Shown: positions 1 to 64,000 of the stretch, in pieces
How the letters are laid out: each line of letters opens with the position of its first letter
Numbering within the stretch: the first letter of the stretch is position 1
DNA from: Faecalibacterium longum CLA-AA-H243
Lineage (GTDB): Bacteria; Bacillota; Clostridia; Oscillospirales; Ruminococcaceae
Direction: 5' to 3'
NCBI RefSeq assembly: GCF_020687245.1
Contig: NZ_JAJEQG010000003.1
Span: forward strand, 62,001-126,000
DNA length: 64,000 nucleotides
The notes under the pieces: model-generated
The model's input: only the letters and a program-made list of their open reading frames with translations
What the model was told of the DNA's origin: nothing
Databases searched by the model: none
Program-made: the position numbers and the translations under genes

Positions 1-226
1 TGTCCTTTTTGGAGCGGTCGAGCCGCTCTTTGACGAAGACCCAGAAGTTCTGCGCCCCGGCGGCAAGCCCCAGCAGCACAGCGGGCAGATACACCCACAT
101 GGGCCAGCCCCAATGGCTGACGGCCCACCAGCAGCCGCCCAGACACATCACCAGCGGCAGCAGCATATTCAACCCCAGCTGGGTCAGCCAGACCAGGTCT
201 TCCAGTGCCTTGTACCAGCCCTTCAC
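1..226 (-). CDS. AtpI/AtpZ-like membrane protein, partial
   Basis: The 3' part of this gene lies outside the window; 75 codons are visible. The protein begins with a short amphipathic stretch, then a hydrophobic segment (about residues 17-35), a Trp-rich turn and a second hydrophobic segment (about 43-60), followed by a basic tail with FWVFVKERLDR. Two helices and the AQNFWVF-type motif fit the AtpI/AtpZ family that accompanies F-type ATPase operons. I chose the GTG at 226 because AGGGAGGGG sits about 8 bases upstream; another in-frame GTG lies 63 bases further upstream. A promoter is present at 322-350. Family assignment is moderate because the protein is short and cut. Confidence 0.6.
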   Translation of the reverse strand, partial: MKGWYKALEDLVWLTQLGLNMLLPLVMCLGGCWWAVSHWGWPMWVYLPAVLLGLAAGAQNFWVFVKERLDRSKKD

Positions 227-321
227 GGTCCGGCTCCCCTCCCTCTGCGTGCGCTCCGGGCCGCTCTGTCTTTTTTGCCCGATCTGCACGTTAAACTTTG
301 AACAAAGGCTCTTTACTCTCC

Positions 322-350
322 ATTATACTCAAAACGGCTGTAAAATTCAA
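322..350 (-). promoter_or_regulatory. Sigma-70-type promoter for the AtpI-like gene
   Basis: On the minus strand TTGAAT (345-350) is followed after 17 bases by a perfect TATAAT (322-327). The rest of the gene-free stretch 227-587 holds only A+T-rich sequence and the glgA terminator. Confidence 0.65.
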
Positions 351-518
351 TCAATTTTCTACTGCTTTTTAGCAAAATTCTATAAACGCAGAGAAGTTCG
401 TCGCTTCTAACCAAAAGTTTTTCGGTTCAACCGCTGTTCTTCTCCGTGTCATTTATCATTCTGCCCCGTTTGAGAAAGAAAAAGCGTTTCCTTTTGGGAC
501 GATTTTGCTGAAAGGCAC

Positions 519-563
519 AAAAAGCCCCGGCGGGCGCTGTCCTAAAACAGTACCCGCCGGGGC
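519..563 (-). terminator. Terminator downstream of glgA
   Basis: GCCCCGGCGGG (524-534) pairs with CCCGCCGGGGC (553-563). The minus strand then runs into five T residues. It closes the glycogen operon. Confidence 0.85.
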
Positions 564-587
564 GTAAATCGTGCTTTGGTCTATCTT

Positions 588-2006
588 TTACCAGAGGTTT
601 GCAGTCTCATTGTAGAGGCCCTCATAGCTCTTGGCAGAGACATCCCAGCTGAAGTCGCACTCCATGTCGTACCTGATAAGGTTGTTCCAGTTTTCCTTGC
701 TGTAGTAGCGGTCCTGTGCGCGGCAGCAGGCATCGTACAGCTCGTGGGCGCTGTAGCCCGCGAAGGTGAAGCCATTGCCCTCGCCGAGGGTGCAGTCGTG
801 GATGGAGTCGCGCAGACCACCGGTCTCGCGGATGATGGGAGGCGTGCCGTAACGGCAGGCGACCATCTGGGCCAGACCGCAGGGCTCGCTCTTGGACGGC
901 ATGATGAAGGCATCTGCGCCGGCATAGATCTCCTGCGACAGGGTGGGTTCAAAGCCGATGTAGGTGCCTACACGGCCCGGATGACGGCCGCACAGGTCGG
1001 AGAAGAAGTTCTCGTACTGGCTCTCGCCGCTGCCCAGGATGACCAGCTCGATGCCGCGGTCCACGAGGCCGTCGGCCACGCTCTGCACGAGATCGAAGCC
1101 CTTCATGCCGACCATGCGGCTGACCATTGCAAAGACGGGGCTGCCGTCCTTGTTGAGGCCGAACCTATCCTGCAGAGCCTCCTTGCACTTTGCCTTGCCC
1201 TCTTCGAAGTTGTTGACATCGTAGTTGAAGGCGATGTGGGGGTCGGTAGCAGGGTTGTTGGCGTCCATGTCGATACCGTTCAGGATGCCGCAGAGCTTGT
1301 ACTGCTTCTCGCGCAGCAGAGCGTCCAGACCGTAGCTGAACCACGGGTCGAGGATCTCCTGTGCATAGGTGGGGCTGACGGTGGTGATCTTGTCTGCCGT
1401 CTCGATGGCACCCTTCATGAAGTTGGCGCAGCCATCGTACTCCACGATATGCTGGTCGCGGCGGCCGATGCCGCAGGTGTCTTCCAGAATATCAGTGCCG
1501 TACTTGCCCTGATAGGCGATGTTGTGGATGGTGAAGATGGTCTTGATGCGGTTGAACTTGTCCAGATGACGATAGTACAGGTTCAGGTACACCGGCACCA
1601 GAGCGGTCTGCCAGTCGTTGCAGTTGATGATGTCGGGGGTAAAGTCGATGTAGAACAGGGTCTCCAGCACTGCGCGGGAGAAGAAGGCGAAGCGCTCGCC
1701 GTCGTCGTAGAAGCCGTAGAGGCCGCGGCGCTTGAAGTAATACTCGTTGTCGAGGAAATAGTAGGTCACGCCATCGACCTCAGCCTTGAACAGGCCGCAG
1801 TACTGGCTGCGCCAGCCCACAGGGACCGAGTAGTTGGTAACGTATTCCAGTTTGTCGCGGAACTTCAGGTCACCATACAGTGGCATGATGACGCGGGCAT
1901 CCACGCCGTCCTTGACCAGCGCTTTGGGCAGGGAGCCGGCCACATCGGCCAGACCGCCGGATTTTGCAAAGGGGGTTGCTTCCGAAGCAGCATACAGGAT
2001 CTTCAT
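588..2006 (-). CDS. glgA: Glycogen synthase (ADP-glucose, GT5)
   Basis: GlgA transfers glucose from ADP-glucose to the non-reducing end of a growing alpha-1,4-glucan in the cytoplasm. The 472-residue length is normal. The N-terminus MKILYAASEATPFAKSGGLADV carries the KSGGLADV (KxGGL) ADP-glucose-binding motif at about residues 15-22. The C-terminal GT-B domain carries the family's SKSEPCGLAQ and GTPPIIRETGGL motifs near 375-405. The start has GGAAGGAG about 8 bases upstream. It is the last gene of the glgB-glgC-glgD-glgA operon, 146 bases after glgD, and a strong hairpin lies in that gap, so its expression may be lowered relative to the upstream genes. Confidence 0.96.
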   Translation of the reverse strand: MKILYAASEATPFAKSGGLADVAGSLPKALVKDGVDARVIMPLYGDLKFRDKLEYVTNYSVPVGWRSQYCGLFKAEVDGVTYYFLDNEYYFKRRGLYGFYDDGERFAFFSRAVLETLFYIDFTPDIINCNDWQTALVPVYLNLYYRHLDKFNRIKTIFTIHNIAYQGKYGTDILEDTCGIGRRDQHIVEYDGCANFMKGAIETADKITTVSPTYAQEILDPWFSYGLDALLREKQYKLCGILNGIDMDANNPATDPHIAFNYDVNNFEEGKAKCKEALQDRFGLNKDGSPVFAMVSRMVGMKGFDLVQSVADGLVDRGIELVILGSGESQYENFFSDLCGRHPGRVGTYIGFEPTLSQEIYAGADAFIMPSKSEPCGLAQMVACRYGTPPIIRETGGLRDSIHDCTLGEGNGFTFAGYSAHELYDACCRAQDRYYSKENWNNLIRYDMECDFSWDVSAKSYEGLYNETANLW

Positions 2007-2067
2007 AAGATTCGCTCCTTCCTGATAAAACGGATTTATATCTCCTCCCGCTGCGGCAAAAAGAGCG

Positions 2068-2094
2068 GGCGGGGGTACACACAGTACCCCCGCC
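2068..2094 (-). terminator. Intercistronic hairpin between glgD and glgA
   Basis: GGCGGGGGTAC (2068-2078) pairs perfectly with GTACCCCCGCC (2084-2094), with a five-base loop. On the minus strand it is followed by CGCTCTTTTT. It could be a partial terminator or a processing/stability element inside the operon. Confidence 0.6.
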
Positions 2095-2152
2095 CCTCTT
2101 TAAGAGGGGCTACCGGGGAGGGAGCCGCCCCTATGGGAGATTCTCAAACGGT

Positions 2153-3280
2153 TCAGACGATGTGGTTCTTCTGAACGTAAACAGGGAAGCTCTTGGTGCC
2201 GCTCAGCTTCTTTTCTGCGGTGATGCGGACGTTCTTGTCCGTCACGACGCAGTCCAGCTCAGCGCCAGGCTCCACCACGGTGTCCTGCATCAGGACGCAG
2301 TTCTTGACGACGGCACCTTTCTTGACCTTGACGCCGCGGAACAGCACGCAGTTCTCCACGGTGCCTTCGATGACGCAGCCGTCAGCCAGCAGAGAGTTGC
2401 TGACGCTGGAACCGGTGACGTAACGGGTGGGGTTGTCGTCGCGGATCTTGGTGTAAACGGGGTTCTTCTTGGGGAAGAGGGCGTTCAGATTCTTCTCATC
2501 AATGAGCTTCAGGTTCTCGTCGAAGTAGCTCTTCATGTCGCAGACATGAGCCACATAGCCGGTGTACTCCAGCGCATGGATGTTCAGGATGTTGACGTTG
2601 TGAGCCAGGATGTCGCGCTCGAAGTAGATGAGGCCGCGGGCGGTAGCGTCCTTGACCAGCTTGATGAGGGTCTGGCGCTCCATGACATAGATGTTCAAAT
2701 CGAGGTTCTGCTTGCCGGGGCGGTAATCGTTGAACAGCAGCTCGGTCACACGGCCATCGGCATCGACGGTCAGGGTGTAGTTGTCGTTCTTGCGGCCCTC
2801 AGGGATCTCGGTCTTCTGGTAGGCCACGGTGACGTCTGCGCCGCTGGCCTGATGAGCAGCCAGCAGGGCGTTGAAGTCGTAGTTGATGGCGATGTTGGCA
2901 TCGCTCATGACCACATAGCGCTCCTTCTGGTTCTCGAGGAAGCTCAGGATGGAGCCAAGAGCCTCGACGCGGCCGGAGTAGATGCGCACGCCCTTCTCAG
3001 CAAAGGGAGGGACGATGTTCAGGCCGCCGTGACGGCGGGCCATATCCCACTCGCGGCCGGTACCCAGATGGTCCATCAGGGAATGGTAGTTCTTGCGCAC
3101 CACGACAGACACGTTGGAGATGCCGCAGTTGGCCATGCTGGACAGGACAAAGTCCACCATGCGGTAACGGCCTGCGAAGGGGATCGAGGCCATTGCGCGC
3201 TCGGTCACCAGCTCAGGCACGGTGTTATCATAGCTGTTGGGGAAAATGATGCCCAACGCATTGTTGTTCTGGCTCAGCAT
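2153..3280 (-). CDS. glgD: GlgD, regulatory-type ADP-glucose pyrophosphorylase subunit
   Basis: This 375-residue protein is a homologue of GlgC. The N-terminal nucleotidyltransferase half keeps [12 protein letters not shown], but the canonical GGRGSRL loop of GlgC is replaced by an IIFPNSYDN-type sequence. The C-terminus is a left-handed beta-helix-like region with [18 protein letters not shown]. In Firmicutes GlgD forms a hetero-oligomer with GlgC and is poorly active or inactive alone (known for the family). The degenerate loop here agrees with a non-catalytic partner role. The start overlaps the end of glgC by 7 bases, indicating translational coupling. Confidence 0.93.
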
Positions 3281-4467
3281 ACTTCCTCGCCCTCCTTGAC
3301 GGAATCAAATACTTTGGCGCCCTCTTTGACGGCAGCGCCTGCGCCGATGGTCAGACCGATGCCGACATGTGCGATGGGGCCGTCGCCGCCGATCTTGGCG
3401 CCTGCGCCCACCACGACGTTCTCAGCGAGGATGCAGCGCTTGACCACTGCGCCTGCCTTGACCACGACGCCATCCATCAGGACGGCATCCTCGACCGTTG
3501 CGCCCTCTTCCACGACGACGCCTGCGCTCAGCACAGAGTGCTTGACGCAGCCGTAGATCTGGCAGCCCTCAGTGACCAGCGAATCCTGCACAACAGCGCG
3601 GGGGCCGATCTTCTGGGCGGGCAGCACGGGGTTGCGGCTGTAGATCTTCCACTTCTCGTCGAAGATGTCGATGCCGGAGTTCTCGGGGTCCAGAACCTCC
3701 ATGTTGGCTTCCCACAGGCTGTCGATGGTACCCACGTCACGCCAGTAGCCGTTGAAGTGGTAAGCATACATCTTGCGGCCGTCGCGCAGCAGTGCGGGGA
3801 TGATGTTCATGCCGAAGTCGTTCTTGGAGTTGGGGTCTGCCTCGTCCTCTTCCAGATACTTCTTGAGGACATCCCAGTTGAAGATGTAGATGCCCATGGA
3901 AGCCAGATTGGACTTCGGCACAGGGGGCTTCTCCTGGAACTCGGTGATCCTGTCGTCCTCGTCTGCGACCATCAGGCCGAAACGGGAAGCTTCCTTCCAG
4001 TCAACTTCCATGACGGCCACAGAGAACTCTGCGCCCTTCTCCTTGTGGAAGCGGAGGAAGTCGGCGTAATCCTGCTTGCAGATCTGGTCGCCGGACAGGA
4101 TGATGACGTACTCCGGGTCATAGCTGTCGATGAAGCTGATGTTCTGGTAGATGGCGTTTGCAGTGCCTTTGTACCAGTCGGTACCCTTTGCCTGCTCATA
4201 AGGAGGCAGGGTATGGACACCGCCGTACAGACGGTCCAGGTCCCAGGGCTGGCCGTTGCCGATGTACTCGTTCAGCTTCTGGGGCTGATACTGCGTTGCG
4301 ATGCCAACGGTATCGATGTTGGAGTTGACGCAGTTGGACAGCGGGAAGTCCACGATACGGTATTTGCCGCCAAAGGACACCGCCGGTTTTGCCGTTTTCT
4401 GTGTCAGCGCGTACAAACGCGAGCCACGTCCGCCGGCAAGGATCATTGCCACGATTTCTTTTGCCAT
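3274..4467 (-). CDS. glgC: Glucose-1-phosphate adenylyltransferase catalytic subunit
   Basis: GlgC makes ADP-glucose from glucose-1-phosphate and ATP, the committed step of bacterial glycogen synthesis. The protein begins with [18 protein letters not shown]; the GGRGSRL loop binds the nucleotide. It continues with [15 protein letters not shown] and later hexapeptide-repeat beta-helix sequence ([17 protein letters not shown]). The start at 4467 follows GGGGAG at a good distance; an upstream in-frame ATG at 4521 would add 18 residues without family similarity. It lies 72 bases downstream of glgB and overlaps glgD. Confidence 0.95.
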
Positions 4468-4539
4468 AGCTTTATTCTCCCCTTTAACATTTCCTGATAT
4501 TTGGTGGAAATGGTTCAACAATGTTGGTTCGGCCCGGCC

Positions 4540-6762
4540 TTATTTTTCGGCCTTGTCCGCCTTCTTGGCGCGGGGCTTGCGGGCGGGCTTTTCAGCCGGT
4601 TCCGCTGCCTTTTCTGCCTTGGGCTTACGGCCCCGTTTTGCAGGAGCCTTTTCTTCCGCAGGTGCAGCTTCTGCCTTCGGTTTGCGGCCGCGCTTTGCAG
4701 GGGCTTTTTCCTCCGCAGGTGCAGCTTCTGCCTTGGGTTTGCGGCCACGCTTTGCAGGTGCCTTTTCCTCAGCCTTTTCGGCCTTTGCGGTCTTGGAAGC
4801 CTTCTTGGGTGCAGCCTTTTCCGCTGCCTTCTCCTCGGCGGTCTTGCGGGTGCGCTTTGCAGGCACCTCGAAATAAAGCACGCTCATGGGAGGCAGAGTG
4901 ATGGTGATGCTCTGCTCGAAGCCGTGGAGCGGCTTCTTCTTGGAGCGGACAGCCTTGTTGTGGACAGTGCCAGCACCGCCGAACGCCTCGTCGTCGCTGT
5001 TCAGGATCTCCTTGTAAGTGCCGGAGTTCGGTGCGCCCAGGGTGTATCCCTCGCGCAGGACGGGGTTGAAGTTGCAGACCACAAGGATCTGCTTGCCGTT
5101 TGCATCCTTGCGCAGGAAGGCCACGACGCTCTGACGGGAGTCGTCGGGGACGATCCACTGGAAGCCCTCCCAGCTGTAGTCGATCTGCCAGAAAGCGGGA
5201 TGGTCCTTGTAGAACTTGTTCAGGGTCTTGACGTAGGTCTGCAGCTCGGTGTGCTTGTCGTAGCCCAGCAGCATCCAGTCCAGAGACTTGGTCTCGTTCC
5301 ACTCAGTGAACTGGCCGAACTCCTGACCCATGAACAGCAGCTTCTTGCCGGGGTGAGCCATCATGTAGCCAAAGAAGGTGCGCAGGTTTGCAAACTTGGC
5401 CTCATAGTCACCGGGCATCTTGTTGATGAGGCTGCCCTTGCCGTGGACGACTTCGTCGTGGCTGATGGGCAGCACGAAGTTCTCGCTGAAGGCGTAGAAG
5501 AAGCTGAACGTGACCTTGTTGTGGTTGCCCGAACGGAAGAGTGGGTCGGTCTTCATGTAGCTGAGCATATCGTTCATCCAGCCCATGTTCCACTTGAAAT
5601 TGAAGCCCAGGCCGCCGTCGGAAGCGGGTTTCGTGACCATTGGCCACGCGGTGGACTCCTCTGCGATCATGTACTTGTGGGGGTGACGGCCCAGAATCGT
5701 ATCGTTGAGCTTGCGCAGGAATGCCACAGCCTCAAGGTTCTCCTTGCCGCCGTCCTTGTTGGGCTCCCACTCGCCCTGCTTACGGTTGTAGTCCAGATAG
5801 AGCATGGAAGCCACAGCGTCCACACGCAGGCCGTCGATGTGGTACTGCTCCAGCCAGTAGAGAGCGCTGGAGATGAGGAAGCTCTGCACCTCGCTGCGGC
5901 CAAAGTCGAACACCATGGTACCCCACTCTTTGTGCTCGCCGCGCTTGGGGTTCGGGTCTTCGTAGCAGGCTTCGCCATCAAAGTTGTACAGGCCGAACTG
6001 GTCTTTCGGGAAGTGAGCCGGCACCCAGTCCATGATGACGCCGATGCCCGCCTCATGCATCTTGTCCACAAAAGCCATCAAATCCTTCGGGGTGCCGTAG
6101 CGGCTGGTGGGGGCGAAATAGCCCGTCACCTGATAGCCCCAGCTGCCATCGAAGGGGTACTCCATGACGGGCAGCAGCTCCACGTGGGTGTAGCCCATCT
6201 CGGTGATGTACGGGATGAGCTCGTCGGCCAGCTCGGAGTAATTGTAGGGCAGACCGCCCTCTTTCATCTTCCAGCTGCCGGCGTGCATCTCGTAGATGTT
6301 CATAGGGCCGTTGATGACATCGGCCTTCTTCTGGGCGTTCTGCCACGCCTCGTCGTGCCAGACAAAGCCGTTCAAATCGTAGACTTTGCTGCCGTTCGAG
6401 GGGCGGGTCTCTGCGTGGAACGCATAGGGGTCAGCCTTGTAGACAAGGTCGCCCGCCCGGGTGGTCACGCAATATTTGTAAACATCGTATTCCTTCATGC
6501 CCGGGATAAACAGCTCCCACACAGAGTCATTGTCCACCTTGCGCATCGGGTGGCTGCCCGGTTTCCAGCTATTGAAATCGCCTACTACGCTGATGGCCGT
6601 CGCGTGCGGTGCCCAGACGCGGAACACCACGCCTGTCTCCCCGGCCCGCTGCTCGATGTGTGCGCCAAAATAGCGGTACGCTTCACAGTTATTGCCCTGC
6701 TTGAACAAATACACCGGAAGGTCCGATGGATTGCTGCGGGTCTTTTCCTCAGTCGGTTTCAT
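4540..6762 (-). CDS. glgB: 1,4-alpha-glucan branching enzyme with histone-H1-like C-terminal tail
   Basis: GlgB (GH13) introduces alpha-1,6 branches into glycogen. The N-terminal CBM48 region has [19 protein letters not shown]. The catalytic barrel has the GH13 motifs [18 protein letters not shown] (nucleophile Asp), EES and PISHDE. After the usual C-terminal beta domain (ending near YFEVP, about residue 634) there is an extra tail of about 105 residues made almost only of Lys, Ala, Glu, Pro and Arg. The tail holds three near-perfect copies of a unit containing [11 protein letters not shown]. The enzyme core is standard; the tail is unusual and resembles AT-hook/histone H1 sequence. First gene of the glycogen operon; GGGGAGGAG precedes the ATG. 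Confidence 0.95.
4541..4860 (-). repeat. Tandem repeat encoding the RGRKPK tail of GlgB
   Basis: Three consecutive copies of a roughly 60-base unit, encoding a [13 protein letters not shown] type block followed by APAEE, lie inside the last 320 bases of glgB. The flanks encode related Lys/Ala-rich sequence. Such repeats are prone to copy-number change by slippage. Confidence 0.8.
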
Positions 6763-6817
6763 AAACAGCTCCTCCCCGCACAGGCCGCATGGGCAGTCCT
6801 GTGCCTTTTACTCTCTT

Positions 6818-6848
6818 ATATTAAAGAATTTCGTCGGATTTTTCAAGA
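6818..6848 (-). promoter_or_regulatory. Probable promoter of the glycogen operon
   Basis: TTGAAA (minus strand, 6843-6848) lies 17 bases before TTTAAT (6820-6825), part of TTTAATATAA. The surrounding 6825-6960 is strongly A+T-rich and lies directly upstream of glgB. Confidence 0.5.
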
Positions 6849-6963
6849 GTTTTCTTGTAGAATATACCATAATCTTTTCGTCGATATTTTTCTTATATAT
6901 ACAACATCTCCAATTTTAGACAAGAAATATCAGCAGACTTAACAGAATAAAGACAAAAAAGAA

Positions 6964-7011
6964 ACATCCGCCCCGAATTTTGCACATTTGGCAAAAAATC
7001 AGAGCGGATGT
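6964..7011 (-). terminator. Terminator of the G5/3D gene
   Basis: ACATCCGC (6964-6971) pairs with GCGGATGT (7004-7011); inner bases ATTTTGC/GCAAAAAAT extend the pairing. The minus strand continues with TTTCTTTTTT. Confidence 0.7.
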
Positions 7012-7047
7012 TTTTCCACTATTTTACTTCAGTTTTTCAAAGGCGCA

Positions 7048-8199
7048 TCAGCCCACGACGTAGACGTTGACGTTGATAGCGCCGTTGATGACAGACTCCG
7101 CATAAGTCTCATAGAACAGGTCCACAAGGATGCGGCCATCCTGCACGGCGATGCCGGTGTCGGTGGCTACTGCGTAGCCATAGACGAAGCTGCCGTCGGT
7201 GGAGGTGATATACAGCAGGGTGCCGTAGGGGATGACATCGGGGTCAACGGCCACGGTGCCGTAACCCAGACCCAGACCGGAAGAACCCTTGCCCGACTTG
7301 GAATAATAGCCGGTGGCCTTGCCGGTAAGGACCTTGCTGTAGCTGGCGGGGGCGTTGGTGGTGCCGTCCGGGCCGGTCAGGGGCGAGACGGGCGCACCGG
7401 CGCCATAGGTCTTGACCACATGGTCGGTAGGCTCCACGGTGGTGGTCACATCGGTGACGACGCTGTTTTCCAGCTCGCCGTCCACCCAGCGCTCCCGGGT
7501 GGTGACGGTCTGTTGGCCCTCAGAGCCATGCTGCAGGGTGGTAGCACGGTTGGTGTTGCGGAAGTAGAGGCTGGTATAGACGTACTCCGTGTCGTAGGGG
7601 ACAGCCTGCGTCTCCACCTTGTCCTGATACTCGACGCGGTGGACTTCAATCTTGCTGCCAGCCGTGACCATCGCGCTGAGGGCGGGTTCGGTATAGTCGT
7701 CCCCCTCCAGAGTGATGCCAGCACGTTCCAGAGCATCGGCGACGGTACCCACCACCATCTTGACGGGGTACTCCTGGCCTTCAGCCTCAATGGTGACGCT
7801 GAAGGCGCGTTCGATGTTCAGGGATGCCAGACTGCCGGCAAAGGCAGTGTAATAGACTTCGTCTCCCTCCTCGGCCTCGATGCCGGAAAGGCTCATAACG
7901 CGGGCAGGGTCGCTCTCGGAAGTGAGGACCACCTGCCGCGCACCGTGGGAGTCTGTGACGTAGGTCAGCCGCAGATTCGCGGCGGTCACAGCCAGCGTGA
8001 ACACGAGACACGCAGCCATGACGCAGAACGCCAGCACACGGGATGAGGCTGCACGGGTGCAGCCGGGCAATGCTTTCTTAAATTTGACGGAAGCGATACG
8101 AGACAACTCCTCTCTTTTCAGATTTTGGAATGGACAGCGAGCCTGTATCTCAAGGCCCGTCAGACTGTGCGTAAATGCCCCGCACAGCGGGCGCCGCAA
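7048..8199 (-). CDS. G5 and 3D-domain cell-wall protein (YabE/Rpf-like)
   Basis: A basic N-terminus and one hydrophobic segment (about residues 54-76) suggest a signal anchor. Two DUF348-type ubiquitin-like segments follow (about 80-190). Then comes a G5-like region (about 190-280, VEYQDKVETQAVPYDTEYV and TTVEPTDHVVKTYG). The C-terminus is a 3D domain: ATGYYSK, YGTVAVDPDVIPYGT, ATDTG and DLF, including the family's conserved aspartates. Such proteins are secreted wall-lytic factors related to lytic transglycosylases and resuscitation factors. The start is uncertain: the longest frame begins with TTG at 8199 without a good ribosome site, and AGAGGAG near 8110 is followed by no well-spaced start. 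Its own promoter lies at 8262-8290. Confidence 0.8.
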   Translation of the reverse strand: MRRPLCGAFTHSLTGLEIQARCPFQNLKREELSRIASVKFKKALPGCTRAASSRVLAFCVMAACLVFTLAVTAANLRLTYVTDSHGARQVVLTSESDPARVMSLSGIEAEEGDEVYYTAFAGSLASLNIERAFSVTIEAEGQEYPVKMVVGTVADALERAGITLEGDDYTEPALSAMVTAGSKIEVHRVEYQDKVETQAVPYDTEYVYTSLYFRNTNRATTLQHGSEGQQTVTTRERWVDGELENSVVTDVTTTVEPTDHVVKTYGAGAPVSPLTGPDGTTNAPASYSKVLTGKATGYYSKSGKGSSGLGLGYGTVAVDPDVIPYGTLLYITSTDGSFVYGYAVATDTGIAVQDGRILVDLFYETYAESVINGAINVNVYVVG

Positions 8200-8261
8200 A
8201 AGCGGCTTTTCACTTCACCGTGATGAATTTTATGCGCTGCAACGTGTGTTGAGCGGACGTT

Positions 8262-8290
8262 ATTTTAGCAGACTGAGGCCGTTTTGTCAA
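8262..8290 (-). promoter_or_regulatory. Strong promoter of the G5/3D gene
   Basis: Perfect TTGACA (8285-8290, minus strand), 17-base spacer, TAAAAT (8262-8267). The rest of 8200-8723 is A+T-rich and shows no further gene. Confidence 0.8.
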
Positions 8291-8673
8291 ATCGAAGGTC
8301 AGGCGCTCGTCAATTCCTTCACATAGTTTTTTGTGCATTCTGTACATAGTTTGCTCTCGATTTCATGAAATTCAATGATTTCTCTCCGATTTTTTCGCAA
8401 AAACAAAGTCATACTTGTTCATATATTTTTAACATTTGAGTTAACATTTCCGAGGTGTTTTTTGCAGTATTTCCAGCCCGCTTTGCGACGTCAAACCGGC
8501 CATAACCGGCTTATTTTCGACACAAATCATGGACTGTTTTCTGACTGTTTTCAAGAGAAAAAACGGGGTCTATTTCTCTCCGATTCTCTCCGAAAAAGGC
8601 CGTTTGGCAAAATGCCTAACCCGCCAAATTCTCAATAAAAAAGTATGTACTTCCGCCCACTGCCGTTCTGCGC

Positions 8674-8679
8674 TACAAT
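8674..8679 (+). promoter_or_regulatory. Possible -10 box for the tail-fibre gene
   Basis: TACAAT lies about 45 bases upstream of the start codon. No good -35 hexamer is seen at 16-18 bases (TTCCGC), so this would be a weak or activator-dependent promoter. Confidence 0.35.
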
Positions 8680-8723
8680 CGGGCCAGATGCAAACGCAAA
8701 ACCAAATGAAAGGAGTTTTTACC

Positions 8724-10316
8724 ATGCAGATCAACATCACAGCCCGGGACTTCGGCGGCACAGAATTCCTCGCTCAGCCCCACCGGCTGCATCTGGGCGC
8801 ACAGAAAGCCGAGGGTGTGGACCAGCTGGAATTCAGCCTGCCGGAGCAGTGGAACGGGTGTGTCGTCACCCTCCACATCCGGCACGCGGACGGCACGCTG
8901 GCCGAGCCGCTGGCACTGGACGAAGCAGGCTGCGTCAGCGTGGGCCGGAGCTTTACCGGCTGGGCCAGCGGCGAGTGGATGCTGGCCGCTGCCAACGGCA
9001 ATGGCTACACCGCCTACACCCGTCCCGGCCAGTACGACGTCCACGGCATCCTCCCCACCGAGGGCGGCGGTGAGGAGCTGACGCCCTCGATCTACGAACA
9101 GTTCATCGCCCGGGTGGTGGACAGCGCCAATGCCGCCGCAGAGGCCGCCAAACGTGCCGCCTCCGGCGAGGCAAACGCCAAACAGAGCGCCAGCGAGGCC
9201 GCTTCTTCTGCCCAGCAGACCGCCGCCAGCGCCACCCTGGCCGCAGGCTATGCCGAGCAGGCCGAAGCCGCTGCCGACCGTGCCGCCTCCTATGCCCCCA
9301 CGGAGGGCGCTGTGCTGAGCGTCAACGGCAAGAGCGGTGCCGTCCGGCTGAACGCACTGGACGTCTGGGCCTTGCCCCGCCCTGTCTCACCGAAAGTCGG
9401 CCAGCTGGTGCGGGTGGTGAAGGTCGATGCCTCCACCGGCGCACTGACCGTAGACACCATCAGCACCGACAGCCTCAGCGGGCTGGGCAGCGAAGAAAAA
9501 GAGCTTCTGCTCAAGCTGCTGGGCTCTGTCAGCTACACCGACAGCAGCGCCAAAAATGCCCTTGAGGCCCTCAAAAAACTGTGGGACACCACGCCGCCCA
9601 CTCCCCTGCCCGACCCGGACATCATCCCGGTGGAGAAGGTGACTCTGAGCCAGCACACGCTGGAACTGAGCCGGGGCAGCACTGCCGACCTCAGCGCCTC
9701 CATCGCGCCCCCGGACGCCACCGACCAGACGGTATTGTGGAGCGTTTCGCCGACGAACATCGTCTCGGTGGATGCGGGCCGCGTCACTGCCCTCAAGAAG
9801 GGTTCTGCCGTCGTCACTGCCACCTCCGACAGCAAGAGCGACAGCTGCACCGTCACAGTGACTCCCGCCGTCTACCGCATCGAGACGGCCCACACCGACA
9901 GCGGCGACATCCCCGCGTGGGACACTTATCCCGCCAAGTCCGAGTTCTTCATGCCATTGACTGCTAAGAAAGCGGGCCTGCTGCTCCGCTCGCTGGAATT
10001 CCGCGTCAAGGGCTATATGCCGGGCAAAATGCGCACCGTCCTGCGCAAGTACGGCACCACGACCGCCCTGGCAGACAAGTCCATCGACCTTGTCCGCGGC
10101 TACAACGATGTAGTGCTGGACATGGGCAGCATCGCGCTGGAAAAGGGCGTCGAATACCAGCTCTATTTCGCCGCCGCCAACAACTTCTATCCGCCCTCTG
10201 TCGATTCCTCCTGGGTCGCCGCAAACGACTGCATCGACATTGCACACGGCAGCGCCTACTATGGTGATAACACCACCCTCATCTTCTCGGGTACCGTTGT
10301 GCTGCAGGAGACCTGA
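8724..10316 (+). CDS. Phage tail-fibre/baseplate-like protein with Big_2 domain
   Basis: 530 residues. The N-terminal 120 residues resemble phage upper-baseplate (BppU-type) folds. Residues about 125-190 are an Ala-rich coiled coil (repeats of SANAAAEAAKRAA type). Then comes VLSVNGKSGAVRLNALDV, a motif common in phage tail fibres. A bacterial Ig-like Big_2 domain follows (about 300-375; VEKVTLSQHTLELSRGSTAD and VTALKKGSAVVTATS). The last 150 residues are an unrecognised beta-rich domain, possibly receptor- or glycan-binding. The ATG at 8724 has AAAGGAG 7-8 bases upstream. No capsid, terminase, portal, integrase or other tail genes flank it. Only a holin follows, so it is either a phage relic or a domesticated pair. 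Confidence 0.75.
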   Translation: MQINITARDFGGTEFLAQPHRLHLGAQKAEGVDQLEFSLPEQWNGCVVTLHIRHADGTLAEPLALDEAGCVSVGRSFTGWASGEWMLAAANGNGYTAYTRPGQYDVHGILPTEGGGEELTPSIYEQFIARVVDSANAAAEAAKRAASGEANAKQSASEAASSAQQTAASATLAAGYAEQAEAAADRAASYAPTEGAVLSVNGKSGAVRLNALDVWALPRPVSPKVGQLVRVVKVDASTGALTVDTISTDSLSGLGSEEKELLLKLLGSVSYTDSSAKNALEALKKLWDTTPPTPLPDPDIIPVEKVTLSQHTLELSRGSTADLSASIAPPDATDQTVLWSVSPTNIVSVDAGRVTALKKGSAVVTATSDSKSDSCTVTVTPAVYRIETAHTDSGDIPAWDTYPAKSEFFMPLTAKKAGLLLRSLEFRVKGYMPGKMRTVLRKYGTTTALADKSIDLVRGYNDVVLDMGSIALEKGVEYQLYFAAANNFYPPSVDSSWVAANDCIDIAHGSAYYGDNTTLIFSGTVVLQET

Positions 10317-10361
10317 ACCACACCGAACACATATCCTGAAACAGAAAGAGAGGTACTGACT

Positions 10362-10613
10362 ATGACCCATCACAAAATTTCCGCATCCACTCTGGCCCGC
10401 ACCGCTGCGCTGGCGCTGGCCCTGACCAATCAGGTGCTCAGCGCCGTGGGCAAGCCCATGCTGCCCATCGAGAGCGCCCAGCTGGAACAGCTCATTTCCA
10501 GCGGCCTGACCGTTGCCGCCGCCCTCGCCAGCTGGTGGAACAACAACAGCTTCACCCCTGAGGCCATCGAGGCCGACGACTTCATGACCCGCCTGAAGCA
10601 GCAGAAGCGATAA
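10362..10613 (+). CDS. Phage holin (SPP1/XhlB-like)
   Basis: 83 residues with two hydrophobic segments (about 10-28 and 46-64) joined by a short loop. The conserved LTNQVLSAVGKPMLP and SWWNNNSFT motifs are typical of the SPP1-type holin family, and the tail is charged. Holins permeabilise the membrane to release endolysin in phage lysis. The gene lies 45 bases after the tail-fibre gene with AGAGAGGT before its ATG, so the two are probably one transcript. No endolysin gene is adjacent. Confidence 0.8.
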   Translation: MTHHKISASTLARTAALALALTNQVLSAVGKPMLPIESAQLEQLISSGLTVAAALASWWNNNSFTPEAIEADDFMTRLKQQKR

Positions 10614-10625
10614 ACACTTAAACGA

Positions 10626-10664
10626 ACACAGCGCCCCGGAGCAGTCTGCTCCGGGGCGCTGTGT
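10626..10664. terminator. Strong bidirectional terminator after the holin
   Basis: An 18-base perfect stem, ACACAGCGCCCCGGAGCA, pairs with its complement across a three-base loop. It separates the convergent holin gene and the small membrane protein gene. Confidence 0.85.
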
Positions 10665-10686
10665 TGTGTTTGAAGAAAAGTTTACC

Positions 10687-10872
10687 TCAGGCGTTCCACT
10701 GAACATCCTCTGCGGCCACATGGCCGTCCTGCACACTGATAACAGCGGCGCGGGCATCCATGCCGGATGTCTTTTTGAAAAGGCCCGTGTAGATGGTCAT
10801 GCCAGCCATCAACAGGACAGCCAGTGCAAGGCCGACCAAACGAATCATCATACCGTCAACATTCTCGTTCAT
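10687..10872 (-). CDS. Small single-pass membrane protein, unknown
   Basis: 61 residues starting MNENVDGMMIRLVGLALAV, with one hydrophobic helix (about 10-32), then a short polar C-terminal domain ending in DVQWNA. The start at 10872 is preceded by GGAGAAGG. I do not recognise the family. Its transcript would begin near 11042, giving a leader of about 170 bases with a terminator-like hairpin near its 5' end (see 10989-11077), so expression may be attenuated. Confidence 0.6.
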   Translation of the reverse strand: MNENVDGMMIRLVGLALAVLLMAGMTIYTGLFKKTSGMDARAAVISVQDGHVAAEDVQWNA

Positions 10873-11004
10873 GATACCTTCTCCTTTTCCTCTTTGCGGC
10901 CCGGCAGACACCATTCTGCCGCAGCCCGCATCCCAATTTTCCGCTGCGGACCCCCTCTATCGGCCCGCAGTGATGCATTTCCCAAGACATTCCAAAGAAA
11001 AAAG

Positions 11005-11033
11005 CCTAGGGTAAACACACCCCAGGCTCCATT
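11005..11033 (-). promoter_or_regulatory. Attenuator-like hairpin in leader of the small membrane protein
   Basis: On the minus strand GCCTGGGG...CCCTAGGC (one mismatch) is followed directly by TTTTTTC, only about 10-15 bases after the predicted transcription start. A tiny reading frame, ATG GAG CCT GGG GTG TGT TTA CCC TAG (MEPGVCLP), spans the hairpin. It could be an attenuator or the terminator of a very short RNA. Confidence 0.5.
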
Positions 11034-11048
11034 GTCTGTCTGCTTAGT

Positions 11049-11077
11049 ATAATAGTCTCTTTTGCAGTTTTTGTCAA
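11049..11077 (-). promoter_or_regulatory. Near-consensus promoter
   Basis: Perfect TTGACA (11072-11077, minus strand), 17-base spacer, TATTAT (11049-11054). It points toward 10872. Confidence 0.85.
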
Positions 11078-11096
11078 GAGGGAGATGAAGGAATCT

Positions 11097-11173
11097 CAAC
11101 CGCCGGATATGCGCAGCCGTGCTCCCCAGTCCGCTGGGAAACTCCTGTTAAACAAAAACGGCTCTGCCGAAGC
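11097..11173. repeat. Duplicate of the rpsI downstream segment, copy 1
   Basis: About 77 bases, beginning CAACCGCCGGATATGCGCAG, are nearly identical (about four mismatches) to 11406-11482. The terminator stem at its right end is broken in this copy. A stretch resembling the end of rpsI (CTTGCTGAACTGGGAAGCA at 11311-11329) follows after a 100-base insertion. Confidence 0.8.
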
Positions 11174-11199
11174 GGCATCGTACGGCCAACTTCCCCGGG

Positions 11200-11299
11200 T
11201 TGCGGCTCCCAGCGTCTATTTCGGCCCTTGGGCGGGCCTCATATCCTGCTGGCCGCGGCCCCAACAGCTCCTCCCTGTTTCCGCCGCTGGCGGCGGTCG
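11200..11299. repeat. About 100-base dispersed element, copy 1
   Basis: The element runs from TTGCGGCTCCCAGCGTC to CCGCCGCTGGCGGCGGTCG. A related 101-base copy lies at 49970-50070. Here it sits inside the duplicated rpsI 3' region, which is about 102 bases longer than the parent at that point. Confidence 0.7.
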
Positions 11300-11405
11300 T
11301 CGCTGTTGCACTTGCTGAACTGGGAAGCATCGCTGGGGCGGCTCCGCCGCCCACGCGATGCTTGAGCAATTATTCGAAATGCGCATCCGGCTCGCCCCTC
11401 CGGGG

Positions 11406-11482
11406 CAACCGCCGGATATGCGCAGTCGTGCTCCCCAGTTCGCTGGGAAACTTCTGTTAAACAAAAACGGCTCTGCCGAAGC
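11406..11482. repeat. Duplicate of the rpsI downstream segment, parent copy
   Basis: This copy contains the left part of the intact rpsI terminator and is 309 bases from copy 1. The whole gene-free stretch 11078-11511 consists of these duplications plus the dispersed element. Confidence 0.8.
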
Positions 11483-11490
11483 AGAGCCGT
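11467..11490 (-). terminator. rpsI terminator
   Basis: ACGGCTCTGC (11467-11476) pairs with GCAGAGCCGT (11481-11490) around a four-base loop. The minus strand continues TTTTTGTTTAAC. Confidence 0.85.
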
Positions 11491-11511
11491 AAAAGCCGTA
11501 ATACGGTAAAA

Positions 11512-11910
11512 TCAGCGCTTGCTGAACTGGGGAGCACGACGTGCAGCCTTCAGGCCGTACTTCTTGCGCTCCTTCATACGAGGATCGCGGGTCAGGAAGC
11601 CTGCCTTCTTCAGAGCAGCGCGGTTCTCATCGCTCTGCTGCAGCAGGGCGCGGCTCAGACCGTGGCGGATAGCGCCAGCCTGGCCGGAAACACCGCCGCC
11701 GGAAACGCGGACGACGACGTCATACTTGCCCTCGAGGCCCAGCAGGACCAGCGGAGAGCGGACGATCAGCTTCAGGGTCTCCAGACCGAAGTAGTTGTCG
11801 ATGTCACGGTCGTTGATGGTGACCTTGCCAGTGCCCTGGTAGACGCGCACGCGGGCAACGGAATCCTTACGACGACCAGTGCCGTAGAAATAAGGTTTGG
11901 TTTCGTACAT
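11512..11910 (-). CDS. rpsI: 30S ribosomal protein S9
   Basis: 132 residues. The sequence has [20 protein letters not shown] near the N-terminus, [21 protein letters not shown] in the middle and the invariant basic C-terminus PQFSKR that reaches the ribosomal P site. It is transcribed with rplM, 17 bases after it, as is usual. Confidence 0.98.
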
Positions 11911-11927
11911 GTTCGATTGCCTCCTTC

Positions 11928-12356
11928 TTAGAACTCGATCTTCTCGGGCTTCTGAGCTGCGTGAGCGTGCTCGGCACCCTGGTAGCAGTGCAGGCGGGTC
12001 AGAGCCTTAGCACCGATGGTGTTGGAAGGGATCATGCCCTTGACAGCGTAGGTCATAGCCAGGTCGCTGTTCTCAGCCATCAGCTTGCTGTACTGGACCT
12101 TCTTCAGGCCGCCGATGAACTTGCTGTGGGTGATGTGGAACTTCTGCTCGGCCTTCTTGCCGGTCAGAACAGCCTTGTCGCAGTTGATGACGACGACGAA
12201 ATCGCCGCAGTCAACATTGGGGGTATAATCGACCTTCTGCTTGCCGCGCAGCAGAACAGCAGCCTCAGCAGCGACGTGGCCCAGGCTCTTGCCGGCAGCG
12301 TCGAGCAGATACCACTTGCGCTCGACTTCAGCGGGCTTGACGAGAGTAGTGCTCAT
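11928..12356 (-). CDS. rplM: 50S ribosomal protein L13
   Basis: 142 residues, normal length. Recognised by [36 protein letters not shown] and the C-terminal [14 protein letters not shown]. First gene of the rplM-rpsI operon, with AGGAGGAAAT upstream of its ATG. The leader between the promoter (12417-12445) and the start holds a small GC hairpin (GCGCCCCAAAAGGCGC) that may be an autoregulatory ribosomal-protein leader; that role is inferred. Confidence 0.98.
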
Positions 12357-12392
12357 ATCTATTTCCTCCTGATAAGTGTTTCAACGGTTCAA

Positions 12393-12408
12393 TGCGCCTT
12401 TTGGGGCG
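12393..12408 (-). promoter_or_regulatory. Small leader hairpin before rplM
   Basis: GCGCC-CCAAAA-GGCGC lies about 10 bases downstream of the predicted transcription start. L13 leaders are known in Firmicutes; I cannot confirm that this matches one. Confidence 0.35.
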
Positions 12409-12416
12409 CGAGTGTC

Positions 12417-12445
12417 AGTATACATCACAAGAACGCCCCTGTCAA
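12417..12445 (-). promoter_or_regulatory. rplM-rpsI promoter
   Basis: Perfect TTGACA (12440-12445, minus strand), 17-base spacer, TATACT (12417-12422). Confidence 0.85.
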
Positions 12446-12653
12446 CATCATTTTTCGATTTTTTCGGCTCAGTTTTTTGAATCTATTGTTTTCTCTTGTT
12501 TTCTCTTGAAATCTCGCATTTTCTCCAATCGCATTTTCGTTTCTGTTTTTGCGGCAGAGCGCTACAATTTCAGTCCCGAGTATGTTATACTAATAAAGAT
12601 GCAGCCCCCACCCCCGGGGCTGAGCCTTACATTTATAAGGAGGACATTCCTTC

Positions 12654-13223
12654 ATGCCGAAAGACATCCACCAGCGCGACACCGCGCAGCAGCGCTCTTC
12701 CCGCCTGCTGCTGGCCATGGGCATCATCGTCCTGCTGGGCGCACTGGCCTATTTTGTACTGACCCTCGTGGTCAACCGCCGCACCCCCGCTTCGCCTGAC
12801 ACCCACTACACCGCCGAGAACGGCATCTCCGTCTACTACGAGTCCGCCGTCTGGCCGGTGTGCGAGATGACCGAGGACGCCACCCTTGGCCGTGCGCTGG
12901 AACTGGCCTCTGCCCAGAGCAGCGACGACGCCAACTATCAGGTCGTGCTCTTCCAGAAAGGCACGAAAGACACCTATGAGGACTTCATCGGCCAGTCGGA
13001 AAAAGAGCTCAAGCAGGCTTACGGCGTCATCAGCCCCCGAAAAGTCAATCTGAGCATCGACGGTGCCGCCGTCACTGCCGTGCGCTGTGATATTCAGGCT
13101 TACTACGCCGTGCTGGCCACCATCGAGTACGACAACGGCGACGTCATCTATGTCTCCGGCCTGACCAAGCTGGCCTCCATCAGCGACATCGTCAACCTCG
13201 TGGAGAGCGTGAGCCTGTCATGA
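12654..13223 (+). CDS. Membrane-anchored protein of unknown function
   Basis: 189 residues: a polar N-terminus, one hydrophobic helix (about 20-42, LLLAMGIIVLLGALAYFVLT), then a soluble extracytoplasmic alpha/beta domain of about 140 residues. No catalytic motif is recognised. AAGGAGGAC precedes the ATG. The end overlaps the next gene by 4 bases (ATGA), so it is the first gene of a run with the ttcA-like gene, alr and lepA. The membrane domain topology resembles small lipoprotein/PsbP-like proteins, but I cannot assign it. Confidence 0.7.
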   Translation: MPKDIHQRDTAQQRSSRLLLAMGIIVLLGALAYFVLTLVVNRRTPASPDTHYTAENGISVYYESAVWPVCEMTEDATLGRALELASAQSSDDANYQVVLFQKGTKDTYEDFIGQSEKELKQAYGVISPRKVNLSIDGAAVTAVRCDIQAYYAVLATIEYDNGDVIYVSGLTKLASISDIVNLVESVSLS

Positions 13224-14011
13224 GCGACACGAAAGCGATGCAGCGGCTCTGCGGCCTGATGCGCAAAGCCGTCCAGCAGTACGAGATGCTGGCCCCCGGC
13301 GACCGCGTTCTGGTGGGCGTTTCGGGCGGCAAGGACAGCGTAGCTTTGACCATCGGTCTCGCGCGGCTGCGGCAGTACCTCGGCTTTCCGTTCGAAGTCG
13401 TGGCCGTCACCCTCGACCCCCAGTTTGGCGGCAAGCCGGTGGATTACTCTGCGCTGGAAGCGCTGTTCCGGCAGTATGATGTTTCCTATGAGGTGCGCCG
13501 CACCCTTATCGGCCCCATCGTCTTCGACTACCGGAACGAGAAGAATCCCTGCTCCCTCTGCGCCAAGATGCGCCGGGGCGCGCTCCACGCCGCTGCCGAA
13601 GAGCTGGATTGCAACAAGGTGGCGCTGGGGCATCATCTGGACGACGCCATCGAGACATTTTACATGAACCTCTGGCGGGAGGGCCGCATCGGCTGCTTCT
13701 CGCCGGTGACAGAGCTGTCCGATCGGGGGCTGACCCTCATCCGGCCTCTGCTGCTCGCCACAGAGCAGGAGGTGCGCTGTGCAGTGAAGGAAGAAGGTTT
13801 TCCCATCGTCAAGAGCCGCTGCCCGGCCGACGGCGTGACCACCCGGGAGGACACGAAAAACTTTGTCCGGGAGCGGTGCCGCACCGACCGTGCTTTCCGG
13901 CAGAAGACCCTTCACGCTCTGCAGGAGAGCGGCATCGACGGCTGGCGTCCTTTGCACCCGGCCCGTACATCAAAAAAGGAGGACACAGCCCATGCAGATG
14001 CCCGCATTTGA
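13220..14011 (+). CDS. TtcA-family tRNA 2-thiolation protein
   Basis: 263 residues. The PP-loop SGGKDS (about residues 36-41, VGVSGGKDSVAL) binds ATP. The NPCSLCAKMRRG segment supplies the CxxC expected for an Fe-S or sulfur-relay site, and LGHHLDDAIETFYMNL is the second conserved TtcA/TilS block. The family thiolates cytidine-32 or related positions of tRNA. Clostridia carry several TtcA-like paralogues of unproven substrate, so I leave the symbol empty. Start overlaps the upstream gene by 4 bases; the 3' end overlaps alr by 20 bases. Confidence 0.85.
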   Translation: MSDTKAMQRLCGLMRKAVQQYEMLAPGDRVLVGVSGGKDSVALTIGLARLRQYLGFPFEVVAVTLDPQFGGKPVDYSALEALFRQYDVSYEVRRTLIGPIVFDYRNEKNPCSLCAKMRRGALHAAAEELDCNKVALGHHLDDAIETFYMNLWREGRIGCFSPVTELSDRGLTLIRPLLLATEQEVRCAVKEEGFPIVKSRCPADGVTTREDTKNFVRERCRTDRAFRQKTLHALQESGIDGWRPLHPARTSKKEDTAHADARI

Positions 14012-15188
14012 AAAACACGTCTGGGCCGAGATAGACCTTGACGCCCTGCGCCACAATTTCCGCGCCGTGAAGGCCCGGGCCGGGGAGATGCCTCTGTGCG
14101 CTGTCGTCAAAGCCGACAGCTACGGCCACGGTGCCGTAGAGTGCGCCAAGGTCTTTGCCGAAGAGGGGGCCGCGTGGCTGGCTGTGAGCTGTCTGGCGGA
14201 AGCCCGTCAGCTGCGCAAAGCCGGGCTGACGCTGCCCATCCTCATTCTGGGCCATGTGGAGCCGAGCCGTGCGCCCGTCCTCATCCAGGAGGACATCACC
14301 GCAGCCTGCTACTCCCTGCCCCAGGCCAGGGCCCTCAGCGAGGCCGCCTGTGCCGTCGGCGGGAAGGTCAAAGTCCACCTCAAGGCCGACACCGGCATGG
14401 GCCGCATCGGTTTTGCGCTCCGCACCGACTTTGACGCGGCGCTGGCCGAGATGCTGGATGCCTGCCGCCTGCCGGGTCTGGACGTGACCGGCCTGTTCCA
14501 GCACTTCGCTGTGGCCGACGACGACAGCGCCGACAGCGTGGCTTATACCAGCCAGCAGCACGAGCTCTTCGTCCGGGCCTATCAGGGCCTTGCCGAGGCC
14601 GGTTTTGAGCCTGCCGTCGTCCACTGCGACAACTCCGCCGGGGTGATGCTCCACCCCGACTGGCCCGCCGGACTGCCCCGCACCCACTGCATGGCACGCC
14701 CCGGCATCATCCTCTACGGCTTCGACCCCAGCGATGAAGTCCGCTTCGGCATCTTCCGCCCGGTGATGAAGCTCAAGACCATCATCAGCATGGTCAAGGA
14801 GATGCAGCCCGGCCAGTCAGCCAGTTACGGACGCCGCTTCACTGCGGAAAAGCCCACCAAGGTCGCCACCCTCTGTGCCGGTTACGCCGACGGCTACCCC
14901 CGCCTTTTGAGCTGCGGCAAGGGCATCGTGGAGATAAAGGGTATGCCCTGCCCGGTTCTGGGCCGGGTCTGCATGGACCAGATCATGGTGGATGTCTCGG
15001 CTCTGCCCGACGTGCAGGAAGGGGACGAAGCCATCCTGTGGGGCGGCGAAGTGAGCGACAGCGCCGAGACCATCGCCCATAAGACCGATACTATTTCTTA
15101 CGAGGTGCTCTGCGGCGTTTCCCGCCGGGTACCCCGCGTTTACCTGGAAAACGGCGGCATCAAAGCCGTCGAGGACTGGATCCTATAA
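13992..15188 (+). CDS. alr: Alanine racemase
   Basis: Alr interconverts L- and D-alanine for peptidoglycan. 398 residues. The PLP lysine is in [12 protein letters not shown] (Lys40). The catalytic Tyr region is [13 protein letters not shown], and [13 protein letters not shown] is the conserved C-terminal block. I chose the ATG at 13992 because AAAGGAGGACACAGCCC precedes it; longer in-frame starts lie inside the ttcA-like gene. Followed after 16 bases by lepA. Confidence 0.95.
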
Positions 15189-15204
15189 ATTTCGGAGGAA
15201 CTAC

Positions 15205-17016
<1,812 letters not shown>

Positions 17017-17030
17017 TATTGATTTTTCCG

Positions 17031-17060
17031 CTCCCCTCCCGCCCAGAGGGGAGTTTTTTT
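17031..17060 (+). terminator. lepA terminator
   Basis: CTCCCCTC (17031-17038) pairs with GAGGGGAG (17046-17053) and is followed by seven T residues. Confidence 0.9.
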
Positions 17061-17117
17061 CATGTCTGGCGCAAGTCAAGAAAATAACGCAATAGGATAA
17101 CAGCATATTTGCGATAT

Positions 17118-17185
17118 GCAATTCAACGCTGTTGCTGTTGCATTAAAAAGTTGAATTGCTATGTCTGGCGGCTAAGAATCTTAGC
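17118..17185. other. Structured intergenic stretch with inverted repeats
   Basis: GCAATTCAAC (17118-17127) and GTTGAATTGC (17150-17159) form a perfect 10-base inverted repeat. GCTAAGAATCTTAGC (17171-17185) is a 15-base palindrome with a one-base centre. ATGTCTGGCG occurs at both 17063 and 17161. No gene is seen in 17061-17278. Confidence 0.55.
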
Positions 17186-17278
17186 TAAAATCGTCCCCAA
17201 ACACAACTGTTCCGTCATCTTTCGCATCCGAACTGCCCGTTTTTCTTTTCTTCCCGCCCCAAAAAGGACAAACAAGAA

Positions 17279-17311
17279 ACCCCCGCCTCCGGGAGTGCCG
17301 GAGGCGGGGGT
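17279..17311 (-). terminator. Terminator of the TRAP permease gene
   Basis: CCCCCGCCTCCGG pairs with CCGGAGGCGGGGG. The minus strand continues with TTTCTTGTTTG, a poor but T-rich tract. Confidence 0.75.
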
Positions 17312-17358
17312 TTCGCCGAACTGTGGCTTATGAAGAAGGTTTTCGGAAGGACCGCTTA

Positions 17359-19335
17359 TCAGGCAGGCTGTGCCTTGTTGGCGTTCTTCTTGCCCGTCAT
17401 GAAGCAGTAAGCCATGATGAGTGCACATCCAGCAATGCCGATAATATCAGACATGGAGCTGGGCAGGATGAAGATGAAGGCCACGACATAGCAGGCGATG
17501 CGCTCCCACATCTTCAGGGGACGGAACAGGTAGCCAGCGATGCCGCAGGCCAGCAGATAGGTGGCTGCAATGACGATGAAGTATGCAGTGACGATCTCCA
17601 CCACAGTGCCCTCCAGCAGGATAGCGGGACGATACACGAATGCAAAGGGGACGATGAAAGCGGTGATGGCGAAGGAGAATGCCTTCCAGCCGGTCTTCCA
17701 TGCGCTTGCACCCGCGATGCCTGCCGCAGTAAAGGATGCCAGACAGACGGGAGGAGTGATCTGAGCCACGACACCGAAGTAGAAGATGAACATATTGGTG
17801 ACCAGAGCGGAGATGCCCAGACCCTGGATAGCCGATGCGAACAGAGTGACAGCGATCAGGTAAGCGGCCACGGTAGGCAGTGCCATGCCCAGCAGCAGGC
17901 AGCCCAGAGCGGCGATGAGCAGTGCGATGAACAGGCTGCCCTCACCAGAGGTACCGATGAGCTTTGCGATCTTGACGGCAACGCCGGAGTTGACCACGAT
18001 GCCGATCATGATGCCGCAGGCAGCGGTGGGGATCGCAATGTTTGCGGCCTGACGGACGCCGTCCATCAGAGTCTGGAGCAGCTTGCGGGGACCCATGCGG
18101 GTCTCAGGAGAGATCGCTGCGATGATGATGGAGAAGATGGTGCAGTAGATCGCGGAACGGGGCAGAGAGTAGCCCATGATGATCATGATGACCAGAACGA
18201 TGATGGGCAGCAGACGGTACACGCGGGGCAGGATGGGCTTGCCTTCGTAATGTACGCCGGAGTCTTTGCCCAGACCCTTCTTCTTTGCGATCATGTGGAC
18301 GAGGATGAACACAGCGAGGAAGTAGGCCACAGCGGGCAGGACGGCTGCTGCTGCGATCTGCGCATACTGCACACCGATGATCTCGGCCATGATGAATGCG
18401 CCAGCGCCCATGATGGGGGGCATGATCTGGCCGCCGGTGGAAGCAACAGACTCGACTGCTGCCGCCTCTTCGGGGGCATAACCGGTCTTTTTCATCAGGG
18501 GGATGGTCAGAACGCCGGTGGTGGAAACATTTGCGATCGCAGAACCAGAAACCATGCCCAGCAGGCCGGAAGAGATGACAGCTGCCTTTGCGGGGCCGCC
18601 GACCGTCTTATCGCTGAGCTTCATGCCGCCGTCGATCAGGACACCGCCGCCGCCGCAGTTGGAGAAGAAGGTGCCGAAAACGAGGAAGTAGAACAGGGTG
18701 CCCAGAGAAGTGACCAGCGGAGAGCCGAAGATGCCATTCTCGCCGTACATCAGGACTTCCATCAGTTTGGGGAAGCTGATGCCGGAGAAGCGGAACAGGC
18801 CGGGGATATACTGGCCGAACCATGCATAAGCAAGGAAGAAGCAGATGACCCAGAACAGGGACATACTGACCACGCGGCGGACGGCCTCCATGACATTGAT
18901 GACCAGAAGCACCGCCACGATGACCTCGGTGGTGGTCATAACATCAACATTGAAGATGCGGTAGTTGAGCTGTTCTGCGTGGCTCAGGAAGAACCAGCAG
19001 ATAAAGCAGCTGGACGCGATGAGGAAGATGTCGTAAATCCACCACAGCTTATTGTGGCTCTTGGATTTCTCGACCATCGGATTGTACAGCCACACCACGA
19101 CCAGTGCAAGGCACATATGGAGCGGCAGTTGGAACCACGGGTCAAGGGGCTTGACCAGCTTGATGTAGAGCTGGAACACCGTCCAGATAACGGTAAGAAC
19201 TGCCAGCGAATAGAAGCGCCATTTCGGCATATTCTTCAGCAGCTTGGCGATTTTGGTATCTTCGTCCTCTTCGTTTGCCAGAGCCTTGGCCTTGGCGTCG
19301 AGAGCCGATACCTTGGTTTCTTTTTCGTTGCTCAT
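17359..19335 (-). CDS. TRAP transporter fused permease (TAXI-type DctQM)
   Basis: 658 residues and about 15-17 hydrophobic helices. The N-terminal part (about 30-190) is the small DctQ-like half. The large DctM-like half carries GGQIMPPIMGAGAFIMAEI and the ISALVTNMFIFYFGVVAQITPP block typical of TAXI-type fused permeases. These are ion-driven secondary transporters that need a binding protein, supplied by the next upstream gene. The start at 19335 follows GGAGGGAAAT; a longer frame to 19383 lacks a ribosome site. The binding-protein gene is separated from it by a strong hairpin (19364-19399). Substrate is probably an acid sugar, judged from the neighbouring operon. Confidence 0.92.
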   Translation of the reverse strand: MSNEKETKVSALDAKAKALANEEDEDTKIAKLLKNMPKWRFYSLAVLTVIWTVFQLYIKLVKPLDPWFQLPLHMCLALVVVWLYNPMVEKSKSHNKLWWIYDIFLIASSCFICWFFLSHAEQLNYRIFNVDVMTTTEVIVAVLLVINVMEAVRRVVSMSLFWVICFFLAYAWFGQYIPGLFRFSGISFPKLMEVLMYGENGIFGSPLVTSLGTLFYFLVFGTFFSNCGGGGVLIDGGMKLSDKTVGGPAKAAVISSGLLGMVSGSAIANVSTTGVLTIPLMKKTGYAPEEAAAVESVASTGGQIMPPIMGAGAFIMAEIIGVQYAQIAAAAVLPAVAYFLAVFILVHMIAKKKGLGKDSGVHYEGKPILPRVYRLLPIIVLVIMIIMGYSLPRSAIYCTIFSIIIAAISPETRMGPRKLLQTLMDGVRQAANIAIPTAACGIMIGIVVNSGVAVKIAKLIGTSGEGSLFIALLIAALGCLLLGMALPTVAAYLIAVTLFASAIQGLGISALVTNMFIFYFGVVAQITPPVCLASFTAAGIAGASAWKTGWKAFSFAITAFIVPFAFVYRPAILLEGTVVEIVTAYFIVIAATYLLACGIAGYLFRPLKMWERIACYVVAFIFILPSSMSDIIGIAGCALIMAYCFMTGKKNANKAQPA

Positions 19336-19363
19336 ATTTCCCTCCGTATTATCCCTTGTGAAA

Positions 19364-19399
19364 GCAGAGGCCGGACACCGCAAAGCGTCCGGCCTCTGC
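19364..19399 (-). terminator. Hairpin between TAXI binding protein and permease
   Basis: GCAGAGGCCGGAC (19364-19376) pairs perfectly with GTCCGGCCTCTGC (19387-19399). Only TTTC follows on the minus strand, so partial termination or mRNA 3'-end protection is likely. Confidence 0.75.
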
Positions 19400-19465
19400 C
19401 TACGGTCAAAGGATAGATCTGATGTCGTGCGGAGCGCCTCCGCCGAAAGCTTTCAAAGCCGGAAC

Positions 19466-20560
19466 TTACTTCATGTAGCCTGCTTCCTTGTAGTACTTCT
19501 CAGCACCGGGATGCAGCGGGCAGCCGCCGCGCTTCATCTCTTCCCAAGCGGTCTCAGGCTCCCACGGAGACAGGGAATTGTACTCGGCCACCAGAGCGTC
19601 GCGGTTCTCGCTCAGGCTCTTGGTGATGGCGTAGACGACATCCTCGCTCAGGCTCTCTTTGCAGAAGACGCAGTCGGGAGTGCCGGGCAGCGTCAGCTCC
19701 TTATCCTGACCCTTGAAGGAGTTGGCCGGGATGGTGATGAGGTCGAAGCCCTTTTCGCTGACGAACCAGCTGCACAGGTCATCGCCCCACTGCAGGAAGG
19801 TGACATCCACGCTGGTAGCGATCTGAGCCATGGTGGAAGAAGCAGAAGAGGTGTGGTCGATGTAGAAGTCGATCTGGCCGTCCGCGATGGCGTCTGCGTT
19901 GGCATCGCCGCCCTGGTTGGTGATGGAGCCGCCCCAGCTCTTCAGGTCGTCCTCGGTCACGCCGAAGTACTCGAGCAGCAGGTAAGCGCCCTCAGCATCC
20001 ATGGAGCCCTTTGCGGAGCAGCCGATGCGCAGGGGTAGCTTCTGCTCGAAGATCTCCTCGATGGTGGAGACATTGTACTTCTGCAGGAATGCGTTGGACA
20101 CGCAGTTGATGTAGCAGACAGCAGTCAGGCCGCCGATGACCGCTGCATAGCCGCTGGTAGCAGGCTTGCCCAGAGTGCCTTCCTCCATTGCCCACTTTGC
20201 AGGAGCACCGTTGATGAAGGCCAGATCGGTGTTGCCGGAAGCAAACAGATAAGGAGCGCCCATACCGCCCGGAGAGTCAGGGTTGACGTTGACAGTCTGG
20301 AAACCGCCAGCCTTCTCCAGCACCTTGGACATTGCAACGATCATATTGTAAGAGCCAGAACCGACCTTATCGGAGCTGAAGTTCAGAGTCTCTTTGCTCA
20401 TATCGGGCAGACCGTCCACAGCCTTTGCCTCAACGGAAGGAGCTGCCTCACTGGAAGCTGCGGTGCTGGTGGAGGAAGAGCCGCCGCAGGCTGCCAGAGC
20501 ACCAGCCGCTGCCATAGTACCAGAAACCTTCAGAAAGCTGCGACGAGAAATCTTTTTCAT
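19466..20560 (-). CDS. TAXI-family TRAP transporter solute-binding protein
   Basis: 364 residues. The leader MKKISRRSFLKVSG has a twin-arginine-like RRSFLK and a lipobox ALAACGG, followed by a Ser/Thr/Ala linker, so the mature protein is probably a lipid-anchored exporter-side binding protein. The mature part has the TAXI pattern (GSGSYNMIVAMSKVLEKAG; LFASGNTDLAFINGAPAKWA; VYAITKSL near the end). It delivers ligand to the fused permease downstream. Gene order and the shared operator (20721-20743) tie it to the acid-sugar catabolic operon. GGAG lies 8 bases before ATG. Confidence 0.92.
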   Translation of the reverse strand: MKKISRRSFLKVSGTMAAAGALAACGGSSSTSTAASSEAAPSVEAKAVDGLPDMSKETLNFSSDKVGSGSYNMIVAMSKVLEKAGGFQTVNVNPDSPGGMGAPYLFASGNTDLAFINGAPAKWAMEEGTLGKPATSGYAAVIGGLTAVCYINCVSNAFLQKYNVSTIEEIFEQKLPLRIGCSAKGSMDAEGAYLLLEYFGVTEDDLKSWGGSITNQGGDANADAIADGQIDFYIDHTSSASSTMAQIATSVDVTFLQWGDDLCSWFVSEKGFDLITIPANSFKGQDKELTLPGTPDCVFCKESLSEDVVYAITKSLSENRDALVAEYNSLSPWEPETAWEEMKRGGCPLHPGAEKYYKEAGYMK

Positions 20561-20675
20561 AATCTTGTTCTCCTTTTCTCTTGGGGTTCTCGTGTAGCGA
20601 ACCGGACTGTGTACTTCATGCCTTCTTCTGCGGCGTCGCCGCTTTTCACAGTCTTTGTTCGTTTTTGTTGTCTAA

Positions 20676-20704
20676 ATTATATTCAAAATAGCAGGCCCTT
20701 ACAA
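20676..20704 (-). promoter_or_regulatory. Promoter of the TAXI/TRAP operon
   Basis: TTGTAA (20699-20704, minus strand), 17-base spacer, perfect TATAAT (20676-20681). This is a sigma-70-type promoter, not sigma-54. Confidence 0.8.
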
Positions 20705-20720
20705 CGGCTAAATCGCCTTG

Positions 20721-20743
20721 TTTCCGTTTCATTCTGAAACATT
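20721..20743. promoter_or_regulatory. Operator box of the acid-sugar module, site 1
   Basis: TTTCC-GTTTCATTCTGAAAC-ATT contains the perfect inverted repeat GTTTCA-TTC-TGAAAC (20726-20740). It ends 39 bases upstream of the -10 box of the TAXI operon. The same 23-base box with three differences is found at 26667-26689, with 38 bases to its -10 box. A further half site CCGTTTCA lies at about 20819-20826. Confidence 0.75.
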
Positions 20744-20855
20744 TCCAGGATATTTCATGAATGTTCTATTAAAAGCGTAACATTTTAGAACATTTCAGCA
20801 GCCTTTCCCGGATTTATCCGTTTCAGGATAGAACTTTTCTTTCAGCCTGTTAAGC

Positions 20856-20897
20856 AAAAAAACACCCGCCTCGCAGCAAAGCTGCAAAAGCGGGTGT
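20856..20897 (-). terminator. Terminator of the acid-sugar catabolic operon
   Basis: ACACCCGC (20862-20869) pairs with GCGGGTGT (20890-20897), with inner pairing around GCAGC/GCTGC. The minus strand continues with a run of seven T residues. Confidence 0.85.
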
Positions 20898-20917
20898 GCA
20901 GGGAGCTATTGGAAAAT

Positions 20918-21988
20918 TTACGCCTCGCGGCCGGTCATCTTGACGGCATACTTGATGGCGTTGACAAGGCTCAGCTCATTGCCGTTGCCCTTGCCTGCAT
21001 GGTAGAAGTCGGTGCCGTGGTCCACGCTGGAGCGGATGATGGGCAGGCCCAGCGTGACATTGACGCCCTCCACAGCCTTCCACTCCTGCTTTTCACGGTC
21101 GTAGACGAAGCCCACGGTCTTGAGGGGGATATGGCCCTGATCGTGGTACATGCAGACCACGATGTCGTACCAGCCGCCGATGGCCTGAGAGAAAACGCTG
21201 TCCGGCGGGCAGGGGCCGACAACGCCGGTGATGCCCTCGGCCTTAGCAGCCTCGATGGCCGGGGTGATCTCCTCGATCTCCTCGCGGCCGAACAGGCCGT
21301 TCTCGCCGCAGTGGGGGTTCAGGCCGGCCACCGCGATGCGGGGGTTCTCGATGCCCATATCCTTGCAGGCTTTATTGGCGATCTCGATGACTTCCAGCAC
21401 GCGCTCTTTCTTGACCCGGTCGCAGGCTTCGCGCAGGGAGACGTGGGTGGAGACGTGGACCACGCGCAGGTCGTGGTGGGCCAGCATCATGGTGTACTTC
21501 TTGGTGTGGGTGTAGGTGGCGTAAATCTCGGTGTGGCCGTCGAAATGGGTGTAGCCGTCCGACTTCTCGCCGTGATAGTATTCCAGAGCCTTGTTCATGG
21601 CTTCCTTGTTCAGGGCGTTGGTGCAGGTAGCATCCACCTCACCGGCCATGGCCAGCTCGATGACCTTCTTGACGCACTGGAAGGCTGCGTTGCCGCCCTC
21701 CACGCTCACCTTTGCCATCTCGAACTTGTTGATGTCCTCGATGAGGTCGAGGTGCAGCACGTCGATGGTTCCGGGGGTGAACAGAGCATCCGACACCTTG
21801 TCGCAGCGGTGGATGACGATGTCCTCACGGCCAACGAACTTCCTGGCCTGCTCGAACACCTTCACGTCGCCCACAACGATGGGGCGGCAGTAGGTATACT
21901 GCTCCGGATCTGCCAGAGCCTTGATGGTGATCTCCGGGCCGGAGCCGGCGGGATCGCCCATCGTAATGCCAACGATAGGTTTATTCAT
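20918..21988 (-). CDS. PdxA-family 4-phosphate dehydrogenase (probable PdxA2, acid-sugar catabolism)
   Basis: 356 residues. The N-terminal ITMGDPAGSGPEI and the C-terminal YHDQGHIPLKTVGF (metal-binding His) mark the PdxA family. PdxA itself oxidises 4-phosphohydroxythreonine for vitamin B6. Paralogues called PdxA2 oxidise and decarboxylate D-threonate or erythronate 4-phosphate to dihydroxyacetone phosphate, working with a DUF1537 kinase. Such a kinase is in the same operon here, and no other B6 gene is nearby, so the catabolic role is favoured (inference). Last gene of the operon, with AAGGAG upstream of its ATG. Confidence 0.85.
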   Translation of the reverse strand: MNKPIVGITMGDPAGSGPEITIKALADPEQYTYCRPIVVGDVKVFEQARKFVGREDIVIHRCDKVSDALFTPGTIDVLHLDLIEDINKFEMAKVSVEGGNAAFQCVKKVIELAMAGEVDATCTNALNKEAMNKALEYYHGEKSDGYTHFDGHTEIYATYTHTKKYTMMLAHHDLRVVHVSTHVSLREACDRVKKERVLEVIEIANKACKDMGIENPRIAVAGLNPHCGENGLFGREEIEEITPAIEAAKAEGITGVVGPCPPDSVFSQAIGGWYDIVVCMYHDQGHIPLKTVGFVYDREKQEWKAVEGVNVTLGLPIIRSSVDHGTDFYHAGKGNGNELSLVNAIKYAVKMTGREA

Positions 21989-22010
21989 AACAGTGCTCTC
22001 CTTGCTCTTC

Positions 22011-22925
22011 TCAGTTCAGGCCCTTGGCAGCGTTCTCGGCCAGGACCTTCTTGATGGCTTCCAGACCCTCTTCGGGAACGTAGTTGAAGGGGGCGCGGCA
22101 CTTGCCGATGTTGTGGCCCTGCAGGGCCACAGCGGTCTTGATGATGGTGTGGGGATTGCCGTACTTGTAGGTCTGCTGCAGGATGGCGATAGCGTCCTGA
22201 GCGGCCTGTGCGCCCTCGAGGTCGCCAGCCTTGAAACAGTCGTAGATTTTTACGACGGTAGCAGGCCAGATGTTGGCACGGCCTGCAATACCGCCTACAC
22301 CGCCCTCCTTCAGGCAGGTCAGGATCGCGTCGTCTTTGCCCGCGAAGATGGCAACGTCCTTGTCCAGCTCACGGGTCAGGCGGATGTAGGCCTTCAGGTT
22401 CTCGGTGTCGCCGCTGGAGTCCTTTGCGCCGACGATGACGTCCACGTCACGGCAGAGGGCCTGCACGGTCTCGGGCAGGAGCTTGTTGCCGGTGCGGGGC
22501 GGGATGTTGTAGAGGATGATGGGGATGTTGACCTGCTTTGCCACGGCCACATAGTGGTCGTACAGCTCCTTCTGGGAGGCCAGCGCGAAGCTGGGGGTGA
22601 TGATGGACAGTGCATCTGCGCCCATCTCCTCGGCGCGCCTGCTCATGCGGATGGTCTCGGCGGTGGTGATGCAGCCGGTGCCTGCGTAAATGGGGACACG
22701 GCCCTTGACCTGGTCGATGACGGTAGCCAGGACTTCTTCCTTCTCCTTAAAAGAGAGGGCGTAAGCCTCGCCGTTGGTACCCAAAGGGAACATGCCGTGG
22801 ACGCCGCCTGCCAGCAGGCGCTCGACCTGCTGACGCAGAGCCTCATGGTTGACGGTCTGCTCGGGGTCATTGTTCATGGGGGTGATCACCGGAGGGATAA
22901 TGCCTCTGATGTCGCTGGTCTTCAT
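22011..22925 (-). CDS. DapA-family aldolase, copy 1
   Basis: 304 residues, a class I aldolase of the dihydrodipicolinate synthase/N-acetylneuraminate lyase superfamily. The Schiff-base lysine is in VGAKDSSGD (about residue 168), the Tyr in LYNIPPRTG, and GTNGEAY is the substrate carboxylate loop. It differs from copy 2 at about 14 positions, so roughly 95% identity. It is unlikely to be the lysine-pathway DapA, because it sits in a catabolic operon with a kinase, alcohol dehydrogenase and PdxA2; pyruvate-releasing cleavage of a 2-keto acid is the likely reaction. AAAGGAG precedes ATG. Confidence 0.9.
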   Translation of the reverse strand: MKTSDIRGIIPPVITPMNNDPEQTVNHEALRQQVERLLAGGVHGMFPLGTNGEAYALSFKEKEEVLATVIDQVKGRVPIYAGTGCITTAETIRMSRRAEEMGADALSIITPSFALASQKELYDHYVAVAKQVNIPIILYNIPPRTGNKLLPETVQALCRDVDVIVGAKDSSGDTENLKAYIRLTRELDKDVAIFAGKDDAILTCLKEGGVGGIAGRANIWPATVVKIYDCFKAGDLEGAQAAQDAIAILQQTYKYGNPHTIIKTAVALQGHNIGKCRAPFNYVPEEGLEAIKKVLAENAAKGLN

Positions 22926-22944
22926 AGCCTGTTCTCCTTTTCTC

Positions 22945-23053
22945 TTACATGGTCTCCTGATACCGCTTACGGGCGTCGTCAGCGGTGATGGGGCGCATAT
23001 TGTTCACCAGCAGACGCTGCACCCGCATACCGGACTCGACCAGACCCTCGAGG
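22945..23053 (-). pseudogene. 3' remnant of the Fe-alcohol dehydrogenase gene
   Basis: This stretch encodes the last 36 residues of the neighbouring dehydrogenase (VNNMRPITADDARKRYQ then TM and stop), with four substitutions, but no upstream part. It was carried along by the tandem duplication and cannot make a functional enzyme. Confidence 0.9.
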
Positions 23054-23065
23054 TCCTTGCTCTTC

Positions 23066-23980
23066 TCAGTTCAGGCCCTTGGCAGCGTTCTCAGCCAGGA
23101 CTTTCTTGATGGCTTCCAGACCCTCTTCGGGGACGTAGTTGAAGGGCGCGCGGCACTTGCCGACGTTGTGGCCCTGCAGGGCGACAGCAGTCTTGATGAT
23201 GGTGTTGGGGTTGCCGTACTTGAAGGTCTGCTGCAGGATGGCGATAGCGTCCTGAGCGGCCTGTGCGCCCTCGAGGTCGCCAGCCTTGAAACAGTCGTAG
23301 ATCTTTGCAACAGTGGCCGGCCAGATGTTGGCGCGGCCTGCAATGCCGCCTGCGCCGCCCTCTTTCAGGCAGGTCAGGATAGCGCCGTCGTTGCCGGCGA
23401 GGATGGCCACATCCTTGTCCAGCTCACGGGTCAGGCGGATGTAAGCTTTCAGGTTCTCGATGTCGCCGCTGGAATCCTTTGCGCCGACGATGACGTCCAC
23501 GTCACGGCAGAGGGCCTGCACGGTCTCGGGCAGGAGCTTGTTGCCGGTGCGGGGCGGAATGTTATAGAGGATGATGGGGATGTTGACCTGCTTTGCCACA
23601 GCCACATAGTGGTCATACAGCTCTTTCTGGGAAGCCAGTGCGAAGCTGGGGGTGATGATGGACAGTGCATCTGCGCCCATCTCCTCGGCGCGCTTGCTCA
23701 TGCGGATGGTCTCGGCGGTGGTGATGCAGCCGGTGCCTGCGTAAACGGGAACGCGGCCCTTGACCTGGTCGATGACGGTAGCCAGGATCTCTTCCTTCTC
23801 CTTAAAAGAGAGGGCGTAAGCCTCGCCGTTGGTGCCCAGAGGGAACATGCCGTGGACGCCGCCTGCCAGCAGACGCTCGACCTGCTGACGCAGAGCCTCG
23901 TGGTTGACGGTCTGCTCGTCATCGTTGTTCATCGGGGTAATTACCGGAGGGATAATGCCTTTGATGTCGCTGGTCTTCAT
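23066..23980 (-). CDS. DapA-family aldolase, copy 2
   Basis: 304 residues, the tandem paralogue of the gene at 22011. All superfamily motifs are kept (GTNGEAY, LYNIPPRTG, VGAKDSSGD). Among the changes are P21D, T174I, F194L, K197N and D199G relative to copy 1, several of them clustered around residues 174-210 near the end of the barrel, which might alter specificity or may be neutral. It directly follows the dehydrogenase gene with 19 bases between, and AAAGGAGAACACG precedes ATG. Confidence 0.9.
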   Translation of the reverse strand: MKTSDIKGIIPPVITPMNNDDEQTVNHEALRQQVERLLAGGVHGMFPLGTNGEAYALSFKEKEEILATVIDQVKGRVPVYAGTGCITTAETIRMSKRAEEMGADALSIITPSFALASQKELYDHYVAVAKQVNIPIILYNIPPRTGNKLLPETVQALCRDVDVIVGAKDSSGDIENLKAYIRLTRELDKDVAILAGNDGAILTCLKEGGAGGIAGRANIWPATVAKIYDCFKAGDLEGAQAAQDAIAILQQTFKYGNPNTIIKTAVALQGHNVGKCRAPFNYVPEEGLEAIKKVLAENAAKGLN

Positions 23981-23999
23981 AACGTGTTCTCCTTTTCTA

Positions 24000-25166
24000 T
24001 TACATGATCTCCTGATACAGTTTGCGGGCGTCGTCAGCGGTGACGGGGCGCATATTGTTCACCAGCAGACGCTGCACCTGCATACCGGACTCGACCAGAC
24101 CCTCGAGGTCCTCAGCGGGGACGCCGAACTCCTTCAGGCTGGTAGGGATGTCCAGATGCTTGACGATCGCTTCGAGGCGGGCGATCATCCATGCAGCCTT
24201 CTCGTCCACGGTGGTGCAGGTCTTGTTCTCGTGGCAGCAGCGGTCATAAGCCACAGCCAGACGCTCCTTAACAGCCGGATGCTCGCTGTTGAAGCGCATG
24301 ACAGGAGCCAGCAGGATGGCGTTGGAGACGCCGTGTGCGATGTGGTACTTGCCGCCCAGAGGATAGCTCAGAGCGTGGACTGCGGTGGTGCCAGAAGCGG
24401 TGATGGCCAGACCGCCGTAGTAAGCTGCGATCTGCATCCGGTTCTTCTCGGCCATGGCATCGGGATCATCGCAGGCTTTCTCAATGTTGTTCAGGATGAG
24501 GTCGAGGCCCTCCAGAGCGTACAGGTCGCTGAAGGGGTTGGCCTTGTTGCTGGTGAAGCACTCGATGCAGTGTGCCAGAGCATCAACGCCGGTAGCAGCT
24601 GCGATTTTGCGGGGCAGGTTCTTGATCATGCGGGCGTCGAGGATGACGTAGTCCGCGATCATGTTCTCGTTGACGATGCCGACCTTCAGCTCCTTCTCGG
24701 GGACAGCGACGATGGCGTTGGGAGTGACCTCAGCGCCGGTGCCGGCGGTGGTGGGGATGAGGACGATGGGGACGCACTTCTGAGCCATACCGGGGTTGTC
24801 CAGCAGCTCCTTGACGCCGTAGTCATCGGTCACCAGCACGCTTGCCAGCTTGGCTGCGTCCATGACGGAGCCGCCGCCGCAGGCCACGATGAGGTCGGCG
24901 CCGGAAGTCTTGAACTCATCCACCAGCTTTTGGACAGCCATGTAGCTGGGTTCGGGAGGCAGCTCGTCCAGAACATAATACTCTGCGCCGGAAGCCTTCA
25001 CAGCCTCCTCGGGCAGGGCGAACAGGCCAGCGCCCTCAATGCCCTTGTCGGTGAACATTGCCACCTTCTTTGCACCACGGGCCTTGATGATGGCGGTGAT
25101 GTTGTCCATTGCGTTCTCGCCGCCGTAAACTGCGTGCGGCATCTTCAGATTGTACTGGGTCAGCAT
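24000..25166 (-). CDS. Iron-containing alcohol dehydrogenase
   Basis: 388 residues, typical of the group III Fe-ADH family. The nucleotide-binding loop is ACGGGSVMDAAK (about residues 95-106), and PTTAGTGAEVTPNAIV is the conserved second loop. Metal ligands are expected in GVDALAHCIECF, HALSYPLGGKYHIAHG. In this operon it would reduce an aldehyde released by the DapA-type aldolases or oxidise a sugar-acid hydroxyl group. GAAGGAGGAAATT precedes the ATG. Its 3' end was copied in the tandem duplication. Confidence 0.93.
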   Translation of the reverse strand: MLTQYNLKMPHAVYGGENAMDNITAIIKARGAKKVAMFTDKGIEGAGLFALPEEAVKASGAEYYVLDELPPEPSYMAVQKLVDEFKTSGADLIVACGGGSVMDAAKLASVLVTDDYGVKELLDNPGMAQKCVPIVLIPTTAGTGAEVTPNAIVAVPEKELKVGIVNENMIADYVILDARMIKNLPRKIAAATGVDALAHCIECFTSNKANPFSDLYALEGLDLILNNIEKACDDPDAMAEKNRMQIAAYYGGLAITASGTTAVHALSYPLGGKYHIAHGVSNAILLAPVMRFNSEHPAVKERLAVAYDRCCHENKTCTTVDEKAAWMIARLEAIVKHLDIPTSLKEFGVPAEDLEGLVESGMQVQRLLVNNMRPVTADDARKLYQEIM

Positions 25167-25190
25167 AACAAATTTCCTCCTTCAAAAAAA

Positions 25191-25298
25191 TCAGCGGGTC
25201 TGGACACCGGTGGGCAGCAGAGCTTCCAGCGTATCCAACTCTTCGTTTTCGTAGATCGTACCGTCTCAGGGCAGGCCGGGAAGTTTCTGACAGGCCAT
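25191..25298 (-). pseudogene. Short ORF interrupted by an in-frame TGA
   Basis: ATG at 25298 has GGAG about 8 bases upstream. It reads MACQKLPGLP, then TGA (25266-25268), then DGTIYENEELDTLEALLPTG VQTR and a normal stop at 25191. The second part has clean coding character and ends right before the dehydrogenase gene. Either it is a decayed gene left between kinase and dehydrogenase, or the TGA is read through. I cannot name the protein. No clear selenocysteine-insertion hairpin follows the TGA. Confidence 0.5.
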
Positions 25299-25324
25299 GG
25301 TTTTCTCCGAATCCATCGTCTATC

Positions 25325-26584
25325 TCAAGTTTGCTCGGCTGCAATGCGGTCTGCAAGGTCGAGCAGCAGTTTTTTGTGGCCGAAGCCGCCCGACTTGGTG
25401 ATAACGTAGCGGGTGCAGCCGCGGTAGGTGAAGCGGGCCAGCACGACGCCCTTTTCCACCTCGCACACCGGCTCAAGCTCCTTGATGCCCACGCAGTTCA
25501 TGCACTGTAACAGCGTGTCGCCGCCGGTGAGCAGCAGGGTCCCAAGCGCGGGGCTGGTGAACAGTTTGCCCAGCATATGGCCGATGCTGCTGGCGATGCC
25601 GACCCGCATGCCCTCGAGGTCGAGGCCCCGGGCGGCGGCGTAATCCGCCGTGGGCTGGTTGCCGCCCTCGTCGTTGGTCTCGATGATGCAGCGGGGATTC
25701 GCGGCCAGCATCTCGTTGATGCCCTGTAGGGCCTCTTTGCCGTCCTCGCTCTCCCAATAGCCGGGGTCGAGCTTCTGGCGCGGGGTCAGGCGCAGGCGGG
25801 AGAAGCCGTTCTGTTCGGCCACATCCAGCTGGCGCAGGGTGATGGAGTTGACGCTTCCGCAGACCACCAGCAGACGGGGGTCCAGCTTCGGCATGGTGAC
25901 CGTCCTGCGCTCGGTCATCTTCATCAGGTCGGGCAGCAGCGCTGCAAAGCCGGCACAGCCTGCCATCAGGCGGGGCTTGCCATTCTGGAACAGGGCGCGG
26001 CCCGTGGACGCAAGGTCGTCGAGGCTCCCGGCGTCAAAGACCAGGATGCCCTCCTGCTCCGGCACAGCCTCACCCTCTTTCAGGGTCGGGAAGCTGTAGG
26101 CAGGCACATCGGTCTGTTCCCCGATGAGCTCCGTCACCCTGGCGTGGCGCACCGGCTCGAAGGGGTCGATGCCGAAGGGGCTCTCGGTCACAGGCACGCC
26201 GCTGATATAATGTACTCCGTCCCGGGTCACACGGTCGATCTGGGGGAAGGCCGGCAGGAACGGCAGCTGGCGCTCCCCGCTGGTTTTGAGCAGGGCCGAA
26301 AGCTCTGCGCCGATGTTTCCGCGCAGAGCGGAGTCTGTCTTTTTATAGATGCTGAAAACTCCCGCACTCATCGCCTCCCGGGTCAGTTTTGCGATGACGG
26401 CGTAGGCCTCTGCAGCGGGCAGATGGCGCGTCTCGGTGTCCACCACCAGCACAGCGGCGTCATTGGCTGCAAAATCCACCTGCTCTCCGACCACGACGCG
26501 GGTGGGGATGCCGCAGGCGGCAAACTGGACACCCGTATCCAGCGCGCCTGTAAAGTCATCTGCAAGGATCAGCAGAAGCAGCAT
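25325..26584 (-). CDS. DUF1537 four-carbon acid-sugar kinase
   Basis: 419 residues. The N-terminal LILADDFTGALDTGVQFA is the sugar-acid-binding signature of the DUF1537 (OtnK/DtnK) kinases. The C-terminal domain carries LLLTGGDTLLQCM for ATP. Known members phosphorylate D-threonate, D-erythronate or 3-oxo-tetronate. With the PdxA2-like gene in the same operon, a D-threonate/erythronate-type route to dihydroxyacetone phosphate is likely, though the aldolases and the dehydrogenase are not part of that textbook route. First gene of the catabolic operon; GGAGGAGCAACCT precedes ATG. Confidence 0.9.
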   Translation of the reverse strand: MLLLLILADDFTGALDTGVQFAACGIPTRVVVGEQVDFAANDAAVLVVDTETRHLPAAEAYAVIAKLTREAMSAGVFSIYKKTDSALRGNIGAELSALLKTSGERQLPFLPAFPQIDRVTRDGVHYISGVPVTESPFGIDPFEPVRHARVTELIGEQTDVPAYSFPTLKEGEAVPEQEGILVFDAGSLDDLASTGRALFQNGKPRLMAGCAGFAALLPDLMKMTERRTVTMPKLDPRLLVVCGSVNSITLRQLDVAEQNGFSRLRLTPRQKLDPGYWESEDGKEALQGINEMLAANPRCIIETNDEGGNQPTADYAAARGLDLEGMRVGIASSIGHMLGKLFTSPALGTLLLTGGDTLLQCMNCVGIKELEPVCEVEKGVVLARFTYRGCTRYVITKSGGFGHKKLLLDLADRIAAEQT

Positions 26585-26622
26585 AGGTTGCTCCTCCTCT
26601 CATGATTTATTCTCTTGATACC

Positions 26623-26628
26623 ATTATG
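26623..26628 (-). promoter_or_regulatory. -10 box of the catabolic operon
   Basis: CATAAT on the minus strand, with no good -35 hexamer at 17 bases. An activator-dependent promoter would fit the operator placed at 26667-26689. Confidence 0.5.
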
Positions 26629-26666
26629 CCTTATTTTGACACGGCGTGCATGGAAACGAGCGGTCT

Positions 26667-26689
26667 TTTCCGTTTTAATTTGAAACATT
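26667..26689. promoter_or_regulatory. Operator box of the acid-sugar module, site 2
   Basis: TTTCC-GTTTTAATTTGAAAC-ATT matches site 1 at 20 of 23 positions, in the same orientation relative to its promoter. A half site CCGTTTCA lies at about 26720-26727, between this box and the regulator promoter, and could serve autoregulation. Confidence 0.75.
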
Positions 26690-26745
26690 GATTAAGTTTT
26701 TTGGTTATAAAGTCTTAAACCGTTTCAAATAAGGACAGTCTTTGT

Positions 26746-26774
26746 TTGATTTTCGGGCGTTTATTTGCTAGAAT
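26746..26774 (+). promoter_or_regulatory. Promoter of the PrpR-like regulator
   Basis: TTGATT (26746-26751), 17-base spacer, TAGAAT (26769-26774). Confidence 0.65.
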
Positions 26775-26803
26775 AGTAGCAAATATGAACGGAGGTGTCT
26801 GTT

Positions 26804-28618
26804 GTGATAGAGACTCACACCCGTATTCTGGGCATCGCCCCCTACGACGGAATGCGCACTGCGATGGAGCAGGCGGCACAGGCTTATCCCAATGTCGAAA
26901 TGGACATTTACACCGGCGACCTGGAAGACGGGCAGGCCATCGTGCAGCAGATGCCCCCCAACTCCTATGACTGCATCATCTCCCGCGGCGGCACCGCCGC
27001 CCTCATCCGGCAGGTGACTGACCTGCCGGTGGTGGACATCCACATCTCGGTGTACGACGTGCTGCGCACCATGAAGCTGGCCGAGAATTATTCCAGCCTC
27101 TACGCCATCGTGGGCTTCCCCTCCATCACCGAGCCGGCCCACACCCTGTGCAGTCTGCTGGACTTCAACCTCGACATCCTCACCGTGAACAACGCTGCTG
27201 AGGTGCGCCACACTCTGGAGCGCCTGCAGCAGGGCGGCTACCGGATGGTGGTCTGTGACATGGTCACCCACACCATCGCCCGGGAGATGGGCTTCGACGC
27301 TTTCCTCATCACCTCCGGCGTCGAAAGCCTCCACGCCGCCATCGACCAGGCCGTGAACATCAGCTCCTGGTTCGGCTATCTGCGGCAGGAGAACCTGTTC
27401 CTCCGCAGCATCACTCAGGGCCAGAATGGCCGCGTCATCGTCATGGAGTCCAACGGCGACCTCTTCTACAGCAGCATCTCCGAAGTCCCGGCGGAGCTGA
27501 GCAGCGTCCTTCAGTCCCACATCCGGGAGATACCGGCCAGCGGCAACCTCCGCTTTTACTACACCGAGCGGGACCAGCTCTACAGCATCACCGCCCAGCA
27601 GCTGCTGATGAACAACGTCCAGCGGTATCTGTTCTACTGTGTTCCGGCCCGCATCCCGCTCCATTCCAGCCGTCCCGGCCTGCGCACCCTGAACAAGGGC
27701 GAGTGCGAATACCTCTTCGCCAACAGCTTCTACAGCCTCAGCGGCGCGATGGGTACCCAGGCGGCCGAGATACGCTCCCTCGCCCTGCTGCGCCAGCCGG
27801 TATTCATCTACGGCGAGCCCGGCACCGGCAAAGAGCAGATCGCACGCTACCTCTATCTGCACAGCTCCCTTGCAAACCACCCCTTCATCGTGGTGAACTG
27901 TGCGCTGCTGAATGAGAAGACCTGGGATTTCCTGCTCAACCACTACAACTCCCCTCTCAGCGCCACCGGAAACACCATCTACTTCCAGAATTTTGAGTCC
28001 ATCTCGCCCCAGTGGAGTTCAGAGCTTCTTGCCGCCATTGAAGAAACCGGTCTTGCCCGCCGGGTGCGGCTCATCTTCTCCTGTTCCATTGTCGAGGGGG
28101 AGCCGGTGCCGGAAGTGCTGCGGCATTTCAGTGAGCGGCTGGGCTCACTGGCCCTTCCCCTGCCCTCCCTGCGCAGCCTCTCCGACGAGATCCCGTCTCT
28201 GTCCAGCCTCTACCTCAACAGCCTGAACCTCGAGCTGGGCAAGCAGCTCTCGGGCTTCGAGCCCCGGGCCATCGAGATGCTCCGCCAGTACCCCTGGCCC
28301 AACAATTACACCCAGTTCAAGAACGTCCTGCGCGCCCTCGCCGCCCTGTCGGACGGCCCCTACATCCGGGCCGGGACGGTGGCCGATATGCTTTCCAAAG
28401 AGCGGACTCTGCGGGCCGTGCCGCCGCCGGCTTCTGCCCGCAAGCCCAGTGAGCAGACCCTCGAAGAGGTCATCCGCGATGTCGTCCAGCAGACCGTCGC
28501 CGCCCACGGCGGAAATCGCGCCGCCGCCGCCCGTCAGCTGGGCATCAGCCGCACGACCCTCTGGCGCTATATGGAAAAAATCGAGCAGAAACAACAGAAT
28601 GTAGAAAAAGAGTCCTGA
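26804..28618 (+). CDS. PrpR-N/AAA+/Fis-type regulator, degenerate sigma-54 activator
   Basis: 604 residues. The N-terminal 180 residues match PrpR-type sensory domains (ISRGGTAALIRQVTDLPVVD, IAREMGFDAFLITSGVES). A central AAA+ domain has Walker A GEPGTGKEQIA (about 337-344). The GAFTGA loop that contacts sigma-54 is not recognisable, and the Walker B region reads TIYFQNFE instead of hhhhDE. The C-terminus is a Fis-type helix-turn-helix (NRAAAARQLGISRTTLWRYM, about 565-590). It probably works as a conventional DNA-binding activator or repressor on the boxes at 20721 and 26667. I chose GTG at 26804, 8 bases after GGAGG; GTG at 26795 overlaps the ribosome site. Confidence 0.88.
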   Translation: MIETHTRILGIAPYDGMRTAMEQAAQAYPNVEMDIYTGDLEDGQAIVQQMPPNSYDCIISRGGTAALIRQVTDLPVVDIHISVYDVLRTMKLAENYSSLYAIVGFPSITEPAHTLCSLLDFNLDILTVNNAAEVRHTLERLQQGGYRMVVCDMVTHTIAREMGFDAFLITSGVESLHAAIDQAVNISSWFGYLRQENLFLRSITQGQNGRVIVMESNGDLFYSSISEVPAELSSVLQSHIREIPASGNLRFYYTERDQLYSITAQQLLMNNVQRYLFYCVPARIPLHSSRPGLRTLNKGECEYLFANSFYSLSGAMGTQAAEIRSLALLRQPVFIYGEPGTGKEQIARYLYLHSSLANHPFIVVNCALLNEKTWDFLLNHYNSPLSATGNTIYFQNFESISPQWSSELLAAIEETGLARRVRLIFSCSIVEGEPVPEVLRHFSERLGSLALPLPSLRSLSDEIPSLSSLYLNSLNLELGKQLSGFEPRAIEMLRQYPWPNNYTQFKNVLRALAALSDGPYIRAGTVADMLSKERTLRAVPPPASARKPSEQTLEEVIRDVVQQTVAAHGGNRAAAARQLGISRTTLWRYMEKIEQKQQNVEKES

Positions 28619-28625
28619 AAAGCAC

Positions 28626-28665
28626 AAAAAAGCTCCGGCTTTCATACGAAAACCGGAGCTTTTTT
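28626..28665. terminator. Bidirectional terminator
   Basis: AAAAAAGCTCCGG pairs with CCGGAGCTTTTTT. It separates the convergent regulator and SDR genes. Confidence 0.9.
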
Positions 28666-28671
28666 GTGTTT

Positions 28672-29526
28672 TTACACGCCCGAATAGGCGGAGAAGCCGC
28701 CATCGATGGGCAGGCAGATGCCGGTGATGAAACCGGCAGCGTCATTGTTCAGCAGGAACAGCAGTGCGCCCACAAGGTCCTTTTCGCTGTCGCCGAAGCG
28801 GCCCATGGGGGTCGCAGCGAGGATCTTGTTGGTACGGGCCGTCGGGGTGCCGTCCTCATTGTAGAGGAGGCTGGCGTTCTGCTCGCTGGCGAAGAAGCCC
28901 GGGGCGATGGCGTTCACCCGGATGCCGACTTTGCTGAAATGGACAGCCAGCCACTGGGTGAAGTTGGTCACAGCGGCTTTGGAGCCGGAGTAGGCCGGTA
29001 TCTTGGTCAGGGGCAGATAAGCGTTCATGCTGGAGATGTTGAGGATGTTGCAGCCCGGGCGGCCCACCATCTGGCGGGCGAAGGCCTGGGTGGGCAGCAG
29101 GGTGCCGATGAAGTTCAGGTTGAACACCATCTCTACACCACTCTCGTCGAGGTCGAAGAAGGTCACGGTATCGTCCTCGAGGTCGGCCATCTCGAAATAC
29201 TCTTTGTCCGTGTTGGCGCGGGCGTTGTTGCCGCCGGCACCGTTCACCAGAATATCGCAGGGGCCAAGCTCTGTCATCACGTCCTCAGCCACCTGCAGGC
29301 AGTTGGCCTTGTTCATGACGTTGCAGGTGTAGCCCCTGGCGATGCCGCCCTCGGCCTCGATCTCGTCGGCCAGAGCCTTGAGCTTCTCCATATTGCGGCC
29401 CAGCAGGGCGACTTTTGCGCCTGCCCGGGCCAGAGCCTTGGCGAAGATGGAGCACAGGGTGCCGCTTGCGCCTGTGACGACGGCCACCTTGCCGGTCAGG
29501 TCAGTGTTCAGTACATTCTGTTCCAT
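28672..29526 (-). CDS. SDR oxidoreductase (D-mannonate oxidoreductase-like)
   Basis: 284 residues. The Rossmann motif VTGASGTLCSIFAKALARAG (the usual TGxxxGIG is TGASGTLC), LVNGAGGNN and the catalytic YSGSK (Tyr/Lys), with Ser in ISSMNAY, define the short-chain dehydrogenase family. The NGAGGNN segment and the overall length resemble the SDR-type D-mannonate oxidoreductases (UxuB/YjmF) that reduce fructuronate. It is the last gene of the GH2-GH3-symporter operon, 19 bases after the symporter. The substrate might be a uronate or another keto sugar; no other hexuronate genes are here. Confidence 0.8.
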   Translation of the reverse strand: MEQNVLNTDLTGKVAVVTGASGTLCSIFAKALARAGAKVALLGRNMEKLKALADEIEAEGGIARGYTCNVMNKANCLQVAEDVMTELGPCDILVNGAGGNNARANTDKEYFEMADLEDDTVTFFDLDESGVEMVFNLNFIGTLLPTQAFARQMVGRPGCNILNISSMNAYLPLTKIPAYSGSKAAVTNFTQWLAVHFSKVGIRVNAIAPGFFASEQNASLLYNEDGTPTARTNKILAATPMGRFGDSEKDLVGALLFLLNNDAAGFITGICLPIDGGFSAYSGV

Positions 29527-29545
29527 GTTCTTCCTTTTTACAGGC

Positions 29546-31111
29546 TCAGCTGCGGTACTCGGCGGGCAGCTGGTCCATGCTCTGCCACTTGGTCATGGCC
29601 TCTTCCAGCTTCATGCCGTTGGCCACAGCGTCGCGGCGGCAGGCGTTGACCGCCTGGATCTCCTTCATCTTCTCGCCGGTCAGGGTGTAGCCCTTCATGG
29701 CGATAAGGGTAGCGGCCCAGGCCACCATCGGGATGATGCAGAACAGCACGATGACCACCCAATTCATACCGGGGGTGTAGAGGTCGTATTGGGTGGGCAG
29801 GCTCTCAAGACCGATGAAGCTCACAGCGATGCCGACGACGGTAGCGGACAGGCTGGACACCAGCTTATCCACCAGGCTGAACAGAGTACCCATGATGCCG
29901 GGGATGTAGTTGCCGCTGCGGTAAGTCTCGTAGTCGGAGCAGTCGGCGACCATGGGGATGGGCATATCGGCGGTGGCGTAGTATGCGCCGTAGCCGATGC
30001 CGAAGAATGCGATGAAGAGGATGGTGTAGAGGTTGATGGACAGGCCGTTGTTCCCCATGATGGACAGGGTGAAGGCGTCGCTGCGGCCCCAGAGCAGCAG
30101 CAGCACCAGCACGCCGATGTAGCAGATAAATGCCACACTGACGTACTTCATCAGGCTGGCCTTCTGGCCCTCCTTCTGGCTGGTGCGGACGGTGAGCAGG
30201 AAGAAGGGCACGCTGAAGACGTAGCCCAGCACCATCATGGGCAGGTACAAGCCGTCATAGTTGCCCATCATGCAGCCGTACAGCATACACAGGACGGTGG
30301 TGTTGGTAGCGATGGAGAGAGCCAGCTTGCAGCCGGCACCAGCCACCATCAGACGCTGCATGGGGTTATTGTTCTTGATGATCTGGACGTACTCGTGCAG
30401 CTTGACCTTCTCGCTGACCTCGCCGCCGATGCCGAAGTACTTGGGCTGGTCCTTCTCCCAGATGCCGATGATGGCCAGAATGGTGAGGAGGATGGAGATG
30501 ACGATGCCCACAGGAGCCAGAGTGCGGAAGAAACCGGCAGAGGCGTAGCCGCCCTCATAGTTTTTGGCGAGGATGGGGGCGAAGAACTGCATCGCGCCCA
30601 TGCCCAGCAGAGAGCCGACGGTGTTGAAAATGGTGAACAGGGGGCGCTGCTTGGGGTCGTTGGTCAGAACGGTCTGGCCGGAACGGGTGCAGCTGGTCTG
30701 GAAGGTGTAGCCGATGACCCAGACTGCGTACAGAGCCACGAAAGCCGCATAGCGCAGGAACATCGAGCTGGCGGGGATGAGCGGGGTCAGGCAGTACAGC
30801 ACGAGGATGCTGGCTGCCATGATGAGGTTGCCGATGACCATGAAGGGCCGGAACTTGCCGAACTTGCCGTTGGTGCGGTCCATCAGGGCGCCGATGATGG
30901 GGTCGGTGATCGCGTCGAACAGGCGCATACCGGTGACCATGACCGAAGCGAAGATCATGGACAGGGCCAGCACCTTACTGCCAAAGGTAGCGATGTAGGA
31001 AAGCACCAGCACATAGTACACGTTCGTTGCGCCGTTGTTCAGCGGGAACAGCACCAGCTGGTAGGTCTTGGCGCGGTTCAGGCCCGGCGCCTTTGCGGTT
31101 TGTTCACCCAT
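29546..31111 (-). CDS. GPH-family glycoside/hexuronide:cation symporter
   Basis: 521 residues, 12 predicted helices. N-terminal LVLFPLNNGATNVYYVLVLSY and RLFDAITDPIIGALMDRTNGKFGKFRPF, with the DxxxG and DR.NGKFGKFRP loop, are typical of the GPH (MelB/GusB) family in the major facilitator superfamily. It would import a glycoside or sugar acid with Na+ or H+. AAAAGGAGACACCGCAA precedes ATG. A terminator-like hairpin (31145-31175) separates it from the GH3 gene. Confidence 0.92.
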   Translation of the reverse strand: MGEQTAKAPGLNRAKTYQLVLFPLNNGATNVYYVLVLSYIATFGSKVLALSMIFASVMVTGMRLFDAITDPIIGALMDRTNGKFGKFRPFMVIGNLIMAASILVLYCLTPLIPASSMFLRYAAFVALYAVWVIGYTFQTSCTRSGQTVLTNDPKQRPLFTIFNTVGSLLGMGAMQFFAPILAKNYEGGYASAGFFRTLAPVGIVISILLTILAIIGIWEKDQPKYFGIGGEVSEKVKLHEYVQIIKNNNPMQRLMVAGAGCKLALSIATNTTVLCMLYGCMMGNYDGLYLPMMVLGYVFSVPFFLLTVRTSQKEGQKASLMKYVSVAFICYIGVLVLLLLWGRSDAFTLSIMGNNGLSINLYTILFIAFFGIGYGAYYATADMPIPMVADCSDYETYRSGNYIPGIMGTLFSLVDKLVSSLSATVVGIAVSFIGLESLPTQYDLYTPGMNWVVIVLFCIIPMVAWAATLIAMKGYTLTGEKMKEIQAVNACRRDAVANGMKLEEAMTKWQSMDQLPAEYRS

Positions 31112-31144
31112 TTGCGGTGTCTCCTTTTTTCTTATAAAAAACGA

Positions 31145-31175
31145 CAGCCTGCCCGCCGTTCTGGGGGACAGGCTG
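31145..31175 (-). terminator. Hairpin between GH3 and symporter
   Basis: CAGCCTG (31145-31151) pairs with CAGGCTG (31169-31175), extended by GGG/CCC. The minus strand then reads TCGTTTTTTAT. Probably a partial terminator inside the operon. Confidence 0.65.
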
Positions 31176-31213
31176 CCATTCGTTTTTAACAGTTGCGGAA
31201 ATCTGCGCCGGAA

Positions 31214-34200
31214 TTACTTCTGGTCAGCTGCGGGAGCGGTATCGACCATGCTCTTCTTCGCCTTGAGGGCCTTGCTCAGCTGCCATGCGCACAGGATGGT
31301 CAGGACGGCCAGCACTGCGATGAGCGCATAGATGGCGGTCTGCCACCACGGAGTGATGGTCTTCAGGGTATCGGTGGAAGCCCAGCCGTTCATGGCGTTG
31401 GAGTTGACCACGGTGTAGAGGATGTGGTGCATCGCGTTGCGCATCTGAGTGACGATGTAAGCATCGTTCTCATAGTTTGCAGCCTTGGTGGTGTGGATCT
31501 TGGGCATCGGGCTGTCCCAGATGTCGGAGCCGGCGATGAGGCCGTCCACCAGGTCCATGTACTGGCTGGAACCGGAGAAGTCGGTGATGCACATGCCGCG
31601 CATACCCAGCTCGCCGCGCAGGAAGCCGGTCAGCAGGTTGGCGTTAGCGCCGCACCAGGTAGCACCCCAGCGGTTGAAGCCGGTCATGACGCTCCAGGCG
31701 CCGCCATCGGTGATGGCCTTGTCAGCGACTTCCAGATAGATCTCACGAGCGGTCTGCTCGTTCAGCCAGGTGTTGACACCGCGGCGGCTGGTCTCGGAGT
31801 CGTTCAGGGCGACGTGCTTCAGGTAGACGTAGACGCCCTTGGACTGGATGCCCTGCACCTCAGCAGCGCAGATAGTGCCAGCCACGAACGGGTCCTCAGA
31901 GTAGTACTCGAAGTTACGGCCGCAGTAAGCGGTGCGGTGCATATTGATGCCGGGGCCGTACAGGCCGGAGTAACCCATGGCCAGGCAGTCCTCGCCGATG
32001 CACCTGCCGACCTCATTGATGAGGTCAACATTGAAGGTAGCAGCCATGACATCCTCGGAGGTGTAGCACATTGCGGATGCACCACCGGTCAGGGCAGCGG
32101 TCAGACCCTGAGGGCCGTTCTCGTCCTTGGTAGCAGTCTTGCCGATGGAGGCAGCGGCTGCGGTGTTGTGGAAGCCGAGGGTGATGGTGTTGACCATCTC
32201 GCTGTAGGTCAGCTGGTCCAGCAGGGTATCCCACTCGGGATCATTGAAGTCCTTGCCGATCATGGAAGCGAGGGTCAGGCCGTTCTTGGCGCCCAGAGTG
32301 GGCATCTCGACGCTGTTGGCCTCAGAGCCGTCGTACTTGGTGAAGGCGAGGCTTGCAGCCAGAGTCTCGTTGGCGGTCAGCTGTGCGGGAGCAGTGGGGA
32401 TGGTGCCGGTCCAGTCGGAGCGGCTCATCCAAGTCACACTGCCGGGAGCATTGCTGCTCTTGTTGGGGTCGGACTCGTCAAACAGGTTGGTGATGGCAGT
32501 GCCATTTGCGCCGGTGGAGAAGGTGGTGGTGTCGAGGGTGTCGTTGGTCCACTTCCAGACGAGGTCGGTGTTGCCGTTCTCGGTCATGCGGCCATTGGTG
32601 TTCTCGACGGTGTAGCCCTTGGCAGCCAGAATGTTGTTGACTGCGTTGTGGGAATCGGTGGCAGCGGTGAAGTAGTAGTCACCAGCGTCCACGATGTAGG
32701 TCTTGGCGTTGTTCGCGTCGTAGGTGCGCAGCTCGCTCTTCGGGACAGTGATGGTCACGTCCTCAGAAGCGCCGGGAGCCAGCACGTCGGTCTTTGCGAA
32801 GCCGCACAGCTCAGCAGCAGCCTTCTCGATGCCGTTTGCCTTGTCGTAAGCGGTGTAGGGAGACTGGAAGTAGATCTGGACGGTCTCCTTGCCAGAGAAG
32901 GTCTTGCCGGTGTTGGTGACCTTCAGGGTGACGGTGAAGGCATCGTCAGACTCGGTCACGTTGAAGTTGGAGTATGCGAAGGTGGTGTAGCTGTCGCCGT
33001 AACCGAAGGGGTAAGCAACGGTGGTTGCCCAGTTGTAATCGCCAGCCTTGGCGGTACCCATGACGACATCCTCGTAACGGGTCTCGAAGTAACGGTAGCC
33101 CAGGTAGATGCCTTCCTGATAGACACTGTACATACCCTGCACGTCAGCACCCTCGGTCAGCAGGTTGTACTCTGCTGCGTTGGGGTAAGCCTGGGTGTAG
33201 AAGTTGTACATAGCGGGGTTTGCCATGTTGTCGTACAGATAGGTATCGACCAGAGAGCCGGAGGGGGTGACAGTGCCGGACAGCAGCTGGCCCACACCGT
33301 TGATGCCGGTCTGGCCCACGTCGCCGATCCACATAGCAGCGTCGATGCCGTAGTCCTCACCGCAGATCTCGGGGTTGAGGAAGTCCAGCTCGATGGCGTT
33401 GGAGCTGTTGATGAGGACGACGATGTTCTTGAAGGTACCGTTGTCCTTCAGAGCCTTCAGGTTCTGCAGCAGCTCGATCTCTTCAGCGGACAGAGCGAGG
33501 TAGTTGCCGTCGCCCTCCTGGCCGGAGATCCAGCTGTCGCTGGTGCCATTCTCGCCGCTGGGAAGGTCTGCGCCCTCACCGCCGGAGCGGGAGAGGACCA
33601 CGATCGCAGCGTCGCCGTACTCAGCAAAGCTGGACTCAGCGCTGGACAGAGCGCTCCAGGGAGCCTCGTTGACAGCGTACTGGGTGTTCGCCTCCAGAGT
33701 ATCGGAGATGGAAGCGGGGGTCAGGCGGCTGTACTTGCTCATCATGGAGTCAGAGCTGTACAGATCCCACAGGGTCTGGTTGATGGTGATGCCCTGAGCT
33801 TCCAGAGCCTGCTTGAGGTTGGGAGCCTTGCTGGTATCGACAGAGCCGGAGCCGGTGCCGCCGTACATCAGGTCCACAGAGCCGTGGCCGAACAGGCTGA
33901 CCTTAGCGCCGCTGGCCAGAGGCAGGGCATTGTTCTCGTTCTTCAGCAGAGCTGCGCCCTCGGCCTCGACCGTCGCGCACAGTTCGGCCTCGTAAGCCTC
34001 GCGCTCCTCATCGGAATCAAAGCCCTTCTTGAAGTATTCGGTATCGCCGGTATTCTCGCCGTGGATGATCTTATAGGTAGATGCATTCAGAGCGACGTTG
34101 ATGGTGGTAGCGTACTGGTTTGCGATGATGTTGCCCACGATGGCAGCGACGGTCAGGATAGCCGTCAGGCCGGTGAGAACAGACCACAGCCGTACTTTCG

Positions 34201-34216
34201 GTTTGGTGTTTTTCAC
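31214..34216 (-). CDS. Membrane-tethered, domain-permuted GH3 beta-glycosidase
   Basis: 1,000 residues. One helix at each end (about 10-32 and 960-983) anchors it. The GH3 domains are in permuted order: the GH3-C alpha/beta sandwich comes first (about 70-380), then a fibronectin-III-like domain (about 420-520), then the GH3-N barrel (about 640-940). The likely nucleophile Asp is in MCITDFSGSS, and GRNFEYYSEDPF is the substrate-binding block. Substrates are probably beta-glucosides. With both ends in the membrane the catalytic part should face one side only; outside is expected but not proven. Second gene of the operon, 54 bases after GH2. Confidence 0.88.
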   Translation of the reverse strand: MKNTKPKVRLWSVLTGLTAILTVAAIVGNIIANQYATTINVALNASTYKIIHGENTGDTEYFKKGFDSDEEREAYEAELCATVEAEGAALLKNENNALPLASGAKVSLFGHGSVDLMYGGTGSGSVDTSKAPNLKQALEAQGITINQTLWDLYSSDSMMSKYSRLTPASISDTLEANTQYAVNEAPWSALSSAESSFAEYGDAAIVVLSRSGGEGADLPSGENGTSDSWISGQEGDGNYLALSAEEIELLQNLKALKDNGTFKNIVVLINSSNAIELDFLNPEICGEDYGIDAAMWIGDVGQTGINGVGQLLSGTVTPSGSLVDTYLYDNMANPAMYNFYTQAYPNAAEYNLLTEGADVQGMYSVYQEGIYLGYRYFETRYEDVVMGTAKAGDYNWATTVAYPFGYGDSYTTFAYSNFNVTESDDAFTVTLKVTNTGKTFSGKETVQIYFQSPYTAYDKANGIEKAAAELCGFAKTDVLAPGASEDVTITVPKSELRTYDANNAKTYIVDAGDYYFTAATDSHNAVNNILAAKGYTVENTNGRMTENGNTDLVWKWTNDTLDTTTFSTGANGTAITNLFDESDPNKSSNAPGSVTWMSRSDWTGTIPTAPAQLTANETLAASLAFTKYDGSEANSVEMPTLGAKNGLTLASMIGKDFNDPEWDTLLDQLTYSEMVNTITLGFHNTAAAASIGKTATKDENGPQGLTAALTGGASAMCYTSEDVMAATFNVDLINEVGRCIGEDCLAMGYSGLYGPGINMHRTAYCGRNFEYYSEDPFVAGTICAAEVQGIQSKGVYVYLKHVALNDSETSRRGVNTWLNEQTAREIYLEVADKAITDGGAWSVMTGFNRWGATWCGANANLLTGFLRGELGMRGMCITDFSGSSQYMDLVDGLIAGSDIWDSPMPKIHTTKAANYENDAYIVTQMRNAMHHILYTVVNSNAMNGWASTDTLKTITPWWQTAIYALIAVLAVLTILCAWQLSKALKAKKSMVDTAPAADQK

Positions 34217-34270
34217 GGATTCTCCTCCTTTTTTCTATAACAACCGCCGGTCGGCGGAATGTTTCACAAA

Positions 34271-36190
34271 TCAGACCCAGTTTGCACTCTTGGACTTGGT
34301 CTTGACCAGCTTGTAGCTGGGATTCGGGGTGTCCACATGACGGAAGGAAGCGGTGTCGGTGCAGTCACCGGCCACAGCCTTGACTTCGATCTCGCCGGTC
34401 AGCGGCACACGGAAGCTGAAGACGTGCTCGCCGGTCTGCTCGCCGACCTTCTCGCCGTTGACGTAGAGGGCGACGGACTTCTGGTTGGAGTAGACCTTCA
34501 CTTCCATCTCGCTCTCCGTGCGGTCGGTGAACCGCTTGGAGCAGATGTGGACAAAGTTCTCGTCGCTCCACCATGCCTTGTAGAGGTAGAAGCTGTCCTT
34601 CCGGGTCTTCCGGTCGAAGGTGACGAGGCCCTTATGGTTCATGCCCGGCTCGCCGCCCTGGTCGCGGGCGTCGGCTGCAAAGTCGAACATATTCCAGACG
34701 TGGGTCGCCCACATCCACTTATGCCGGTCGAAGCAGCGGAGCATATACTCGTGATACTTTGCCTGATACTCTTCGGTGTGGTCGCCGCGGCGGGGCTTCG
34801 AGCTGTGGAGGTTCGGCATACCCTCGGCACCGTACTCGGAGAAGCCCAGAGGACGGCCCGGGTAGACCAGATGGAAGAAGTCCATCCACAGGTCGTTCAG
34901 GAACAGACCCGGCACATACCAGCCGAGGTAGAGGTTCCAGCTGACGAGGTCGGTGATGTGGGCCACCGGGTTGAAGGGGCCGCACATGGCGTAGCAGGCC
35001 AGCGTGGTCAGGCGGGTGGAATCCATCTTGTGGCACAGGTCGTTCAGCTCGCGGTGATTGTCGAGCATGTCGGCCTTGTCCTTGGTGGAGATGGTGATCT
35101 CATTGGAGACGCCCCAGCAGACGATGCAGGGGTGGTTGTAGTTCTGGTAGATGAGCTCCTTCATCTGGCTGATGGTATTGGCGCGGCCATTGGGCAGGTG
35201 CTCGGAGATGTAGGGGATCTCAGCCCAGACCACCATGCCGTACTGGTCACAGAGGTCGTAGAAGTACTGGTCGTGCTGGTAGTGGGCCAGCCGGATGGTG
35301 TTGGCACCCAGCTCCCGGATGAGGGCCATATCCTCATCGTGCATCTCGCGGGTGATGGCGTTGCCCACACCCTTGCGGTCCTGATGGCGGGAGACGCCGT
35401 GGAGCGGATAGGGACGGCCATTGAGGAAGAAGCCGTTCCTGGAGTCCACCGAGAAGGTGCGCAGACCCACGCGGGTGGAAACTTCGTCCACCACGGTGCC
35501 GTCGCTGCTCAGGCGGACGACACAGGTGTAGAGGTAGGGGTCCTTCACGCCGTCCCAGAGGTGGGGAGCGTCGAGGTGGAGCTGAGCGTCTGCGCCCTCA
35601 GCCCTGGCCACGATGCTTCCGGCTGCGTCCTGCAGCTCGACGGAGACAGCGCCCTCGCCTTCCACGATGGTCTCGACCCGGATGTCAGCCTTGCCGTCCT
35701 TGAGGGCGGGGGTGATCTTGACGCCGGTGTCGCCGAAGTGGCCCAGCGCGATGTGGTTCTTGCTGACCACCATCAGGCTGATGTCGCGGTAGATGCCGCC
35801 GTAGAATGTAAAGTCGGCCTTCTGGGGGTAGATGCGGTCGTTGATGCTGTTGTCCACCTCGACGGTGAGCTGGTTGTCTTTTGCCAGCAGGTCGGAGACA
35901 TGGACACGGAAGGTGGAGTAGCCGCCGTCGTGGGTGCAGATGTTCCTGCCGTTCAGCAGAACTTTGGCGCTGGAATTGACGCCCTCGAACTGCAGCCAGA
36001 CTTCCTGCGAAGCTGCGTCGAACGCCGGAGCGGCAAAGGTGGTGCTGTAGGTGCAGGTGCCGCGCCAGTAATCGTTGCCGCCGTCCTGGCCGTCTTTTGC
36101 GTTCCAAGTGTGGGGCAGCTCCACCAGAGTGGTCTTGCCGTCCGGCCCGGTGAACTGCCAGTCCTGCATGAGCTTGGCGATGCTTCGCAT
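34271..36190 (-). CDS. GH2 beta-galactosidase/beta-glucuronidase family enzyme
   Basis: 639 residues. Jelly-roll sugar-binding domain (about 10-170, LVELPHTWNAKDGQDGGNDY), Ig-like domain, then the TIM barrel with acid/base Glu in CWGVSNEITIS and nucleophile Glu in LGFSEYGAEG. The sequence MNHKGLVTFDRK contains NxKG, a motif of beta-glucuronidases, but the GLVTFDRKTRKDSFYLYKA context is also common in GH2 beta-galactosidases, so substrate stays open. No signal peptide is seen, so it is cytoplasmic. ATG at 36190 follows GGGAGGAAAACGA; a longer frame to 36388 runs through the promoter. First gene of the operon. Confidence 0.9.
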   Translation of the reverse strand: MRSIAKLMQDWQFTGPDGKTTLVELPHTWNAKDGQDGGNDYWRGTCTYSTTFAAPAFDAASQEVWLQFEGVNSSAKVLLNGRNICTHDGGYSTFRVHVSDLLAKDNQLTVEVDNSINDRIYPQKADFTFYGGIYRDISLMVVSKNHIALGHFGDTGVKITPALKDGKADIRVETIVEGEGAVSVELQDAAGSIVARAEGADAQLHLDAPHLWDGVKDPYLYTCVVRLSSDGTVVDEVSTRVGLRTFSVDSRNGFFLNGRPYPLHGVSRHQDRKGVGNAITREMHDEDMALIRELGANTIRLAHYQHDQYFYDLCDQYGMVVWAEIPYISEHLPNGRANTISQMKELIYQNYNHPCIVCWGVSNEITISTKDKADMLDNHRELNDLCHKMDSTRLTTLACYAMCGPFNPVAHITDLVSWNLYLGWYVPGLFLNDLWMDFFHLVYPGRPLGFSEYGAEGMPNLHSSKPRRGDHTEEYQAKYHEYMLRCFDRHKWMWATHVWNMFDFAADARDQGGEPGMNHKGLVTFDRKTRKDSFYLYKAWWSDENFVHICSKRFTDRTESEMEVKVYSNQKSVALYVNGEKVGEQTGEHVFSFRVPLTGEIEVKAVAGDCTDTASFRHVDTPNPSYKLVKTKSKSANWV

Positions 36191-36257
36191 TCGTTTTCCT
36201 CCCGTGTATCTGTAGCGTTTTCTCTGTTGTGCGGTCGTTTTTCTGTCTTTCGCTATT

Positions 36258-36296
36258 ATTTTATCAAAGACTTTTTCTTTCGCAAGACCGTTGCGA
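36258..36296 (-). promoter_or_regulatory. Promoter and operator of the GH2 operon
   Basis: TTGCGA (36280-36285, minus strand), 16-base spacer, TAAAAT (36258-36263). The -35 box is one arm of the perfect inverted repeat TCGCAA-GACCG-TTGCGA (36280-36296), a probable repressor site. Confidence 0.65.
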
Positions 36297-36397
36297 TAAT
36301 CGGTCGAATGGTGTGGATATTCGGTTTTGCTCTCACAAATCCAAGCTGATATATTTGTGCATCTCTTACAAATAGATGGATACAACAAGAAAAATGC

Positions 36398-36440
36398 AAA
36401 AAGAAAAGAGACCGTCCCACATTGATTTTGTGAGACGGTC
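36398..36440 (-). terminator. Terminator of the histidine-kinase gene
   Basis: GAGACCGTC pairs with GACGGTCTC around CCACATTGATTTTGTGA; on the minus strand TTTTCTTTTT follows. Confidence 0.85.
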
Positions 36441-36506
36441 TCAACCTCTCAGTCTGCTTCGCAGACAAGGCCGGGTTGCGGCAGCGCGTCAGCGCTGACG
36501 GAGAGG

Positions 36507-37799
36507 TTACTTCCCCTGCGGGAAAATAATTTTCACCGCAAAGAACCCGTTCTGGCTCTCTGTGGTCAGGGTACCTTTATACTTCTGAACGATGCGGTTG
36601 GTCACTTTGACGGCGTAATGGGCGGCACGGGTGTCGGCAGACTCCGCCGGGCGGTCGGGGCTGATGACGTTCACCACCACGAAGCTCTGCCGGGTACAGA
36701 CCAGCAGGTCGATGCAGCGGCGCTCCGGTTCCGGCACCTTCACTGCACTTTCAATGGCGTGGTCCAGCATATTGGCAAAAAGGGCGTAGAGGTCGCTGGC
36801 CTCAAAAAAGTTCAGACAGCTACCGTCCGTCACCGCGTTGAGCTGGATGCGGCGGGACTCGCAGAGCAGGCTCTTTTCCGTGAGCACCACGTCCAGCACC
36901 TCATTGCCGGTGTTTCGGCTGGCGTCGTAGAGCTGAGCGGCCTTTTCGGCCTCGTCGATGTGGGCTTTCAGCTCCGGGTCTGCCGGGGCGCTCGACATCT
37001 GGCGAAGCGCGGCGATTTGAAGCTTCAGCTCGTGGCAGCGCTTGTTGATGATCTGGACGTTCTGCCGCGCCACCTGGTACTGCTCCCGCTGGCGCTCATA
37101 TAAAAGGTTGAGGGTGTCCATCTCCTTCTGCATGGCCGAGAGCTTGAACACCTCGGTCTGGAAGTAGAGCAGGGTCAGGAAGTAAAACTGCCCGACAAAC
37201 ATCGTCATGACGAGACTGCGATCCAGCACCACCACCTGCCCGCCGCTCAGCAGCGCAGCCTGGAACATGAAGAGGATCCCGATGAAAAAGGCGCTGGCCA
37301 GCTGGCGCGGGCCGATGTTATACGCTCCTTTATAAGACATCTTCCGGGAGAGGGTGGTGCAGATAACAAAATAAAAGAATGCACCAGCGGCCAGTTGTAC
37401 CAGCATGACCGGCAGGCTTCTGAGGTCAAGGGGCGTTCCCCGCCATTCGAAGAATACTTCCACCAGATGCCAGCACTCGTAAGCGGTCTGGGAGGCAAGC
37501 AGGCTCCATACGGCACAGTAGAGCGCACTCTTTTTGTCTATCTCAACGCAGGCGTATATCATCATGCCCAGCAGAACGAAAAACGCGACATAGAGTGTCA
37601 GCAGAGATAATTGAAGTTCGTGGAGGCTGGTGCTCTGGGCCGAGGGGTCGAGCATATAGGTCAGCCCCAGCAGCGGCAGCAGCATCCCCAGCGCCCGTAG
37701 GCGGGCGTGAGGCCGGTGCTTGAGCGGGATGCAGAACGCCACCGCAGCAGTCCACCGCAGCAATGCCCGGAGGATGACATGGCGTGCAAGAAGATTCAC
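36507..37799 (-). CDS. GHKL-domain sensor histidine kinase (AgrC-like)
   Basis: 430 residues. About six or seven N-terminal helices (1-225) form the sensor. A coiled linker leads to a dimerisation helix with CHELKLQIAALR (His about 254). The GHKL ATPase domain has NMLDHAIESA as N box and ends KVTNRIVQKYKGTLTTESQNGFFAV. This architecture belongs to the AgrC/ComD-like kinases paired with LytTR regulators. It overlaps the regulator gene upstream by 4 bases. The signal is unknown; no peptide gene is visible beside it. Confidence 0.88.
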   Translation of the reverse strand: MNLLARHVILRALLRWTAAVAFCIPLKHRPHARLRALGMLLPLLGLTYMLDPSAQSTSLHELQLSLLTLYVAFFVLLGMMIYACVEIDKKSALYCAVWSLLASQTAYECWHLVEVFFEWRGTPLDLRSLPVMLVQLAAGAFFYFVICTTLSRKMSYKGAYNIGPRQLASAFFIGILFMFQAALLSGGQVVVLDRSLVMTMFVGQFYFLTLLYFQTEVFKLSAMQKEMDTLNLLYERQREQYQVARQNVQIINKRCHELKLQIAALRQMSSAPADPELKAHIDEAEKAAQLYDASRNTGNEVLDVVLTEKSLLCESRRIQLNAVTDGSCLNFFEASDLYALFANMLDHAIESAVKVPEPERRCIDLLVCTRQSFVVVNVISPDRPAESADTRAAHYAVKVTNRIVQKYKGTLTTESQNGFFAVKIIFPQGK

Positions 37800-38506
37800 A
37801 GCACACCTCCGATGTAGGACGCCACCGCCGTCAGGAAAGCCGCACGCTGGCGGCGGCTGATCTCCAGGTGGTCGGTGTTAACGTGGACAAAGTCGTTCTC
37901 CACAGCCTTTACATATTTCAGGTTGACCAGATAACACTGGTTACAGCGGGAGAAATGGTACTGCGCCAGCTGCTTTTCGGCGCTGGCAAGGCTGGCACGG
38001 ACGGAAAACTCACCCTTGGTGGTGTGATACCAGAGCAGCCGGTCATGGGTCTCGAGATAGTAGATGTCGCCGGTGGAGAGCACCTGCATCCCGCCTCCGG
38101 CCAGCTGTAAAACGACCTGCCCGCCCCGGCGGCGCTGCACCCGCTGAACAGCCCGTGAGAGCTTGGTGCAGAACTGGTAGTAGTTCACCGGCTTGAGGAC
38201 ATAGTCCAGTGCGTCCACCTCGTAGCCCTTGATAGCGTACTGCGCCATGTTGGTCACGAACACCAGCACGGCGTCTGCGTCCACGGCCCGTATCTTCTCC
38301 GCCGCGCCGAAGCCGTCCAGTCCCGGCATCTCCACATCCATAAAGATGATGTCATACCCCGGCTCGTAGTGCTCCGCGATGACAGCTCCATCCTCGATGG
38401 GCAGCACCTCGACCTGCAGGCTGTTCTCGGCGGCGTACTGCCGGATGAACCGGCACAGCTCGTCCCGCACTTCCTGCTGGTCTTCGACGACAGCAATTTT
38501 CAGCAT
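37796..38506 (-). CDS. LytTR-family response regulator
   Basis: 236 residues. The receiver domain has acidic VVEDQQ, phospho-acceptor Asp57 in IIFMDVEMPG and Lys in DYVLKPVNY. The LytTR DNA-binding domain follows (about 135-236, IYYLETHDRLLWYHTTKG, FSRCNQCYLVNLKYV). Translation is coupled to the kinase (ATGA overlap). I chose the ATG at 38506 with GGGAGAG upstream; a longer frame up to 38872 runs into the next gene. It lies 95 bases downstream of the cellobiose phosphorylase gene in the same direction, so read-through is possible. Confidence 0.92.
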   Translation of the reverse strand: MLKIAVVEDQQEVRDELCRFIRQYAAENSLQVEVLPIEDGAVIAEHYEPGYDIIFMDVEMPGLDGFGAAEKIRAVDADAVLVFVTNMAQYAIKGYEVDALDYVLKPVNYYQFCTKLSRAVQRVQRRRGGQVVLQLAGGGMQVLSTGDIYYLETHDRLLWYHTTKGEFSVRASLASAEKQLAQYHFSRCNQCYLVNLKYVKAVENDFVHVNTDHLEISRRQRAAFLTAVASYIGGVL

Positions 38507-38601
38507 CCCGCAGTCTCTCCCTTCTCCGTTCCATTCCATTTGCTGCTTTTTATTGAAACATACTTTGGTGCGAAATGCAACGGAGAAGTTCGAAATCGCT
38601 T

Positions 38602-41037
38602 TCAGCCCATGACGACCTGCACGTTCACCTCGGCACCCTCCGCTGCCAGCGGCAGAACGCTGCCTTGCAGAGGCTTGCCGTCCACGGTCACGCTCTTGAC
38701 GCCATGCTGCACTCCGGCGGTATTGTCCACCGTGATGTGATAGGTCGCCCCACGGAAGCGGCGGGTCACAGTGAAGCCGGACAGGGTGTGCGGGATGCAG
38801 GGGTCCACCTTCAGTCCGTCCAGCGTGGGCTGGATGCCCAGAATATACTGGCTCACATTGAAGAACGTCCACGCCGCCGTGCCGGTCAGCCAGCTGTTCT
38901 TGGCCTCGCCAAAGGTGGGCGCATCTCTGCCGGCTACCATCTGGCTGTAGACATAGGGCTCTGTGCGGTGTATCTCCGAAATATCCTCAATGTAGGCCGG
39001 GCAGGTCTTGCGGTAGACCTCAAAGGCACGGTCGCCGTGGCCCAAAACGGCCTCAGCGCAGCTGATCCACGGGTTATTGTGGCAGAAAATGCCGGCGTTC
39101 TCTTTGTATCCCGGAGGATAGCTGGAGATCTCGCCCAGATTGAGCTGATAGCTGGTGTAGGCCGGCTGATGCAGCACCACGCCATATTTCGTATCCAGCC
39201 GCTCTTCCACGCTCTTCAACGCCTGCGCAGCCTGACCGCTCTCCCGGCCAATGCCGGCCATAACACACATACCCTGCGGTTCGATAAAGATTTGGCCCTC
39301 CGTACACTCTTTGCTGCCCACCGGCTTGCCAAAGGCATCGTAGGCGCGGCGGAACCATGCTCCGTCCCAGCCAGCCGTCAGCGCGGCCTGCTCCACGGCC
39401 TCAATGCTCTTGCGGGCAGCGGCCGCTTCCTCATCCAGATGCAGATGGTCGCACAGTTCGGCGTACTCCCGGCCATACTTGACGAACATACCGGCGATGA
39501 ACACGCTCTCGGCTACCGGACCCTCGCTGGGGCCGGTGATCTGAAAGCTCTCACCCGGGTGCTCGGAGAAGCAGTTCAGGTTCAGGCAGTCGTTCCAGTC
39601 GGCGCGGCCGATGAGCGGCAGGCCGTGGGGGCCAAGGTGCGTAACGGTGAAGTTGAAGCTGCGGCGCAGATGTTCCAGCAGCGGCTGGGCCTTGGACTCG
39701 TCATTATCGAACGGCACCTGCTCATCCAGGATGCTCCAGTCTCCGGTCTCCCGCAGGTAGGCGGCAGCGCCGGCGATGAGCCACAGCGGGTCGTCGTTGA
39801 AGCCAGTGCCGATGTCGCGGTTTCCCTTTTTGGTCAGCGGCTGATACTGATGGTAAGCACTGCCATCCTCAAACTGGGTGGCCGCAATGTCCAGAATGCG
39901 CTCCCTTGCACGGGAGGGGATGATATGCACAAAGCCCAGCAGATCCTGGCAGCTGTCGCGGAAGCCCATGCCACGGCCCATGCCGCTCTCGTAATAGCTG
40001 GCGCTCCGGCTCATATTGAAGGTGACCATGCACTGGTACTGGTGCCAGATGTTCACCATGCGGTCCAGCTTTTCCTCTCCGGAGTGCAGCTGATAGGTAG
40101 AGAGCAGGTCTTTCCAGTGGGCGGCCAGCGCAGCGCGGGCCGCATCGACCTGCGCGTCGGTGGCATAGCGCTCCATCATGGCGTGGGCGCGGGCTTTGTT
40201 GATGACGCCCGGCGCGACGAATTTTTCCTCCTGCGGGTTCTCGATGTAACCCAGACCGAACAGGATGCTGCGGCACTCTCCCTGGGCCAGCTTTACATGG
40301 ATGTGCAGCGCACCAACAGGAGCCCAGCCATGGGCGATGCTGCCGGAGCAATGGCCTGCCCGAACGGCCTGCGGGTCTGCCGGGCCGCCATATACGCCGC
40401 AGAATGCATCACGGGAGGTATCAAAGCTGCTGATGGGGCAGTTGGCCCAGAAAACAGCGTAATGGTCACGGCGCTCACGGTATTCGGTCTTATGATAGAC
40501 AGCGCTGCCCTCCACCTCGACTTCACCGGTGGAAAAATTGCGCTGGAAGTTGGAGCTGTCGTCCACAGCGTCCCACAGGCAGAACTCCACATAGCTGAAC
40601 ACATCCAGCTCTTTTTCCGTGCCGCTGTCGTTGCGCAGGGTCAGGCGGTCCAGCTCACAGGCATCGCCTTTGGGCACAAACAGCTCCTGCTGTGCCGTCA
40701 CGCCGTTCTTTCTGCCCTCCAGTATCGTGTAACCCAGACCATGGCGGCAGGTGTAACTGTCCAGTTCGGTCTTTGTTGGCTGCCAGCCGGGGTTCCACAC
40801 CGTATCGCCATCCTTGATATAGATATGGTGGCCGTCCATATCAAGCGGGGAGCTGTTGTAGCGGTAACGGGTCAGCCGGCGCAGCCGCGCATCGCGGTAA
40901 AAGCTGTAGCCGCCGGCTGTGTTGGAAACCAGACTGAAAAAATCCTCACTGCCAAGATAGTTGATCCAGGGCAGCGGGGTCTGCGGGGTGGTGATGACGT
41001 ACTCTTTGTTCTGGTCGTCAAAATGTCCGAATCTCAT
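38602..41037 (-). CDS. GH94 cellobiose phosphorylase
   Basis: 811 residues, typical of GH94 cellobiose phosphorylases. N-terminal [15 protein letters not shown] and [14 protein letters not shown], then [20 protein letters not shown], the catalytic Asp in [12 protein letters not shown] (about residue 482) and the IFCHNNPWI block. It cleaves cellobiose with phosphate to glucose and glucose-1-phosphate in the cytoplasm; glucose-1-phosphate can feed directly to the GlgC reaction encoded at 3274-4467. AAGGAGGAAGCGTT precedes ATG. The promoter has a box at 41063-41077 shared with the divergent LacI gene. Confidence 0.93.
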
Positions 41038-41062
41038 AACGCTTCCTCCTTAAAACCTGCTC

Positions 41063-41077
41063 ACGAAAACGATTGAG
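41063..41077. promoter_or_regulatory. LacI-type box, GH94 side
   Basis: ACGAAAACGATTGAG lies between the predicted transcription start and the ribosome site of the GH94 gene, where a bound repressor would block elongation. It matches 41438-41452 at 13 of 15 bases. Confidence 0.6.
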
Positions 41078-41108
41078 AGCTTTTGAAAGAAGCGGTCTCT
41101 TTGTTTTT

Positions 41109-41137
41109 AGCATAGCCTATCCGTGTAAAAATTGCAA
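41109..41137 (-). promoter_or_regulatory. GH94 promoter
   Basis: TTGCAA (41132-41137), 17-base spacer, TATGCT (41109-41114) on the minus strand. The region 41138-41402 shows no gene. Confidence 0.7.
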
Positions 41138-41402
41138 GTACTTTTTCAAGATTCCGCCCAAAGTTCTCCAAAAAATATGCATCGTTTCATCACAAACATC
41201 CGCAGTGCCGCACACCTTTCCGATCCGCATCCTCTCCCTCTCCCGCCTGTCCTGTTCCTTCCGGCTCCGAAAAAAGCAGCGAAACTTTTTCGATTTTAAC
41301 CGAAATGTAACGAAATCCAATCGAGATGCACAATTTTGGTCTTCAAAAAGCAAGCAAGCTGCCGAAATCAATGCGTTATAGTTAAAACTTTTTCTTTTTC
41401 GC

Positions 41403-41452
41403 TTGATTTTTGGTACAGAATGCGCTATATTGAATTTGCGAAAACGATTAAG
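41403..41452 (+). promoter_or_regulatory. Promoter and box of the LacI-family gene
   Basis: TTGATT (41403-41408), 17-base spacer, TATATT (41426-41431), then GCGAAAACGATTAAG (41438-41452) at the transcription start. This suggests autorepression. Confidence 0.65.
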
Positions 41453-41504
41453 GACTTTGCAGGAAGCGATTCCAAGAATCCTTTCCCGGAAAGGAGGCCA
41501 GCCG

Positions 41505-42512
41505 ATGCCATCTCTGAAAGATTTGGCAAAAGAATGCGGCGTATCCGTCGCAACCGTCAGCAAGGCTCTGAACGATCAGCCTGACATTGCCGCCGCAACA
41601 AGAGAGCGCATCCGCGCAGCGGCTCGCCGCATGGGGTATCTGCCCAACGCAGCGGCCCGGGCCCTCAAAACCAACCGTACTTATAATTTGGGGGTCCTGT
41701 TCGTTGACGAGCGGCAAAGCGGCCTGACTCACGAATACTTCTCCGCCGTGCTGGACAGCTTCAAGGTAGAAGCAGAAAAGCGCGGCTACGACATCACCTT
41801 TATCAACCATAACATCAGCGGCAGGAGCATGACCTACCTGGAGCACTGCCATTACCGCAGTGTGGACGGTGTGGTGATCGCCTGCGTGAACTTCTACGAC
41901 CCACAGGTAGTGGAGCTGGTCAACAGTGATGTTCCGGTGGTGACCATCGACCATGTGTTCAACAACCGCATGGCAGTCCTGTCGGACAACGTGGCGGGTC
42001 TCAAAGCTCTGGTCAAGCAGGCATGGGCCTGCGGACACCGGCGCATCGCTTTTATCCACGGCGAAAAGACCTCGGTCACTGAAAACCGCATCGCCGGCTT
42101 TTATCAGGCCTGTGAAGAACTGGGGCTGGAGATACCGGAAGAGTACGTCCGCGACGGCGTGTATCACGATGTCGAGCGCTGTGCAGAAGAGACCCGGGCG
42201 CTGCTGGTACTGCCGCAGCGGCCCACCTGCATCATCTTCCCGGATGATTTCTCCGCACTGGGCGGCTATAACGCTCTGGCAGAAGCGGGGCTGAGCATCC
42301 CGGATGACATCTCAGTGATGGGATACGACGGCATCTACCTTTCCCGGGTGGTCAACCCCTCGCTGGTGACCTACCAGCAGAACACAGCCGCTCTCGGCCA
42401 GACCGCAGCGGACAAGCTCATCGAACTCATCGAGCACCCGCGGGTCACACTGCCGGAGCAGATCCGAGTCTCCGGCAGGCTGCTGTCAGGCGGGTCAGTC
42501 CGCAGCCTTTGA
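41505..42512 (+). CDS. LacI-family transcriptional regulator
   Basis: 335 residues. The helix-turn-helix MPSLKDLAKECGVSVATVSKALN and hinge helix (YLPNAAARALKTNRT) open the protein; a periplasmic-binding-like sugar domain follows (about 60-330, IAFIHGEKTSVTENRIAGF, MGYDGIYLSRVVNPSLVTYQ). The ATG at 41505 follows AAAGGAGG. It is divergent from GH94 and upstream of an ABC sugar transporter, which it probably controls together with itself through the CGAAAACGATT boxes. Confidence 0.92.
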   Translation: MPSLKDLAKECGVSVATVSKALNDQPDIAAATRERIRAAARRMGYLPNAAARALKTNRTYNLGVLFVDERQSGLTHEYFSAVLDSFKVEAEKRGYDITFINHNISGRSMTYLEHCHYRSVDGVVIACVNFYDPQVVELVNSDVPVVTIDHVFNNRMAVLSDNVAGLKALVKQAWACGHRRIAFIHGEKTSVTENRIAGFYQACEELGLEIPEEYVRDGVYHDVERCAEETRALLVLPQRPTCIIFPDDFSALGGYNALAEAGLSIPDDISVMGYDGIYLSRVVNPSLVTYQQNTAALGQTAADKLIELIEHPRVTLPEQIRVSGRLLSGGSVRSL

Positions 42513-42524
42513 TTTTGGACCAGA

Positions 42525-42546
42525 ACTCCTATGGCGGAGTTTTTTG
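42525..42546 (+). terminator. Weak terminator between lacI-type gene and transporter
   Basis: AACTCC pairs with GGAGTT around TATGGC and is followed by TTTT. The stem is short, so read-through into the transporter genes is expected. Confidence 0.5.
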
Positions 42547-42581
42547 AAGAAAATGGAAAACCATGAAGGAGGTTTACCCTT

Positions 42582-44021
42582 ATGAAAAAGATCTCTCGTC
42601 GTAATTTTCTGCTCGCTTCCGGTGTCGTGACTATTGGCGCAGCCCTCACAGCATGCGGCGGCTCTTCTTCCACCAGCACAGCAGCATCCTCCACCGCTTC
42701 TTCCGCAGCCGCATCCGAGGCTCCCGCAGCAGGCGGCAAGACCCTGAACATCTGGTGCTGGAACGATGAGTTCCAGAGCCGCTTCAACGATTACTATCCT
42801 GAAGTTGCTGAAATCGCAGCCGATAAGTCCACCACCACTCTGAAGGACGGCACCATCGTCAAGTGGACCATCAACCCCAACGATAACAACAACTATCAGA
42901 ACAAGCTGGACGAAGGTCTGCTGAATCAGGAATCTGCTGCCGATGACGACAAGATCGACATCTTCTTGGTAGAAGCGGATTACGCCCTGAAGTATGTGGA
43001 TTCCGATTATACACTGGATGTCAAGGCGGACATCGGCCTGACCGATGCCGATCTGGCACAGCAGTATCAGTACACCAAGGACATCGTCAGTGTGGATGGC
43101 AGCCAGCGCGGCACCACCTGGCAGGCAACTCCCGGCCTGTTCGCTTACCGCCGCAGCATCGCCAAGGACGTGCTGGGTACCGATGACCCCACCGAGGTAC
43201 AGAGCTATCTGTCCGACTGGGATAAGTTCAACGATGTGGCCGCTCAGGCTTATGCCAAGGGCTACAAGATGCTGTCCGGCTTCGACGATTCCTTCCGCAC
43301 CTTCTCCAACAACATTGCAGCTCCCTGGGTGGACGGCACCACGATCAATGTGGACGAGAACATGATGAAGTGGGTCGACCAGACCAAGGAATACACCGAT
43401 AAGGGCTACAACAACAAGTCCAGCCTGTGGGACAGCCAGTGGGCAGCAGATCAGGGTCCCACCGGCAAGGTATTCGGCTTCTTCTACTCCACCTGGGGCA
43501 TCAACTTCACCCTGCTGGGCAACTCGCTGGCAACGCCCGTGGCTGACGGCGAAAAGCCGCAGGTGGGCAACGGCATCTACGGCGACTACGCCGTGTGCGA
43601 AGGCCCTCAGCCCTACTACTGGGGCGGCACCTGGATCTGCGGCGCGGCCGGCAGCGACAACATTGATCTGATCCGCGATGTCATGCAGAAGCTGACTTGC
43701 GACGAAGCTATCATGAAGCAGATCACTCTGGATACCGAGGATTACACCAACAACGAGAAAGCTATGGAAGAGATCGCCAGCAGCGATTACAAGTCCGACT
43801 TCCTGGGCGGCCAGAACCATATCGCGCTGTTCGCAGAGGCAGCCAAGAAGATCGATATGTCCAACGCAGGTCCTTACGACCAGGGCATCACCGAGAGCTT
43901 CCAGGCCGCGTTCAAGGATTACTTCACCGGCAATGTGGACGAAGACACTGCCAAGGAAAACTTCAAGACCTCTGTTCAGGAAAAGTACCCCGAACTGACC
44001 GATGTGGTATGGCCCGCATAA
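42582..44021 (+). CDS. Carbohydrate ABC transporter substrate-binding lipoprotein
   Basis: 479 residues. Leader MKKISRRNFLLASG with a twin-arginine-like pattern, lipobox LTACGG, and a Ser/Thr/Ala linker. The mature protein is a group of the cluster B sugar-binding family (LNIWCWNDEFQSRFNDYYPE, TWQATPGLFAYRRSIAKDVLG, AGSDNIDLIRDVMQKLT). The neighbourhood (GH94, LacI) points to cellobiose or cello-oligosaccharides. GAAGGAGG precedes ATG. The next gene, a permease, comes after a strong hairpin. Confidence 0.92.
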   Translation: MKKISRRNFLLASGVVTIGAALTACGGSSSTSTAASSTASSAAASEAPAAGGKTLNIWCWNDEFQSRFNDYYPEVAEIAADKSTTTLKDGTIVKWTINPNDNNNYQNKLDEGLLNQESAADDDKIDIFLVEADYALKYVDSDYTLDVKADIGLTDADLAQQYQYTKDIVSVDGSQRGTTWQATPGLFAYRRSIAKDVLGTDDPTEVQSYLSDWDKFNDVAAQAYAKGYKMLSGFDDSFRTFSNNIAAPWVDGTTINVDENMMKWVDQTKEYTDKGYNNKSSLWDSQWAADQGPTGKVFGFFYSTWGINFTLLGNSLATPVADGEKPQVGNGIYGDYAVCEGPQPYYWGGTWICGAAGSDNIDLIRDVMQKLTCDEAIMKQITLDTEDYTNNEKAMEEIASSDYKSDFLGGQNHIALFAEAAKKIDMSNAGPYDQGITESFQAAFKDYFTGNVDEDTAKENFKTSVQEKYPELTDVVWPA

Positions 44022-44059
44022 GCGGCTGACCCACTCGTTCCTATGGAAAAGTGAATACA

Positions 44060-44087
44060 GGGGCGGGCGGCACATCTCGCCCGCCCC
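44060..44087 (+). terminator. Hairpin between binding protein and permeases
   Basis: GGGGCGGGCG (44060-44069) pairs perfectly with CGCCCGCCCC (44078-44087) and is followed by TTTGCTTTT. Likely sets a high binding-protein to permease ratio. Confidence 0.8.
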
Positions 44088-44121
44088 TTTGCTTTTCCAA
44101 TCACGACAGGAGGCGATCCTT

Positions 44122-45108
44122 ATGAGAGAAAAGACGAAAAAGAAAGGGTCGATCAGCTACGCAAAATGGGGCTATATCTTCATTGCGCCGTTCTTCATCA
44201 TCTTTGCGGTATTTCAGCTGATCCCTCTGATCTCCACCATTTATTACAGCTTTTTTGAGTATTACCGCAGCGGCCTGAAAGTCATCGGCCCCAATTTTGC
44301 GGGCCTGAAAAACTACATCACCCTGTTTTCCACCGATCTGCCCAAGTATTTCAGCAACACCCTGATCCTGTGGATCATCGGCTTCATCCCGCAGATCGCC
44401 ATCTCCCTGCTGCTGGCAGCATGGTTCACCGACCTGCGGCTGAAGCTGAAGGGCCAGACCTTTTTCAAGACGGTCATCTACATGCCCAACCTCATCATGG
44501 CCTCGGCTTTCGCCATGCTCTTCTTTGCCCTGTTCTCCGACAATGGCCCGGTGAACGCCGTGCTCATGAGCATGGGCTGGACAACGGAGCCCATCAGCTT
44601 TCTGAATACGGTGTGGGGCAACCGCGCACTGGTAGGCCTGATGAACTTCCTGATGTGGTTCGGCAACACCACCATCATGCTGATGGCCGCCATTATGGGT
44701 GTGGACCCCACCCTGTACGAAGCCGCCGAACTGGACGGCTGCACCCCGAACCAGATGTTCTGGAAGATCACCATCCCGCTGATCCGCCCCATTCTGGTAT
44801 ATGTGATGATCACCTCCATGATCGGCGGCCTGCAGATGTTTGATGTGCCGCAGATTTTGACCAACGGCAAGGGTGGACCGGACCGCACCTCCACCACCAT
44901 GATCATGTATCTGAACAATCACCTGTTCAGCAAGAACTATGGCATGGCCGGTGCCGTTTCCGTGGTCCTGTTCCTGGTGTGCGCCGTGCTGTGTGTCGTG
45001 GTCTACTTCTCCCTCACCAAGGAGGATGACGGCCTGACCAAAGCCCAGCACAACGAGCTGAAAGCTGCAAAAAAGGTTGCTGCCAAGGCAGCAAAAGGGG
45101 GTAAGTGA
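44122..45108 (+). CDS. Sugar ABC transporter permease (MalF-type)
   Basis: 328 residues with six helices. The EAA loop that docks with the ATPase is YEAAELDGCTPNQMFWKITIPLIRP. N-terminal KWGYIFIAPFFIIFAVFQLIPL is typical for this family. ATG at 44122 follows GACAGGAGGCGATCCTT. The ATPase is not encoded here; a shared MsmK-type ATPase elsewhere is usual for such systems. Confidence 0.93.
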   Translation: MREKTKKKGSISYAKWGYIFIAPFFIIFAVFQLIPLISTIYYSFFEYYRSGLKVIGPNFAGLKNYITLFSTDLPKYFSNTLILWIIGFIPQIAISLLLAAWFTDLRLKLKGQTFFKTVIYMPNLIMASAFAMLFFALFSDNGPVNAVLMSMGWTTEPISFLNTVWGNRALVGLMNFLMWFGNTTIMLMAAIMGVDPTLYEAAELDGCTPNQMFWKITIPLIRPILVYVMITSMIGGLQMFDVPQILTNGKGGPDRTSTTMIMYLNNHLFSKNYGMAGAVSVVLFLVCAVLCVVVYFSLTKEDDGLTKAQHNELKAAKKVAAKAAKGGK

Positions 45109-45110
45109 AT

Positions 45111-45977
45111 ATGGCACACGCTCCGAAAACACGATCCGAAAAAGCAGTTCTGTCCGCGCGCCGTGCGTGGTGTTATCTGGTGCTGGTGCTCATCAGCTTT
45201 CTGTGCCTGTTCTTCTTCTATATTCTGATCGTCAACTCCACCCGCACCCACTTTGAGATCCAGAAGGGCTTCTCGCTGCTGCCCGGCAAGTCGATGCTCA
45301 CCAACTTCAAGAATGTGCTGGCCGACGCCAACATCCCGGTGGGCAGCGGCATCCGCAACAGTCTTATCGTGTCGGCCTGCTCTGCAGCCCTCAGCGTCTA
45401 CTTCTCGGCCCTGACGGCCTACGGCATCTATGCCTACAACTTCCGCTTCAAAAAGGCCGCTTTCGCCATCATCCTGCTCATCATGACCATGCCCACACAG
45501 GTGTCCGCACTGGGCTTTCTGCAGCTGATCACCAAGATGGGCCTGAAGAACAGCTTTATCCCGCTGATCGTCCCCAGCATCGCGGCACCCACCGTGTTCT
45601 TCTTCATGAAGCAGTATCTGGACGCTTCCCTCCCCATGGAGATCGTGGAGGCGGCCCGCATCGACGGGGCCGGCGAGTTCTACACCTTCAACCATATCGT
45701 ACTTCCCATCATGAAGCCGGCACTGGCCGTACAGGCCATTTTCTCCTTCGTGGCCAGCTGGAACAACTACTTCATTCCTGCTCTGGTACTGGACAGCGCC
45801 GACAAAAAGACCCTGCCCATCCTCATTGCCCAGCTGCGCAGTGCAGACTTCCTCAAGTTCGATATGGGCAAAGTCTACATGATGGTAGCCATCGCCATCC
45901 TGCCCGTCATCGTCGTCTATCTGCTGCTGAGCAAGTTCATTGTCCGCGGCATAGCTCTTGGCGGCGTGAAAGGCTGA
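45111..45977 (+). CDS. Sugar ABC transporter permease (MalG-type)
   Basis: 288 residues, six helices. EAA loop: VEAARIDGAGEFYTFNHIVLPIMKP. It pairs with the preceding permease. ATG at 45111 has GGGGG about 9 bases upstream; GTG at 45105 overlaps the stop of the preceding gene and is less likely. The C-terminus ends KFIVRGIALGGVKG as in most members. Confidence 0.93.
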   Translation: MAHAPKTRSEKAVLSARRAWCYLVLVLISFLCLFFFYILIVNSTRTHFEIQKGFSLLPGKSMLTNFKNVLADANIPVGSGIRNSLIVSACSAALSVYFSALTAYGIYAYNFRFKKAAFAIILLIMTMPTQVSALGFLQLITKMGLKNSFIPLIVPSIAAPTVFFFMKQYLDASLPMEIVEAARIDGAGEFYTFNHIVLPIMKPALAVQAIFSFVASWNNYFIPALVLDSADKKTLPILIAQLRSADFLKFDMGKVYMMVAIAILPVIVVYLLLSKFIVRGIALGGVKG

Positions 45978-46005
45978 TTTTCCACTCCGACTCAGATGCA
46001 AAAAC

Positions 46006-46043
46006 AGCAGAAGGCCCGTTTCCGAAGAAGCGGGCCTTCTGCT
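46006..46043. terminator. Terminator after the sugar ABC operon
   Basis: AGCAGAAGGCCCG (46006-46018) pairs perfectly with CGGGCCTTCTGCT (46031-46043), followed by ATTTTG. Confidence 0.85.
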
Positions 46044-46058
46044 ATTTTGTACGCAAAA

Positions 46059-46092
46059 CCGCCCCGGTTTCCGTAACAGGAAGCCGGGGCGG
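46059..46092 (-). terminator. Terminator of the nan operon (dispersed CCGCCCCGG family)
   Basis: CCGCCCCGGTTTCC (46059-46072) pairs with GGAAGCCGGGGCGG (46079-46092). The minus strand continues TTTTGCG. Near-identical hairpins occur at 54820-54853 and 56647-56683. Confidence 0.8.
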
Positions 46093-46104
46093 CTCGTTAT
46101 GCTA

Positions 46105-46743
46105 TTATAAAAGCGTCGGCACTTCCTTTGCCAGCAGATCAGCCAGCTGTGCGTGGCCCTTACGGGTCAGATGCATGAAGTCCACCTGATTGAACTCGCA
46201 GTCGGCAGCATTGAGGAAATGGACGTTCTGACGTTCCGCAACGATACGGAACTGCTCGGCCACACCCTTCGACTTTTCCACACAGCCCTCGCCCATGACG
46301 GCATCATGGAAACCATCGCCGATGCGGGGCGGGGCCACGACGAGGATATTGGGAGCCTTGGTCCCCCAGCAGTCCACGCTCTTGGCCTTGAGGATCAGCC
46401 GTTCCATACCCGCGCCGATGCAGGCGGCATTGGCGTTGAACCGCTCTTTGACGTCGTTGGTACCCAGCATGATGATGAGCAGATCGATGACTTCATGGCT
46501 CTTGAGGAGCGAATAAGCCACGCTCAGAGCGTCCATTGACTCATGGATGGGGTCCACGAAAACGGTCGTCCGGCCCGAAAGGCCCTCTTCCGTCACGAGA
46601 TAGTCGCTGCCAAGCGCCGTTTGCAGGCGGCAGGGCCAGCGCTCGTCCTCGTTGAAGCGGATGCCGTGGTCGGCACAGTCCGCCGGGTCGGCACAGTAGC
46701 CGTGGGTGTTGGAGTCGCCCAGACAAAGGATATGTTTTTTCAT
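46105..46743 (-). CDS. SGNH/GDSL hydrolase, possible sialate O-acetylesterase
   Basis: 212 residues. Block I LCLGDSNTHG (Ser nucleophile), block II gly in SGRTT, block III MLGTNDVKERF and the C-terminal catalytic pair DFMHLTRKGH define an SGNH esterase of the arylesterase/acetylxylan esterase type. No signal peptide, so cytoplasmic. As the last gene of the nan operon, 14 bases after the ROK kinase, a role in removing O-acetyl groups from imported sialic acid is a reasonable inference. ATG at 46743 follows AAAGGGGAAG. Confidence 0.85.
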   Translation of the reverse strand: MKKHILCLGDSNTHGYCADPADCADHGIRFNEDERWPCRLQTALGSDYLVTEEGLSGRTTVFVDPIHESMDALSVAYSLLKSHEVIDLLIIMLGTNDVKERFNANAACIGAGMERLILKAKSVDCWGTKAPNILVVAPPRIGDGFHDAVMGEGCVEKSKGVAEQFRIVAERQNVHFLNAADCEFNQVDFMHLTRKGHAQLADLLAKEVPTLL

Positions 46744-46757
46744 CGTCTCTTCCCCTT

Positions 46758-47687
46758 TCAAATCTCGCCCCGCGACTGGCGGAAATAGTAAACTGCGCCC
46801 ACCATGCCGGCGTCGTTGTGGAGCTGGGCGGCGCGGATCTCCAGTCCTTCCGCAAAAGCGGGCATCACAGAGGCACGCACTTTCTTGGCGACGGGGTCTA
46901 TCAGCAGCTCCTGCTGTGCGCTGACGCCGCCGCCGATGAGGATGAGCTGCGGGTTGAAGATATGCACCATGCCCGCAAGGCCCTGAGCGATCTCATCCGT
47001 CCAGTCGTCCAGAAGCGCCAGGATGGTGGGGTCGCCTGCATGGGCCGATTCAAAGATAGCGCGGCCATCCTTCCACTTCGGGTTCCGGGGCTGTGCGCCC
47101 CGCACCAGAGCGGTGGTTGCGGCGTACCGCTCCCAGCAGCCCGACGCGCCGCAGGTGCAGAACACGCCATCCAGCGCGTGGGTGCGGAAGTGTCCCAGCT
47201 CACCACCGAGACCCCGCGCACCTTCCAGCAGGCGGCCTCCGGTGAGGATGCCGCCGCCGACGCCGGTCCCCAGCGTGACACCGATGACGTCCGTGTAACC
47301 CTTCGCGCCGCCGACCCAGACTTCACCCAGCGTCATGCAGTTGGCGTCGTTGGCGACAGTGGTCGGCAGGCCGAACTTTGCTTCCAGCTCTGCTTTAATG
47401 GGGCTTCCGATGTAGTTGGGCAGGCTGCCGCAGGTCCCGGCCACGATGCCCTTTCTGGTGTCGATTTGTCCTGCGGCGGAAACGCCGATGCCCGCAAGGC
47501 CCTGCGGTTCAACAGCCTGCTCCTTGAGGAACTGTTCGGCAGCAGACAGCACCGTGGTGAGGATGGGCGTCTCGTAGTTGTCGAAGCAGACGCTCTGCTC
47601 CGTTTTGGAGAGCACACGGCCCTCTTCGTCCACGATGCCCAGTTTGACGGCAGTGCCGCCAATATCAATGGCAAGATACTGTTTCAT
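46758..47687 (-). CDS. nanK: ROK-family kinase, probable N-acetylmannosamine kinase
   Basis: 309 residues. LAIDIGGTAVKLGIVDEEG binds phosphate, and the ROK zinc motif is GELGHFRTHALDG then CTCGASGCWERY (CxCGxxGCxE complete). LGTGVGGGI is the second phosphate loop. Between nanE and the esterase, the likely substrate is N-acetylmannosamine. A glucokinase activity cannot be excluded from sequence. Confidence 0.85.
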   Translation of the reverse strand: MKQYLAIDIGGTAVKLGIVDEEGRVLSKTEQSVCFDNYETPILTTVLSAAEQFLKEQAVEPQGLAGIGVSAAGQIDTRKGIVAGTCGSLPNYIGSPIKAELEAKFGLPTTVANDANCMTLGEVWVGGAKGYTDVIGVTLGTGVGGGILTGGRLLEGARGLGGELGHFRTHALDGVFCTCGASGCWERYAATTALVRGAQPRNPKWKDGRAIFESAHAGDPTILALLDDWTDEIAQGLAGMVHIFNPQLILIGGGVSAQQELLIDPVAKKVRASVMPAFAEGLEIRAAQLHNDAGMVGAVYYFRQSRGEI

Positions 47688-47702
47688 AGTCGTATCTCCG
47701 TA

Positions 47703-48413
47703 TTATTTGTGCATGGCGTTGATGGCACCGGTGAAGCGGGCGGTGATCTCCGCCGGGCGGGTGATGGCACCGCCGACGACGAGGGCAAAAGCTCCGGCTT
47801 CCAGCGCCTTGACAGCCTGCTCAGGGTAATGGATATGACCCTCGGCGATGATCTTCGCCGGGCATTCCGCGGCCAGCTTGTGGACAAACTCAAAATCAAT
47901 ATCGTTGATTCCCTGCGTCTCGGGGGTGTAGCCGCGCATGGTGGTACCCACAAAATCAGCACCGGCCTCGGCGCAGAGCATGGCGTTCTCGAAATTGTCG
48001 CAGTCAGCCATGAGCAGCTGGTCGGGATATTTCGCCTTGATGGCGCGAATGAACTGGGCCGAAGTAGAGCCGTCGGGTCGGATGGCGGCAGTTCCCTGCA
48101 CGGCGAGGATGTCCACGCCGCAGGCCACCAGCTCGTCTACCTCTTTCATGGTGACGGTGATGTACATGGGGGTGCCGGGGTAATCCTTTTTGATGATGCC
48201 GATGACGGGCAGGTCCACCACCTGTTTGATCTGGGTGATGTCGCGGACGGTGTTGGCGCGGATGCCCACGGCTCCGCTCATGGCGGCGGCTTTCGCCATC
48301 AGGGGCATGACGCCGCCCTCTTTGGTGTAAAGAGGCTCCGTCTCAAGTGCCTGACAGGAGACGATGAGCCCGCCTTTGATTTGCTCAAACAGTTTTTCTT
48401 TCTCCATATCCAT
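47703..48413 (-). CDS. nanE: N-acetylmannosamine-6-phosphate 2-epimerase
   Basis: 236 residues. A TIM barrel with GLIVSCQALETEPLY, GAVGIRANTVRDI, PVIGIIKKDYPGT and IAEGHIHYPEQAV, all characteristic for NanE. It converts ManNAc-6-P to GlcNAc-6-P. The start overlaps the nanQ stop as TGATG (start at 48413; a second in-frame ATG lies at 48407). Confidence 0.95.
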   Translation of the reverse strand: MDMEKEKLFEQIKGGLIVSCQALETEPLYTKEGGVMPLMAKAAAMSGAVGIRANTVRDITQIKQVVDLPVIGIIKKDYPGTPMYITVTMKEVDELVACGVDILAVQGTAAIRPDGSTSAQFIRAIKAKYPDQLLMADCDNFENAMLCAEAGADFVGTTMRGYTPETQGINDIDFEFVHKLAAECPAKIIAEGHIHYPEQAVKALEAGAFALVVGGAITRPAEITARFTGAINAMHK

Positions 48414-48871
48414 CAATCCTCCATCCTGATTTTGATGACCACTTTACGCACATGAGCACATCCGGGGCGTGCCACGCCGGGCTTGTGCAGCTCGCCGGGG
48501 AAAAACAGGACGAACCGCCCCTCGCCCAGCGTGCCGCTGACGGCATCCGGACTGGTCCTGAAACCAATATCTCCCGTAAACTCCCCTGCCTCTTCGCCGG
48601 GCAGAGTCGTATAGCCCCAGCCCTCGCCGCCGGTCAAATCGATTTGAAGGTCAGCGTACTTTTTGTGGTATTCGAGGCGGGTGCTGTCGGGACTCAAATC
48701 GGCCTCCATCACGTTGATGAAGACGTTCTCGCCGTCCACCTCGGTGCGGCCCAGCGGCAAATCGTACAAATCGTGGGCCACATGGTAGGCGGTAAGATAG
48801 TCGATGGCGGTGTCAAGATTCCGGTGAAGCCCGCGATAACGGTTCAGGTGTTCCAGTGCGTCGCAGATCAT
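48413..48871 (-). CDS. nanQ: YhcH/YjgK/YiaL-family protein, N-acetylneuraminate anomerase
   Basis: 152 residues. The cupin-like family signature VFINVMEADLSP, LEYHKKYADLQIDL, FVLFFPGELHKPGV and VRKVVIKI is complete, including metal-binding His and Glu. Family members speed the anomerisation of sialic acid so the lyase gets its preferred form. Second half of the nan operon; a hairpin at 48918-48962 separates it from nanA. Confidence 0.9.
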   Translation of the reverse strand: MICDALEHLNRYRGLHRNLDTAIDYLTAYHVAHDLYDLPLGRTEVDGENVFINVMEADLSPDSTRLEYHKKYADLQIDLTGGEGWGYTTLPGEEAGEFTGDIGFRTSPDAVSGTLGEGRFVLFFPGELHKPGVARPGCAHVRKVVIKIRMED

Positions 48872-48917
48872 GTTGATTTTCTCCCAACTAAGTGTTTTTT
48901 AACAAAAGCACAAAGAG

Positions 48918-48962
48918 CGCCTGCCCTCTCCCCCTCATTGAGAGACGGAGAGGGGGCGCTTT
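48918..48962 (-). terminator. Hairpin between nanA and nanQ
   Basis: GCGCC...CCTCTCC pairs with GGAGAGG...GGCGC. The minus strand continues CTCTTTGTGCTTTTGTT, a weak T tract. Probably partial termination or a stabilising structure. Confidence 0.6.
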
Positions 48963-48970
48963 TTGATTTT

Positions 48971-49900
48971 TCAGAGTTTTGCGATGGCGGCTTCGATCAT
49001 GGCCTGTGCTTCGGCGACGATGGATTCATCTTCCGGGATGAGGCCGGGCATCGGCTCGCGGACGCCGCCCAGCTCAAGGCCGTACATCCGGCGCAGGATC
49101 TCCTTCTGCACTGCGTAGAGGTTGCCGTGGGCTTCGCACATCTTATAAATGATGCGGTCGGCGTCGTACTGAATGGCGCGGGCAGCTTCGATCTCACCCT
49201 TGTTGATGTGCTCGTTCATGGCAAGATACAGCTCCGGCATGACGGCATAGGTGCCGCCGATGCCGCCGTCCGCGCCGATGACGCGGCCGGAGACGAACTG
49301 CTCATCCGGGCCGTTGAAGACCACGAAATTGCCCTCACCACGGGCGGCAATGCCTGCATCCTTGAACATCTGGATGTCCTGGGTGGGCATGGAGCTGTTC
49401 TTGACGGCAACGACGTTGGGATTCTTGAGCATCTCGCGCAGCAGGCTCATGGTCAGGCCGGTGCCGGCCAGCTGGGGGATGTTGTAGATGACGAACTCGG
49501 TGTTGGGAGCCGCCGCCGACATATCGTTCCAATATTTGGCGATGGCGTACTCCGGCAGATGGAAGTAGATGGGCGGGATCGATGCAATGGCGTCCACGCC
49601 CACGCTCTCGGCGTGGCGGGCCAGCTCGACGCTGTCGGCGGTGTTGTTGCAGCCGACGTGTGCGATGACGGTCAGTTTGCCTTTGGCTTCACTCACGACG
49701 GCTTCCAGCACGGCCTTGCGCTCATCGACGTGCTGATAGATGCACTCACCGGAGGAGCCGCCCACATACACGCCCTTGACGCCCTTTGCAATCAGATGGC
49801 GGGTCAGTGCCTTGACGCCCTCGGTGGAGATATTGCCCTCTGCATCGTAGCAGGCATAGAAGGCCGGGATAACGCCCTGATACTTGGTAATGTCTTTCAT
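48971..49900 (-). CDS. nanA: N-acetylneuraminate lyase
   Basis: 309 residues. DapA superfamily with YVGGSSGECIY (GGSSGE substrate loop), VIYNIPQLAGTGL (Tyr) and the Schiff-base Lys in VAVKNSS. It splits N-acetylneuraminate to pyruvate and N-acetylmannosamine. The start at 49900 follows AAAGGACATGGACAA; the longer in-frame start at 49927 has no ribosome site. It follows the ABC transporter genes in the nan operon. Confidence 0.93.
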   Translation of the reverse strand: MKDITKYQGVIPAFYACYDAEGNISTEGVKALTRHLIAKGVKGVYVGGSSGECIYQHVDERKAVLEAVVSEAKGKLTVIAHVGCNNTADSVELARHAESVGVDAIASIPPIYFHLPEYAIAKYWNDMSAAAPNTEFVIYNIPQLAGTGLTMSLLREMLKNPNVVAVKNSSMPTQDIQMFKDAGIAARGEGNFVVFNGPDEQFVSGRVIGADGGIGGTYAVMPELYLAMNEHINKGEIEAARAIQYDADRIIYKMCEAHGNLYAVQKEILRRMYGLELGGVREPMPGLIPEDESIVAEAQAMIEAAIAKL

Positions 49901-49969
49901 TTGTCCATGTCCTTTCTGATAATTCAAGCCCTACACGCTCTCCGTTCGGGAAACGGCAGCAGCGCCCTC

Positions 49970-50070
49970 TTGCGGTTCCCAGCGTCCGCTTCGTGCCTTG
50001 GTGCGGCACTCGCGTCCTGCTGACCGCGGCGCCAAAAATCCCTCCCTGTTTCCGCCGCAGGCGGCGGTCG
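49970..50070. repeat. About 100-base dispersed element, copy 2
   Basis: From TTGCGGTTCCCAGCGTC to CCGCCGCAGGCGGCGGTCG, related to 11200-11299. It fills the gap between nanA and the permease gene and ends within the last few bases before the permease stop. Confidence 0.7.
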
Positions 50071-50075
50071 GGATT

Positions 50076-51044
50076 TTAGCCTTTGACCGCACCCATTGCG
50101 ATGCCCTTGGTGAAGTACTTCTGGAAGATAAGGAAGATGATGATGATCGGCACAGCGGCCAGAGCGGCACCTGCCATGATAAGGCCGAAGTCGGTGCTGT
50201 TCTCCGCCTGCAGCTTTGCGATGCCCAGCGAGATCGTCAGGTTGCTGGTGCTGGACAGCATGATGAGCTGCATGAAGTAATCGTTCCAGCTGTTGATGAA
50301 GGTGAAGATTGCCAGCGCGCCGATGCCCGGCTTGACCATCGGGAGCACGATGCTGACGAAGGTGCGCGCCTCGCTGGCACCGTCGATACGGGCCGCTTCC
50401 AGCATCTCGGTGGGGATGCCCTCACTGAACTGCTTCATCAAAAAGACGCCGAAGGGCCAGCCCACGATGGGGAAAATGACGGCCCAGATGGTATTGTAAA
50501 GGTTCAGTGCGCTCATCTCACGCAGCAGCGGGATGAGGATGACCTGCTTGGGCAGGGCCATTGCGCAGACGATGAGGGTGAAGAGCAGCTTGCGGCCGAC
50601 GAATCGCTTTTTTGCCAGCGCATAGCCTGCCATTGCGGCGGTGATGCAGGTGAGTATCATGGACATGACGGCCATGAACACGGTGTTTATCATCCAGCGC
50701 AGTGCGGCCGGAGCAGTTGGGCCGACGGAGAAATAGATCGGCTCTCCATCCGCGCTGAAAGAGTGGCTGAAGGGCACGGCCAGCTGCCACAGGGGTGCGC
50801 TCTTGCCTGCGAAAAGCTTCTGGTAGTTGGTCAGCACCCACTGGCTGGGCCACCACTCGGGGGTCGTGGAGTTGATGGCCGCGCCGGTCTTGAAGGAACC
50901 GGTAATGATCCAGTACAGCGGGAACGCGAACAGCACGGCCACGATGCTGATAAGGATGAGGGTCAGTATCATGTAAGCGCTCATCTTTTTCAGCTTGCTG
51001 GGGTGACGCTTCAACGGTTTCTGTTTTTTTGCAGTTGCAGTCAT
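50076..51044 (-). CDS. Sialic-acid ABC transporter permease (MalG-type)
   Basis: 322 residues with six helices. EAA loop: LEAARIDGASEARTFVSIVLPMVKP. Conserved C-terminus YFTKGIAMGAVKG. The basic N-terminus (MTATAKKQKPLKRH) is cytoplasmic. 15 bases after the partner permease. Its link to sialic acid rests on the operon. Confidence 0.92.
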   Translation of the reverse strand: MTATAKKQKPLKRHPSKLKKMSAYMILTLILISIVAVLFAFPLYWIITGSFKTGAAINSTTPEWWPSQWVLTNYQKLFAGKSAPLWQLAVPFSHSFSADGEPIYFSVGPTAPAALRWMINTVFMAVMSMILTCITAAMAGYALAKKRFVGRKLLFTLIVCAMALPKQVILIPLLREMSALNLYNTIWAVIFPIVGWPFGVFLMKQFSEGIPTEMLEAARIDGASEARTFVSIVLPMVKPGIGALAIFTFINSWNDYFMQLIMLSSTSNLTISLGIAKLQAENSTDFGLIMAGAALAAVPIIIIFLIFQKYFTKGIAMGAVKG

Positions 51045-51059
51045 TGCCCGGCACCTCCT

Positions 51060-51986
51060 TTAATTATCCTGACTGCCAAACTTGAACTGGACAGCCGACA
51101 GGATGGCGATGATAACGGCCAGCACAACGCCCATTGCGTTGCCGTAACCATAGCGGTAGAGCTTGAATGCAGTGTAGTAGATGTAGTACATGATGGTATC
51201 AGTGCTGTGGTTGGGGCCGCCGGAGGTCAGCAGCTGGATCAGTGCGAAGCACTGGAAGGAGTTGATGGTAGTGATGACCAGGATGTACAGGGTGGTGGGC
51301 ATGATGGCGGGCCACTTGATACGCCAGAAGCACTGGAAATCGGTGGCACCGTCCACTTCAGCAGCTTCCACGATGGACTGGTCTACGTTGCCCAGTGCGG
51401 AAACGTACAGCACGATGGGCTGGCCGACAGAAGTAGTCAGCAGGATGAGGATGATGCAGCCCAGAGCGTATTTTTCATCGCCCAGCCAGTTGATGTTCTT
51501 GTCGATGAGGCCCACAGCTTTGCCCAGATAGTTGAAGATGCCGTAGTAGTTGTTGTACATCCACTTCCACACGACGGTGACAGCCACCGAGCCGGTGACG
51601 ACCGGCAGGTAGAACACGCAGCGGAAGAGGCTGGTGGCCCACTCGGGCAAATCGACGATAGCCGAGCTGACCCACAGCGAGAACGCACAGGTCACAGGCA
51701 CCGAGACGACCACGATGATGAAGGTGTTGCGCAAAGCGCCGATGAAGATGGGGTCTGCGAACAGCTCTGCGTAGTTTGCAAAACCCACAAAGACGTCGGC
51801 ACGGTTCATGGTCGAGTCAAAAAAACTCGTGACCACGCAGAGTATCATGGGGTAAATGACGAAGCCGAGAAAAAAGATGAGGCTGGGCAGAAGGAACAGG
51901 TAGGAAGCGATGGTCTCCTGCCGAACCAGTGCGCTGCTGCGCTTCGGCTCTTTGATGCTTGCAGTCTTTGCAGCCAAAGAAATCAC
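51060..51986 (-). CDS. Sialic-acid ABC transporter permease (MalF-type)
   Basis: 308 residues, six helices; EAA loop VEAAEVDGATDFQCFWRIKWPAIMP. The start is GTG at 51986 with AAAGG close upstream. It comes after the binding-protein gene and an intervening hairpin. ATPase not encoded locally. Confidence 0.92.
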   Translation of the reverse strand: MISLAAKTASIKEPKRSSALVRQETIASYLFLLPSLIFFLGFVIYPMILCVVTSFFDSTMNRADVFVGFANYAELFADPIFIGALRNTFIIVVVSVPVTCAFSLWVSSAIVDLPEWATSLFRCVFYLPVVTGSVAVTVVWKWMYNNYYGIFNYLGKAVGLIDKNINWLGDEKYALGCIILILLTTSVGQPIVLYVSALGNVDQSIVEAAEVDGATDFQCFWRIKWPAIMPTTLYILVITTINSFQCFALIQLLTSGGPNHSTDTIMYYIYYTAFKLYRYGYGNAMGVVLAVIIAILSAVQFKFGSQDN

Positions 51987-52027
51987 CAGACCTTTCGTTC
52001 TGATTGGGTGCTTGTCTTACACAAAAT

Positions 52028-52062
52028 GCCCCTCCCTCGCCGGGATGTTCGAGGGAGGGGCA
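52028..52062 (-). terminator. Hairpin between nan binding protein and permeases
   Basis: GCCCCTCCCTCG pairs perfectly with CGAGGGAGGGGC across an 11-base loop; ATTTTGTG follows on the minus strand. Confidence 0.75.
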
Positions 52063-52094
52063 GTCATTACTTATTTGCCCTCAGGCGGAAAAGC

Positions 52095-53450
52095 TCAGGC
52101 TTCGGCGGCTGCGGCTGCGTTGGCATTCTGGACAAAGGTTGCAACGGAAGTGGCAACGTCTTCGCCAGTGCCTACACGCTGGAGCATGTTCCACCACTCG
52201 GTGCGGGCAGTTGCCCAGCCCGGAGTGATCTGGTAGTAGTCGCCCAGATAGGCCATGAACTTGGTGTACTCGCTCATGATGGCATTGTCGGCGTAGATGT
52301 CGCCCACGCTGGCGCGGACCGGGAAGTAAGTGGAAGCCAGAACGCTGTCCTTCACCTGGTCAGGGTCAGCAGCGATGAACTCAATGAAGGTCTTGGCTGC
52401 CTTGACCTTGGCCTCATCGCCATTATCGAAGACGCCAAAGCCCCAGATGCCGCCGCAGAGCTTCGGGTCGCCGCTTGCAGTCGGGAATGCCATGGGCATG
52501 ATCTCGTCGCCGTCGTTGGTCAGGCCGGCGTCGTTGTTGTCGGCGTTCAGCTGCTGAGCGATGTTCCAGCAGAATGCCATCTGCAGCGTGCCGTTGCGGA
52601 ACAGAGTGATCTCGTCGCCGCCGGCGATGGAAGCGTCGAAGTTGATGCCGTCGGTATCGTACAGGGTCTGGATGGCCTTGATGTTCTCGGCAGAATCTGC
52701 AGTGTACTTGGTGTGAGCGTCGTCGGTGAAGGTGCCGCCGTACATATTATTGATAATAGCACGGGTACCCTGGTCGCCGCCCTGACCGCCGCAGTAGATG
52801 GCTGCCACGTTCTCGTAGCCGCCCTTGTACAGAGCGTCAACGGTGTTCAGGAAGCCTTCGGTGCTCCAGGTGTGCTTATCGGTGTCGAGATACTTGTCAG
52901 CGCCCACTTCCTTGACCTTGGTCATGTTGACGGCCATGCAGTGTGCGGTCATGCACAGGGGGTACTCGTAGTAGTCGCCCTTGTCGTTGTGGCAGGCGGA
53001 GTTGACGGACTCGTAAATGTCCTTCTTGGCGTCGTCGGTCCACAAATCGTTCAGCGGAGCCATGACACCCTTTGCGCCCCAGTTAGCCACCAGACGCTCG
53101 GGGCCTTCCATGATGAGGTCGGGTGCGCTGCCGCCCTCGATGGCGGTGTTCACCTGGTCGTCGCCGTTGGTGTAGTCCAGATACTCAACGGCCACTTTAA
53201 TGTCAGGATACTTTGCGTTGAAGCTGGCGATGAGCTCCTGCACGGTCTCGTCCTTGCCCCAGCCGCCGATGGGGTATGTCCACAGCTTGATGCTTGCGCC
53301 GGATGCAGAGCCGGAAGCGGCAGTGGAAGCAGCACTAGAAGCTGCCGTGCTGGTAGAAGCGGACTTGCCGCCGCAGGCAGCCAGCGCACCCGCTGCGCTC
53401 ATAATACCAACGGCCTTCAAGAAGGAGCGACGAGAAATGGCATTCTTCAT
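52095..53450 (-). CDS. ABC transporter substrate-binding lipoprotein, nan operon
   Basis: 451 residues. Leader MKNAISRRSFLKAVG with RRSFLK and lipobox ALAACGG, then a Ser/Thr/Ala linker. The mature part is of the cluster B carbohydrate-binding type (IKLWTYPIGGWGKDETVQEL, DQVNTAIEGGSAPDLI). First gene of the nan operon, so the ligand is probably sialic acid; the sequence alone does not prove it. GAAGGAG-like site AAGGAGAACTTATT before ATG. Confidence 0.9.
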   Translation of the reverse strand: MKNAISRRSFLKAVGIMSAAGALAACGGKSASTSTAASSAASTAASGSASGASIKLWTYPIGGWGKDETVQELIASFNAKYPDIKVAVEYLDYTNGDDQVNTAIEGGSAPDLIMEGPERLVANWGAKGVMAPLNDLWTDDAKKDIYESVNSACHNDKGDYYEYPLCMTAHCMAVNMTKVKEVGADKYLDTDKHTWSTEGFLNTVDALYKGGYENVAAIYCGGQGGDQGTRAIINNMYGGTFTDDAHTKYTADSAENIKAIQTLYDTDGINFDASIAGGDEITLFRNGTLQMAFCWNIAQQLNADNNDAGLTNDGDEIMPMAFPTASGDPKLCGGIWGFGVFDNGDEAKVKAAKTFIEFIAADPDQVKDSVLASTYFPVRASVGDIYADNAIMSEYTKFMAYLGDYYQITPGWATARTEWWNMLQRVGTGEDVATSVATFVQNANAAAAAEA

Positions 53451-53515
53451 AATAAGTTCTCCTTACCTATCATCATATCGGCGGTCCTTCATCCCTGACC
53501 GCTCTTGTTGGCCTT

Positions 53516-53544
53516 ATTATAGAAAACTTCTTTCATTTTGTCCA
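53516..53544 (-). promoter_or_regulatory. nan operon promoter
   Basis: TGGACA (53539-53544, minus strand), 17-base spacer, perfect TATAAT (53516-53521). Confidence 0.75.
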
Positions 53545-53608
53545 TCGGTCGCATACACAATTTTCAGAAAGTTTTCTTGTCCATTCCGCACAAATATCTG
53601 GGATACCA

Positions 53609-53656
53609 GCCAGTTTTTGGCCACTTTCACCAGTTTCATTGCCAGTTGTAGCCATT
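53609..53656. repeat. Helically phased RCCANT repeats upstream of nan operon
   Basis: GCCAGT (53609), GCCACT (53620), ACCAGT (53629), GCCAGT (53641) and GCCATT (53651) start 11, 9, 12 and 10 bases apart, mean 10.5. T tracts follow most copies. The region 53545-53815 holds no gene. Confidence 0.55.
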
Positions 53657-53815
53657 TTGTAATCATTTCTGCGTAGTTTGTCATTTTCGGTTTGAAAATC
53701 ATTTTCGTTTTTCTTCCGCAGTTTTGAAATTTATTTTCAGCAATAAGTCCTACTTTTCCTCGTTTTTTAGATGCTCTGCACAGCTTTTTCTTCCGAATTA
53801 TGGCGAAAAGCACAC

Positions 53816-53844
53816 TTGTCAAGCGGCCAAACTTCTTTTATACT
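53816..53844 (+). promoter_or_regulatory. Promoter of the RpiR-family gene
   Basis: TTGTCA (53816-53821), 17-base spacer, TATACT (53839-53844). Confidence 0.7.
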
Positions 53845-53940
53845 TTTTATAAAGATGCCCCCTTCCCTGTGCAGCGGAAGGGGCAAAAGAAGGTATCAGG
53901 AATAGTGCGGGCATTGCGGCCCGCTCGAAGGAGCTTGACC

Positions 53941-54786
53941 ATGGGTACAAATTTTTGGGAATTGCTGCATCAACGACAGGACCAGCTGACCAGATCCGGC
54001 CACGCGGTCGCCGACTACCTGCTGCAGCATGCGGACGAAGCGCAGTATCTCTCCATTTCCTCGCTGGCCCGGGAGTGCAATGTCGCCGAGGCGACAGTGT
54101 TCCGGTTCTGCCGGGCTTTGGGGTTCGACGGCTACCATGAGATGCGCATTGCGCTGGCGCAGGCCAACGCCACCGGCACACCATCCAGCCAGAGGGAGCT
54201 TCAGCCCGGTGCTACCACCGCAGAACTTTGCGAGCACGCATACGCCCGCTTTCTCACCGCCATCAACGGCACCCAGAACGCCCTCTCTACCGAGGCCGTG
54301 GACGAGGCCGTACACCTGATGCAGGAGGCCAGGCAGGTGTTCTGCCTCGGACAGGGCGGCAGTATGCTCCTGGCAAACGACATCTGCGCCCGCTTCGCCA
54401 GCCTTTCCACCAAGTTCCGCACCGCAGGCGACAGCCATTTACAGCTGCTGACTGCTAGTCTGATGAACGAGGCCGACGTTGTGCTCTTCGTTTCCTACTC
54501 CGGCGCGACCCGCGACATGATGGAGACACTGCGCACCGCCAAGGCCGCCGGGGCAAAAATCATCCTGTTGACCCATTACGAGGACTCCCCCGGCGCATTG
54601 CTCGCAGATGTCGTCCTTCTCTGCGGCGCACAGGAAAGCCCGCTGGACTCCGGCAGCATCCCCATCAAGGCAGCATTCCTCTATGTAGGCGAAGTTCTGG
54701 TGCTGCGGTATATGCTGGATGACCCTGCCCATAGCAACACAGCACAGGACCTCACCAGCGAGGCTATGACCGTGAAAATGCTGTAA
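53941..54786 (+). CDS. RpiR/MurR-family transcriptional regulator, probable NanR
   Basis: 281 residues. The N-terminal helix-turn-helix has SISSLARECNVAEATVFRFCRALGFDGYHEMR (about 35-70). The C-terminal SIS sugar-phosphate domain has VFCLGQGGSMLLANDIC and VLFVSYSGATRDMMETLRTAKAAGAKIILLTHY. Such regulators control nan genes in many Firmicutes, sensing ManNAc-6-P or similar. It is divergent from the nan operon. ATG at 53941 follows GAAGGAGCTTGACC. Confidence 0.92.
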   Translation: MGTNFWELLHQRQDQLTRSGHAVADYLLQHADEAQYLSISSLARECNVAEATVFRFCRALGFDGYHEMRIALAQANATGTPSSQRELQPGATTAELCEHAYARFLTAINGTQNALSTEAVDEAVHLMQEARQVFCLGQGGSMLLANDICARFASLSTKFRTAGDSHLQLLTASLMNEADVVLFVSYSGATRDMMETLRTAKAAGAKIILLTHYEDSPGALLADVVLLCGAQESPLDSGSIPIKAAFLYVGEVLVLRYMLDDPAHSNTAQDLTSEAMTVKML

Positions 54787-54819
54787 AAAGTTCTTTTCCA
54801 TGTACTGCCAAAAGTAAAA

Positions 54820-54853
54820 CGCCCCCGGCTTCCTGTCATGGAAACCGGGGGCG
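54820..54853 (-). terminator. Terminator of the C69 gene (dispersed CCGCCCCGG family)
   Basis: CGCCCCCGGCTTCC (54820-54833) pairs with GGAAACCGGGGGCG (54840-54853); the minus strand continues TTTTAC. It also faces the end of the RpiR gene. Confidence 0.8.
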
Positions 54854-54892
54854 CTGCGGTTTTATGGGAAACGCCTCAGGCGCTGCAAAGCC

Positions 54893-56476
54893 TCAGTGCA
54901 GCAGAGAGCTGACCCATGCCCGGGCGGCCGTCTTGGCCTGGAGCTTATTGTACATCTTCAGGGTGGTGTTGTACACCTTCTGGCTCATGGCATTGCTGGC
55001 GTTGGTGGCGGCAGCCTGCTTGGCCTCAAGCGTGTCGGCGGCGGCAACGGCGGCCTTCATATCGGCGTAGTCGGCCATGATCTCCTGCTGGAGCGCGGCA
55101 TAGCTGGCCTTGGCTGCTGCCCGATCCTTTGCGGTGACCTGATTGCCATTGCTGCCGTAGGTCAGCAGGTTGGAGAGGGCGTCACGCACGCCGTAGAAGG
55201 AGTCGGTCCAGTCGTCCGGGTAGGTATAGTAGCGGCCCTTAGCATCCTGATACCAGACGCCCTCGGTGGGCTGCTCGTCGGAGCGGGTGACCTTATGGAC
55301 CGAGACCTTGTAGACGTCTGCGGTGTCGGTGGTCAGCATCGGATAGTAAGGGACGAAGGCGTTGTACACGTCGTCGTCAAAAGCGGTCCACTCGGTAATG
55401 GCGGTGTTCAGATCGCCGGTGGCGCTCACCTGGAACAGATGAGTCTCCACATTGCCCGTCTTGCCGATGGGCTCGGTCTGAAAGAAGTGGATGGAATCCT
55501 CCACCGAGAACTTCTTGGTCAGCTGGATGTTGGAGTAGACCGGGACGATGGCACCGTTCTCGCCGACGTTGCTGATAGCAAAGTCGGTCTCGCTGTAGTT
55601 GTCCTTCGTAAAGGTGTCGGTGCCGTACAGGTAGTTCAGGCCGGCTGCCATGCGGTCCGATGCGATGTCGCCGTTGTAGGAGGCATCCAGATCGATGACA
55701 TTGGCAGCGGCGTCGCCCACAAAAGTACCAGCCTTCTGGGCCACGGAGATCAGGTTGGCAGAGGCCACCACATGGTCGGTGTCATCCAGATCGATCTTGC
55801 CCATAGCGGCGATGTTGGGCTGCATGAAGACCACGCTGGAGGAGAGCTTCAGGGCAAGGTAGGTGTGGCCCGTCAGGTTCTCCACGAACCAGGTCTCGTT
55901 CTGGTCGGCAATGAACACGCCGGAGCCGCCGGCTGCACCGGCGTTGTCGTAGATGGAGGTCAGCAGGGCAACACCCTCGCGGGCCGTGGAAGCTTCGCTC
56001 AGCAGCACCGTGGTGATCTCGGCTTCCTCAATGCCGTTGTCCACATAGGGGTCTACGCTCAGCACGGCGTCGGTGCCGTAGAGAGACTCGGTGGCAGAGA
56101 CCATGACGCCCTTCTCGTTGGTGCCAGCCTCCTCATAGGGGGTGTGCTCGTGGGTGCTGTCGCAGTCCGGGCAGACACCCAGACCGTTGTCGTCCCGGCG
56201 GGCGGTGTAGCGGTAGCTGTCGTGGGTGAAGGTGTAGGTAAAGCCGTAGCATCCCTCGTACACTTCGCCCGTGGTGTGCTTCCCGGCGGGGCTGATGTTG
56301 AACAGCTTGTTGTAATCGTTGGTGCCCAGATCCTCGATCCGGCCAAACATGGTGGTGCCATCCTCGGTGAGGTCGCTGCCGACATAGAGTGCCGTGCAGG
56401 CGAAGGCGGAAGGAACCACGGCAAGCGTCATTGCACAGGCGATGAAAGCCGCAGCAATTTTCTTCTTCAAAGACAT
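54893..56476 (-). CDS. C69-family dipeptidase
   Basis: 527 residues. Signal peptide (LKKKIAAAFIACAMTLAVVPSAFA) is directly followed by CTALYVGSDLTEDGTTMFGR, where the Cys is the catalytic N-terminal nucleophile of the Ntn-type C69 (PepD) family. Further conserved block: NEKGVMVSATESLYG and TWFVENLTGHTYLALKL. It is a secreted or surface peptidase. The ATG at 56476 was chosen because the preceding 18 residues of the longer frame are not hydrophobic and lack a ribosome site; AGAGGGAT is about 12 bases upstream. No operon partners. Confidence 0.9.
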   Translation of the reverse strand: MSLKKKIAAAFIACAMTLAVVPSAFACTALYVGSDLTEDGTTMFGRIEDLGTNDYNKLFNISPAGKHTTGEVYEGCYGFTYTFTHDSYRYTARRDDNGLGVCPDCDSTHEHTPYEEAGTNEKGVMVSATESLYGTDAVLSVDPYVDNGIEEAEITTVLLSEASTAREGVALLTSIYDNAGAAGGSGVFIADQNETWFVENLTGHTYLALKLSSSVVFMQPNIAAMGKIDLDDTDHVVASANLISVAQKAGTFVGDAAANVIDLDASYNGDIASDRMAAGLNYLYGTDTFTKDNYSETDFAISNVGENGAIVPVYSNIQLTKKFSVEDSIHFFQTEPIGKTGNVETHLFQVSATGDLNTAITEWTAFDDDVYNAFVPYYPMLTTDTADVYKVSVHKVTRSDEQPTEGVWYQDAKGRYYTYPDDWTDSFYGVRDALSNLLTYGSNGNQVTAKDRAAAKASYAALQQEIMADYADMKAAVAAADTLEAKQAAATNASNAMSQKVYNTTLKMYNKLQAKTAARAWVSSLLH

Positions 56477-56646
56477 AATAGTATCGATCCCTCTCTTGTT
56501 GATTGTCGGCATTTCGTCGGCAGGTGTCATAATACACCCATTTTAATAAAAATGCAAGTATTTTCCCGAAATTTTAGCATATATTCATTTTTATATGGTA
56601 TATATTCGTACTGCGTTTTTCATCTGCCCCTCCGTGAGCGCAAAAA

Positions 56647-56683
56647 ACCGCCCCGGCTTCCTACTATGGAAACCGGAGCGGTT
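56647..56683 (-). terminator. Terminator of the XRE gene (dispersed CCGCCCCGG family)
   Basis: ACCGCCCCGGCTTCC pairs with GGAAACCGGAGCGGTT with one mismatch; minus strand continues TTTTTTGCG. The gene-free stretch 56477-56749 otherwise shows only A+T-rich sequence. Confidence 0.8.
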
Positions 56684-56749
56684 CGTTTACTTTATGGGTG
56701 CTTTTTCAGGCACTCAATGCCTACCAACTGGCATTCAGTTTTTGAAGTT

Positions 56750-57112
56750 TTAGTCATATCTGTATTTAGAGGACTTTCCGTACACCTTCCGAAGCGATTT
56801 TTTCAGGCTGACCACCGTTTCTTTGATGATCTTTGCCTCATCGGCAGAGCAATCTGCAAGCTGTTCGGTCATCCAGCTGTCGAACACCGGCTTTGCTTTT
56901 TTGATCTCAATGCACAGCAGCTCGTCTGCCGAACAGTCCAGTGCGTTGATGATGTCGATCAGCGTTTTCAGGCTGGGCACGGAGTTGCCTGTTTCGATAT
57001 GACTGATGTGCGTGACCACCACACCGACCTCATTGGCCAGCTGCTCCTGCGTCATGCCCTTTGCAAGGCGGCAGGCACGGATGCGTTTTCCGATGTCGGC
57101 GTAGTCCACCAT
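56750..57112 (-). CDS. XRE-family helix-turn-helix regulator
   Basis: 120 residues. HTH_XRE at residues 6-60 (IGKRIRACRLAKGMTQEQLA, VTHISHIETGNSVPSLKTLI), then a helical C-terminal part. GGAGGGG precedes the ATG, and a promoter is at 57151-57179. A perfect 25-base palindrome lies 20 bases upstream of the -35 box, so autoregulation or control of the neighbouring five-gene operon is possible. Confidence 0.9.
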   Translation of the reverse strand: MVDYADIGKRIRACRLAKGMTQEQLANEVGVVVTHISHIETGNSVPSLKTLIDIINALDCSADELLCIEIKKAKPVFDSWMTEQLADCSADEAKIIKETVVSLKKSLRKVYGKSSKYRYD

Positions 57113-57150
57113 AATACAAGTCCCCTCCGTTTTGTGAAGTGATACTTGTA

Positions 57151-57179
57151 TTGTATGTGCAATCGACCAGGATTGTAAT
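57151..57179 (-). promoter_or_regulatory. Promoter of the XRE gene
   Basis: TTACAA (57174-57179, minus strand), 17-base spacer, TACAAT (57151-57156). Confidence 0.65.
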
Positions 57180-57199
57180 AACCTGAAAGTGCAGTGGAC

Positions 57200-57224
57200 T
57201 TTTGACAGAAAGTTTCTGTCAAAA
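57200..57224. promoter_or_regulatory. Perfect 25-base palindrome
   Basis: TTTTGACAGAAA-G-TTTCTGTCAAAA: twelve-base arms with a one-base centre. It lies between the 90-residue gene and the XRE promoter. It can be an operator; as RNA the one-base loop makes a poor terminator, so an operator is favoured. Confidence 0.7.
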
Positions 57225-57257
57225 TCATTTTTTGCACTTTAGCCCCGGACACAAAAT

Positions 57258-57530
57258 TTATTTTTTCTCTTTCTTTGCACGCAGTCTTGCATTTTCCTGG
57301 TTGATCTTTTCGATTTCTTCGCTGTTGGTCAACCAGCCAAGACCCTTGGAAAGCTCTTTCTTTTTTGCTTCGTTATCACTGATTTTGGAATCAATGAGTG
57401 CAACGCTCGTAGCCTTCATATTGTCAAGTGCAAGCTTTGCACCGCCGCCCAAAAGTGCTGCACCCAAAGAAACCGCTGTCGCAAACAGAGCGCTCTGTTC
57501 TTTTTCCATGTCATTTCTGCCGATACCCAT
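57258..57530 (-). CDS. Small Gly/Ala-rich membrane-associated protein (island operon, gene 5)
   Basis: 90 residues. A short hydrophobic, glycine-zipper-like segment ATAVSLGAALLGGGAKLAL (about 17-35) is followed by a charged helical C-terminus rich in Lys and Glu. AAAGGAG is 10 bases before the ATG. Last gene of the WYL-led operon, 31 bases after its neighbour. Family not recognised. Confidence 0.7.
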   Translation of the reverse strand: MGIGRNDMEKEQSALFATAVSLGAALLGGGAKLALDNMKATSVALIDSKISDNEAKKKELSKGLGWLTNSEEIEKINQENARLRAKKEKK

Positions 57531-57561
57531 ACTGTACTACTCCTTTACTTGTTGTGTTATT

Positions 57562-58533
57562 TTATTCCATTAAAAGAATGGTCCGTCCATTCTCTTCAAT
57601 GTCTTTCCAAAACATATCATCTTCATCTCTACAGTAATTCTGCAGGAGTTTAAGATTTGCACCGATCACCTCATCAAAGAAATTCTGATATTCCCGCTGG
57701 ATATCATCCTGCGGTTCTTTTTTCCAGCGGCCGACCAGGTTTTCCAGCGCAACCAATTCCTGCATAGTCTCAAGCATACCCCGGATTTTTTTCATGTCTC
57801 CGTCCAGTTTTTTCAGCTTGATACTCCGGATAAAACGCGGACCCCACACGATTTTTTTCACATCGCTCACATAAATACGAAGTGCACCTTCAAACCGGTG
57901 GATTGCTTTGATAAACGCATCGTCCGCCTTTTCAAGGTAGGAAACTTGATTCGTTTCATCCTGTGCCCTTTTATAGCGTTCCAGATACGTTTTGCCATCC
58001 ATCAGCCGACTGCTGTAGTCGTTCAGATGTAGATCTTCCAGCAAGTCAAAACGCTCGTTGAAGTGCTCGATCTGTGCGATATGCAGCTCTACCAGAAATT
58101 CCCCCAATTTTTTCGGATTGGTCAGGTCATACATTTCCACCAGTTCCTGCATGGCCTGCTCGCCGCCCTCTTTCAGGTCTCCCCTGTCGTTGATGCTTTC
58201 CGGGCTAAACAGCACATGCAACGCACTTTTTGCCTTTATAAGATCCTTGGTGTGTACTACATTTCCATCGAGATCCTGCGTCCGTGCCATCTTTTCCACA
58301 ACATCAACGGTATCCACCGCCGTTTTTATCTTTTTTTCAAAGTCCCCTTTCGTCATCACGTCTTCTACAACATCTGCGTGTTGTATAAAAATCGACTTCA
58401 ATGCCTCTGCATTCACTGTTTTGCCTGTTTTTTTCTCGTAACTTTCTGCATATTGGTCTACCGCTTTTGAAATCGCCAGCTTCTTTGCCTTATCCAGAAC
58501 ACTTGCCCGACTTTGTTTTTTCTCCACTTTCAC
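57562..58533 (-). CDS. Helical soluble protein of unknown function (island operon, gene 4)
   Basis: 323 residues, no hydrophobic segment, almost entirely predicted helical with many charged residues (KLKKLDGDMKKIRGMLETMQ; SRLMDGKTYLERYKRAQDE). The start is GTG at 58533, about 10 bases after AAAGGA. G+C is low: lines at 58021 and 58321 count 28 and 24 G+C of 60, against 37 of 60 at 55141. No family recognised. 46 bases after the upstream gene. Confidence 0.75.
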   Translation of the reverse strand: MKVEKKQSRASVLDKAKKLAISKAVDQYAESYEKKTGKTVNAEALKSIFIQHADVVEDVMTKGDFEKKIKTAVDTVDVVEKMARTQDLDGNVVHTKDLIKAKSALHVLFSPESINDRGDLKEGGEQAMQELVEMYDLTNPKKLGEFLVELHIAQIEHFNERFDLLEDLHLNDYSSRLMDGKTYLERYKRAQDETNQVSYLEKADDAFIKAIHRFEGALRIYVSDVKKIVWGPRFIRSIKLKKLDGDMKKIRGMLETMQELVALENLVGRWKKEPQDDIQREYQNFFDEVIGANLKLLQNYCRDEDDMFWKDIEENGRTILLME

Positions 58534-58579
58534 GATTCATCGTTCCTTTCAGAATGTTTTATACTATTCATGTCATATG

Positions 58580-60043
58580 TCATCGCAAAACAAATTCTTC
58601 CTCGGAGCACATTGCTGCGCGGAACGCGTCAAAATCTCTATGCTGCAGTGCAAGACCTGTCTGGTCTGCATAGTTCAAAATGGCATATACCGCACGCTCG
58701 TAGTTGGTATCATCATCCGCAAGGTACGCGAAAGCATCCAGCAGGCTGCTCAGTCGGGTACGCTGCTGCTGTTCATATTGCTTCATAAAATCCATCAGTT
58801 GACGGTGATATTCCTGTTCCAACCGCGTTGATTCCTTCAGCAATGCCGTCATCCGATCGTACTCTGCCGCATTCAGCGCTGCCTGCTCCACAATAGCGCG
58901 TGTGCAGGACACCACATAAGCTGCTGCCGTATAGACCGCCATCGGGACAAACGGATTTGCCGTGCCGACCACCAGTCCGAGCGCTTTGGTAAAATAGACC
59001 GTTGCGACCGACTTTACCGTCGTATCTGCCAAAGCCCCCTGCAGCTGCTGCCCGGTGATCTCTCCTTTTGCGTAGGAATAAAGTGCTGCGCCTCCATCTA
59101 TCAGCCCGCCCGCCATGACTGTTGCTGCGGTTGAATCCGAAAGCACCGGAAGTGCCACTTTCCGGCCTCCAAAGCGGATCACCGTGCTAAGCACGCCGGT
59201 CTCGCCACCGCGCAGTGCACCGCTGACGGTATCCGCTTTTACCTCTTCCAACGCATTATCGAGCGTTTTGCGATCCCGCAGTACCTCAAACAAATTCTGT
59301 GTACCGGACACAATGGCTGTGATAACACCGGTTGCCACCGCCATATTCGATGCCGCTGTACCGACCTCCCGCGCCAGCTGCTTTCCTTCAAAGCGAGCCG
59401 CATACTGCCGAACCGCTTGTTGAGAAACTCTGCCATCTGTGCCACGCAGCTTTTGCAGCTCCGCAGTTGTTGTGCCTCCTGATGCAATGCCAGTGGACGG
59501 ATCTGTCAAGCCCTTCTTCATCAAGTTGGATACCGCATTCTCGTAGGCCGTTTTTGAAATCTCACCGTTTTCAGCCATTTTGTGCAGGCAGCTCTCAATG
59601 TCTGCCATCTGGTCTGTTGGTGCAATGCGTTGCATATCCGTATACTTCGGATCTACAAAATTCTGCGCAGCTCGCCAGGCACTGTTATTGTATTTTGCCT
59701 GTCCTTGCCCTACGATTCGGCCATTCCTCTGCATACGGAAGTCATCCGGTGCCGTATGCCCGCCGTATCCTCCCCGACCTGCCGCCAGATCCGTCACTGG
59801 GTTCCGGTCAAAGCGTTCGCCGCAGTTTGCCATATTCGTTTGCAGCTTTGCTGCCTCAATGTACTCAAACAGATTTCCCTTGGACTGCTCAAAGCCTACT
59901 TTTGAAATCTTTCCTGCCTTGTACAAAAGCTCCCTCATAGAGTCAATGGCCGTATCGGTTCCCATTTGTACATTCTGGGAGGCCGCATTGCCCACAAATG
60001 CACCAGCCTGACCTTCCAGATTTTTTTCTTTCCTGCTTCTCAC
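58580..60043 (-). CDS. Protein with possible PD-(D/E)xK-like motif and Gly/Ala membrane segments (island operon, gene 3)
   Basis: 487 residues. In the N-terminal 150 residues, KGNLFEYIEAAKLQTNMAN is followed by HTAPDDFRMQRNGRIVGQGQ and AKYNN. The spacing D-x(n)-QxK with beta-strand-like residues between resembles a PD-(D/E)xK nuclease core with the Q variant. Residues about 215-400 are rich in Gly, Ala and Val (VGTASNMAVATGVITAIVSG-like and AATVMAGGLIDGGAALYSYA) and may insert in the membrane. The C-terminal 80 residues are helical (RQLMDFMKQYEQQQRTRLSSL). GTG start at 60043 with AAGGA 7 bases upstream. Function unknown; the nuclease reading is a hypothesis. Confidence 0.65.
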   Translation of the reverse strand: MRSRKEKNLEGQAGAFVGNAASQNVQMGTDTAIDSMRELLYKAGKISKVGFEQSKGNLFEYIEAAKLQTNMANCGERFDRNPVTDLAAGRGGYGGHTAPDDFRMQRNGRIVGQGQAKYNNSAWRAAQNFVDPKYTDMQRIAPTDQMADIESCLHKMAENGEISKTAYENAVSNLMKKGLTDPSTGIASGGTTTAELQKLRGTDGRVSQQAVRQYAARFEGKQLAREVGTAASNMAVATGVITAIVSGTQNLFEVLRDRKTLDNALEEVKADTVSGALRGGETGVLSTVIRFGGRKVALPVLSDSTAATVMAGGLIDGGAALYSYAKGEITGQQLQGALADTTVKSVATVYFTKALGLVVGTANPFVPMAVYTAAAYVVSCTRAIVEQAALNAAEYDRMTALLKESTRLEQEYHRQLMDFMKQYEQQQRTRLSSLLDAFAYLADDDTNYERAVYAILNYADQTGLALQHRDFDAFRAAMCSEEEFVLR

Positions 60044-60075
60044 AGCTCGATCCTTCTTTCTCCTTTACAGGCGCA

Positions 60076-61143
60076 TCAGAAGCCGTACCTTCCCTGTGCG
60101 AATGCCGGATACACATTCCTTGCGTTCTGCAGAGTTGTCTGTGCTTCCGAAGCCAGTTCCCCGGCCGGTGTCAGAAGCGGTTCTGACAGTACTGAACACA
60201 TAATTTGTGCCATAAGCCATGCCTGATGAATCTTTTTCTGCTCTGCTTCGGTCAGGCTGTTGAAATCGATTTTCTCATCGTCCGAATCGTACAGCATCCT
60301 TTTCTGCTTCTGTCTGGTGCGCTGTTCCATATATTTCATCTCATTTACTACCGGATAAAATGCACTGCGAAAGCGTACCAGAAAGTCCGAATAGTTTTCT
60401 GCAATACTTGCAGTCTTTTTCATAAAATCTGTCATAACAGCCATCTTTTCCACCGCCGTTTCGGCCCGCGCCGCCGTGGCTTCTGCACTGGCCAGATTTT
60501 CATCCGCCTTGGCATTCATGATAAGGCCTGCGGCTGCCAATACCGGCCCGACAACGATGCCGCCGAGAACCAGTGTGCCGCCCGCCATGCCCAGACCGCC
60601 TGCGGTCAATGCACCGCCGCCAAACCATGCCAGCGTTGCATTGGTCGCTGCCACGCCGGACAGACTTGCAATGGCCGTGCCTGTTGATGCAGATGCAAAC
60701 ATCATCGCTCCGCCGTAGGAGGCAATGCCTGCCAGCACTCCGGTGCCAAGAGAAGCAACGCCTGCCCGCGCAATCTCCGTTGCCTTCAAAGCAGCAACTT
60801 CCATATTTTTCAGGTTTTCTGTTCCCTGACGCTTGAGCTTCAGACGTTCATCCCCGGCCACGTCACTTTCCATCCGGACATTCTTGAAGGCTCTGAACGT
60901 ACGGATAAAATCATTCATTTCTTTCGACCAGATATCTACCTTGAGCACTCCCAGCCGTTTCAGGCATTCCGCTGTGCAGGTCCTTTGTTCCTCCAGCATC
61001 TCCCGCGCCTCGTCATAGATATTCTGTGCCTCCGCAACGATCTGCTTTGCGTTTGCATTTTTTGTGTGAGCAGATACACTTTTTACAGCACCGGTGATGC
61101 CGGCCAACGCCGCACCACCCAGCAGGATAAAAGGCACCGCCAT
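60076..61143 (-). CDS. Coiled-coil/Gly-rich membrane protein (island operon, gene 2)
   Basis: 355 residues. An N-terminal hydrophobic segment AVPFILLGGAALAGITGAVK is followed by a coiled-coil-like region (about 25-110, QIVAEAQNIYDEAREMLEEQ). A long Gly/Ala/Thr-rich hydrophobic part (about 125-235) contains several glycine-zipper-like helices (GGALTAGGLGMAGGTLVLGG). A helical C-terminal domain follows. ATG at 61143 has AAAGGAG 9 bases upstream; a longer frame overlaps the WYL gene. I do not recognise a named family. Topology suggests a membrane-active protein. Confidence 0.75.
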   Translation of the reverse strand: MAVPFILLGGAALAGITGAVKSVSAHTKNANAKQIVAEAQNIYDEAREMLEEQRTCTAECLKRLGVLKVDIWSKEMNDFIRTFRAFKNVRMESDVAGDERLKLKRQGTENLKNMEVAALKATEIARAGVASLGTGVLAGIASYGGAMMFASASTGTAIASLSGVAATNATLAWFGGGALTAGGLGMAGGTLVLGGIVVGPVLAAAGLIMNAKADENLASAEATAARAETAVEKMAVMTDFMKKTASIAENYSDFLVRFRSAFYPVVNEMKYMEQRTRQKQKRMLYDSDDEKIDFNSLTEAEQKKIHQAWLMAQIMCSVLSEPLLTPAGELASEAQTTLQNARNVYPAFAQGRYGF

Positions 61144-61169
61144 TTTATTTTTCTCCTTTCCTAATGCGT

Positions 61170-62108
61170 TTATTGTTCTGCCAGTACCCGCACATAGTCT
61201 CCCTGACTCCGCACCCACATTTGGATACCTGTGCCAAACACCTCAGCCTCTATGATCCAGCCCTTCTCCGTCACCTGCAAAACCTTTGCAGTGGGCAGAC
61301 GGTCAAGTACAGATTCCAGACTCGGCCCGGTATACTCAAACCGAATGGTCTGCAACTCGCCGCCGTACATAAACTGGATGCGCTTGCGCATCTCGCCCTC
61401 CTGAAATCGGTCGGTGTACCGCTGTGCAAAGTGTCGGTCGAGGGTTTTGTAATTTTGAATGCGGTCAATACGATAAATCGTCGGGGAATTGTCCTGCGGG
61501 TTCTGGAAGTGTTTGTCCTTGTCGATGCCTTCGATGAACGCCGCCAGATAGAAATAATACTCGCTGAACAGGATGCCCACCGGCTCAATGGTGCGCACAC
61601 GAGTCTCGCCGTCGTGGGTGCGGCAGTAGGTAATTTCCATAACATTGTGATTTTCTACTGCCGTGCCGATCTCCCACAGGCTCTCGATAAACTTCCGGCC
61701 ATGCTGCGGCTCAACGTAATGGAAGCGTTCGTTGCTGATGAGGTCTTTGACCTGATTCAATCGGTCCAGCGGGGTGCACACCTGCACCAGCTTGTCCAGA
61801 ATGGGGAACATTTCCTCCTTGACCATGGAGCGGCTCTCCAGCAGGATCTTGCACACTGCCAGAATCTCGCTGCTGGTGAGGAAGCGGGAAAGCGTGTCAT
61901 CCAGCAGATAGCCGCCCTTTGCGGAGTTGTATAAGATCTCTCGGCGCGGCTCGCTGTCTGCAAAATGATTGCGCAGGGTGTCAAGATCGCGCTGGATGGT
62001 TTTCTCACTGACACCGAAGCGGTCAGCCATCTGCTGTTTGTTCAGCACACCGCCCTGTACCAGCACCTGCTGGATATAGAGTATACGGTCCAATCTACTA
62101 TTACGCAC
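61170..62108 (-). CDS. WYL-domain HTH transcriptional regulator (island operon, gene 1)
   Basis: 312 residues. HTH_11/DeoR-like helix-turn-helix at 5-60 (GGVLNKQQMADRFGVSEKTI), WYL-type sensor domain at about 150-230 (VMEITYCRTHDGETRVRTIE, LFSEYYFYLAAFIEG) and the C-terminal extension (IEAEVFGTGIQMWVRSQGDY). WYL proteins often control defence systems and bind nucleic-acid-like ligands. It leads the five-gene operon with 26 bases to the next gene. GTG start at 62108, 8 bases after AAGGAG. Confidence 0.9.
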   Translation of the reverse strand: MRNSRLDRILYIQQVLVQGGVLNKQQMADRFGVSEKTIQRDLDTLRNHFADSEPRREILYNSAKGGYLLDDTLSRFLTSSEILAVCKILLESRSMVKEEMFPILDKLVQVCTPLDRLNQVKDLISNERFHYVEPQHGRKFIESLWEIGTAVENHNVMEITYCRTHDGETRVRTIEPVGILFSEYYFYLAAFIEGIDKDKHFQNPQDNSPTIYRIDRIQNYKTLDRHFAQRYTDRFQEGEMRKRIQFMYGGELQTIRFEYTGPSLESVLDRLPTAKVLQVTEKGWIIEAEVFGTGIQMWVRSQGDYVRVLAEQ

Positions 62109-62130
62109 AGTTCATTCTCCTTCTCTGCTC

Positions 62131-62159
62131 ATTGTAACACAACACAACTATCGCTGCAA
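62131..62159 (-). promoter_or_regulatory. Promoter of the WYL-led operon
   Basis: TTGCAG (62154-62159, minus strand), 17-base spacer, TACAAT (62131-62136). Upstream, GTGAAG...TTTCAC (about 62170-62196) is an imperfect inverted repeat. Confidence 0.7.
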
Positions 62160-62239
62160 TTCTTTGTGTGAAGTTTTGTCGTTTCACGGAATTACAAAAA
62201 AATTTTTGTCTCTTTTGCACAACCCCAGTATACAAAAAA

Positions 62240-62264
62240 AGATGGACAGATTGCCTGTCCATCT
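62240..62264 (-). terminator. Terminator of the 59-residue gene
   Basis: AGATGGACAG (62240-62249) pairs perfectly with CTGTCCATCT (62255-62264); the minus strand continues with seven T residues. Confidence 0.85.
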
Positions 62265-62273
62265 CCTAAAAAG

Positions 62274-62453
62274 TCAAGGTAGACTATTCTTAAATTGCCA
62301 ACCTCTTTTGAAGCGATAGGCGCTGTTCATCAGTTCATCTGTGATGGTGTAAAGCGCCCGGCGTGGCGAACCATATCCGCCAATCAGCCCAATCACAATC
62401 GCAAGATTCAGCACAAATGCAATGCTCAACAGCACCATCAAAAATTTTTTCAT
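62274..62453 (-). CDS. Small membrane protein of 59 residues
   Basis: It reads MKKFLMVLLSIAFVLNLAIV and continues into IGLIGGYGSPRR, one hydrophobic helix (about 4-26), then a polar tail ending QFKNSLP. AAGGAGAAGAGCGT precedes the ATG, and its own terminator follows directly, which supports a real gene. Function unknown; signal-anchor topology. Confidence 0.65.
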   Translation of the reverse strand: MKKFLMVLLSIAFVLNLAIVIGLIGGYGSPRRALYTITDELMNSAYRFKRGWQFKNSLP

Positions 62454-62556
62454 ACGCTCTTCTCCTTCTGCCTTATGTTTCTATCAACTTTTCTGCTCTC
62501 ATTATACAGATTTGGCTGGACGGTATGGTTGTCCATCCTCCACAAGCAACAAAAAA

Positions 62557-62593
62557 GGAACACGGCATTCTCGTTTTGAATGTCCCGTGTTCC
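62557..62593 (-). terminator. Terminator of the 46-residue gene
   Basis: GGAACACGGCATTC pairs with GAATGTCCCGTGTTCC (bulged); the minus strand continues TTTTTTG. Confidence 0.8.
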
Positions 62594-62631
62594 TTCTGTC
62601 CGCTTTTGCAGCGGCTTCTTTTACATAGAAG

Positions 62632-62772
62632 TCAATCGTTCATTTCGGCATCCTCCCGAATCTGCCGCTTATATTTATAATAGGTATTCCGGGCAAGTCC
62701 AGTCAATTTTATGCAGTCCACATCAGGAATCGGCGGAAACTGCCAGCCTCCCTGTCTTTCTTGCTCCGTCAT
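62632..62772 (-). CDS. 46-residue recombinase-type helix-turn-helix protein or remnant
   Basis: MTEQERQGGWQFPPIPDVDC leads into IKLTGLARNTYYKYKRQIRE, a helix-turn-helix like that at the C-terminus of serine recombinases/resolvases. GAGGATATATAA precedes the ATG and a terminator follows. It could be an excisionase-like small protein or the leftover of a recombinase. It marks the right edge of the G+C-poorer island. Confidence 0.55.
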   Translation of the reverse strand: MTEQERQGGWQFPPIPDVDCIKLTGLARNTYYKYKRQIREDAEMND

Positions 62773-62808
62773 TTATATATCCTCAATTCATTGAATTCTT
62801 GACTAAAC

Positions 62809-62853
62809 CAAAACCCTCCCCGGCAAAACCATTCAGTTTTACCGGGGAGGGTT
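62809..62853 (-). terminator. ppdK terminator
   Basis: AAACCCTCCCCGG pairs with CCGGGGAGGGTTT across an A+T-rich loop; the minus strand continues TTTGG. Reads in both directions. Confidence 0.85.
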
Positions 62854-62910
62854 TATCATACGCTTATCTTCCCATGTTTTGCAGGATTAGTGCATCTTCA
62901 TGCAACAATC

Positions 62911-64000
<1,090 letters not shown>

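What the first reader, a model, noticed from the sequence alone, without database searches (positions are those of the whole stretch)
57200..62772. WYL-led five-gene operon of unrecognised proteins in a G+C-poorer island: candidate undescribed system
Seen: five co-directional genes (61170, 60076, 58580, 57562, 57258) with gaps of only 26-46 bases, each with a good ribosome site, behind one promoter (62131-62159). Only the first has a recognised family (WYL regulator). Genes 2, 3 and 5 have Gly/Ala-rich glycine-zipper-like membrane segments. Gene 3 adds a D...QxK pattern compatible with a PD-(D/E)xK nuclease core. Gene 4 is a soluble helical protein. Sampled G+C is clearly lower than in the flanks, and the edges carry an XRE regulator with a perfect palindrome and a recombinase-type HTH. 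Known: WYL regulators often sit in defence loci. Inference: a membrane-active plus nuclease-like defence or stress cassette.
Basis: partly seen in the sequence, partly recalled or inferred. Interest (0 to 1): 0.85.

Follow-up and report, generated by a model that had tools for sequence, protein, structure and literature searches.

The report
Swappable membrane-nuclease defence cassette
A bacterium carries a small gene cassette, probably an antivirus system, in which one conserved membrane protein is paired with an interchangeable enzyme, and related strains hold quite different cassettes between the same two control genes.

Summary
The five-gene operon is real. Its core is genes 2 and 3. Gene 2 (60076-61143) is a Gly/Ala-rich membrane protein related to PADLOC's candidate PDC-M09A; gene 3 (58580-60043) is a diverged relative of PDC-M09B. 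In 76 of 80 gene-2 loci (13 named phyla) a gene-3-family (71) or PDC-M40B-type (5) partner is present; the other 4 are cut by contig ends. TerB (44/80), CxxCxxCC (34/80) and WYL (17/80) genes accompany the pair. Most gene-3-type proteins share a C-terminal adaptor but swap the front: PD-(D/E)xK-like (window), HNH-like, M48 peptidase with Bunzi's BnzB region, LRAT, or none. Front type follows the gene-2 tree (14 changes; 36 when shuffled). In the genus, five WYL...XRE frames in three genomes (WYL 93-97%, XRE 97-100% identical proteins) enclose five different gene sets; homology stops at the operon's edges. Best reading: a WYL-controlled, membrane-anchored effector system against phage or other mobile DNA, held in an exchangeable regulatory frame. 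The nuclease reading rests on conserved E60, D101, Q115, K117 and on topology; no fold match was found. Genes 4 and 5 have no detected relatives. Function is inferred, not shown. New variant of a known kind.

The parts
61170..62108 (-). WYL-domain transcription regulator (gene 1), right-hand post of the exchange frame
   Evidence: Pfam WYL 9.3e-10 and HTH_DeoR; 93.9-96.8% identical proteins in 4 other frames of the genus
62131..62159 (-). Likely promoter TTGCAG-17-TACAAT of the WYL-led operon
   Evidence: read from sequence; conserved with small changes in five frames; not listed by the consensus scan
62237..62267 (-). Terminator-like hairpin upstream of the promoter, separating the operon from the small membrane gene
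60076..61143 (-). Gene 2: Gly/Ala-rich membrane protein, relative of PADLOC PDC-M09A; the conserved partner
   Evidence: PDLC04407 8.6e-22; relatives and core motif
58580..60043 (-). Gene 3: effector; N-terminal PD-(D/E)xK-like domain, Gly-rich helical middle, C-terminal long-helix adaptor; diverged relative of PDC-M09B
   Evidence: profile homology, alignments, AlphaFold2 models, adaptor profile
57562..58533 (-). Gene 4: 323 aa, no hydrophobic segment; no relatives found; part of the exchanged inner operon
57258..57530 (-). Gene 5: 90-aa protein with one hydrophobic segment; no relatives found; part of the exchanged inner operon
57200..57224 (.). Perfect 12+1+12 palindrome after gene 5 (terminator- or operator-like), found only in this copy of the frame
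56750..57112 (-). XRE-type regulator, left-hand post of the exchange frame
   Evidence: Pfam HTH_3 2.6e-15; 97.5-100% identical proteins in 4 other frames
62274..62453 (-). Small membrane protein of the frame
   Evidence: relatives in the WYL-bearing stretches of G803 and G801
62635..62733 (-). C-terminal remnant (33 residues) of a serine recombinase
56717..62910 (.). Approximate extent of the island that is absent from three related genomes

Best explanation
The operon is a WYL-controlled, membrane-anchored effector system that most likely protects the cell against phages or other incoming DNA. Shown here by comparison: gene 2 (membrane protein) and gene 3 (effector) are an old, stable pair; gene 3 is built from a replaceable front domain and a widely shared C-terminal adaptor; in the host genus the whole inner operon differs between copies of one WYL...XRE frame. 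Inferred: WYL keeps the operon low and releases it when it senses nucleic-acid fragments or nucleotides made during infection or DNA damage; gene 2 and the Gly-rich middle of gene 3 form a membrane complex through the adaptor; when triggered, the PD-(D/E)xK-like front domain cuts DNA (phage DNA, or the cell's own in an abortive response), while gene 2 may also permeabilise the membrane. Genes 4 and 5 are taken to be accessory, trigger or immunity parts of this one variant.
For: Pairing: 71 of 80 gene-2 loci hold a gene-3-family gene and 5 more a PDC-M40B-type gene; the other 4 are cut by contig ends. Defence links: gene 2 hits PDC-M09A; the partners of the two strongest PDC-M09A loci hit PDC-M09B at 4.9e-194 and 6.8e-178; some relatives carry the BnzB region of Bunzi (up to 9.2e-121), and a table lists TerB as a domain of the defence systems Shango and Bunzi (PMC10952713, one passage seen). 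Front-domain swapping onto one adaptor. Conserved E60, D101, Q115, K117. Different operons in one WYL/XRE frame, one of them with a HerA-type ATPase. Patchy distribution: gene 2 in 5 of 31 genomes of the genus; three empty sites. WYL factors are reported with CBASS (PMC9122588), BREX (PMC9122589) and diverse defence islands (PMC9122601): titles and starts of abstracts in a listing only.
Against: No functional test exists for this pair in what I searched, and PDCs are described as unvalidated for the most part (PMC12988326, passages). P0003 itself does not reach any PDC-M09B model. No fold match supports the nuclease: PDB none at E <= 0.001, viral library none at E <= 0.001, solved-sequence profile search nothing below 0.28. 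The window lacks TerB and CxxCxxCC; 62 of 80 relatives have at least one of them. No recognisable phage sensor. Pfam did not confirm the HNH motifs in the two such proteins scanned. The defence-neighbourhood comparison (129 PADLOC models in 120 flank genes against 35 in 119 control genes) counts models, not genes, and is only suggestive.
Confidence: 0.6

Rival explanations
1. A stress-response system of the Ter type: the pair, with TerB and CxxCxxCC metal-binding partners in relatives, senses envelope or metal stress and is not primarily antiviral.
For: TerB in 44 of 80 and CxxCxxCC in 34 of 80 loci (Pfam on two examples of each); membrane-type components; WYL factors also serve DNA-damage responses (PMC11804915 and PMC10693628, starts of abstracts in a listing).
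Against: The window copy lacks TerB and CxxCxxCC. Swapped enzyme domains, patchy presence and cassette exchange look like conflict systems. TerB itself is listed in phage defence (Shango, Bunzi).
Confidence: 0.18
2. A toxin system aimed at rival bacteria or at the cell itself (polymorphic-toxin or toxin-antitoxin-like), with gene 4 or gene 5 as immunity protein.
For: Several kinds of enzyme domain on a shared C-terminal part; small orphan genes downstream.
Against: No secretion or repeat domain was found in genes 2 or 3. The variable part is N-terminal, whereas polymorphic toxins vary at the C-terminus (recalled). The downstream genes are not conserved with the pair: genes 4 and 5 have no convincing relative in the other fetched loci.
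Confidence: 0.12
3. An exclusion module of a mobile element (plasmid or integrative element) that blocks competing elements instead of phages.
For: 34 plasmid records carry gene-2 relatives; a serine recombinase stands at two of the frames; no match in phage records.
Against: Clustering of 830 neighbour ORFs showed no conserved transfer-gene family next to the pair; an integrase-like cluster occurred in 6 of 93 loci (label mine from sequence).
Confidence: 0.1

Closest known systems
PDC-M09 (PADLOC phage defence candidate, genes PDC-M09A and PDC-M09B)
   Same: Gene 2 matches PDC-M09A; gene 3 joins the PDC-M09B family by profile; same two-gene unit; the canonical B proteins show the same G..E, D and QxK spacing by eye in the alignment
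   Different: P0003 does not itself reach a PDC-M09B model; WYL-led, with two extra orphan genes
Bunzi (BnzA, BnzB; Millman et al. 2022, recalled, cited in PMC10952713)
   Same: Relatives of gene 3, one of them in the same genus behind a near-identical WYL, carry the BnzB region; TerB occurs in both
   Different: The window gene 3 has no BnzB match; the BnzA model was met in 2 of 15 related genomes, weakly and outside the locus
PDC-M40 (PADLOC candidate, PDC-M40B)
   Same: A gene-2 relative is the neighbour of PDC-M40B-type proteins: direct model hits in a Klebsiella plasmid and in G793 of the host genus; five more by similarity to the plasmid protein, among them Acetobacter and Pseudomonas
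   Different: Other effector family with an HNH-like motif; adaptor not detected in it
CapW- and BrxR-type WYL regulators of CBASS and BREX (PMC9122588, PMC9122589, PMC9122601)
   Same: HTH-WYL regulator first in a defence-like operon
   Different: Here WYL is paired with an XRE gene and the genes between them differ as a block
LeoABC dynamin-like proteins (PADLOC LeoA, LeoBC)
   Same: Weak LeoBC match of a canonical gene-2 relative (4.8e-5); GTPases with LeoBC similarity in frame C
   Different: No GTPase in the window cassette

Membership tests
PDC-M09 (PADLOC) | A component matches a PDC-M09A model | tested here: met
   PDLC04407 8.6e-22, PDLC04406 4.2e-19
PDC-M09 (PADLOC) | Neighbouring component matches a PDC-M09B model directly | tested here: not met
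   P0003: no PDC-M09B model listed at E <= 1
PDC-M09 (PADLOC) | Neighbour belongs to the same protein family as PDC-M09B | tested here: met
   Profile built through intermediates joins P0003 with L036/L037 (PDC-M09B 4.9e-194, 6.8e-178) and L033 (9.4e-21)
PDC-M09 (PADLOC) | A and B adjacent on one strand | tested here: met
   gap of 32 bases
Bunzi | BnzB present | tested here: not met
   no BnzB match for P0001-P0007; only in relatives
Bunzi | BnzA present | tested here: not met
   no BnzA match for P0001-P0007
PDC-M40 | PDC-M40B partner | tested here: not met
PD-(D/E)xK nuclease superfamily | Acidic residues before, and (D/E/Q)xK in, the core strands (definition recalled) | tested here: met
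   E60 and D101 invariant, Q115 and K117 at 90% or more in 32 sequences
PD-(D/E)xK nuclease superfamily | alpha-beta-beta-beta-alpha-beta core (definition recalled) | tested here: inconclusive
   model pLDDT 92.8: H51-73, E102-106, E109-116, H122-129, E138-140; first core strand not seen
PD-(D/E)xK nuclease superfamily | Structural match to a known member | tested here: not met
   no PDB match at E <= 0.001; a phage restriction endonuclease appears only at E 1.9 in the viral library
PD-(D/E)xK nuclease superfamily | DNA cleavage | not testable with these tools
   bench assay needed
WYL regulators | N-terminal HTH and WYL domain above Pfam cut-offs | tested here: met
   WYL 38.8 (21.8), HTH_DeoR 23.8 (21)
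Anti-phage defence system | Protection in a phage assay | not testable with these tools
   bench assay needed

The most novel reading that the evidence does not exclude
PDC-M09, PDC-M40 and BnzB-bearing loci are versions of one widespread immune platform: one membrane protein (gene 2) plus a docking effector whose warhead (nuclease, HNH, metallopeptidase, LRAT) is swapped onto a common adaptor. In the host genus the platform sits in a WYL/XRE regulatory socket into which whole, unrelated immune operons (PD-(D/E)xK pair, HNH pair, BnzB with two GTPases, dynamin-like NTPases, HerA with Sel1 repeats) are exchanged by recombination in the two regulator genes, so that every new cassette arrives under ready-made control.
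Probability: 0.4. Interest if true: 0.82.

Novelty: new variant of a known kind. Interest (0 to 1): 0.68.

Why it matters
It gives a pair that a database lists only as candidate genes an anatomy (conserved membrane partner, adaptor, exchangeable enzyme) and links three separately listed entries (PDC-M09, PDC-M40, BnzB). The five frames in one genus are a natural experiment on how immune-like operons are replaced while their regulation is kept, which makes the question of how a newly acquired defence is kept from harming its host directly testable. The front-domain swaps predict that one trigger can fire different enzymes.

Tried and rejected
Housekeeping role: no Pfam or NCBIfam family above cut-off and no convincing PHROG for genes 2-5. 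Phage origin: no relatives of gene 2 in 50,697 phage records or in viral contigs, none of gene 4 in viral contigs. RNA element: none in Rfam at gathering score for 56000-64000. Palindrome as XRE operator or swap site: rejected, absent around the other four XRE copies. Gene 4 as a diverged TerB: its best hit among fetched loci was a TerB-type gene at E 0.073, but profile tests gave no support. Gene 5 as CxxCxxCC: it has no cysteine. BnzA as the missing partner: 2 of 15 genomes, weak (7.9e-11 and 1.2e-4), and neither hit overlaps the gene-2 locus. Fold searches of gene 3: nothing at E <= 0.001 in PDB, full length or N-domain; best viral hit, a giant-virus J-domain protein, E 1.5e-3, probability 1.00, not interpretable. 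Solved-structure sequence searches: best E 0.28 for the gene-3 domain, 0.023 for gene 2 (its C-terminal helical part). First genome-collection scan with P0003 alone: 32 stretches, no relative.

Gene calls were made by a simple longest-ORF rule; it wrongly dropped gene 2 of L064, which in fact overlaps its gene 3, so 830 neighbour ORFs come from 93 of 94 loci. The gene-3 family members were found with the gene-3 profile, so their shared C-terminus is partly by selection (control: 1 of 830 neighbour ORFs). Effector tags HNH, M48 and LRAT were given by short motifs in a script; Pfam confirmed M48 in the two proteins scanned and LRAT in the one scanned, but did not confirm HNH in the two scanned. 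The eleven proteins tagged 'other' include the two canonical PDC-M09B proteins and three M40B-type ones; for the tree I relabelled those five and left the other six out, and also left out the gene 2 rows of L041 and L044. The names ppdK and C69 dipeptidase are recalled from sequence and come from no call. The species of the window is not told by any search.


Full report
WHAT WAS CHECKED. The five minus-strand genes are at the stated places with gaps of 26, 32, 46 and 31 bases. The stretch is poorer in G+C (0.46-0.53) than most of the window. Gene 1 is a WYL regulator by Pfam. Genes 3-5 have no family in Pfam, NCBIfam, PADLOC or PHROGs at a convincing score, but gene 2 matches PADLOC's PDC-M09A at 8.6e-22. 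PDC means phage defence candidate; such entries are described as coming from a guilt-by-embedding approach and as mostly unvalidated (PMC11514479 passages; PMC12988326 passages). 'PDC-M09' occurs in none of the papers searched.

THE CORE IS GENES 2 AND 3. Within 398 genomes of the phylum, 28 have a PDC-M09A match at E <= 0.001 and 15 at E <= 1e-6 (the second number is my count from its table). An iterated profile from the fetched loci joined gene 3 to a protein next to gene 2 in many of them, and two of these partners match PDC-M09B at 4.9e-194 and 6.8e-178. P0003 alone finds only itself and one distant relative in 396 genomes of its family, so the link needs intermediates. In these 80 loci a gene-3-family gene is directly adjacent on the same strand in 41, one gene away in 27, elsewhere in the stretch in 3, and not found in 9; one of the 3, L064, is really adjacent. 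Five of the nine have a PDC-M40B-type neighbour, judged by similarity (1e-146 or better) to the Klebsiella plasmid protein that hits the PDC-M40B model. In the last four (L068, L085, L118, L130) the contig ends 0.1-0.9 kb from gene 2. The loci come from 13 named phyla, plus one record without a phylum. The closest relatives of the window pair are in an uncultured Clostridia genome and in Clostridium cuniculi (gene 2 51-52% identical; gene 3 46 and 41%).

ACCESSORY GENES. Clustering 830 neighbouring ORFs of 93 loci gave three large families: TerB-like in 47 loci, CxxCxxCC (YkgJ) in 40, WYL in 22 (Pfam TerB 2.2e-8 and 2.4e-7, CxxCxxCC 2.4e-6 and 1.5e-6 in two examples each). Within the 80-locus set: TerB 44, CxxCxxCC 34, either 62, WYL 17. 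The window copy has WYL but neither TerB nor CxxCxxCC. Its genes 4 and 5 found no relative: gene 4 in 392 family genomes (own genome only), plasmids and viral contigs; both in the other fetched loci (best E 0.073 for gene 4, none at E <= 1 for gene 5). A possible tie of gene 4 to TerB failed.

SWAPPED FRONT DOMAINS. Of 93 effector-type proteins tagged, 47 are PD-(D/E)xK-like (the window type), 14 carry a BnzB-like region (8 of these with an M48 HExxH motif), 5 and 4 carry two HNH-like motifs, 2 an LRAT-like motif, 10 are short, and 11 were untagged. Pfam confirms Peptidase_M48 (3.5e-14, 2.2e-10) and LRAT (4.4e-19) in the ones scanned, and does not confirm HNH in the two scanned. PADLOC's BnzB matches L076 (1e-116), L081 (2.8e-43), L091 (1.4e-15) and L214 (9.2e-121). 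A profile of the last 130 residues of the PD-(D/E)xK-type proteins hits 37 of the 46 others at E <= 0.01 and 1 of 830 neighbour ORFs; all 7 M40B-type proteins, L037 and the 464-aa L214 protein are not hit, although the last has a PDC-M09B match in its C-terminal part (9.4e-9). On a gene-2 tree of 95 rows, 85 of them labelled, the types need 14 changes; shuffled labels need 36.2 on average, none of 200 as few. So partner type and gene 2 travel together, with repeated replacement. That tree is a quick one with long branches and 37 of 92 inner branches weak.

IS GENE 3 A NUCLEASE? In 32 sequences of the window type G56, E60, D101 and Y134 are invariant, and Q115, K117 and an Asn column (Gln68 in the window) are at 90% or more. 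The N-terminal domain is predicted with pLDDT 92.8 and pTM 0.85: a helix with E60, two strands (102-106, 109-116) with D101 and Q115-x-K117 at their ends, a helix, a short strand. This fits a PD-(D/E)xK core less one strand. Against it, Foldseek finds no PDB chain at E <= 0.001 for the domain or the whole protein, and the best viral model (E 1.5e-3) is a giant-virus J-domain protein. I hold the nuclease reading at about 0.6. The full model drew weak, non-significant matches to TIM23 and a complex I membrane subunit (E 1.1-1.4).

THE WYL/XRE FRAME. Genes that I take for ppdK and a C69 dipeptidase stand next to each other in three of the 19 related genomes whose ppdK flank was fetched; there the 56717-62910 block is absent. 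In the other 16 the dipeptidase gene was not within the 10-12 kb fetched, so they say nothing. Among 31 genomes of the genus, WYL proteins 94-96% identical to gene 1 occur only in G801 (two) and G803 (two), besides two of 51-53% in G793 and G815; XRE proteins 98-100% identical to the window's occur only in G801 and G803 (two each), besides one of 42% in G236. The five close pairs stand on one strand each (thresholds 1e-30 and 1e-20). The five frames hold: A (window) gene 2, PD-(D/E)xK effector, gene 4, gene 5; B (G803) HNH-like effector and a gene 2 28% identical to the window's; C (G803) a PDC-M09A-type gene 2 (1.6e-52), a BnzB-type effector and two GTPases with DUF697; D (G801) a 108-aa protein, two P-loop proteins (weak dynamin matches) and a coiled-coil protein (Apolipoprotein, below Pfam's cut-off); E (G801) a 1280-aa Sel1-repeat protein, a HerA/DUF87 ATPase and two small proteins. 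DNA homology to the window ends at 57199-57203 beyond XRE and at 61191-61201 inside the end of WYL in all four. WYL genes are 86-91% identical in DNA but 93-97% in protein; XRE 93-97% and 97.5-100%, so both posts look to be under purifying selection. Frames B and E keep a 230-aa serine recombinase ORF (Pfam Resolvase for E); the window keeps only its last 33 residues. A further genome, G793, has a 53% WYL with a PDC-M40B-type effector (1.2e-43), a CxxCxxCC-family gene (1.6e-36 to the cluster's profile) and gene 2.

DEFENCE SURROUNDINGS. Nearest non-module genes of the 80 loci (120 of 136 eligible) matched 129 PADLOC models at E <= 1e-15; the 25 shown, with 2 members each, are type I restriction, PD-T4-6, JukA, AbiL and MADS models. 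In the control, 119 of 237 genes from 18 arbitrary stretches of the phylum, 35 models matched; the 25 shown, with 1 member each, include RecD-like, RtcR-like, DrmD, DndA, SspA and several PDC-S models. The comparison counts models and not genes, and the control is narrower in taxonomy, so it is a hint only.

MECHANISM. Shown: pairing, swapping, framing, conserved active-site-like residues, membrane-type segments. Inferred: WYL represses and responds to nucleic-acid fragments or nucleotides, as predicted for the family (PMC4012209, passages); gene 2 and gene 3 form a membrane complex through the adaptor; the front domain attacks DNA on infection. Rivals are a Ter-type stress response, a toxin system, and an exclusion module.

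NOVELTY. The pair is a variant of an already listed candidate. I found no paper that describes the front-domain swapping, the union of PDC-M09, PDC-M40 and BnzB-bearing loci, or the WYL/XRE socket; the searches were made, judged from their listings and from passages of six papers, in an open-licence library without most subscription journals and, as it states, without a bioRxiv holding.

Noticed in passing
   Followed up: partly
   Followed up: partly
L081:4818-7235, L126:4698-7082 and six more loci: M48 metallopeptidase motif in front of a BnzB-like region and the adaptor, about 800 aa, next to TerB and gene 2 (Pfam run on two of the eight).
   Followed up: partly
L060:9059-10159 and L092:9066-10109: LRAT-type domain fused to the gene-3 adaptor (Pfam for the first, motif only for the second).
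   Followed up: partly
L034 (Klebsiella quasipneumoniae plasmid) 7589-10985: PDC-M40B-type operon with gene 2 and a CxxCxxCC gene behind an IS3 element; the annotated WYL gene is only 294 bases long. 25 of 34 plasmid records with gene-2 relatives are Klebsiella.
   Followed up: no
   Followed up: no
Sulfolobus acidocaldarius control genome: The PDC-M09A model rings in this archaeon, so the family may reach archaea.
   Followed up: no
model m12033979aa7f, gene 3 residues 1-188: Best structural match in the viral library is a giant-virus J-domain protein (Bodo saltans virus, E 1.5e-3, probability 1.00).
   Followed up: no
window 56643-56716: A short GC-rich hairpin stretch recurs in related genomes beside different genes, like a dispersed terminator repeat.
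   Followed up: no
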